Below, one piece after another: positions 1 to 32,784 of a DNA stretch of 32,784 nucleotides. Position numbers and translations under genes: made by a program. The number at the start of each line of letters is the position of its first letter. The stretch's first letter is position 1. The notes beneath the pieces were generated by a model that saw nothing but the letters and a program-made list of their open reading frames with translations, did not search any database and was not told the origin of the DNA. The stretch spans positions 1 to 32,784 of the forward strand of contig CAMJOZ010000009.1 in NCBI GenBank assembly GCA_946407635.1, given 5' to 3'. The DNA is from an uncultured Caryophanales bacterium. Lineage in GTDB: Bacteria; Bacillota_I; Bacilli_A; Acholeplasmatales; Anaeroplasmataceae.

Positions 1-93
1 ATTAGCGGAATTAAGTCATTCATTCTTATTAATTGAAATTTTCAACTATTTACAGCGGAATTTACTTTTTCAATTAACATCATTTGCATATTT

Positions 94-2289
94 TTATAAT
101 ATATTTTTTGATATTTTTAACTCATTTGAATCAATTTTATCTTCAAAATCCTCAAGCTTAAATGGTTTGCCAAACAAATATCCTTGTAATCTTCCACATC
201 CAATTTTTTCCAAAAATTCTGCTTGTTCTTTAGTTTCAACACCTTCGGTTAAAGTTTTCATATTTAATCTATCAGCTAATTGAACAATACAATCTAAAAT
301 ATCTTTTGTCTTATCATTTGATTCAAAATTAGATAAGAATTTCATATCAATTTTTATAACATCAAAATCATAATCCTTTAAAACATTTAAAGATGAATAT
401 CCACTACCAAAATCATCAAGCCAAATTGAATATCCTTCTTCTTTTAATCTACTAATTGTTTTATTTAAATGATCTACTGTATCAGAAATAGCACTTTCTG
501 TTATTTCAATATGTAAATATTTTTTGTCAATATTATATTTAGTTAGGTTATATTCAAGTACACTTATAACATCCATTAATTCGAAATCAAGTCTAGAAAA
601 ATTGACAGAAATAGGAACAATTTCTCTTCCCTTATCTAAAGCTTCTCTCATATTCTTGCAAACAGACTCAATAATACAATAATCTAATTTATGAATTAAT
701 CTAGTTTCTTCAAGTACAGGAATAAAATCTGCAGGTGATAAAAATCCATATTCAGGATCAATCCATCTAGCTAACGCTTCTGCGCCACACAATTCTTTTG
801 AATCACTCCATACCACAGGCTGATAATAAGGTACAATCCAACCATTTTCAACAGCCTTATCTATATTATTTACAATATATTGACGCTTATTAACCTTTTC
901 ATGAAGCGTATTATCATATTCCATATAATCAACTTCAGTTTTTCTTTTAATCATTCCACAAGCATATCTTGCTTTATCGATTGCTCTATTAGGAGATTCA
1001 TTAGGCTCTGGCTTATATCCACCAACTTTAAGATTAATAAATAAACCACCAGATAATTCTTTAACTATTTCTTTTACTTCTCTAATTTTATATTTATAAG
1101 TATCACAGCTTGTAAATGCAACAAAATGATCATCTGATAATCTTGCAACTAATTCATCATTAAATACTTCATTTAATCTTTTAGAAAAATTAACAATGAA
1201 TTCATCTCCAGTTTCAAAGCCTAATCTATCATTAATAACTCTAAAATTAAATATATTTAAAAATAAATACATTTTGTTTTCATTCTTCTTAGGATTAACA
1301 TCATTATATAACCTAACAACATCAGTTAAATATTTAACATTATATATATCACCTAAATGATCATATATAGCATCATGGATTAATTTTTCATCTTTTTTTG
1401 CTTCGGTGACTCTTTGTTGATACAAGCTTATGGTTACCATACTTAATGCGACAAGTAATGTAATATAATTAATTTCATCAGCCTCTAAAAATGGTCTATC
1501 TCCATATCCCTTAAGCATAAACATAAAGCCAACAAATATAGTTGTTAAAATTAAAATAGAAACAAAAGGCTTCCAGATTAATAAACATGCAACAAATATA
1601 ATCATTGTGAAAAAGCATGTAATCATCTTAACCTTTTCAATATTAATACTTCCATCAGCGTTAAGCTTAGCAGGATTTGCAAAATCTGAATAACCAACCT
1701 TAATACCAAATGATAAACAAATAATTGAATAACAAATAATAACGAGCATTCCTAACCTAGAATTATTTGATTCATGCTTTTTCCAATATAAAGTGTGATA
1801 TGAAATACTCACTCCAAGTAAAGGCATTGAAAAAAATACAGTTAAAGTTGTTATACTATTAACAACCTGCTTAGTACCATCAAAACTTAAATGTTCTAAA
1901 AATAACAAAAATGGCCATACAAAACATATTCCAGATATAACTAAATTTGTTATAAAAGTACCTTTATTGAATATATTTTTATAAAAAGTTATTCCAAAAA
2001 ATAATACTGCAACAGAACTAATTATAAAAAGTACATATAATCCAATACTAGAATATAATAAATCAAAATTGGAACTGTAATTAGCCCCGTATGAAGACCA
2101 ATTAGGAACTACATATTTATTAACATTTCTAATAATCATCCATATTTCTAGGGCTATAACAATAAAAGCCATATAAATAGAGCTTCTAATATTGGCTTCA
2201 TTTATATAATTATTAACATATTTAGAATTTTTTCTTAATCCAAATATATTACGAAAACCTTCCCAAGCTCTTGTAAGATAATATGACAT
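94..2289 (-). CDS. Membrane GGDEF-EAL protein, predicted c-di-GMP phosphodiesterase
   Basis: Predicted integral-membrane c-di-GMP phosphodiesterase of 731 residues. Hydrophobic membrane segments fill roughly residues 35-295 (about seven or eight helices, starting near 38-55, 78-100 and 112-131), followed by a GGDEF-like domain (about 305-460) and an EAL domain (about 478-725). The GGDEF signature is replaced by SDDHF at 385-389, so cyclase activity is not expected; the upstream ND..G..TGDEF stretch at 353-364 belongs to the fold, not the active site. The EAL domain keeps the catalytic set: E504-A-L, N563, E595/E598, D625-D626, K646, E682 and Q702. It should therefore hydrolyse c-di-GMP, perhaps with the degenerate GGDEF acting as a GTP-sensing or structural module (inference). 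ATG start with AAGGAGA spaced well upstream; its own promoter lies at 2335-2363. The membrane input domain matches no family I can name. Confidence 0.93.
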   Translation of the reverse strand: MSYYLTRAWEGFRNIFGLRKNSKYVNNYINEANIRSSIYMAFIVIALEIWMIIRNVNKYVVPNWSSYGANYSSNFDLLYSSIGLYVLFIISSVAVLFFGITFYKNIFNKGTFITNLVISGICFVWPFLLFLEHLSFDGTKQVVNSITTLTVFFSMPLLGVSISYHTLYWKKHESNNSRLGMLVIICYSIICLSFGIKVGYSDFANPAKLNADGSINIEKVKMITCFFTMIIFVACLLIWKPFVSILILTTIFVGFMFMLKGYGDRPFLEADEINYITLLVALSMVTISLYQQRVTEAKKDEKLIHDAIYDHLGDIYNVKYLTDVVRLYNDVNPKKNENKMYLFLNIFNFRVINDRLGFETGDEFIVNFSKRLNEVFNDELVARLSDDHFVAFTSCDTYKYKIREVKEIVKELSGGLFINLKVGGYKPEPNESPNRAIDKARYACGMIKRKTEVDYMEYDNTLHEKVNKRQYIVNNIDKAVENGWIVPYYQPVVWSDSKELCGAEALARWIDPEYGFLSPADFIPVLEETRLIHKLDYCIIESVCKNMREALDKGREIVPISVNFSRLDFELMDVISVLEYNLTKYNIDKKYLHIEITESAISDTVDHLNKTISRLKEEGYSIWLDDFGSGYSSLNVLKDYDFDVIKIDMKFLSNFESNDKTKDILDCIVQLADRLNMKTLTEGVETKEQAEFLEKIGCGRLQGYLFGKPFKLEDFEDKIDSNELKISKNIL

Positions 2290-2334
2290 AATTAAAATCT
2301 CCTTACACTTAATGAATCGCTAATCATATCTATA

Positions 2335-2363
2335 ATTATAATACTATTAAAGTATTATTTCAA
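2335..2363 (-). promoter_or_regulatory. Sigma-A-type promoter of the GGDEF-EAL gene
   Basis: On the minus strand, TTGAAA (2358-2363) is followed after exactly 17 bases by TATAAT (2335-2340). This predicts a start site near 2328 and a leader of about 40 nt before the ATG at 2289. Confidence 0.75.
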
Positions 2364-2380
2364 TTGAAATACATAAAGAA

Positions 2381-2406
2381 AAAATAACCAAAAATCTGGT
2401 TATTTT
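2381..2406 (-). terminator. Intrinsic terminator after the SGNH-like gene
   Basis: Perfect 10-bp stem AAAATAACCA (2381-2390) / TGGTTATTTT (2397-2406) with a 6-nt loop. Read on the minus strand it is followed by a T-rich tract. It overlaps the TAA stop of the SGNH-like gene and separates that gene from the GGDEF-EAL promoter. Confidence 0.8.
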
Positions 2407-2870
2407 GCTAAATTAAAATTAAAATTATTTATATTATTATCTAAAACTACAAATTCTTCACTTAAAGAATCAGAAGCTTTATATTTATTTCTTAATTCAT
2501 TAATAATTTTATTAAATTCTAAAACTCTTAAATCATAACAATTATCAATATTTAATAAAACTGTTTTAATATTATTGTTTTTTAGTAATTCTAAAATGAA
2601 AACTAAATTTTCTTTAAATTCTTCATTTGAATAAAGTGAGATATCCGCAAGTCCAAGCTTAATTATGCATTTTGAATATTTATATTTTTCAAGAAAAACA
2701 CTTAAAAAATTGAATATTTTTTTAGATGTTAGGTTACAATTAGAGAAATTATCAACAATATAATTATTAAATAAATCACTTAAATAAGCTTTATTTACAT
2801 AATATTTTCCAGCTTCATATACTTCTCTTTGAAAATCATTATTACCAAAAATTATTATTCTATTATTCAT
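2400..2870 (-). CDS. Small SGNH/GDSL-hydrolase-like protein lacking catalytic residues
   Basis: A 156-residue protein with the outline of an SGNH (GDSL) hydrolase. A first strand ends in FGNND (8-12), where the active GDS motif should be. A segment near 37-52 resembles block II. Strand-plus-GLAD (73-76) sits where block III (GxND) is expected. Alternating strands and helices follow (81-95, 103-108, 117-130). The nucleophilic Ser is replaced by Asn, and the C-terminal DxxH block is absent, so hydrolase activity is unlikely. No signal peptide or membrane segment is visible. The ATG start has a GAGGTGG site 7 nt upstream and a near-consensus promoter, so the gene looks expressed rather than decayed. 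It diverges from the DUF1836 gene. The family assignment rests on motif pattern only and the function is unknown. Confidence 0.72.
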   Translation of the reverse strand: MNNRIIIFGNNDFQREVYEAGKYYVNKAYLSDLFNNYIVDNFSNCNLTSKKIFNFLSVFLEKYKYSKCIIKLGLADISLYSNEEFKENLVFILELLKNNNIKTVLLNIDNCYDLRVLEFNKIINELRNKYKASDSLSEEFVVLDNNINNFNFNLAK

Positions 2871-2917
2871 AACTCATCCACCTCGATATGAAATTACCTC
2901 ATCTAGTTTTCAATACT

Positions 2918-2946
2918 AGTATATATCAAACTATAAAACTTGTCAA
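2918..2946 (-). promoter_or_regulatory. Near-consensus promoter of the SGNH-like gene
   Basis: Minus strand TTGACA (2941-2946), a 17-base spacer, then TATACT (2918-2923). A short inverted repeat CTAGT/ACTAG (2903-2919) spans the region just downstream of the -10 element and could be an operator, though five-base arms are weak evidence. Confidence 0.78.
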
Positions 2947-2974
2947 TTGATTTTAATTAAATAAATTGTAATAT
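2947..2974 (+). promoter_or_regulatory. Possible promoter of the DUF1836 gene
   Basis: Plus strand TTGATT (2947-2952), 16-base spacer, TAATAT (2969-2974). The region is very AT-rich, so other placements are possible; a promoter is needed here because the gene is divergent from its upstream neighbour. Confidence 0.35.
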
Positions 2975-3017
2975 TTAAAATTTTATGATAGAATTTTAAT
3001 AAATGGAGGATTGAATC

Positions 3018-3644
3018 ATGGAATCAATAAAAAAATCTTTAGAAAATTGGCTAAACGAGTTAAGTAATTTCAGCTTTAAATCTTTTGAAAACTTACCAGA
3101 TATTGAATTATATATGGATCAAGTTGTTACATTCTTAGAAAAACAATTATATATATTTCAAACATCAACTTTAGATAAGCAAATTACTTCTTCTATGATT
3201 AATAATTATGTTAAAGGTGAGGTTTTACCTGCTCCAAAAAACAAAAAATATTCTAAAGAGCATTTAGCATTAATCGAAGAAATTTGTACATTAAAACAAG
3301 TTTTATCAATCGCTGATGTAAAACAAATTCTTGATAAATGTTATAAGGATACAGAAGAAAAAGATAAAGTATTCAATCATTTTAATGAAATAAATTATAA
3401 TAAAACTACTTCTATTGTTGAAGAAACATTTAAGAATTTAAATGATGTTGATGATAATGATTCTAATGCATTAACAAATATAGCTTTAGAATTTGCAATC
3501 ACTGCAAATACATATATTAATATTGCAAAAAGAATTCTATTCTTAGCTAGAGCTTATGAAAAAATAGAAAATACCAAAAACGAAAAGAAAAAAGAAAAGC
3601 TAATTGAAGAAGCTCAAATTGAAGATAAAAAAGATGAAGAATAA
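3018..3644 (+). CDS. DUF1836 family protein (MerR-like HTH, putative regulator)
   Basis: A 208-residue cytosolic protein of the DUF1836 family, found in Firmicutes and thought to be transcriptional regulators with a MerR-like helix-turn-helix. Recognisable family segments are LPDIELYMDQV (26-36), MINNYVKG (60-67), KKYSKEHLALI (76-86) and LKQVLSI (92-98). The C-terminal half is helical and ends in a Lys/Glu-rich tail (about 182-208). The ATG has GGAGGA 7-8 nt upstream (3005-3010). It stands alone on the plus strand, divergent from the SGNH-like gene and convergent with proC. Its targets cannot be read from the sequence; the divergent neighbour is the obvious candidate (inference). Confidence 0.85.
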   Translation: MESIKKSLENWLNELSNFSFKSFENLPDIELYMDQVVTFLEKQLYIFQTSTLDKQITSSMINNYVKGEVLPAPKNKKYSKEHLALIEEICTLKQVLSIADVKQILDKCYKDTEEKDKVFNHFNEINYNKTTSIVEETFKNLNDVDDNDSNALTNIALEFAITANTYINIAKRILFLARAYEKIENTKNEKKKEKLIEEAQIEDKKDEE

Positions 3645-3676
3645 AAAAGATGGACTTTAGTCCATCCTATTTTTTT
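3643..3676. terminator. Bidirectional terminator between the DUF1836 gene and proC
   Basis: Stem GATGGACT (3649-3656) / AGTCCATC (3659-3666), flanked by an A6 run on the left and a T-rich run on the right. It can therefore end transcription from both sides. It touches the stop codons of both convergent genes. Confidence 0.88.
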
Positions 3677-4466
3677 ACTTCTTTGATAATTCAATACTTC
3701 TATTTACACAAGCATCATAACATTCATAAATAGCCTTTTCAAAATCATTATCATAAAGCTTATTTAATCCTGCAATAGTTGTTCCACCCTTTGAGCAAAC
3801 ATTATCAATTAAGGTTTGAATATCATCTTTAGATTCTAAATATAAATAAGCACTTGATATAACTGAATTTGCACATAAGCCTTTGGCAGTTTCTTTATCA
3901 ATACCATATGATACTGCTTTATCAACAAATGCCTTCATAAATAAATCTATATATGCTGGCATTGAACCATTTAATGGTAATGTTTGATCCATGAAATCTT
4001 CTGTAATCTTATATGCAACACCAATACTATTAAAAATATTAACAACAATATTCTCTAATTCTTTATTTTCTTTATTTAAAGCATATGTAGATACAGCCTT
4101 ACCAATTAATGCTGGAGTATTAGGCATAATTCTAGCAATATTCGCACCATTAAATATATTCTCAATAGTTTCAATTTTGATTCCAGCCATTATTGAAATT
4201 ATTTTTTTATCTTTAAAATCATTATTTAAAGGTTTAATCTCTGCATTAAAAACTTGTGGCTTAACTGATAATAAAATAGTTTCTACATTATTAAATAATT
4301 CATTATAATCAAGAGTGTAATTAAATCCTTTATCCTTATAATCATTTAAATTATCTGGATGTAAGCATAAAAATATATCTTCTTTTTTATAAACATTCTT
4401 TTTTAAAATACCATTCAATATACTAGAACCCATCTTACCAAGTCCTAAAATACCTAATTTATACAT
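3675..4466 (-). CDS. proC: Pyrroline-5-carboxylate reductase
   Basis: Catalyses the last step of proline synthesis, NAD(P)H-dependent reduction of 1-pyrroline-5-carboxylate to L-proline, in the cytosol. It is 263 residues long, normal for ProC. An N-terminal Rossmann motif GLGKMG (8-13), the conserved RIMPNTPA (112-119), GSMPAY (167-172) and the C-terminal P5CR signature SKGGTTIAGL (225-234) are all present. The ATG overlaps the proA stop codon by one base (TAATG), indicating translational coupling. It is the last gene of the rdgB-to-proC run and ends at a bidirectional terminator. Confidence 0.96.
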   Translation of the reverse strand: MYKLGILGLGKMGSSILNGILKKNVYKKEDIFLCLHPDNLNDYKDKGFNYTLDYNELFNNVETILLSVKPQVFNAEIKPLNNDFKDKKIISIMAGIKIETIENIFNGANIARIMPNTPALIGKAVSTYALNKENKELENIVVNIFNSIGVAYKITEDFMDQTLPLNGSMPAYIDLFMKAFVDKAVSYGIDKETAKGLCANSVISSAYLYLESKDDIQTLIDNVCSKGGTTIAGLNKLYDNDFEKAIYECYDACVNRSIELSKK

Positions 4467-5695
4467 TATCTTATTTCTCCATTTCCTGAAATAATATATT
4501 TGTAAGTTGTAATTTCTTTTATACCCATAGGTCCTCTTGCATGTAATTTAGTTGTAGAAATACCTATTTCAGCACCAAATCCGAAGCAACCACCATCAGT
4601 AAATCTAGTTGAAGCATTATGATATACACACGCAGAATCAATTTCCTTAAAGAATTGATTTTTAGCATTAGTATCAGATGTTATGATAGCTTCACTATGC
4701 TTAGTTGAATGGCTATTTATAAATGAAATAGCTTCATTAATATCAGAAACAACCTTTATCGCAACAATATAATCATTATATTCTTGATAATAATCTTCTT
4801 CTGTTGCCTTATTAACATTGATTATTTCTAATACTTCATCGTCTCCACGCATTTCAATATTTAATTTAGAAAATTCTTCATATAGTCTAGGTAAGAATTT
4901 ATCCTTAATATTTCTATCAACAACTATATTTTCTATTGCGTTACATACGCTAGGGCGTTGATATTTAGCATTTATAGCAATCTTAATTGCCATTTCAATA
5001 TCTGCCTTTTCATGAACATATAAATGGCAATTTCCCGCACCAGTTTCAATAAATGGTACCTTAGCGTTTTGACAAATATAATTAATAAGATTTTTAGATC
5101 CTCTAGGAATCAATAAATCAATATATTCTTTTTTAGTTATTAATAAATTCGTATCTTCTCTACTTGTTGATTCAATTAATGTAATAACATTAGGATCAAT
5201 AATATCCTTTATAGCATTCTTCATTGTATCAACTATTGCCTTATTTGTATTAATAGCTTCTTTTCCACCCTTTAATACACAAGCTGAACCAGCCTTAAGT
5301 GTTAAAATTGAAATGTCAAATGCTACATTTGGTCTAGATTCAAAAATTGCACAAATAACACCAAATGGAACTCTAATTTTTTTAATATTTAAACCATTAG
5401 AAGTTTTATATTCTTCAATTATTTCACCTACAGGTGATTTTAATTTAATTAATTCAAAGGCTGAATCATATAAATCCTTAATTCTTTTTTCAGTTAAGGT
5501 TAATCTTTCAATCATTGATTCCTTTAAGCCATTCTTTTTAGCATTTTCAATATCAATTTTATTAGCTTCTAAAATAGCTTTAGAATTAGCTAAAACAGCT
5601 TCTGCCATTTTAATAATTAATTTATTTTTACCATCATCATCTAATTTATCCAATAAAAATGAGGCTTCCTTACATTTTTTTAATATCTCATCCAT
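4466..5695 (-). CDS. proA: Gamma-glutamyl phosphate reductase (glutamate-5-semialdehyde dehydrogenase)
   Basis: Second step of proline synthesis: NADPH-dependent reduction of glutamyl-5-phosphate to glutamate-5-semialdehyde, which cyclises to the ProC substrate. It is 409 residues, typical for ProA, with an aldehyde-dehydrogenase fold. Visible hallmarks are ESRPNVAFD (119-127), the VPFIETGAGNCH segment (213-224), the catalytic cysteine C251 in PSVCNAIE, and the C-terminal family signature with DGGCFGFGAEIG and KLHARGPMG. The ATG has AGGTGATT just upstream, eight bases after the proB TAG stop. ProB and ProA usually act as a complex that channels the labile acyl phosphate, consistent with the tight gene coupling. 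Confidence 0.97.
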   Translation of the reverse strand: MDEILKKCKEASFLLDKLDDDGKNKLIIKMAEAVLANSKAILEANKIDIENAKKNGLKESMIERLTLTEKRIKDLYDSAFELIKLKSPVGEIIEEYKTSNGLNIKKIRVPFGVICAIFESRPNVAFDISILTLKAGSACVLKGGKEAINTNKAIVDTMKNAIKDIIDPNVITLIESTSREDTNLLITKKEYIDLLIPRGSKNLINYICQNAKVPFIETGAGNCHLYVHEKADIEMAIKIAINAKYQRPSVCNAIENIVVDRNIKDKFLPRLYEEFSKLNIEMRGDDEVLEIINVNKATEEDYYQEYNDYIVAIKVVSDINEAISFINSHSTKHSEAIITSDTNAKNQFFKEIDSACVYHNASTRFTDGGCFGFGAEIGISTTKLHARGPMGIKEITTYKYIISGNGEIR

Positions 5696-5703
5696 ATAAT
5701 CAC

Positions 5704-6819
5704 CTACAAAATAACTAAATCATTTGCGTGAATAATTTCTTTTTTAGCCAAATGATTTAATACACTTTCATATTCTTTAGTATTTAAACCCTTAATTTTA
5801 TCTATTTCGTTACTAGAAAAATTAGTAATACCTTTAGCAATCTTTTTACCACTTTCATCTAATACATCAATTATAGATCCTCTTAAGAATTCTCCTGTAA
5901 CTCTAGTTACACCCTTGGCTAATATAGATACCTTTTTTTCACTTAATTTATTGATTAAGCCTTTATCAAGGATAATTGCGCCACATGAATTAGTACTATA
6001 AATTAGCCAGTGATCTCTTGTTGTAATTCCTATTTCATTTTTCTTAAATAAAGTACCAATTACATCACCATTAATAATATCTAAAATATTACTAATTCTA
6101 TTAGAATTACAAATAATCATATCAACCTTAGCGCTTGTCGCAATCTTGGCAGCTGTTATTTTAGTAATCATACCACCAGTACCTACATTAGTTGATGAAT
6201 CAGAAACCATAGAATTTAATTCTTCTGTTATTTCTGATATTTCATTTATTAATTTAGCATCTTGATATAATTTAGGGTTTTTATCATATAAACCATCAAT
6301 ATCAGAAAATAAAATTAATAAATCAGCTTTAACAATTGGAGCGATCATTGAAGCTAATGTGTCATTATCTCCAACCTTAATTTCATCAACAGCTAACGCA
6401 TCATTTTCATTAATAATAGGAATAATTTTTTGTTTAAACATCTCATCAAGAGTATTAGTTAAATATAGCATTCTTTTTCTAACCTGGAAGTCATCATGAT
6501 TTACTAAAATCTGACCAACCTTTAAATTATATATTTCAGATGCTTTATTATAAGCTTCCATTAACTTAGCTTGACCTAAAGCTGCACAAGCTTGCTTTAA
6601 AGCCATAACACTTGGCTTTTTTGACATACCTAGTTCATGCATACCTAAGGCAATAGCGCCACTTGTTACTAAAACTACCTCAATACCCTTATCAATAAGA
6701 TTTTTAAAATTCTCCATAACGTTTACTATAACTGGTAAATTTATAGATAAATCCTTATTAACAAGACTTGAAGAACCTATTTTAACAACTACTCTTTTAA
6801 CATTCTTAAAATCTCTCAT
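5704..6819 (-). CDS. proB: Glutamate 5-kinase with C-terminal PUA domain
   Basis: First and normally feedback-controlled step of proline synthesis: ATP-dependent phosphorylation of glutamate. It has 371 residues, the long form with an amino-acid-kinase domain (1-260) and a PUA domain (about 275-371). Kinase landmarks are VVKIGSSSL (11-19), TSGAIALG (52-59), INEND (136-140), GDND (150-153), SDIDGLY (172-178) and GTGGM (213-217). The ATG start has an AAAGGAATG site upstream and lies 17 bases after the stop of the large degenerate GGDEF/EAL gene, so the two are probably co-transcribed. No proline-responsive leader is visible directly upstream. Confidence 0.97.
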   Translation of the reverse strand: MRDFKNVKRVVVKIGSSSLVNKDLSINLPVIVNVMENFKNLIDKGIEVVLVTSGAIALGMHELGMSKKPSVMALKQACAALGQAKLMEAYNKASEIYNLKVGQILVNHDDFQVRKRMLYLTNTLDEMFKQKIIPIINENDALAVDEIKVGDNDTLASMIAPIVKADLLILFSDIDGLYDKNPKLYQDAKLINEISEITEELNSMVSDSSTNVGTGGMITKITAAKIATSAKVDMIICNSNRISNILDIINGDVIGTLFKKNEIGITTRDHWLIYSTNSCGAIILDKGLINKLSEKKVSILAKGVTRVTGEFLRGSIIDVLDESGKKIAKGITNFSSNEIDKIKGLNTKEYESVLNHLAKKEIIHANDLVIL

Positions 6820-6836
6820 AAAAAATCATTCCTTTA

Positions 6837-9800
6837 TTATTTAAAACTTTCAATAATATCTTTAATCCTCTTAACATTTTTATAATAGTTACCATAGATT
6901 AAATCAAAATTATTATTTTTCATATAAATCATATCTTCTTTAGTATTAACATTATTTATAATTATTTCTTTATCATGAAGCTTAACTAGATCATAAATAT
7001 CCTTAATTGAATCTAGTCCACCTAAATTATAATCATAAAATAAATAATCAACAGAATCTAAATAAATATCAAATATATTAGTTGTCGCTATTAAGAAGCC
7101 TAATTGTTTTAGCTCCTTAATATATTTTATATTACACTTATTAAAAATTAATACAATATATTTTGGATTAATTTTATAAAATGTAAGCTGTTTTTTGAAA
7201 AAATTAATATTAAAATCACTAAATAATTCTTCATGAAGTGGTAAATAAAATAATGCATAGCCAATACTATCTTTTAACATTTTTAATTCTTTAAAGGCAT
7301 TTACCATTAAATATTTATCCATTTCTTTAACTAAATTCTTTCTTTTGATAACCTCATACATCTTATCATATTCTATTTCATAGCTATCTAAAGTAAGCTT
7401 TAGCATAAAACCATACAATGATTTATTACTTAAATTAACTATTTGTTGATAACTAATAGCTATTTTACCTTTATCAATTCCTTCAGAAATCGTAGTAACT
7501 AAATTATTATCATAAAATCTCTTTTTAGATAATTCATTATCATAAAAAGCTATATGTGTTTTAATATCATCCATCATCTTAGCATCATTTAAAGCATCAA
7601 GTGCGTAATTTAAAGCCTCATAAGGCTCTTCTATATTAACACCCTTACCTTTTTTATAAACACCAACATTAAATAAGATTTTTAATCTTTTATTTAAATT
7701 ATCTAAATTTTTAGATGCATTAGATAATATTAATACTAATTTAGATTGTAATACTCTTTTATCAATAATATCTTTTGCAAGTAATACAAATCTATCTCTA
7801 TCTAAATGATATAAGCTAAAGCTATATTCACCTGCGATAGCTTCATTTAGTTTTAAGCCTAGTGCGTAAATTAATTGATTAGTAAAATTAATACCATATA
7901 AATCTTCATATAATTTAAAATCAATAACCTCAAGTGAAATAATACTATAATAATCTTCATTTATTATTTCATTAATATCTAATATTAGTTTTAATTCAGT
8001 ATTAACCTTAGATATTGGATTTAAATATGCAATATCTTTTAAATTATTTTTTTCTTCAATATCAGATGTTTTATTTTCTAATATTGATAAAATATAAATA
8101 CTATTATCATATACTAAAGGATACATTGATTCTTTAATATATTTAGTTACACCATCATTAGTTATTGTATAAGTAATTTCATTATCATGTTGATGATTTA
8201 ATGTATCATTATGAATTTGACGATATTTAGCTTGATATTCCTTATCAATCATATAAACATAATCAAGGAACTTCATATCCTCAATCGCACCCGTCATATT
8301 TATTGCATTATCATTAAAATGAATATAATCATTAGCGTATATTTTAATACCATTAGGGAAATTTTCTAATACCTTTAATTTAATTAGATTTTGATATTCT
8401 AATTGATTATTTTTAATTTCCATATTTAATCTAACACTAATAATATTACTTAATAATTTTAATGCTTCATAACATAAATCCTGATTTAAAAAATCTTCAT
8501 AAGAAATAAAAGCTATAGATGCAATAACACCAACATCATTATGTAGTGGCATTGCAAAAGCATTAATATTTTCATCATATTCTAGATTAGTTAAAATATT
8601 TTGATTATATACTCTATCATTTTTATTTAAGAATACTTCTTTATCATTTAAATAAGAAACATAATTAACTGTATTAGTTATTTCATCAATATCAATTAAT
8701 TTATCATATGCTCTTTCTTTTTTATAATGTAAACCTAAATACTTTTTATCATAATAAAGAATATAAGCCTCATCAATCTTATATTCCTTAGTTAATTCTA
8801 TACAAGCATTTCTAAATAATTCTCTAAATTTAGTATCTAAGTTACAGCATGAAATATCTTCAAATATTTTTGAAAGCTTTAAGAAATCTTCACTTATATT
8901 TATATCTATTTTGCCTGAAACTCTATTAATAATTTGTTCATTAACAACCTTAGTTTCAATCTTAGGATTTAATAATCCACCATGAAATTCACTTGATTGT
9001 TGAGGTGAAAAAGATATTTCAGGAATAACAATTTCTTCTTTAATAGGAGTTTTATTATTCTTTTTAGGTTGTGCTTTAACAATTGGCTTTTTTAATTCTT
9101 CTAATTCTTTAATCTTATCATGATATTCTTTAATAGATGAAATAGAATTAATTTTATTATATAAATCTAAAGCTGCGTAGCTAAAATTTATTTCTTCATC
9201 TATATATTTACCAATTAATAAATCTGAATATCTTGATTCAATAATTGAAGCTCTTTTATTATCAGAACATATTAAATATGTCTTTATTAAAATAGTTGCA
9301 CACTTCAAAGAATACTTTGGATCATCATTATTATCAGTTAAGAATTTATTACCTTCATTAATGACATCTATATATTTATTTCTTTCATAATTAATTAAAA
9401 TCTTATTAAAATTAATTTCTTTTAATGATTCAAGTCTTATATTATCTTTATAATAATCCTCTAAAGGCTTTATTATTTCTAAATAATTATCATATTCTTT
9501 ATTATCAAAATATAATCTAGATAATATTTCTTTTGCATAAATTTCTTCTTCTTTAGTAATATCATCATCTAAAAACTTTTTTACTATTTCTAAGGTTTTT
9601 ACCTTATCATCCATTTTAAGGAATAATCTAATTTGATCTTTATAATATTCACTAGATTGAGAAACAGCCAAATAATTCTTTTTAACTGTTATATATTTAA
9701 TTGCTTGATCATATTTATCATTAGTTATTGAAATATCAATAATAACATTACATATTTCGACTATAGATTTTGGTTCTAAATATCTAAATTCTGGAACGAA

Positions 9801-9980
9801 ACTATATACTAGCTTTAAAGCATCATTTGTTTTACCTAAAGAATCTAAAATAGTAGCTTTAAATGATACTGCTTTAATATATTCATATGAATTTTTTTCG
9901 TGGCTTGATAAAAATAAATCAATTTTTTTTATTGTTGATTGAGTTTTATCTAAGCATAAAATATCATTTAAGCTTGGCAT
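6837..9980 (-). CDS. Helical solenoid-GAF-PAS protein with degenerate GGDEF and EAL domains
   Basis: A 1047-residue cytosolic protein built like a c-di-GMP signalling enzyme but without its active sites. I see a TPR-like helical solenoid (about 1-295), a Lys/Pro-rich linker (about 298-345), a GAF-like domain (about 365-525), a PAS-like segment (about 535-640), a GGDEF-fold region (about 650-815) and an EAL-fold region (about 820-1047). The GGDEF motif is DRDRF (727-731). The EAL motif is MLK (859-861), and the VNxS, E-x-T-E, DDFG, catalytic Lys and EGVE positions all read differently. Neither synthesis nor hydrolysis of c-di-GMP is expected. Role inferred: sensor, nucleotide receptor or scaffold. 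ATG start with AAAGGAGG; 12 bases after the phosphoesterase gene and 17 before proB. No transmembrane segment. Domain boundaries are approximate and the GAF/PAS calls are by fold pattern. Confidence 0.85.
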   Translation of the reverse strand: MPSLNDILCLDKTQSTIKKIDLFLSSHEKNSYEYIKAVSFKATILDSLGKTNDALKLVYSFVPEFRYLEPKSIVEICNVIIDISITNDKYDQAIKYITVKKNYLAVSQSSEYYKDQIRLFLKMDDKVKTLEIVKKFLDDDITKEEEIYAKEILSRLYFDNKEYDNYLEIIKPLEDYYKDNIRLESLKEINFNKILINYERNKYIDVINEGNKFLTDNNDDPKYSLKCATILIKTYLICSDNKRASIIESRYSDLLIGKYIDEEINFSYAALDLYNKINSISSIKEYHDKIKELEELKKPIVKAQPKKNNKTPIKEEIVIPEISFSPQQSSEFHGGLLNPKIETKVVNEQIINRVSGKIDINISEDFLKLSKIFEDISCCNLDTKFRELFRNACIELTKEYKIDEAYILYYDKKYLGLHYKKERAYDKLIDIDEITNTVNYVSYLNDKEVFLNKNDRVYNQNILTNLEYDENINAFAMPLHNDVGVIASIAFISYEDFLNQDLCYEALKLLSNIISVRLNMEIKNNQLEYQNLIKLKVLENFPNGIKIYANDYIHFNDNAINMTGAIEDMKFLDYVYMIDKEYQAKYRQIHNDTLNHQHDNEITYTITNDGVTKYIKESMYPLVYDNSIYILSILENKTSDIEEKNNLKDIAYLNPISKVNTELKLILDINEIINEDYYSIISLEVIDFKLYEDLYGINFTNQLIYALGLKLNEAIAGEYSFSLYHLDRDRFVLLAKDIIDKRVLQSKLVLILSNASKNLDNLNKRLKILFNVGVYKKGKGVNIEEPYEALNYALDALNDAKMMDDIKTHIAFYDNELSKKRFYDNNLVTTISEGIDKGKIAISYQQIVNLSNKSLYGFMLKLTLDSYEIEYDKMYEVIKRKNLVKEMDKYLMVNAFKELKMLKDSIGYALFYLPLHEELFSDFNINFFKKQLTFYKINPKYIVLIFNKCNIKYIKELKQLGFLIATTNIFDIYLDSVDYLFYDYNLGGLDSIKDIYDLVKLHDKEIIINNVNTKEDMIYMKNNNFDLIYGNYYKNVKRIKDIIESFK

Positions 9981-9992
9981 TTTAGACCTCCT

Positions 9993-10436
9993 TTACATTT
10001 CGTATACTTTCTTTATAGTTTTTCCTATCATAAATTTAATTTTATTATCTTCAATTTCAACATATTCATCCTCTTGATAGCTACCAGGATTAATGAATAT
10101 TTTACCTTTATCTTTAAAATATGTCTGTCTATGAGTATGTCCAAATAAAACTATATCAACATTTGAAGATAATGCTTTAAGTTCTAATCTTAAATAATCA
10201 TATTTAACACCATATAAATCACCATGAGTAATTAAATATTTTTTATCATTAATATCAATTAATACTTCTTTTTCTCCATAAGAATCACAATTACCTTTTA
10301 CATAAATAATATTTTTATTATTAATGATATCTAATGAATCACCATAATCACCACAATGAATAATATAATCATATTTTAAAAAATCAAAATCATTTATTCT
10401 TCTTGAATGATTATCTGATAATATTAAAATCTTCAT
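9993..10436 (-). CDS. YfcE/MJ0936-type metallophosphoesterase
   Basis: Small cytosolic calcineurin-like phosphoesterase of 147 residues. It carries the metal-binding signature set: D-N-H near the N-terminus (SDNH), HCGDYGD, KGNCD, HGD and FGHTHR, then the INPGS strand typical of YfcE/YsnB proteins. The substrate is unknown; relatives hydrolyse phosphodiester model substrates. I chose the ATG at 10436 rather than the TTG three bases upstream because the AAGGAGAG site is better spaced to it. Its 5' end overlaps the end of rdgB by about 26 bases, so the two are coupled. The rdgB-phosphoesterase order matches Bacillus ysnA-ysnB. Confidence 0.93.
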   Translation of the reverse strand: MKILILSDNHSRRINDFDFLKYDYIIHCGDYGDSLDIINNKNIIYVKGNCDSYGEKEVLIDINDKKYLITHGDLYGVKYDYLRLELKALSSNVDIVLFGHTHRQTYFKDKGKIFINPGSYQEDEYVEIEDNKIKFMIGKTIKKVYEM

Positions 10437-11007
10437 CAATTCTCTCCTTGATTTTTCTGATGGCTTTAGCTCTATGAGAAATCTTATTCTTTTCTTCTAA
10501 AGAAACTTCTGCAAGTCTTTTTTTATATTCATCAACATAAAAATATGGATCATATCCAAAACCATTTTCACCTTTAGGTGTATCAACGATTTTTCCTTCA
10601 CAATAAGCAATTTCAGTTATTTCATCGCCATTTGGATAAACAACAGCGATAGCGCATGCATATCTTGCGAATCTATCTTCTACTCCTTTAAGGTTTTTAA
10701 TTAATAATTTATTATTTTCTAAATCGTCATGTCCACCAGCATATCTAGCACTATATATACCTGGTGCCCAGTTTAAGGCTCTAACCTCAAGTCCTGAATC
10801 ATCACTTATAGCAATACAATTTAAATCACGAGAAACAGTTCTAGCTTTAATTAATGCATTTTCAATAAATGAATTACCATCTTCAATGATATCTTTATCA
10901 TATCCAATTTCTTTTAATGTTTTAAATTCAATATTTGGATTATTGAACATAGATCTAAATTCATAAACTTTATGTTTATTGTTTGTTGCGATAACTATAG
11001 TTTTCAA
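10411..11007 (-). CDS. rdgB: dITP/XTP pyrophosphatase (RdgB/HAM1 family)
   Basis: House-cleaning enzyme that hydrolyses non-canonical purine triphosphates (dITP, ITP, XTP) to monophosphates, preventing their incorporation into nucleic acids. It has 198 residues, normal for the family. Motifs are ATNNKHK at the N-terminus, SDDSGLEV in the middle, PGIYSARYAG, GENGFGYDPYF and the C-terminal ISHRAKA. The start is a TTG (11005-11007) preceded by AGGTGAT; no in-frame ATG is available nearby and the protein begins at the expected place, so the rare start looks real. It is the first gene of the run leading to proC and is divergent from coaD. Confidence 0.95.
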   Translation of the reverse strand: MKTIVIATNNKHKVYEFRSMFNNPNIEFKTLKEIGYDKDIIEDGNSFIENALIKARTVSRDLNCIAISDDSGLEVRALNWAPGIYSARYAGGHDDLENNKLLIKNLKGVEDRFARYACAIAVVYPNGDEITEIAYCEGKIVDTPKGENGFGYDPYFYVDEYKKRLAEVSLEEKNKISHRAKAIRKIKERIDEDFNIIR

Positions 11008-11026
11008 AATACATCACCTATTATCA

Positions 11027-11082
11027 ATTTTAACACAAAAAATAAATATTTTATCGATTTTTATAAAATTATATTATATAAT
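11027..11082. promoter_or_regulatory. Divergent promoter region, rdgB and coaD
   Basis: The 96-base intergenic gap is almost purely A/T. Minus strand: an extended -10, TG-T-TAAAAT (11027-11035), fits rdgB. Plus strand: TATAAT (11077-11082) sits 21 bases before the coaD start. No convincing -35 is seen for either. Confidence 0.4.
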
Positions 11083-11103
11083 TTTTATAAATGAGGTGTT
11101 ATT

Positions 11104-11583
11104 ATGAAAAAATGTGTATATCCTGGTTCATTTGACCCAATTTCTAATGGTCATTTAGATTTAATAAAGCGAGCATCAAAACTTTTTGATGAAGTTCATG
11201 TCTTAATCAGTAATAACATATTAAAGTCTTCAACATTCACAATTCAAGAAAGAATTGAAATGATTAAAGAATGCACTAAACAATTACCTAATGTTATTGT
11301 TACATCATCAGATGGGTTGGTTGTTAATTATTGTAAAGAAAATAATATTAATATTATTGTAAGAGGAATGAGAAATTATTCAGATTATGAAGCTGAATTC
11401 CAACTATTCCAATATAATAGAGATATTTATCCTAATATTGAAACTGTATTATTGATGCCAACAACTAAATTACAGGTTGTTACATCTTCTGCGATAAAAG
11501 AGCTTGTCGCATTTGGAGTTGATATTTCTAAATATGTTCCAAAACAAATTGAAGCTAAAATTTTAGAGAAGTTAAAAAAATAA
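11104..11583 (+). CDS. coaD: Phosphopantetheine adenylyltransferase
   Basis: Penultimate step of coenzyme A synthesis: transfers AMP from ATP to 4'-phosphopantetheine to give dephospho-CoA. It has 159 residues, typical for CoaD. The nucleotidyltransferase motif GSFDP...SNGH (8-17) is at the N-terminus, VRGMR (86-90) lies in the middle and TSSAIKEL (127-134) carries the second ATP-binding motif. The ATG is preceded by GAGGTG (11092-11097). Single-gene unit on the plus strand, ending at a strong terminator. Confidence 0.97.
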   Translation: MKKCVYPGSFDPISNGHLDLIKRASKLFDEVHVLISNNILKSSTFTIQERIEMIKECTKQLPNVIVTSSDGLVVNYCKENNINIIVRGMRNYSDYEAEFQLFQYNRDIYPNIETVLLMPTTKLQVVTSSAIKELVAFGVDISKYVPKQIEAKILEKLKK

Positions 11584-11610
11584 TGGTGAATTTGAATTCA
11601 CCATTTTTTA
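11582..11610. terminator. Bidirectional terminator between coaD and the MBL-fold gene
   Basis: Perfect inverted repeat AATGGTGAATT (11582-11592) / AATTCACCATT (11595-11605) with a T6 run on the plus strand. It serves coaD and probably the convergent MBL-fold gene; the minus-strand T-tract is much poorer. Confidence 0.8.
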
Positions 11611-11614
11611 TTAT

Positions 11615-12502
11615 TTATTTATCATTTTTAAAAACTAATCTATTATCTTTAAAATAATTTCTTATCATTTTACTATTAGACATATAAGATAAATAGCTTC
11701 TGATAGTTGATAATATTAAACAATATTTATTATAAGAAATTTTTAACTGAAAATAATCAAAAATATAAGATGTACATTCAGTACAATTATGTTCTTCTTT
11801 TAAATAATCCAATAATATATCAATAATATCATAAATATTTTGTTTATTAAAATCGACTAAAGGAGCGATATTAGTTGTTACCTCACTATGAGCTGGAACC
11901 ACTATTTTACCATTTAATGATTTAACAAAATCTAAAGATTCTAAATAACCTTTTACATCATACATTAATAAAATATGAGCTCTTTCAACTAAATCTATTG
12001 AGCCTAGTGTATCAGCAACAAAATATACATCATCTGGAGTTTTAATTCCTATCATACCATAATGATGTCCCGGAATATGAAAATATTCAATACCTCCAGG
12101 TATTTGATCTAAGGCATCGATTTCATCATTTGAATCTATATGCATTAATTTAGAATCATATTCATCTAAAGGATATCCACCATATAAAAATCCAATATCT
12201 AACTTATGGTCTCTAAAAAATCCTCTTTCAACCTTAGATGCAATTAATTTACATTTAACCTTCTTAGTAATATATAAGCTTCCCATATAATGGTCAGCAT
12301 GACAATGTGAAAAAATAATATGAGTAATTGTCATGTTATTCTTTTGAAGTGTTTCGTAAATCTTAGGCCCATCCTCTAATGTTCCACAATCAAATAAAAC
12401 CACTTCTTTTTTATCATTTAAAACATAAACACCACAATTTGTAGGTCCATCAATATAATATGTATTTCCTTTTAAATGATGTAATTCGTATTTGAAATCC
12501 AT
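11615..12502 (-). CDS. Metallo-beta-lactamase fold hydrolase
   Basis: Cytosolic 295-residue metal-dependent hydrolase of unknown substrate. It carries the complete di-metal site: HCHADH (66-71), H146 in PGHHYG, D164 in VADTL and H205 in PAHSE. The catalytic core occupies about 1-215; a helical C-terminal extension (about 215-295, with NCTEC near the middle) distinguishes it from the minimal glyoxalase II type. No signal peptide, so antibiotic hydrolysis is not implied. The ATG lies two bases after the stop of the upstream unknown gene with GGTGA upstream, so translation is probably coupled. Last gene of a three-gene set. Confidence 0.9.
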   Translation of the reverse strand: MDFKYELHHLKGNTYYIDGPTNCGVYVLNDKKEVVLFDCGTLEDGPKIYETLQKNNMTITHIIFSHCHADHYMGSLYITKKVKCKLIASKVERGFFRDHKLDIGFLYGGYPLDEYDSKLMHIDSNDEIDALDQIPGGIEYFHIPGHHYGMIGIKTPDDVYFVADTLGSIDLVERAHILLMYDVKGYLESLDFVKSLNGKIVVPAHSEVTTNIAPLVDFNKQNIYDIIDILLDYLKEEHNCTECTSYIFDYFQLKISYNKYCLILSTIRSYLSYMSNSKMIRNYFKDNRLVFKNDK

Positions 12503-12504
12503 AA

Positions 12505-12996
12505 TTATTCACCGATATTATAGAAATTTTCTTTAGTTAAAGCATAGCTTTGCTTCTCATCTTTAGTTAATTTGATGAAGCCTTGGAATGTTGTCATAAA
12601 TACATCACCCTTTAATGTTAGGCTTTCTTTAGCTCTATCATCATCAATTGACTTATATCCAACTGCTGCGAATAAAGGCACAATATCACCCTTTTCACAC
12701 ATCTCAACTAATTTAATTCTAAATTCATCTTGAAGTGTAACATATTTAGGGAAAATACTAGGAACAACAATAATTCCATATAAAACACCATCCTTTTTTA
12801 CACCAATTTGAGGAATCTCTTTTCTAGGAAATCCTGGTTCAATTTTAAATCCATGAGGAATAATAACATTATTAATTAAATAATTAATAGCCATTATTGT
12901 TAATTCATCTAAAGTTATTACATCTTCTGCCTTAATATTTTGAGGTACACCTGGAGCCCAAACACTCTCAGGGATATTGTTCTTGTTTTCTTCCAT
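12505..12996 (-). CDS. Conserved hypothetical protein, unknown family
   Basis: A 163-residue soluble protein that I do not recognise. It is acidic at the N-terminus, contains a proline-rich opening (about 8-20), a helix near 29-45, and alternating strands around 64-80 and 105-113, with a phenylalanine-rich C-terminal strand segment (132-142). There is no signal peptide, membrane helix or obvious catalytic motif. The coding reality is supported by a good AAGGAGAATT site upstream of the ATG, the two-base spacing to the next gene, and codon usage like its neighbours. It sits between a DUF2156 protein and an MBL-fold hydrolase, and may share a pathway with them. Confidence 0.75.
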   Translation of the reverse strand: MEENKNNIPESVWAPGVPQNIKAEDVITLDELTIMAINYLINNVIIPHGFKIEPGFPRKEIPQIGVKKDGVLYGIIVVPSIFPKYVTLQDEFRIKLVEMCEKGDIVPLFAAVGYKSIDDDRAKESLTLKGDVFMTTFQGFIKLTKDEKQSYALTKENFYNIGE

Positions 12997-13032
12997 TTTA
13001 TAATTCTCCTTTTAAATAATTATTTTATTTAC

Positions 13033-13905
13033 TTAAATATTGAAAGTACCATAATATTTTTCTATTCTTAAAGGTAAATAATCCTCTAATCTCTTCTTTT
13101 CTTTTGCGTTACCAAAATGTCCTTCTAATGCTAAATATCTAGTTTTTGTTTCGGCATATCTAGCAATTTGGAACATTACAACATCATAACAATCATCATC
13201 TAGACCCATAATAATATGTACATATGTACAGTTATCCATTATAGATGCGATACTAAATCCATAGATTTTTTCGTCATCTAATACAACTATACCATACATA
13301 TCAAGCTCATATAAATGTTCCATACATTGCTTCAACATATTAAGCTTTGAATAAAACTTTTGGTCTGCCTTAATCTCATTTTGGGATCTATAGTTTGCTA
13401 TAAATTCTAAAATACTATTAAAGTCTTCTTTTTTAATTATCTTAATTCTTGTGTTTTTGTGTTCTTTACTAAACTGTTGTAAATTCTTTTTATATTTCTT
13501 AAAAGCATTACCAGTTAAATTGAAATTCGAAGTTGAATAAATATAAGTGTTTCTATTTTCATTTTCATAAAAGGTATATCCTAAGGTTTTATATCTAATT
13601 AAGCTAGATTGTAAACCAGGTGCCATATAAAAATCGATTCCACGTTCTTGAGCATCAAGCTCTAATTCAACAATTGCGAGATTGTAGTTGCCTTTCCCAA
13701 TCGGCGGATAATAAACAAAACCAAAATCATTCAGGTAATATTTTATATAAGTGAAATCTCTACCAAAATAGATTTCAGGTTTATATAAATCGGCCCAAAC
13801 AAAAAGATAGATGGGGTTATATTCATTTAGATAAATGTTTGAATCTTCTAGTATTTTTTTCAGCCTTTTACAGTCTAAAAATCCATACTTATGGAAATTT
13901 ATCAT
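13033..13905 (-). CDS. DUF2156 (LPG-synthase C-terminal-like) protein
   Basis: A 290-residue soluble protein resembling the C-terminal catalytic domain of MprF-type phosphatidylglycerol lysyltransferases (DUF2156, two GNAT-like folds). The diagnostic stretch is YIYSTSNFNLTGNAFKKYKK, about 40% along the protein, matching the family pattern of a Leu/Tyr-rich strand followed by a basic helix. A second GNAT-like half contains IVVLDDEKIYGFSIAS. The membrane flippase part of MprF is absent, so this is the stand-alone form, whose substrates are mostly unknown. Start choice: ATG at 13905; an in-frame TTG at 13920 would lie almost at the predicted transcription start and would lack a usable ribosome site. 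First gene of a three-gene set. Confidence 0.82.
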   Translation of the reverse strand: MINFHKYGFLDCKRLKKILEDSNIYLNEYNPIYLFVWADLYKPEIYFGRDFTYIKYYLNDFGFVYYPPIGKGNYNLAIVELELDAQERGIDFYMAPGLQSSLIRYKTLGYTFYENENRNTYIYSTSNFNLTGNAFKKYKKNLQQFSKEHKNTRIKIIKKEDFNSILEFIANYRSQNEIKADQKFYSKLNMLKQCMEHLYELDMYGIVVLDDEKIYGFSIASIMDNCTYVHIIMGLDDDCYDVVMFQIARYAETKTRYLALEGHFGNAKEKKRLEDYLPLRIEKYYGTFNI

Positions 13906-13927
13906 AAAATCAACTCGCAATCACTTC

Positions 13928-13933
13928 ATTATA
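13928..13933 (-). promoter_or_regulatory. -10 element for the DUF2156 three-gene set
   Basis: TATAAT on the minus strand directly beside the pectinesterase terminator. The predicted start site is near 13921, giving a leader of only about 15 nt. A -35 (TTGTTT, 13949-13954) would fall inside the terminator stem with a short 15-base spacer, so it is uncertain. Confidence 0.45.
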
Positions 13934-13937
13934 ACAT

Positions 13938-13960
13938 AAAAAGGCATTAAACAATGCCTT
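13938..13960 (-). terminator. Intrinsic terminator of the pectinesterase gene
   Basis: Stem AAGGCATT (13941-13948) / AATGCCTT (13953-13960), 4-nt loop, followed on the minus strand by a T5 run. It overlaps the pectinesterase stop codon. Confidence 0.82.
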
Positions 13961-14807
13961 AAAATTCAATATTTTTATAATAATCTAAAGTTTTATTAAT
14001 AAAATCTATTTTATTAAGTTTTTTCTTGTTATCAAAATCACCATTAATTATCTCAATTTCATGATAATCTGGATGATATTCTCTCATTTTAATTACATCT
14101 AATGAAATATCACCAACAAATTCAGAATCTATTACAGATAATCTAGGTACTACAGGTGATATTTGTTTAGATGGATACCAAGGTCTACAAATATAAGATT
14201 TAATCTCTCCATCCTGATTAAATAGAGATTTATATACTACAAAACCATGTCTGTTTTGAATTAATGTTGATGGTGCAAAATAATATGATCTATTAAATTT
14301 AGCACGAGATGTTATTGTTGAATTATAAATAACTAAGTCAGCACTACCAAATATAAAATCAATATCACCACTTATGTATGAATCTACAATTAAATTGTTA
14401 ATTCCATAATCAAAATATAATGTATCCTGATATGAAATAAATTTGCATTTATTTAAATAAGTATTTGAAGCTTCACTTTTAAAAGCAACTGCTTGTTCAC
14501 CATCTTCAGTTTTTTTCTCATGTGAATTTAAAAATGTTATTGAATAAGCATAAAAATCATGAGCTTCTTCTTTAACCATAAATGTCGCAGATTTGGTAGT
14601 CCCAAGCTTAATACCATCTCTTATAGTACTTGCTGTATCATCATATGAAATTGTAGTATTAGTTTTACCAACCATTTTAATAAAAGGCTTATCTACAACG
14701 ATTTTTTCATAATAAATTATATCATCAAGTATTATTGTATCATGGGGCTTTGCGATAAATAATGCCTCTGAAATATTCATTTGTTCTTTCTTTAAATCTA
14801 TAATCAT
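13959..14807 (-). CDS. Pectinesterase (carbohydrate esterase family 8), no signal peptide
   Basis: A 282-residue right-handed beta-helix protein of the CE8 pectin methylesterase family, which de-esterifies methylated galacturonan. Family residues are intact: Q105 in GEQAVAF, Q127 and D128 in YQDTLYF, D150 in SGDIDFIFG, and R208 and W210 in CRPW. The family N-terminus (I-x-x-A-L, then the Y-x-E-K-I strand) begins at once after the start, leaving no room for a signal peptide, so it probably acts in the cytosol on imported methylated oligogalacturonides (inference). ATG with GAGGTAAT upstream, own promoter and own terminator: a single-gene unit between obg and the DUF2156 set. No pectate lyase or sugar transporter is nearby. 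Confidence 0.9.
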   Translation of the reverse strand: MIIDLKKEQMNISEALFIAKPHDTIILDDIIYYEKIVVDKPFIKMVGKTNTTISYDDTASTIRDGIKLGTTKSATFMVKEEAHDFYAYSITFLNSHEKKTEDGEQAVAFKSEASNTYLNKCKFISYQDTLYFDYGINNLIVDSYISGDIDFIFGSADLVIYNSTITSRAKFNRSYYFAPSTLIQNRHGFVVYKSLFNQDGEIKSYICRPWYPSKQISPVVPRLSVIDSEFVGDISLDVIKMREYHPDYHEIEIINGDFDNKKKLNKIDFINKTLDYYKNIEF

Positions 14808-14827
14808 ATGTTATTACCTCTATAAGA

Positions 14828-14856
14828 ATTTTATATGAAAATTAATTTATTTACAA
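14828..14856 (-). promoter_or_regulatory. Promoter of the pectinesterase gene
   Basis: Minus strand TTGTAA (14851-14856), 17-base spacer, TAAAAT (14828-14833), directly after the obg terminator. It supports independent expression. Confidence 0.6.
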
Positions 14857-14880
14857 TAAAAAAAGCTGATTTCTCAGCTT
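14856..14880 (-). terminator. Terminator of the rplU-prp-rpmA-obg operon
   Basis: Stem AAGCTGA (14863-14869) / TCAGCTT (14874-14880), 4-nt loop, followed on the minus strand by a T-rich run. It overlaps the obg stop. Confidence 0.85.
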
Positions 14881-16153
14881 AATCTATAAATTCAAATTCA
14901 AAATCAATTATTCTAACGGTGTCACCATTTTGTACACCTTTTTTTCTTAATTCATCATCAACACCTAAGCTTCTTAATTGACGAGCAAAACGAGCTCTTG
15001 CCATATCAGAATCAAAATCAGTCATATAGAATAATTTTTCTATTTTTTCACCTGTAACATTATATACACCATCATCATCCTTTTTGATTTCAAAAGGCTT
15101 CTTTTCTTCTTTTAATGTATATTCTACTACATCAAGCTCATCCTCTTCAAATAAACTAAATTCATCAGTTTGATCTAATAAATCTCTAATCTTATATAAT
15201 AATTCATTTAAATTAGATTTAGTTAAAGCAGATATTTCTATAATATCTCCCTTATAAAATTTCTTGAATTTCTTTAAGTTTTCTTCAGCTTCAGGTAAAT
15301 CCATTTTGTTCGCGACAACAATCATTGGACGCTTAGATAAATTCATTTTATATTCTTTTAATTCGTTATTTATTATTTTAAAGTCTTCGATAGGATCTCT
15401 ACCATCAACAGCGGCCATATCCACAACATGAACAATAACTCTACAGCGTTCAATATGCTTTAAGAATTCTAGACCTAAGCCTAAACCCTCATGAGCACCT
15501 TCAATAATACCAGGCAAATCTGCCATTACGAAATCTCTACCATCATCAAGTCTAACCATACCTAAATTAGGTTGTAAAGTTGTGAAATGATATGATGCAA
15601 TTTTTGGCTTAGCTTCACTTACAACTGAAATTAAAGTTGATTTACCAACAGATGGGAATCCAACTAAACCACAGTCAGCTAAAACTCTTAATTCACATCT
15701 AATCATCTTCTTTTCGCCTGGTTCACCCTTTTCACACCAGTCAGGACATTTAAAGGTACCATTAGCTAAAGCTAAATTACCTCTACCTCCACGGCCACCA
15801 GCACATACTACAACTTCATTATCTTTTGATTTAATATCACCAATAACCTTATTAGTTTCATCATCAAAAATTGTTGTTCCTAAAGGTACTAAAACAATTT
15901 TATCTTCTGCGTTAGCACCATATTGACCTTTATTTTTACCACGTTCACCATCAGATGCTTTTATCTTTTGATTATATCTAATATCTAAAAGTGTAGATAA
16001 TCCTTCACTACCCTTAAAAATTACAGAGCCACCTTTACCACCGTTACCACCGAATGGTCCACCACGCTCTACTTTTAATTCTCTACGATACGCAACAATA
16101 CCATCTCCACCTTTACCAGCTTCAACTAATATCTTGGCCTCATCAACAAACAT
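14879..16153 (-). CDS. obg: GTPase Obg/CgtA
   Basis: Essential ribosome-associated GTPase involved in 50S assembly and stress signalling. It has 424 residues in the usual order: glycine-rich Obg fold (1-158), G domain with P-loop GFPSVGKST (165-173), switch DLPG (212-215) and NKMD (282-285), then the C-terminal OCT domain (about 345-424) seen in Gram-positive Obg. ATG start with a GGAGGTG site (complement of CACCTCC) upstream. It is last in the rplU-prp-rpmA-obg operon but separated from rpmA by a hairpin terminator, which should lower its expression relative to the ribosomal proteins. Confidence 0.97.
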   Translation of the reverse strand: MFVDEAKILVEAGKGGDGIVAYRRELKVERGGPFGGNGGKGGSVIFKGSEGLSTLLDIRYNQKIKASDGERGKNKGQYGANAEDKIVLVPLGTTIFDDETNKVIGDIKSKDNEVVVCAGGRGGRGNLALANGTFKCPDWCEKGEPGEKKMIRCELRVLADCGLVGFPSVGKSTLISVVSEAKPKIASYHFTTLQPNLGMVRLDDGRDFVMADLPGIIEGAHEGLGLGLEFLKHIERCRVIVHVVDMAAVDGRDPIEDFKIINNELKEYKMNLSKRPMIVVANKMDLPEAEENLKKFKKFYKGDIIEISALTKSNLNELLYKIRDLLDQTDEFSLFEEDELDVVEYTLKEEKKPFEIKKDDDGVYNVTGEKIEKLFYMTDFDSDMARARFARQLRSLGVDDELRKKGVQNGDTVRIIDFEFEFID

Positions 16154-16170
16154 AAAAACACCTCCTTAAA

Positions 16171-16203
16171 AAAATAAAATGCCCATTATATATGGGCACA
16201 TTT
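16171..16203 (-). terminator. Internal terminator/attenuator between rpmA and obg
   Basis: GC-rich stem TGCCCAT (16180-16186) / ATGGGCA (16192-16198), 5-nt loop, followed on the minus strand by TTTTATTTTTTT. Only about 26 bases remain before the obg start, leaving no room for a promoter in between, so obg probably depends on read-through or on a promoter inside rpmA. Confidence 0.8.
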
Positions 16204-16205
16204 TA

Positions 16206-16493
16206 TTAATCTTGAACTGGGTAAACAGAAACTTGCTTTTTGTCTCTGCCCTTACGCTCAAACTTTACAGTACCATTTACCTTGGCAAATAATGTATCAT
16301 CAGAACCACGACCTACATTAGTACCTGGGAAAATCTTTGTACCTCTTTGACGATATAAAATTGATCCAGCTGAAACAACCTCACCATCAGAAACCTTAGC
16401 ACCTAAACGCTTAGCTTCAGAATCACGGCCGTTCTTAGTAGAACCAACACCTTTTTTAGATGCAAATAATTGAATATCTAATTCTAATAACAT
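16206..16493 (-). CDS. rpmA: 50S ribosomal protein L27 with cleavable N-terminal extension
   Basis: Ribosomal protein bL27, 95 residues, whose mature N-terminus reaches the peptidyl transferase centre. It starts with a Firmicutes-type extension ending in IQLFA (7-11) just before [15 protein letters not shown]. This matches the known Prp cleavage site after the FA of the LQFFA-like motif; removal is essential in Staphylococcus aureus (established knowledge). The gene for the protease, prp, lies immediately upstream in the operon. ATG with AGGAGG upstream. Confidence 0.97.
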
Positions 16494-16505
16494 ATAAGTT
16501 TCCTC

Positions 16506-16802
16506 CTATTTTTCATTAATAAATTCAGGGTTCTTCTTTGATAGATCATCAAGTAATTCTTTCAAAGTCTTAATTATTCCCTTACTAGTTTTATCACTTA
16601 AAACATTAAATGATATAAATCCATCTTCATTTTTCAAATCTTCAATGTTGTAACCAAGATTATCTAATGAATTAATAGTAAATATTGTCATTGTAGATAT
16701 GGATGCACACAATATATCATAACCTTTATCGTTATAATTTGTATGTCCTTTTACTTCTACAAATATTTTTTCATTTTCTTCTTTAATAGAATATGTTGTC
16801 AT
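16506..16802 (-). CDS. prp: Ribosomal-processing cysteine protease Prp (YsxB family)
   Basis: Small cysteine protease, 98 residues, that removes the N-terminal extension of L27. The catalytic dyad is visible: H20 in VKGHT and C32 in YDILCAS, with the invariant glycine between them (G27). It lies between rplU and rpmA as in most Firmicutes. The ATG overlaps the rplU stop by one base (TAATG), indicating translational coupling. Confidence 0.95.
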   Translation of the reverse strand: MTTYSIKEENEKIFVEVKGHTNYNDKGYDILCASISTMTIFTINSLDNLGYNIEDLKNEDGFISFNVLSDKTSKGIIKTLKELLDDLSKKNPEFINEK

Positions 16803-17116
16803 TACTTTAAGTTGATTGCTTCAACAACAAACTTTGTGTAAGATTGACGATGACCCATCTTAGTATGAGAATGCTTCTTAGGACGATACTTGAAGATTCT
16901 AATCTTTTGTCCTCTACCATGCTTTTCACACTTAGCAGTTACAGTAGCGCCCTTAACATATGGAGCACCAACCTTAACCTTACTGTCATCAGATACTAAT
17001 AAAACTTTATCGAAAGTATAAGATTCACCTTCAGCTACTTCAATCTTTTCAACATAGATTGCTTCACCAACAGTTACCTTTACTTGCTTTCCACCAGTTT
17101 CTACAATTGCATACAT
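16802..17116 (-). CDS. rplU: 50S ribosomal protein L21
   Basis: Ribosomal protein bL21 of 104 residues, binding 23S rRNA in the 50S subunit. The family start [11 protein letters not shown], the central GAPYV, and the basic [17 protein letters not shown] followed by GHRQ are clear. First gene of the rplU-prp-rpmA-obg operon. The ATG has AAGGAGG upstream and is preceded by a structured leader of about 90 nt. Confidence 0.98.
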
Positions 17117-17206
17117 GTCGTATTACCTCCTTTATAAATTTAAGACACACTATTAAGGTAGATTTTTCATCATTTTAGACCTTTTCTATGTGGTGCATGT
17201 TACAAC
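17117..17206 (-). ncRNA. Candidate L21 leader RNA
   Basis: About 90 nt of untranslated leader between the predicted start site and rplU. On the minus strand two nested helices can form: CACAT/GTGTG (plus coordinates 17188-17192 with 17146-17150, one G-U pair) and AAGGT/ACCTT (17179-17183 with 17155-17159), separated by a small internal loop. The position agrees with the known L21 leader of Firmicutes, in which the ribosomal protein is thought to control its own operon. I cannot confirm the match to the described consensus by eye. Confidence 0.5.
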
Positions 17207-17212
17207 GAATAC

Positions 17213-17241
17213 ATTATAATTTATTAATTATAAATAGTCAA
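17213..17241 (-). promoter_or_regulatory. Promoter of the rplU operon
   Basis: Minus strand TTGACT (17236-17241), 17-base spacer, TATAAT (17213-17218). A strong sigma-A-type promoter, as expected for ribosomal genes. Confidence 0.85.
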
Positions 17242-17250
17242 ATGTTTTTT

Positions 17251-17282
17251 TTAAAAATAAAAAAGAGATTCGAAAATCTCTT
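17251..17282 (-). terminator. Terminator of greA
   Basis: Perfect stem AAGAGATT (17263-17270) / AATCTCTT (17275-17282) with CGAA loop, followed on the minus strand by TTTTATTTTTAA. It overlaps the greA stop codon. Confidence 0.85.
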
Positions 17283-17727
17283 ATTCATCAATTGAAATAA
17301 TTTTAATTTCTGTATCAGAACCATTTTCTAAAGACATATAAACTACATCTCCAGTCTTATGACCTAATACAGCCTTTGCAAGTGGTGAATCACTTGAAAT
17401 CTTATTTTCAAATGGATTTGATTCACTACCACAAATTTGATATTTCATTTTCTTCTTTAAAGCTACATATTCGATTTCAATATTAACAACTTGAACAATA
17501 CGAGCATGCTTTAAAGTTTCTTCAAGTTCAGTAATTCTAGCTTCATTGATAGATTGAGCTTCTCTTGCAGATGAATAATCAGCATTTTCAGATAAGTCTC
17601 CTTGAGACTTAGCTTCAGCGATTGCAGTTAAGATTCTTTCTCTTTCTGCGTTCTTTCTAAATTCTAGTTCTGCTTCTAGTTCCTTTTTATATTTTTCAGT
17701 TATTTCAACTTGTTTTCCATTAGCCAT
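17281..17727 (-). CDS. greA: Transcription elongation factor GreA
   Basis: Binds RNA polymerase through the secondary channel and stimulates cleavage of backtracked transcripts. It has 148 residues, slightly short of the usual ~157. An N-terminal coiled coil (about 8-75) carries the acidic tip QGDLSENADYSSARE, with the Asp and Glu that coordinate the catalytic metal. The C-terminal FKBP-like domain contains SPLAKAVLGHKTGD. ATG with AAGGAGG upstream, own promoter and own terminator. The two U32 genes just upstream recall the Bacillus yrrN-yrrO-udk-greA order, but without udk. Confidence 0.96.
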   Translation of the reverse strand: MANGKQVEITEKYKKELEAELEFRKNAERERILTAIAEAKSQGDLSENADYSSAREAQSINEARITELEETLKHARIVQVVNIEIEYVALKKKMKYQICGSESNPFENKISSDSPLAKAVLGHKTGDVVYMSLENGSDTEIKIISIDE

Positions 17728-17756
17728 TTTAATATCCTCCTTAAGAATACTTTCTT

Positions 17757-17785
17757 ATTATACTTAAAACATATCCAAAAATCAA
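17757..17785 (-). promoter_or_regulatory. Promoter of greA
   Basis: Minus strand TTGATT (17780-17785), 17-base spacer, TATAAT (17757-17762). The -35 falls in a weak AT-only hairpin after the upstream metallopeptidase gene. Confidence 0.75.
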
Positions 17786-17805
17786 GAATTATGATTTTTT
17801 AATTT

Positions 17806-18483
17806 TTAATATAAATCACTGTATCTAATTTTTCTTAATTCTTGTTGTAATTTTTTATAATTAGGAAATTTAGTTTCTATAAAATCATAAAATTTTTTAC
17901 CATGTCCATGACAATAAAAATGTGTAAATTCATGATAAATAATACTCAAAATATATTTAAGCTCATATTTGGCATCTTTAATGTTTAAAATAATAATTTT
18001 ATCTTCAGAAAAGCATTCACCATAATATGTTTTTATTTCTTTATATTTAAACTTAACATCAAAATCTATATTAAATATTTCTTTAATTTCAGAATAATAT
18101 TTTGAAACAATATTTTTTAAGATTAATTTATAATAATCATAAACAATTTTTTTATTGTGTGCTGGATTATTATTCTTAGTATAAATCTTAAAAAGATTTA
18201 TTGAATCATCAATTAACACATTTTCAACATCAGATTCAATTATTTTAACATCATATTCTTTACCTAATAAATGTAATGTTTGAGGCTTAGTATTATTAAC
18301 ATTAATTCTTCTATAAATAAATCTTTTATGATCATTTATTATTTTTAAAACATCATCACCATCTAGCTGATAGCCTGAAATAATAACAACAAGTTCAGGG
18401 TTTTCAACATGCATTCTCCAGCCATTTAATCTTTTATCAACCTTATTAATTACATTAAATGAACGATCATTGATTTTAAACAT
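17806..18483 (-). CDS. YgjP/DUF45-type zinc metallopeptidase
   Basis: A 225-residue soluble protein of the YgjP-like (DUF45/WLM) metallopeptidase group. The zinc site is HEFTH (184-188) with a likely third ligand H194 in CHGHGKKF, followed by FPNYKKL, which matches the family ending of basic-Phe, P-x-Y and a final helix. The N-terminal half is strand-rich, as in YgjP. The physiological substrate is unknown. Its ATG overlaps the stop of the upstream U32 gene by one base (TAATG), so the three genes are translated as a coupled set. Confidence 0.87.
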   Translation of the reverse strand: MFKINDRSFNVINKVDKRLNGWRMHVENPELVVIISGYQLDGDDVLKIINDHKRFIYRRINVNNTKPQTLHLLGKEYDVKIIESDVENVLIDDSINLFKIYTKNNNPAHNKKIVYDYYKLILKNIVSKYYSEIKEIFNIDFDVKFKYKEIKTYYGECFSEDKIIILNIKDAKYELKYILSIIYHEFTHFYCHGHGKKFYDFIETKFPNYKKLQQELRKIRYSDLY

Positions 18484-19661
18484 TATTTTAACCTCAATAA
18501 GCTGTATTCATCTAATTTAGGTCCTTCAAATTTAACAATCTCAAGCGGATGATTACATGATTCTTTAATATTACCATCTAAATCATAAATATTACCTATT
18601 TTTAGATCAAATGTTTCATTAGGAGTAAATACTTCAATTGTTGTGTTTGGCAAGAAATAATTTCTTACTTCAACAATAAGCATACCATTCTCGTAGCCCT
18701 TAACAATGCCAATAAAATCCTTTGTTGGAACTGATAAATTTAAATCATATAGTTCTTGTTCTACTGTTGGTTCATTAAACAAAAATCCAGTTGATGTTAA
18801 TCTATTTTCAGCCTTTGAAATTTGGTTAATATAATAATCAAAATCTTCAACATTATGATTCTTTTCATATTCATCAATTATTTTACGATAGCTATTAACA
18901 ACTGTTGCGATATAATGTAAAGATTTCATTCTACCTTCTATTTTAAATGAATTAACACCTATATCCATCAATCTAGGTATAGCAGTTATCGCACATAAAT
19001 CTTTACTACTCATCGCAAAATAATCACCTAGAGGGTTTAATACTTTACCATCAGAAACTAAATCATAACACCATCTACAGCTATGTGCACATCCACCACG
19101 GTTAGCATCTCTATTAGTCATATTATTTGATAACATACATCTACCTGAATATGAAACACACATACCACCATGAATAAATACTTCTAAATCAATATTGGAT
19201 TTTTTCTTAATCATTTCTATTTCATCTAAAGATAATTCTCTTGATAAAACACATCTATCCATACCTAGTGATTCATAAAATGAAACAGCTTCATCATTTG
19301 TTGTTGAAGCTTGAGTTGAAACATGGGCTTCCATTTTTGTGTGTTTTTTAACCATTTCTAAAATATACAAGCTTGATGCAATAATACAATCAACACCTGC
19401 ATTTTCTAATTCTTTTAGATAATCAATAATACCTTCAGTATCTAAATTATGCATAACAATATTACATGTTACATGAATTCTTGCACCATGTTTATGGGCA
19501 AAATCACAACCTTCTTTAATATCATCAATTGTAAAATTGGATGCTCTGGATCTTAAAGAAAATTTTAGTCCACCAATAAATACTGCATCCGCACCATATA
19601 AAATAGCAATTTTTAATTTTTCTAAATCTCCTGCAGGAGCTAATAATTCATACTTACTCAT
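18483..19661 (-). CDS. U32 family protein, TrhP2/YrrO-like tRNA hydroxylation factor
   Basis: A 392-residue U32 family protein. U32 members of this type (Bacillus YrrN/YrrO, E. coli YegQ) are required for prephenate-dependent hydroxylation of uridine 34 in tRNA rather than acting as proteases (established knowledge). The N-terminus ELLAPAGD and the signature E160-to-C175 (EVFIHGGMC...SGRC) are present. A cysteine set, C168, C175, C191, C195 and C198, may hold an iron-sulfur cluster. After the barrel a small beta domain (about 305-392) completes the YrrO-type length. The ATG has GGAGGAGCTT upstream and overlaps the upstream gene's TGA by four bases. Confidence 0.9.
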   Translation of the reverse strand: MSKYELLAPAGDLEKLKIAILYGADAVFIGGLKFSLRSRASNFTIDDIKEGCDFAHKHGARIHVTCNIVMHNLDTEGIIDYLKELENAGVDCIIASSLYILEMVKKHTKMEAHVSTQASTTNDEAVSFYESLGMDRCVLSRELSLDEIEMIKKKSNIDLEVFIHGGMCVSYSGRCMLSNNMTNRDANRGGCAHSCRWCYDLVSDGKVLNPLGDYFAMSSKDLCAITAIPRLMDIGVNSFKIEGRMKSLHYIATVVNSYRKIIDEYEKNHNVEDFDYYINQISKAENRLTSTGFLFNEPTVEQELYDLNLSVPTKDFIGIVKGYENGMLIVEVRNYFLPNTTIEVFTPNETFDLKIGNIYDLDGNIKESCNHPLEIVKFEGPKLDEYSLLRLK

Positions 19662-20518
19662 TTTTTAAGCTCCTCCTTTTGATATACAGAATCCTTATAA
19701 ATAAATCCATCCTCAATATTTAATTTTAATGAATTAAATTCAGGTAAAACATATAATAATTTATCATTCTTTATTGCTTCAAAATAAATTCTATTAATAT
19801 CTTTAAATAAATACATATCGATATTAAATGATTCAATATATAAAAATTTAACAAATTTAATATCATTTAATTTGTCTAATAAAGAAATGTAATATGGTCT
19901 ATAAATTAATGTGTTTTCTTCGTTTTCTATTATAGGCATATAATCAGTTCTAGTTATTTCTCTTAAATAAACATTTTCTTTTGGATATGTTGTATTATTC
20001 TTATTACCATATAATGATATTAATTTTCTTCTTGAATAAAACATTAATCTTAGTCCAAATCCTTGATAAAAAATATTTGAATTAGTTTTATCATACATCA
20101 GCTTTAAATCTTCTAATGTTATTTCATTTGAAACACCACAAGCTAATACCATATCATTATATAATTTTAAATCTAAATAATTTGTAATCATTGTTTCAGG
20201 ATTATAAATTACTTTATTTAATAAATCATATTTTTTTAAGATATTTAATACGCCTAAATCAGCTATATAAAACAACACATCTTTGTCTTTATATTTATTA
20301 ATTAATTCTTCAACATTATTTAAATCACCTGGATGCATAATTCTATTAATAGATAAAATAACCTTAATATTATTTTCATCACAAAGCTTAACAGCTTTAT
20401 CAACATCAATATCTTTATAATTAATAGAATATTTAGGCACATTAATTAGAGCATAATCTAAATAATCTTTTAATAAATTTATATTTTCAATTTTATAAAT
20501 ACTAGTAACTAGATTCAT
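19658..20518 (-). CDS. U32-related protein, YrrN/TrhP1-like
   Basis: A 286-residue protein resembling the shorter partner (YrrN/TrhP1) of U32 pairs. Alternating strands and helices suggest a TIM-type barrel. The segment QGFGLRLMFYSRRKLISLY corresponds to the region where U32 proteins carry their cysteine motif, but here the cysteines are missing, as expected for the non-catalytic or divergent partner. YLREITRTDYMPIIENE and YRPYYISLLD further downstream are typical of the family. ATG with AAAGGAGGTAATT upstream. It overlaps the YrrO-like gene by four bases (ATGA). Identification rests on context and motif outline more than on strong similarity. Confidence 0.78.
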   Translation of the reverse strand: MNLVTSIYKIENINLLKDYLDYALINVPKYSINYKDIDVDKAVKLCDENNIKVILSINRIMHPGDLNNVEELINKYKDKDVLFYIADLGVLNILKKYDLLNKVIYNPETMITNYLDLKLYNDMVLACGVSNEITLEDLKLMYDKTNSNIFYQGFGLRLMFYSRRKLISLYGNKNNTTYPKENVYLREITRTDYMPIIENEENTLIYRPYYISLLDKLNDIKFVKFLYIESFNIDMYLFKDINRIYFEAIKNDKLLYVLPEFNSLKLNIEDGFIYKDSVYQKEELKK

Positions 20519-20541
20519 TTAAATTACCTCCTTTTGAAATT

Positions 20542-20566
20542 AAAATCCAAGAAAAACTTGGATTTT
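20542..20566 (-). terminator. Terminator after ffh
   Basis: 10-bp perfect stem AAAATCCAAG (20542-20551) / CTTGGATTTT (20557-20566) with an A5/T5 loop. The trailing T-tract is interrupted (TTTTAATTT), so read-through into the YrrN-like gene is likely; I see no clear promoter in the remaining gap. Confidence 0.75.
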
Positions 20567-20569
20567 TAA

Positions 20570-21988
20570 TTAATATCTAAAACTACCTTTGCCCTTACCT
20601 TTACCCTTATGAGCCTTAGGTTGAGCTATACCAGAATAATTACCGTTTTTAACTTGAGATTGTAATCTCTTCGCATCGGCCTCATCCATATTTTTCATTT
20701 GTTTCATAGTAGCTTTCATTTGTTCAAGAGTTTGACGTAATTTATTAACCTCTTGAATACTTCTACCAGAACCCTTAGCTATTCTATCTCTACGCTTAAA
20801 ATCCTTATCAATTAATTCAGGATGTTTACGCTCTTGTTCAGTCATTGAATAAATAATAGCTTCAATCTTATCAAAAGCTTTATCATCAACATTACTCATA
20901 GCATTCTTCATTTTACCCATACCAGGTAAGAATCCTAAGATTTTTGAGATAGAACCCATTCTTTTAATCATTTTAAATTGTTTTAATAAATCATTATAAT
21001 TATAGCTTGAAGACATCATCTTCTCAGCCATTGATTTCATTTCATCTTCATCAATATTTTCAGTTACTGTATCAATTAAAGATAAAACATCACCCATACC
21101 TAATATTCTATCTGCAAGTCTATCTGGATAGAAAATTTCCATCGCATCAAGCTTTTCACCATTAGACATAATCTTAATAGGTATACCAGTCATTTCTTTG
21201 ATAGATAAAGCAGCACCACCACGAGTATCACCATCAAGCTTAGTTAAAATAATACCAGTGATATCCAAATCTTTATGGAATTCCATAGCAACATTAACTG
21301 CATCCTGACCAGCCATCGCATCAACAGTTAATAATATTTCATCTGGATGAGCTATATCTTTAACATTCTTTAATTCTTGCATCAACTCTTCATTGATTTG
21401 TAAACGACCAGCAGTATCGATTAAAACAAAATCAGCGCCTTCTTCTTTTGCTTTCTTTAGTCCTTCTTCAACAATCTTTTCTGCCTTAACCTTAGTTCCC
21501 ATTTCAAATACAGGAACATCAATTGATTTACCTAAAGTAACTAATTGATCTATCGCAGCTGGTCTATAAATATCGGCTGCGATTAAGAATGGTTTTTTCT
21601 TTAGCTTTTTTCTATAAAATAAAGCCATCTTACCTACTGCAGTTGTTTTACCAGCACCCTGCAAACCTACTGCCATAACAATAGTTTGACCACTCTTTTT
21701 AAAATTTAATTCAACTGCCTCATCACCTAAGGTCTTTTTTAATTCATCTCTTACAATCTTAACTACTTGCTGACCTGGATTTAAACCTTTTAAGATTTTT
21801 TCACCCAAAGCTTCTTCTTTAATATCATTTAAGAATTTTTTAACAACCTTGTAATTAACATCGGCTTCTAATAAAGAAAGTCTAACTTCTCTTAACATTT
21901 CATCAATATCATTTTCGTTAAGCTTACCCTTACCAGTAATTCTTCTTAAACCCATTTGTAATCTAGATGATAAACTATCAAATGCCAT
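20570..21988 (-). CDS. ffh: Signal recognition particle GTPase Ffh
   Basis: Protein core of the signal recognition particle; with SRP RNA it delivers ribosome-nascent chain complexes to FtsY at the membrane. It has 472 residues. N domain (1-about 95); G domain with P-loop GLQGAGKTT (108-116), DTAGR (191-195) and TKLDGD (249-254); then the methionine-rich M domain (about 300-435) that binds signal peptides and RNA, including FLPGMGKM. The tail is Gly/Lys-rich. ATG directly after ylxM, within the ftsY-ylxM-ffh operon. Confidence 0.98.
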   Translation of the reverse strand: MAFDSLSSRLQMGLRRITGKGKLNENDIDEMLREVRLSLLEADVNYKVVKKFLNDIKEEALGEKILKGLNPGQQVVKIVRDELKKTLGDEAVELNFKKSGQTIVMAVGLQGAGKTTAVGKMALFYRKKLKKKPFLIAADIYRPAAIDQLVTLGKSIDVPVFEMGTKVKAEKIVEEGLKKAKEEGADFVLIDTAGRLQINEELMQELKNVKDIAHPDEILLTVDAMAGQDAVNVAMEFHKDLDITGIILTKLDGDTRGGAALSIKEMTGIPIKIMSNGEKLDAMEIFYPDRLADRILGMGDVLSLIDTVTENIDEDEMKSMAEKMMSSSYNYNDLLKQFKMIKRMGSISKILGFLPGMGKMKNAMSNVDDKAFDKIEAIIYSMTEQERKHPELIDKDFKRRDRIAKGSGRSIQEVNKLRQTLEQMKATMKQMKNMDEADAKRLQSQVKNGNYSGIAQPKAHKGKGKGKGSFRY

Positions 21989-21993
21989 ATAAT

Positions 21994-22290
21994 CTACCCT
22001 TTCAAAATATCAATGATATACTTTTTATTATCATCATCAATATCTAATTTACTAATTTTATTAATCTTTTCATTTAATTTTAATTTTTCTTCAAGCTCAT
22101 TAAGCTCATTAACAGTTCTTTTAATTTGATCATGAACTCCATTTCTAGAAATATTATAATTATCAGCAATTTCAGAAATAGATAAATCAGAAAAATAATA
22201 ATCTTCAAAATATAATCTTTGTTTTTCTGTTAATAAATTTTGATATAAATCATAAAGTCTTATTATATTTTCTCTAATTTCTAGTTCCAT
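21994..22290 (-). CDS. ylxM: YlxM (UPF0122) HTH protein of the SRP operon
   Basis: Small helical DNA-binding-like protein of 98 residues with a sigma-70 region 4-type helix-turn-helix: LTEKQRLYFEDYYFSDLS then ISEIADNYNISRNGVHDQIKR. YlxM is almost always beside ffh and has been linked to SRP function in streptococci (established knowledge), probably modulating the SRP cycle. It starts two bases before the end of ftsY spacing on one side and five bases from ffh on the other, so the three genes form one unit. Confidence 0.94.
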   Translation of the reverse strand: MELEIRENIIRLYDLYQNLLTEKQRLYFEDYYFSDLSISEIADNYNISRNGVHDQIKRTVNELNELEEKLKLNEKINKISKLDIDDDNKKYIIDILKG

Positions 22291-22292
22291 AA

Positions 22293-23261
22293 TTATTCCT
22301 CAAAGAAATCTGCGAAAAGTCCATATAGGTATTGTTCAATATCAAACACCTCTAAATCATCAATACCTTCACCTAAACCAATATATTTAATTGGAATACC
22401 TAATTCATGACGAATAGCAAGTACAATACCACCTTTAGATGTACCATCAAGCTTTGTTAAAACTACGCCTGAAACATCAGTAACTTCCTTAAATGCTTTT
22501 GCTTGACTCATACCATTTTGACCTGTAGTAGCATCAATAACTAATAATGTTTCATGTGGTGCATCAGGACATTCTTTTTGAATGACTCTTTTCATTTTAG
22601 CAAGCTCGTTCATTAAATTAACTTTATTTTGTAATCTACCTGCAGTATCACATAATAAAATATCATAATTTTCATCCTTAGCCTTTTTAACAGCCTCAAA
22701 CATAACACTAGATGGATCTGAACCATCTGGTTTAGTTACGATATCAACACCTACTCTTTTAGCCCATACATCAAGTTGAGCAACAGCACCTGCTCTAAAT
22801 GTATCACCAGCTGCGAGTAAAACCTTTTTACCTTGATTTTTATATGAATTAGCTATTTTAGCTATTGTTGTAGTCTTACCTACACCATTAACACCAACAA
22901 ATAAAATAACTGATAAACCATTTTTATTTAAATTTAGGTTGGCATTAACTATTTCACCATTCAAATATATTTCAAACATTCTGTCCATAATCATTTCTTG
23001 TAATAGTTTTGGATCAGTAATCTTTTTATTTTTTACTTCATCTTTTAATCCATCGATAAAATCTATAACTGTATCAACACCAATATCAGCCATAATAAAG
23101 ATTTCTTCTAATTTATCAAATAAATCATCATCAATCTTATCAGATTTATCTAAGATTTCTTTTAAAGTCTTTAAAGCACCTTCTCTTGTCTTATGAAGGC
23201 CTAATTTATATTTTTCTTTTTGTTTTTTATCTTTTCTTCTAAATAAATCAAAAAATCCCAT
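22293..23261 (-). CDS. ftsY: SRP receptor FtsY
   Basis: Membrane-associated receptor GTPase that docks SRP-bound ribosomes. From the ATG at 23261 the protein has 322 residues. A short basic amphipathic N-terminus (GFFDLFRRKDKK) serves for membrane contact, with only a minimal A domain. The NG domain carries GVNGVGKTT (123-131), DTAGR (205-209) and TKLDG (269-273), and ends in YLYGLFADFF as usual. I preferred the ATG over an in-frame TTG nine bases upstream because the GGAG site would be only two bases from the TTG. First gene of ftsY-ylxM-ffh. Confidence 0.97.
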   Translation of the reverse strand: MGFFDLFRRKDKKQKEKYKLGLHKTREGALKTLKEILDKSDKIDDDLFDKLEEIFIMADIGVDTVIDFIDGLKDEVKNKKITDPKLLQEMIMDRMFEIYLNGEIVNANLNLNKNGLSVILFVGVNGVGKTTTIAKIANSYKNQGKKVLLAAGDTFRAGAVAQLDVWAKRVGVDIVTKPDGSDPSSVMFEAVKKAKDENYDILLCDTAGRLQNKVNLMNELAKMKRVIQKECPDAPHETLLVIDATTGQNGMSQAKAFKEVTDVSGVVLTKLDGTSKGGIVLAIRHELGIPIKYIGLGEGIDDLEVFDIEQYLYGLFADFFEE

Positions 23262-23294
23262 AAAGATCAAACTCCATTAAAAATTCACAAAGAG

Positions 23295-23303
23295 ATTATA
23301 TCA
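23295..23303 (-). promoter_or_regulatory. Extended -10 promoter of ftsY-ylxM-ffh
   Basis: TGATATAAT on the minus strand, an extended -10 element. No good -35 is present at 17-18 bases, which is acceptable for an extended -10 promoter. It lies just after the topA terminator. Confidence 0.6.
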
Positions 23304-23316
23304 TAATAATGCAATA

Positions 23317-23343
23317 AAAGAAAAGACATAACTTAAAGTTATG
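23317..23343 (-). terminator. Terminator of topA
   Basis: Stem CATAACTT (23327-23334) / AAGTTATG (23336-23343), effectively six base pairs with a five-base loop, followed on the minus strand by a T-rich tract (TCTTTTCTTTTATT). Confidence 0.75.
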
Positions 23344-23345
23344 CC

Positions 23346-25781
23346 TTATTTTAACTTATCATATTCTTCTTTTGTAACAATATTTTTACATCTAGGGAAA
23401 TTTGAGCATCCATAGAATGTTTGACCTTTATTTTTACCCTTAGTAGATGTTCTTTCAATTAAGTGACCCTTACCACATTTTGGACATGTGATAAAATCAC
23501 CTTCAACTTGTTTAATTTCTTCTTTCTTTTCAGTACATTTATCCATACATACTAATGTACCATCAACTTCAACCATCATTTTACCACAGTTAGGGCAAAT
23601 CTCTTTTGTTGGCTTTCCAGGTAAAATAGTTTTACATTTTGGATAATTACTACAAGAATAGAATCCTGGTCTATTTTTATATCTTTTATTCTCTCTATAA
23701 ACGAAATGACCAACACCACAATTAGGACAAATAAATTCTTCATCTAATTTAGTATCACATTTTTGACTACAATATAAATTACCTTTATTATCTTCAAGCA
23801 TTATACTTCCACAATTTGGACAGATTTCACTTGTTGGTTTATCGTTAAATGATGTTTTACATTTTGGATAATCACCACATGCATAATATACTGAACCCTT
23901 ATTTCTACCTGATTTAGATACCTTTTTAAAGATATGATTATTGCCACAAGTTGGACAAACGATACCTGTATCTTCACCTTCGTCATGTTCAATATAATTA
24001 CAATATGGATAATTGCTACAAGAAGTAAATTCACCAAATTTACCTAATCTTATCGCAAGTGGATTACCACACTTAGGACAAAGTTTCTCTGTTAATATAG
24101 GATATTTAAATCCCATATTATTTTTAGCATTTTCAAATAAAGGCATAAATGAATCATAAAACTTATTTAATTCATCTAATTCATTTACATCACCTGAAGC
24201 AATCTTATCTAGCTCATCTTCCATCATAGCTGTATATTTAACATTTATAATTGAAGAGAAAAATTCTTGCAATCTTTCAGATGTAAGCATACCTTGGCTA
24301 GTAGGGAATATTGTTCTATTTTCAACTTTAATATATTCTCTTTCTCTTAGGGTTTGAATAGTTTGAGCATATGTAGATGGTCTACCAATACCTAAATCTT
24401 CCATTTCCTTAACTAAAGAAGCTTCAGTATATCTTTTTTTAGGCTCTGTAAATTTATCTAATATTCTTATATCAGAACAATCAAATTCTTTACCAATAGG
24501 TAAATTAGGAATATATTGTTCATCATCTCTATTAGAATCATAAACTCTTAAATAACCATCAAATACGATACTAGATCCATGCATAGACCATTCAGTATTA
24601 TTAATATTAGATAATACTATCTTTTTAGAATCATATATTGTATCAGCCATTAAAGATGCTAGAGTTCTATTATAAATTAATTTATATAATCTATATTCAT
24701 CATTAGTTAAATACTTCTTAATAACCTCAGGATTTCTTGTAATATCAGTAGGTCTTATACCTTCATGAGCATCCTGCATATTCTTTTGTGACTTGAATTT
24801 AACAGTACCTAAATAGTCTTTACCAAATTCTTCTTCGATATATTCAAAAGCACTTTGAACAAAGTCGTTAGCAAGTCTAGTTGAATCTGTACGCATATAA
24901 GTAATTAAACCTACAGTTTCACTACCAATATTTTTACCTTCATATAGGCTTTGAGCTGTGCTCATTGTTCTAGTAGGTGAAAATGATAATTTGTTTGAAG
25001 CATCTTGTTGTAATGTAGATGTTGTAAATGTTGGTAAAGATGATTTTCTAACTTGCTTATTAATAATATCAGTAACTTTAAACAAACCTATATTATTCAT
25101 AATATTTTCTAATATAGATCTATCTTTAATTCTATTTTTATCATTAATTACATTACCATCAATACTATTTAATTTAATTCTAGTATCCATATATGAAGCT
25201 TCAAGCTCATAATATGCCTCAGGAATAAATTTTAATATTTCATGTTCACGATTTACAGCTAAAAGTAAGGCAACGGATTGAACTCTACCAGCACTTTTAG
25301 AATTAATTCTTCTTTGTAATAAATTGGATAATCTAAATCCTAAAATTCTATCAATGATTCTTCTAGTTTCTTGTGAATCAACCATCTTTAAATCAATTTT
25401 ATGAGGTTCCTTCAAAGCATTGTTCACAGCTGTCTTAGTTATTTCATGAAACTCTATTCTATTATTAGAATCAAAATCTAGTCCTAATACTCTAGCTAGA
25501 TGGTAAGCTATAGCTTCACCTTCTCTATCGGGGTCGGTTGCTAGATAAACATTCTTACCTTTACAGAATTTCTTTAAATAATCAACTAATTCTTCTTTAT
25601 CCTCATTAATTACATAATTAGGCTTAAAATTATTCTCTATATCAATTCCAAGTCCGTTCTTACCACCTATTAACAAATCACAAATATGACCTTTACTAGA
25701 TAATACAGTATAGCCATTACCTAAATAAGTCGCGATGGTTTTAGATTTACTTGGAGACTCAACAATAATAACATTGTCCAT
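23346..25781 (-). CDS. topA: DNA topoisomerase I with six C-terminal zinc ribbons
   Basis: Type IA topoisomerase that relaxes negative supercoils. It has 811 residues, clearly longer than Bacillus TopA (about 690). The Toprim domain includes ESPSK near the start and TDPDREGEA (82-90). The catalytic tyrosine is Y295 in TYMRTDST. The C-terminal tail carries six four-cysteine ribbons with first cysteines at 568, 609, 654, 685, 729 and 766. They alternate: ribbons 2, 4 and 6 are long (ending GxYPKC-like), 3 and 5 are short (CPNCG...M...G.L.C...C). The 3+4 and 5+6 pairs look like a duplicated unit. ATG with GAGG upstream, own near-consensus promoter. The minus-strand neighbour upstream is fakA, behind its own terminator. 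Confidence 0.98.
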   Translation of the reverse strand: MDNVIIVESPSKSKTIATYLGNGYTVLSSKGHICDLLIGGKNGLGIDIENNFKPNYVINEDKEELVDYLKKFCKGKNVYLATDPDREGEAIAYHLARVLGLDFDSNNRIEFHEITKTAVNNALKEPHKIDLKMVDSQETRRIIDRILGFRLSNLLQRRINSKSAGRVQSVALLLAVNREHEILKFIPEAYYELEASYMDTRIKLNSIDGNVINDKNRIKDRSILENIMNNIGLFKVTDIINKQVRKSSLPTFTTSTLQQDASNKLSFSPTRTMSTAQSLYEGKNIGSETVGLITYMRTDSTRLANDFVQSAFEYIEEEFGKDYLGTVKFKSQKNMQDAHEGIRPTDITRNPEVIKKYLTNDEYRLYKLIYNRTLASLMADTIYDSKKIVLSNINNTEWSMHGSSIVFDGYLRVYDSNRDDEQYIPNLPIGKEFDCSDIRILDKFTEPKKRYTEASLVKEMEDLGIGRPSTYAQTIQTLREREYIKVENRTIFPTSQGMLTSERLQEFFSSIINVKYTAMMEDELDKIASGDVNELDELNKFYDSFMPLFENAKNNMGFKYPILTEKLCPKCGNPLAIRLGKFGEFTSCSNYPYCNYIEHDEGEDTGIVCPTCGNNHIFKKVSKSGRNKGSVYYACGDYPKCKTSFNDKPTSEICPNCGSIMLEDNKGNLYCSQKCDTKLDEEFICPNCGVGHFVYRENKRYKNRPGFYSCSNYPKCKTILPGKPTKEICPNCGKMMVEVDGTLVCMDKCTEKKEEIKQVEGDFITCPKCGKGHLIERTSTKGKNKGQTFYGCSNFPRCKNIVTKEEYDKLK

Positions 25782-25803
25782 TATAAAACCTCATTTCGTG
25801 GTT

Positions 25804-25832
25804 ATAATAAATCAATATTTTTACCTTGTCAA
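25804..25832 (-). promoter_or_regulatory. Promoter of topA
   Basis: Minus strand TTGACA (25827-25832), 17-base spacer, TATTAT (25804-25809). The rest of the 160-base gap up to fakA is extremely AT-rich (notably 25850-25902) and holds only the fakA terminator. Confidence 0.8.
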
Positions 25833-25902
25833 GCACCCAAAAATTGAGAAAATTACTTATATTATTATATATAATATATAGATAAGAAAAAATTTTTTAA
25901 AT

Positions 25903-25933
25903 AAAAAAGCATTAGCGTTTTCACACCAATGCT
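25903..25933 (-). terminator. Terminator of fakA
   Basis: Stem AGCATT (25908-25913) / AATGCT (25928-25933) with two further G-C pairs inside, followed on the minus strand by a T6 run. Confidence 0.75.
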
Positions 25934-25942
25934 AATTAATTT

Positions 25943-27577
25943 TTATTCTAATCCAATGATATAGCTATATATATCTTGCTTACCATCAACTAGGTAAACT
26001 TCAAGTGATGAATTGAAAGCTTCAGCTAAATTTTTAATCTTATCAGATTCATCAATTGATACATCATTACCACATAATATAGTCATAACTTCTTTATCTT
26101 TAAAATCATCAATGACTCTAAATGCTTCCTTTAATGCAGATACTCTATCTGTACTAGATGCTATAAGCTCATTATTATATAAACAAATATAATCACCTTT
26201 TTTAATATTAATATCATTAATAACACAATCTCTAACTGAATATGTTACTTCTATTGTAGACACATTTTTAATAACATCATTTAATTCTTCTAAAATGATA
26301 TTAATATCGTTTGATTCAAAATTTAACATAGACGCTGCACTAAATCCTTGAGCTATTGTTTTTGTTGGAACAACATAAACATTGGCATCACTATAATTAT
26401 CTCTAGCCATTTGAGCGGCCATTAAGATATTACCATTATTAGGGAAGACAATTATATTTTCTGCATTTAAAGATTTAAATGCTTCAATAAAATCTTGAGT
26501 TGATGTATTCATAGTTTGTCCACCCGATACCACAACATCGATTCCCATTTCTTTTAATACTTCAACTAATCCTGATCCATTCGCTACAGCGATTGTTGCG
26601 AACTTCTTGAAAGGTTTTTCTTCTTTTGTTTCTGGTTCAATAATAGAATTATATTCTCCACTAAAATCCAAATTATGAATTTGTGCTTTTAATAATTCAC
26701 CATATTTACGGCATTCAGAAATAATTTGACCTGGATTAAATGTATTGATAGATGCATAAATCTTAGTGTCTTCAAGTCTTATTGTTAAATTCTTACCAGT
26801 AGAATTTAAATAATCTTTTACTTTATCAATTTTAAATTTAGATGTATTAACTTTAGATTCTTGAAGCTGTAATATAAATTCTAATTGATAACCATATGTT
26901 AATAAAGAATTTTTATTGAATGTTTCTTTCTTATCTAAGATTGATTCTTCAGATATTTTTTCACCTTTAGATTTTAATAGCATTCCTTCTATTACTAAGC
27001 ATAAGCCAGCACCACCAGAATCAATTACACCAGCCTTTTTTAAAACAGGTAACAATTCAGGAGTTTTATCTAATGTTTTTCTAGCTTGAGAAAGATATAA
27101 TTCCAATAATTCAGGAATAGTTGTATCTTCATTAACATTATTTGATACAAACTCTCCAGCTTCTCTCATAACTGTAAGGATTGTACCTTCAGTTGGATTT
27201 TGTACAACTTGGTAGCTTCTTTTAGTCGCTTCTAAAAAAGCATTTGCAAATTCTTTCGCATTAGCCTTTTCTAATCCTTTAAAGCCGTTAGATATACCTT
27301 TAAAAAACTGAGATAAAATAACTCCGGAATTACCACGACCAGATAAAATCATACCTTTAGCTATATTTTTAGAACAAACACCTAGATTTTTTTCGTTTTG
27401 AGCACTTGCTTCAGATATACCACCCTCTAAAGTCATTCTCATATTTGTACCAGTATCACCATCAGGCACAGGGAATACATTTAAAGAATTAATTCTCTCA
27501 ACATCTTTGATTAAATTCTCTGTGGCACATTTAACAAGTTCTAAAAAATCTAAACCGTCAATAATTTTAGAATCCAT
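25943..27577 (-). CDS. fakA: Fatty acid kinase catalytic subunit FakA (DAK/DhaL-like)
   Basis: ATP-dependent kinase subunit that phosphorylates fatty acids bound to FakB, feeding exogenous or recycled fatty acids into phospholipid synthesis. It has 544 residues, near the usual ~550. The N-terminal DhaL-like domain holds the Mg-ATP motif NVFPVPDGDTGTNM (33-46, with D39, D41 and N45), then SGRGNSGVILSQ (79-90) and IDSGGAGL (185-192). A central domain and the C-terminal DAK1/DegV-like domain with VSGGQTMNTSTQDF follow. The ATG overlaps the stop of the DegV gene upstream by one base, so catalytic and fatty-acid-binding subunits are coupled; in many Firmicutes fakA instead follows the asp23-like gene. 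Confidence 0.94.
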   Translation of the reverse strand: MDSKIIDGLDFLELVKCATENLIKDVERINSLNVFPVPDGDTGTNMRMTLEGGISEASAQNEKNLGVCSKNIAKGMILSGRGNSGVILSQFFKGISNGFKGLEKANAKEFANAFLEATKRSYQVVQNPTEGTILTVMREAGEFVSNNVNEDTTIPELLELYLSQARKTLDKTPELLPVLKKAGVIDSGGAGLCLVIEGMLLKSKGEKISEESILDKKETFNKNSLLTYGYQLEFILQLQESKVNTSKFKIDKVKDYLNSTGKNLTIRLEDTKIYASINTFNPGQIISECRKYGELLKAQIHNLDFSGEYNSIIEPETKEEKPFKKFATIAVANGSGLVEVLKEMGIDVVVSGGQTMNTSTQDFIEAFKSLNAENIIVFPNNGNILMAAQMARDNYSDANVYVVPTKTIAQGFSAASMLNFESNDINIILEELNDVIKNVSTIEVTYSVRDCVINDINIKKGDYICLYNNELIASSTDRVSALKEAFRVIDDFKDKEVMTILCGNDVSIDESDKIKNLAEAFNSSLEVYLVDGKQDIYSYIIGLE

Positions 27578-28467
27578 TATTCTTCACCAGCAATCTCTAC
27601 TTCTTTTCCATAGAAGTTTACAGTGATTGAATCTGGTCCTACAGTTGAACCTACGATAGGTCCAATTGAACTAATGAATATTTCTTTAAAATTAACTTTC
27701 TTACTTATTTCAGCCTTAACATATTCTGCATCCTTTTCACAGTCAGCATTTTCAATAAATAAATATGATTGTTCAGGATTTTCAACTCTTTCAGCGATGA
27801 TATTAACTAATTCATCTAATGAAGTCTTTCTACCCTTAACCTTCTTAAACGCATAATTATTACCAATCTTATCACCAACGATAATTGGTTTAACACTGAA
27901 TAAATTACCAAAGAAAGCGGCACCAGCTTTAACTCTACCTGCCTTCTTTAACCATTCAAGAGAACCAACTGTAGCGAAAGTTTGATATTTTAATTTAGTT
28001 TCATCTAAGCATTTAACTATCTCATCAATAGACTTACCATCTAATGCCATTTTAGCAGCATTGATAGCCATTAAACCTTCTGCATAGTTACTTCTTAATG
28101 AATCATAACAAACAATCTTTCTATCAGGATATTTCTTAGCTAAATCTTCAGAGAATGTTTTAGCCATGTTTACAGATTGAGATAATTTTGATGAACATGC
28201 TATATATAATACATCTAATCCCTTCTCTAAAGCAGATTCGAATTTTGTTTCTATTTCTTGAGATTGAACTTGACCAGTAATAGCTCTTTGACCTTGTCTC
28301 ATCATTCCATAGAATTCAGCTGGAGATATATCAGCCCAGTCAAGATCAGCATCATAATTTTTACCTGCAAAAGTAAAAACCATTCTTACATAATCTAATT
28401 CATTTTCTTCTCTAAATTTTTTTACAACATCTGATGTTGAATCAGTAAAAATTTGTACAGTTTTCAT
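27577..28467 (-). CDS. DegV family fatty-acid-binding protein, FakB-like
   Basis: A 296-residue DegV protein that should carry a fatty acid for phosphorylation by FakA. DegV landmarks are FTDSTSD (7-13), the YDS strand (121-123) and the KKAGRVK segment (174-180). Two ligand-site positions differ from the family pattern. The T-S-Q loop reads ITGQVQ (63-68, Ser to Gly at 65), and the C-terminal H-x-G-P-G motif reads STVGPD (274-279), with Thr at the conserved His position. The ligand or the acyl-phosphate chemistry may therefore be altered. ATG at 28467 with an unusually distant AGGAACGGTG; the promoter is an extended -10 just upstream. One-base overlap with fakA. Confidence 0.9.
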   Translation of the reverse strand: MKTVQIFTDSTSDVVKKFREENELDYVRMVFTFAGKNYDADLDWADISPAEFYGMMRQGQRAITGQVQSQEIETKFESALEKGLDVLYIACSSKLSQSVNMAKTFSEDLAKKYPDRKIVCYDSLRSNYAEGLMAINAAKMALDGKSIDEIVKCLDETKLKYQTFATVGSLEWLKKAGRVKAGAAFFGNLFSVKPIIVGDKIGNNYAFKKVKGRKTSLDELVNIIAERVENPEQSYLFIENADCEKDAEYVKAEISKKVNFKEIFISSIGPIVGSTVGPDSITVNFYGKEVEIAGEE

Positions 28468-28500
28468 ATTTTAAAACACACCGTTCCTTTCAATCAATTT

Positions 28501-28509
28501 ATTATAACA
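28501..28509 (-). promoter_or_regulatory. Extended -10 promoter of the FakB/FakA genes
   Basis: Minus strand TG-T-TATAAT. No proper -35 at 17 bases; the position is occupied by the T-tract of the Nudix terminator. The start site would be about 28494, a 27-nt leader. Confidence 0.6.
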
Positions 28510-28520
28510 TAATAAAATCA

Positions 28521-28550
28521 AAAAAAAAAGTTAATTAAATTAACTCTTTT
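28521..28550 (-). terminator. Terminator of the Nudix gene
   Basis: Perfect stem AGTTAATT (28529-28536) / AATTAACT (28538-28545) flanked by A- and T-runs; on the minus strand a run of eight Ts follows. Confidence 0.8.
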
Positions 28551-28558
28551 TTAATAAA

Positions 28559-29089
28559 CTACTTTCTTAACAAATAATAGTTGATAGCACAAATAGTTTT
28601 AGCATCCTTTATTTCTCCAGACAAAATCATCTCTTTTACTTTATCTAGTTTAATATAACAAACATCAATAACTTCATCCTCATCAAAATTTGTATGAGTT
28701 TTAGTAGGATTTTCTGCTAAATAAATATGAATAATTTCACTAGAATATCCACATGTTGGATATATATCACCTAAATGAATTAAATCATTTACTTTTAATC
28801 CAGTTTCTTCTTCTAATTCTCTTATCGCAGCAAGCTTTGGATTTTCTCCCTTTTCTAATTTGCCAGCTGGAATCTCATATATAACTTCATTATAAGCATA
28901 ACGATATTGTCTTTCTAATAATACTTCATCATTATCATTGACATATAAAATAGCAGCCCCACCATTGTGAATAACAACTTCTCTTGAAGCTATATTACCA
29001 TTTGGGCATTTAACCTTATCTAAGTGAAGTTTAACAACATGACCATCAAATATAACTTCACCATCTATTTTCTTTTCTTCCATATCCAT
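28559..29089 (-). CDS. Nudix hydrolase, ADP-ribose pyrophosphatase type
   Basis: Soluble 176-residue Nudix enzyme, probably splitting ADP-ribose into AMP and ribose-5-phosphate (NudF/YqkG group). The complete Nudix box G-x5-E-x7-REL-x-EE-x-G-L lies at 76-98 (GKLEKGE...RELEEETGL). Upstream QYRYAYNEVIYEIPAG is characteristic of ADP-ribose pyrophosphatases, and the tail after the box (GDIYPTCGYSSEIIHIYLA) also fits. I chose the ATG at 29089, with GGTGAT upstream; a TTG fifteen bases earlier lacks room for a ribosome site. It follows the MATE gene by about 30 bases and is probably in its transcript. Confidence 0.92.
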   Translation of the reverse strand: MDMEEKKIDGEVIFDGHVVKLHLDKVKCPNGNIASREVVIHNGGAAILYVNDNDEVLLERQYRYAYNEVIYEIPAGKLEKGENPKLAAIRELEEETGLKVNDLIHLGDIYPTCGYSSEIIHIYLAENPTKTHTNFDEDEVIDVCYIKLDKVKEMILSGEIKDAKTICAINYYLLRK

Positions 29090-29120
29090 ATATAAATCAC
29101 CCAATTAATAATAACATATT

Positions 29121-30695
29121 TTATGAATCTTTGATAGATTCATCATCTTTATTATCATTTTCATCTAAATCTTCAACTTTAAAATCATTTAATACTTCTT
29201 TATTATCATTAATCACTTCAAAATCATCCATTATTAATTTTGATACACCTGGCTCTGGATCACCAATATGCATACCATTATATCCTTTTTTCTTAATATA
29301 AATTAAGAAACCAATTAAGAATAATACAGCAACAACTAAAATAATTGTATTAGAAATACCCATTGATAAACCAGCACATAATGTTGGACTTAAATCAGGG
29401 GCAACAGCGTGAACTATAGATAAGAAAATAATTCTACTACCTATTCTACTTAAATTTAAAATTGTAGAAAGCTTAGTTTGACCAAAACCATATAATAATC
29501 CTAATACAGCCGCAGTTATACCTAAAGTTGGAATAGATAATGAATCCCAAACAAATATATTTTTAACCATGCTTTTATATATTTCAGCATCCTTATCAGG
29601 TGATGAGAATAATTCAACGAATTGATTGATAAAAACAAATCTCATCAATATATATCCAGTCATAGAAACTAAAGTTACAGAAATTAATGTATAAACAAAT
29701 GCTTTTAAAGCTCTTGTAATATTTTTATTGCCTAAATTTTGAGAAACAATAGTTGATTCTCCTTCTTCAAATGAATTTGTAGGAGATGTAATCAAACCAC
29801 ACATATTATTAGATACACCTAAAGTACCTACAATTAAGCTACCCAATATTTCAGGATCTTGGTATGTATTCCAATACGCTCCACACATACCATTAACAAC
29901 AACCTTACCCATTGCCATAACAAATTTTCCTAAAAAAATTGGAACAGATAATTTTAATATATCAAATAAATATATTTTCTTTGGCAATATCATTTTTAAT
30001 GATAATCTTAAAATATTATTCTTTCTAAACATGAAGAACATACCAATAACTGTTAGTGTACCTTGAGCGATTATTGTCGCTAGCTCAACAAAGATTATGT
30101 TCTTTAAATCCATTGGGAATACGAATAAGCATGTTAATGATATTTTTATTACTAAAACTAATAAATTAAGTAACATTATAACTCTTGAATTACCTTTTGC
30201 CTTCTCAAGTCCTATAAAAACACTATTTAAAGAAACAAAAATTAATTCAATCATTTGTAATATAAAGTAAAGTTGAACATTACCATCGGCCGCGCTTGGA
30301 ACCTGACATAATAAAAGTAATGGATAAGCAAGTGGTATAAATAACAAGCATAACAAGCCACTCAAAACTAATGATAAGAAAAGCATATTAGATGAGGCAT
30401 GTCTTGCATCACTTACTCTTCCAGCACCATAATATCTAGATACTAATACTGCACCACCAGCAGCGAGTCCAGCACCAAAGGCAGAAATGGCACTTTTTAT
30501 TTGATTAACAGCTACAACATTAGCTTGAGCACTAGTAGATATTTGAGCACAGATGGCAGCGTCAATTAATGTATAAACACTATTAAATAATTGATATATA
30601 GCTAAAGGAGCAATTATAAAAATAATTGTTTTCCATAAATTACCTTTTAATATCATTTCTCTTCTTTTTATTTGTCTTTGTGTAACATCTGCCAT
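29121..30695 (-). CDS. MATE family efflux transporter
   Basis: Cation-coupled multidrug and toxin extrusion transporter in the cell membrane, 524 residues. About twelve hydrophobic helices occupy 20-460, in two homologous six-helix halves starting near residues 25 and 250. NxxYTLID-type (NSVYTLIDAAI) and SRYYGAG motifs of the first half are clear. A non-membrane acidic tail (about 465-524, Asp/Glu/Asn/Lys-rich) is an addition to the usual fold. The ATG at 30695 has GGAGTG well spaced; the GTG nine bases upstream is less likely. It diverges from the antiporter gene; substrates cannot be predicted. Confidence 0.93.
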   Translation of the reverse strand: MADVTQRQIKRREMILKGNLWKTIIFIIAPLAIYQLFNSVYTLIDAAICAQISTSAQANVVAVNQIKSAISAFGAGLAAGGAVLVSRYYGAGRVSDARHASSNMLFLSLVLSGLLCLLFIPLAYPLLLLCQVPSAADGNVQLYFILQMIELIFVSLNSVFIGLEKAKGNSRVIMLLNLLVLVIKISLTCLFVFPMDLKNIIFVELATIIAQGTLTVIGMFFMFRKNNILRLSLKMILPKKIYLFDILKLSVPIFLGKFVMAMGKVVVNGMCGAYWNTYQDPEILGSLIVGTLGVSNNMCGLITSPTNSFEEGESTIVSQNLGNKNITRALKAFVYTLISVTLVSMTGYILMRFVFINQFVELFSSPDKDAEIYKSMVKNIFVWDSLSIPTLGITAAVLGLLYGFGQTKLSTILNLSRIGSRIIFLSIVHAVAPDLSPTLCAGLSMGISNTIILVVAVLFLIGFLIYIKKKGYNGMHIGDPEPGVSKLIMDDFEVINDNKEVLNDFKVEDLDENDNKDDESIKDS

Positions 30696-30719
30696 TTTTA
30701 TCACTCCAATTTCACTAAA

Positions 30720-30725
30720 ATTATA
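30720..30725 (-). promoter_or_regulatory. -10 element of the MATE gene
   Basis: TATAAT on the minus strand, 25 bases upstream of the MATE ATG. No strong -35 is visible at the right distance. A TATCAC half-site (30756-30761) identical to the arm of the palindrome at 30820-30840 lies about 30 bases further upstream. Confidence 0.45.
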
Positions 30726-30819
30726 CTACTCAAATCATATAATAATAAGGAAAAACTATCACAATTAAACACTATTTATATTATAATATATTTTCTAATA
30801 AGAAAACGTTTTACTAAGC

Positions 30820-30840
30820 TATCACTTTATAAAAGTGATA
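30820..30840. promoter_or_regulatory. Palindromic operator candidate in the MATE/antiporter gap
   Basis: A perfect 21-base inverted repeat with 9-base arms, TATCACTTT (30820-30828) and AAAGTGATA (30832-30840), separated by ATA. It overlaps the extended -10 of the antiporter promoter, a position typical of a repressor operator. It is not followed by a T-run, so it does not look like a terminator. Confidence 0.6.
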
Positions 30841-30844
30841 CAAT
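30836..30844 (+). promoter_or_regulatory. Extended -10 promoter of the antiporter gene
   Basis: TGATACAAT on the plus strand, an extended -10, with a start site predicted near 30851 and a leader of about 28 nt. It lies partly within the palindrome. Confidence 0.5.
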
Positions 30845-30878
30845 CATATTTGTATGTTTTAGGAAAGGATTGATATTA

Positions 30879-32201
30879 ATGATATTTGCTATACAGGCAT
30901 TTCAAGTGCTTCTACCTCTAGCTTTAATATTAGTAATCTCAAAATTATTAAGCATTGGATGTAGAAAAATAGGTTTACCACAGGTTATTGGTTTATTATT
31001 TACAGGTGTAATTTTAGGTCTTGTATCATTAATCCCACTTCCTGATGCGATTAAAGATTATGCGATATTTAATCCAACAGCTTTAGATGGTATTGCATTT
31101 ATAGCTGAAATCGGTGTTATATTAATCATGTTTTCAGCAGGACTTGAAACTGATATTAAACAAATTAAAGCAACAGGTTTATCTGCGATAGTCATAACAA
31201 CATTAGGTGTTATAGTTCCAATGGGATTTGGATTCTTAGCATCACTTATTCTTCCTAATGAAGCAAATATGACTAAAACAATATTTAGAAATTTATTCTA
31301 TGGAGTTATTTTAACAGCAACATCCGTATCAGTAACAATAGCTGCTTTAAAGGAATTAGGTAAATTAAATACTAAAATAGGTACAGCTATTGTTTCCGCA
31401 GCTATCCTAGATGATATTATCGGTGTTATTGTTTTATCTATAATTGTAGCTTTAGATGGTGCTTTAGTATCAAATGCTGGCGGAGATGTTAATGCAGGAT
31501 ATGAAATAGGTATGGTAGTATTAAAAACCTTCTTATTCTTCGTTTTCGCAATAGGCTTAGGTATTTTATTTAGATTATTGTTTAAAAAGCTTACAAGCAA
31601 ATATGACCATCATAGAAGAATTCCTATATTCGCACTTGCAATTGCATTTTTTTATTCTTACGCAGCTGAGAAATGGTTTGGAATTGCCGATATCACTGGT
31701 GCTTTCTTTGCTGGTTTAATTTTATCAGGATTAAAGGATTCAGATTATATTGAATCTAAGGCTGATATGACATCATATTTATTGTTTACACCTGTATTCT
31801 TCGCTAAGGTAGGTATAACATCAATTGGTTCATTTACTGATAGCTCATCAGGATTTACTTTAATATTTGTTATTTTCGGATTATTATTCATAGTTGCTGG
31901 TATAGCTGGTAAAGTTATAGGCTGTGGCTTAGGAGCCAAATTATGCAAATATAATATGAAAGATTCACTTAGATGTGGTGTTGGTATGATGTGTAGAGCT
32001 GAGGTATGTTTAATTTGTGCTCAAAAGGGTATTGATGCTGGAATTATCAGTGCGACAATTCAACCATTCGTTTTAGCATTAATTTTAATTACTTCTTTCG
32101 TAACACCAATTATATTAAAACAATCATATAAGCATGAAATGATTAATTATACAGATGAATCTATTGGTGAAAATTATCAAGGTCCATCACTAGATCAATA
32201 A
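30879..32201 (+). CDS. CPA2 family cation/proton antiporter
   Basis: Membrane Na+(or K+)/H+ antiporter of the CPA2 (KefB/NapA-like) family, 440 residues. About twelve or thirteen membrane helices. FSAGLE (85-90) and the ion-binding helix with the paired aspartates D178-D179 in AAILDDIIG are visible; the DD pair is typical of electrogenic antiporters (established knowledge). TPVFFAKVG near two thirds of the way along corresponds to the conserved crossover helix. There is no C-terminal RCK/TrkA domain, only a short polar tail. I chose the ATG at 30879 with AGGAAAGGA upstream; the open frame extends a further 207 bases upstream but that part is non-hydrophobic, crosses both divergent promoters and lacks family character. 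Confidence 0.93.
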   Translation: MIFAIQAFQVLLPLALILVISKLLSIGCRKIGLPQVIGLLFTGVILGLVSLIPLPDAIKDYAIFNPTALDGIAFIAEIGVILIMFSAGLETDIKQIKATGLSAIVITTLGVIVPMGFGFLASLILPNEANMTKTIFRNLFYGVILTATSVSVTIAALKELGKLNTKIGTAIVSAAILDDIIGVIVLSIIVALDGALVSNAGGDVNAGYEIGMVVLKTFLFFVFAIGLGILFRLLFKKLTSKYDHHRRIPIFALAIAFFYSYAAEKWFGIADITGAFFAGLILSGLKDSDYIESKADMTSYLLFTPVFFAKVGITSIGSFTDSSSGFTLIFVIFGLLFIVAGIAGKVIGCGLGAKLCKYNMKDSLRCGVGMMCRAEVCLICAQKGIDAGIISATIQPFVLALILITSFVTPIILKQSYKHEMINYTDESIGENYQGPSLDQ

Positions 32202-32204
32202 AAC

Positions 32205-32231
32205 AAAAAAGATAGGAAGCCCTATCTTTTT
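32205..32231. terminator. Bidirectional terminator between the antiporter gene and nspC
   Basis: Stem GATAGG (32211-32216) / CCTATC (32221-32226), 4-nt loop, flanked by A6 on the left and T5 on the right. It serves both convergent genes. Confidence 0.85.
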
Positions 32232-32784
32232 ATTTTACCTAATCTCATTTTAAAATCATCATAACCAAAATCAGTTAATTTAATGATATTTTTATTCTTC
32301 TTCATTACATAAATATCAGGAAGTGGCATACCATTAAATGTATTATTTTTACATGTTGTATAAAGTGCCATATCTCCAAATATTAATAAATCACCTACAT
32401 TTATTTTATCTTTAAATTTGTAATTACCAATTACATCTCCAGTTAAACATGTAGGGCAACCAATTCTATATAATATATTATTACCTTCTAAATCTGCATT
32501 ATATAGAGGTGGTAAAAAAGGCATTTCTAATACATCAGGGAAATGACAAGCAGCGCTTGTATCAACAATAATAAAATTCATTCCATTTTTATTAAATGAA
32601 TCAAGTACTCTTGTTAAAACATAACCTGCATTTAATACTACTGCTTCACCTGGTTCTAAATAAACATCAACATTATATTTATTTTTAACTAGATTAATAC
32701 AATTAATTAATTTTTCAATATCATAATCAAATCTAGTAATATGATGTCCACCACCAAAATTAATCCATTTTAAATTATTAAAAT
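32222..32784 (-). CDS. nspC: Carboxynorspermidine/carboxyspermidine decarboxylase, C-terminal part (5' end beyond window)
   Basis: PLP-dependent decarboxylase of the alternative polyamine route that turns carboxy(nor)spermidine into (nor)spermidine. Only the last 186 residues or so are in the window; the frame is open to the edge, and the Met at 32581 is internal, not a start. Recognisable from the edge inward are the phosphate-binding NFGGGHHIT, YLEPGEA, then VDTSAACHFPDVLEMPF, and the catalytic-cysteine segment GCPTCLTGDVIG typical of the alanine racemase/ODC-fold decarboxylases. It ends at the bidirectional terminator. The dehydrogenase partner (carboxynorspermidine dehydrogenase) would be expected upstream, outside the window. 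Confidence 0.93.
   Translation of the reverse strand, partial: FNNLKWINFGGGHHITRFDYDIEKLINCINLVKNKYNVDVYLEPGEAVVLNAGYVLTRVLDSFNKNGMNFIIVDTSAACHFPDVLEMPFLPPLYNADLEGNNILYRIGCPTCLTGDVIGNYKFKDKINVGDLLIFGDMALYTTCKNNTFNGMPLPDIYVMKKNKNIIKLTDFGYDDFKMRLGKIKR

Follow-up and report, generated by a model that had tools for sequence, protein, structure and literature searches.

A degenerate GGDEF-EAL protein conserved across Acholeplasmatales and present in genomes without detectable canonical c-di-GMP enzymes

A GGDEF/EAL protein with degenerate motifs is usually interpreted as a c-di-GMP receptor. Does that reading hold for a protein that has the folds of a c-di-GMP enzyme and has lost the residues of both active sites? 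The question is raised by a gene, referred to here as Q, in the window, a 32,784-nucleotide stretch of DNA from an uncultured bacterium of Acholeplasmatales, an order of cell-wall-less bacteria. Q is a single uninterrupted frame with an ATG start (6837–9980, minus strand), and its 1047-residue product was identified from the reading frame, an AF2 model and order-wide orthologs as a TPR-GAF-PAS-pseudoGGDEF-pseudoEAL protein. The initial annotation, made from the sequence alone, had called it a giant GGDEF-EAL protein; the architecture stands, while "giant" overstates 1047 residues.

Genomic setting and domain architecture of Q

Q lies downstream of an rdgB-like gene (XTP/dITP pyrophosphatase, named by sequence resemblance; 10411–11007, minus), its most constant neighbor, and of a gene for a yfcE/MJ0936-type metallophosphoesterase (9993–10439, minus; Pfam PF12850, E 6e-23, and synteny). 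The 12-nt gap between yfcE and Q (9981–9992, minus) holds the ribosome site AGGAGG, a strong consensus site directly after yfcE (AAAGGAGGTCTAAAATG), and a 17-nt gap separates Q from proB (5704–6819, minus), the start of proBAC. The sequence check agreed with the initial annotation on both gaps and on the strength of the ribosome site. Terminator-like sites were found past proC (3668–3647) and past coaD (11582–11605), so rdgB-yfcE-Q-proB-proA-proC plausibly forms one transcript; promoter matches in the region showed no excess over shuffles. A few kilobases from Q, the window also encodes a membrane GGDEF-EAL protein (94–2289, minus) with a degenerate GGDEF motif (RLSDDHF) and intact EAL motifs (EAL, VNFS, DDFG, EGVE), which on these motifs is likely an active phosphodiesterase. 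A further reading frame (13959–14807, minus) was judged by eye to encode a pectinesterase-like protein, in a small gut-type mollicute-related genome.

An AF2 model of Q built from 57 aligned orthologs had a mean pLDDT of 87.3 and a pTM of 0.47; because of the latter value, the relative placement of the domains in the full-length model is uncertain. The N-terminus is modeled as a helical-repeat (TPR-like) solenoid (residues 1–298; 9087–9980, minus; helices spanning 4–297, block pLDDT mostly at least 90), followed by a linker at about residues 300–360 that is predicted to be disordered. Next come a GAF-like domain (363–539; 8364–8894, minus), which carries R386 and a hairpin reading Y419-K-K-E-R-A-Y-D-K427 and is supported by the model and by conservation in a motif-independent set of 49 sequences, and a PAS-like domain (540–637; 8070–8363, minus), recognized from the model and its Foldseek match to the PAS-GGDEF-EAL protein PA0861. 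The C-terminal part consists of a pseudo-GGDEF domain (638–814; 7539–8069, minus) and a pseudo-EAL domain (815–1047; 6840–7538, minus). PA0861 was the best fold match of Q in the PDB (Foldseek, E 5e-20), ahead of DosP, MorA, LapD and FimX. A phmmer search of Q against PDB sequences gave no match, and its Pfam scores fall slightly under the cut-offs (EAL, 30.0 vs 31.3 bits; GGDEF, 21.8 vs 23.8). Catalytic columns were assigned not from these weak matches alone but from a profile-profile alignment of residues 640–1047 with 16 GGDEF-EAL segments drawn from Acholeplasmatales (probability 100, E 1.4e-41, 402 columns). The AF2 model, the Foldseek matches and this alignment all place tandem GGDEF and EAL folds of the GGDEF-EAL superfamily in Q, and the order of solenoid, GAF, PAS, GGDEF fold and EAL fold first read from the sequence is borne out.

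Catalytic residues and c-di-GMP enzymes

That both active sites are destroyed, as first proposed, was confirmed for Q and for its family. In Q the GGDEF motif of the A-site reads DRDRF, EAL reads MLK with the ExLxR arginine replaced by T, and VNxS, DDFG and EGVE have become LPLH, TNIF and NNVN; with the EITE, lysine and glutamine positions also substituted, the entire phosphodiesterase set (E, N, E, DD, K, E, Q) is changed. Two sets of sequences were compared, the 57 orthologs and the 49 gathered without motif selection, and no catalytic column is conserved in either. Among the 49, the A-site glutamate expected of a diguanylate cyclase occurs in 6 and the first metal aspartate in 10, the VNxS asparagine occurs in 8, the DDFG, lysine, EGVE and glutamine residues are scattered, and the ExLxR arginine characteristic of LapD/FimX-type receptors occurs in none. 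Since the losses hold family-wide, they are not the product of misalignment, the error against which the initial annotation had asked for a check. Nor was an RxxD I-site seen in Q, where the sequence has E718 and F721 at the equivalent spacing.

Other positions are strongly conserved. Y695, D740 and R742 are present in all 49 sequences and G696 and Y425 in 48, while in the GAF domain K420 is K in 47 and R in 2, R423 is R in 45 and K in 4, K427 is K in 45 and R in 4, and R390 and R386 are found in 47 and 46, respectively. The conserved set thus comprises the GAF pattern [YF][KR]xx[RK]xYx[KR] with R386, and Y695-G696/D740-x-R742; as aligned, the residues kept by Q differ from those of an enzyme. 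The GAF pattern holds in the 49 sequences with one exception, at Y425. Invariance of YKxxRxYxK in a different alignment (A2) was discarded as circular because the motif had been the retrieval pattern for that set, so only the 49 sequences count as evidence for it.

In a profile search of 160 Acholeplasmatales genomes, 130 had matches to Q and 120 had orthologs, defined as strong matches with E below 1e-60. Outside genus g26, Q is full-length and normally single-copy in 120 of 131 genomes, and most of the remaining 11 are incomplete assemblies. It was not found in any of the 29 genomes of g26, which are reduced (0.3–0.9 Mb) and, judging by their size and family, presumably those of phytoplasmas, or elsewhere in the Bacilli among 395 genomes sampled at class level. 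Matches outside the order span at most the shared GAF-to-EAL part; the four that were inspected (G216 and others) had neither the GAF motif nor the rdgB context and were classed as ordinary GGDEF-EAL proteins. Scanning 84,980 species for the motif gave 59 confirmed Q loci. The named isolates among them all belong to Acholeplasmatales (including Acholeplasma oculi, A. granularum, Haploplasma modicum and Peloplasma aerotolerans), and the other loci are from MAGs titled to that order or less specifically. Nei-Gojobori dN/dS was 0.02–0.13 for close pairs and about 0.2 in two genera where canonical c-di-GMP enzymes were not found (g9, 0.271/1.246; g28, 0.330/1.638); pairs from the AT-rich genus g4 were saturated and left out.

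According to a survey of 60 genomes, most that carry Q also have c-di-GMP enzymes, and GGDEF/EAL enzymes are numerous in most genomes of the order. The genome of the window has 25 GGDEF and 11 EAL matches, and 14 GGDEF/EAL proteins have been reported for A. laidlawii (PMC2408644). For c-di-GMP INDEPENDENCE, PF00990 and PF00563 were then searched in 28 genomes, mostly picked for having few GGDEF/EAL matches; the enzyme survey covered GGDEF and EAL domains. Nineteen genomes from six genera (all 8 of g4, two each of g9 and g24, five of g28, G055 and G038) were found to contain Q and no canonical GGDEF or EAL protein, and 10 of these are at least 90% complete. Their EAL-type matches were Q or none, with one additional 66-position fragment in G038 (E 8.5e-4), and their GGDEF-type matches were Q, a second pseudo-cyclase of ∼470–530 residues, or none. 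These genomes thus appear to have no cyclase, and because Q is kept in them its function is most likely independent of c-di-GMP. In the majority of Q-bearing genomes, where such enzymes are present, Q may have a secondary c-di-GMP role.

The second pseudo-cyclase was read in 14 genomes, including that of the window. All copies belong to a single family whose members carry a membrane region, two PAS regions and a GGDEF-like region, with YRxSGxxF or similar at the A-site in place of GGDEF (L141:1814-3379 in G000:C5; L136, L137, L138, L139 and L176-L186). It is found order-wide and likewise persists without canonical c-di-GMP enzymes. The c-di-AMP phosphodiesterase GdpP was considered for the ∼520-residue GGDEF matches in the c-di-GMP-less genomes and rejected, as they have no DHH domain and show the membrane-PAS-PAS-pseudoGGDEF arrangement instead.

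These data bear directly on whether Q is a degenerate receptor of the LapD/FimX kind that reads c-di-GMP through its EAL pocket. Its fold matches to LapD and FimX and the many GGDEF/EAL enzymes in most genomes of the order are in keeping with such a role. However, ExLxR is reported to determine whether an inactive EAL domain binds c-di-GMP (PMC10333796), and its arginine is missing throughout the 49 sequences; the I-site is likewise not seen, and Q is kept where cyclases were not found. The missing arginine and this retention make a strong argument against a c-di-GMP receptor, which we consider unlikely. Of the "sensor or receptor" originally suggested, Q may still be a sensor or receptor of something else. 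It is just as improbable that Q tunes a local c-di-GMP network through heteromeric contacts with active cyclases and phosphodiesterases, itself binding no nucleotide. In E. coli, CdgI and CsrD are reported to make contacts of this sort (PMC5635695), and the genome of the window is rich in GGDEF and EAL matches, but the idea leaves unexplained why Q is retained, at a dN/dS of about 0.2, in lineages without these enzymes.

Gene neighborhoods across the order

We counted 54 neighborhoods of Q, 20 from the genus of the window and 34 from other genera, using BLAST labels to seed proteins for the neighbors; the names rdgB, proA, proB and proC come from the sequences of those genes. In 48 of the 54, one of the three genes preceding Q is rdgB-like. 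Within two genes downstream, proB was found in 13 of the 20 same-genus neighborhoods (two more have proC alone) and in none of the other 34, in which rdgB-yfcE, or a kinase gene and a gene for a protein with the motif RNDxVGHP, flank Q in place of proB. The rdgB-yfcE pair is an older context of Q than proBAC, as are, in Acholeplasmataceae, the kinase and RNDxVGHP genes. A link to proline supply had been proposed from the window, with a survey of related genomes as the check, and it did not survive that survey. A signaling scaffold coupling proline supply to a sensor would suit the 17-nt gap, the same-strand proBAC genes with a terminator-like site after proC, and the frequency of proB within the genus, but Q is far older than the linkage, and such a scaffold is very unlikely.

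In families other than that of the window, the gene directly upstream of Q encodes a choline-kinase/thiamine-kinase-like phosphotransferase in 20 of 26 cases (a small-molecule kinase: PF01633, E 6e-15; thiamine kinase TIGR02721, E 1e-21), and the gene directly downstream encodes an uncharacterized RNDxVGHP protein of ∼350 residues in 19 of 26. In Acholeplasmataceae the two genes flank Q in overlapping frames, as seen in G054, which we take to be A. laidlawii PG-8A and in which Q lies at C1:894930-897932. The RNDxVGHP protein is present in 106 of the 160 genomes, but its gene is unlinked to Q in the family of the window (G000:C4:25968-26903) and absent from several Q-bearing genomes (for example in g28), so no single partner explains all cases. 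The family is helical with an invariant motif (the locus just given, L102:8991-10055 and 32 others; A3), and had no Pfam match and no significant fold match in the PDB (Foldseek, best E 0.53; model pLDDT 90.6). An HEPN RNase label was considered for its invariant RxxxxxH and dropped, since Foldseek gave no HEPN match.

A decaying pseudogene or relic would account for the loss of every catalytic motif and for the frame break or stop in a few assembled copies (e.g. G049 and G093), but it is scarcely credible for a family of 120 orthologs with frames intact almost everywhere, low dN/dS and invariant non-catalytic residues. The initial annotation had favored a non-enzymatic protein over decay, and order-wide degeneracy, intact frames and a dN/dS of 0.02–0.13 support that choice. 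In G049 (C1:1082566-1086748) the Q sequence falls into two frames, of 736 and 321 residues, and the adjacent RNDxVGHP gene is broken as well; both genes are intact in its same-genus relatives, and the break is a sequencing error or a recent loss.

Proposed role and comparison with known systems

We think it probable that Q serves Acholeplasmatales as a dedicated regulator or scaffold and derives from a PAS-GGDEF-EAL enzyme. On this view all catalysis, together with the EAL-type binding of c-di-GMP, was lost before the lineages of the order separated, and the protein took on a different function. This reading builds on properties computed for Q: its fold and domain order, order-wide catalytic loss, purifying selection, occurrence almost throughout the order, persistence without canonical c-di-GMP enzymes and a stable operon context. 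In such a protein, the cytoplasmic TPR-like solenoid would dock a partner, and the GAF/PAS pair would use the conserved basic-aromatic hairpin to sense either a partner or a small ligand that is probably anionic. By analogy with the degenerate domains of CsrD or YdiV, the pseudo-GGDEF/EAL pair may pass the signal on as a protein-interaction module. Its output would likely fall on co-transcribed enzymes, namely the small-molecule kinase, the RNDxVGHP protein and the nucleotide and phosphoester enzymes, and not on proline synthesis. More tentatively, Q could have been rebuilt once, at the root of Acholeplasmatales, from a c-di-GMP enzyme into a core regulator that binds another ligand through the GAF hairpin and controls the kinase and the RNDxVGHP protein, forming with the second pseudo-cyclase a signaling layer that outlives c-di-GMP; this fuller scenario is possible, though we would not bet on it.

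A literature search on Acholeplasma, with subscription journals largely outside its scope, found no study of Q. Because both pseudo-domains are under purifying selection order-wide, even without c-di-GMP enzymes, Acholeplasmatales offers a natural experiment in which what a pseudo-enzyme does can be told apart from c-di-GMP signaling. Two uncharacterized order-wide families, Q and its RNDxVGHP neighbor, also gain a testable home in the cultured A. laidlawii.

Among known systems, LapD and FimX share with Q the fold, the tandem order and dead catalysis. They bind c-di-GMP, with ExLxR listed as the determinant (PMC10333796), and LapD reads KVL with the arginine kept (PMC3032553), whereas Q is without that arginine. 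E. coli CsrD resembles Q in that both domains are degenerate, and is a non-enzymatic regulator whose EAL pocket is not used for c-di-GMP (PMC10333796). However, CsrD, described from other bacteria, is a GAPES4-HAMP-dGGDEF-dEAL protein, while the N-terminus of Q is TPR-GAF-PAS, with no GAPES4-HAMP found in the AF2 model or a Pfam scan; Q further differs in that its ExLxR position is without arginine and in being retained by lineages that have lost c-di-GMP enzymes. The inactive EAL proteins YdiV and STM1697 have no catalysis, do not bind c-di-GMP and work by protein contacts (PMC10333796), as is proposed for Q, but they are stand-alone EAL domains from other organisms. GdpS of Staphylococcus, a GGDEF protein kept without other c-di-GMP components and acting independently of c-di-GMP (PMC9714401), offers the parallel in retention; it has a sole GGDEF domain with its signature motif present and no EAL domain, whereas Q has both domains, both destroyed. 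By architecture, Q thus stands outside CsrD, YdiV/STM1697 and GdpS.
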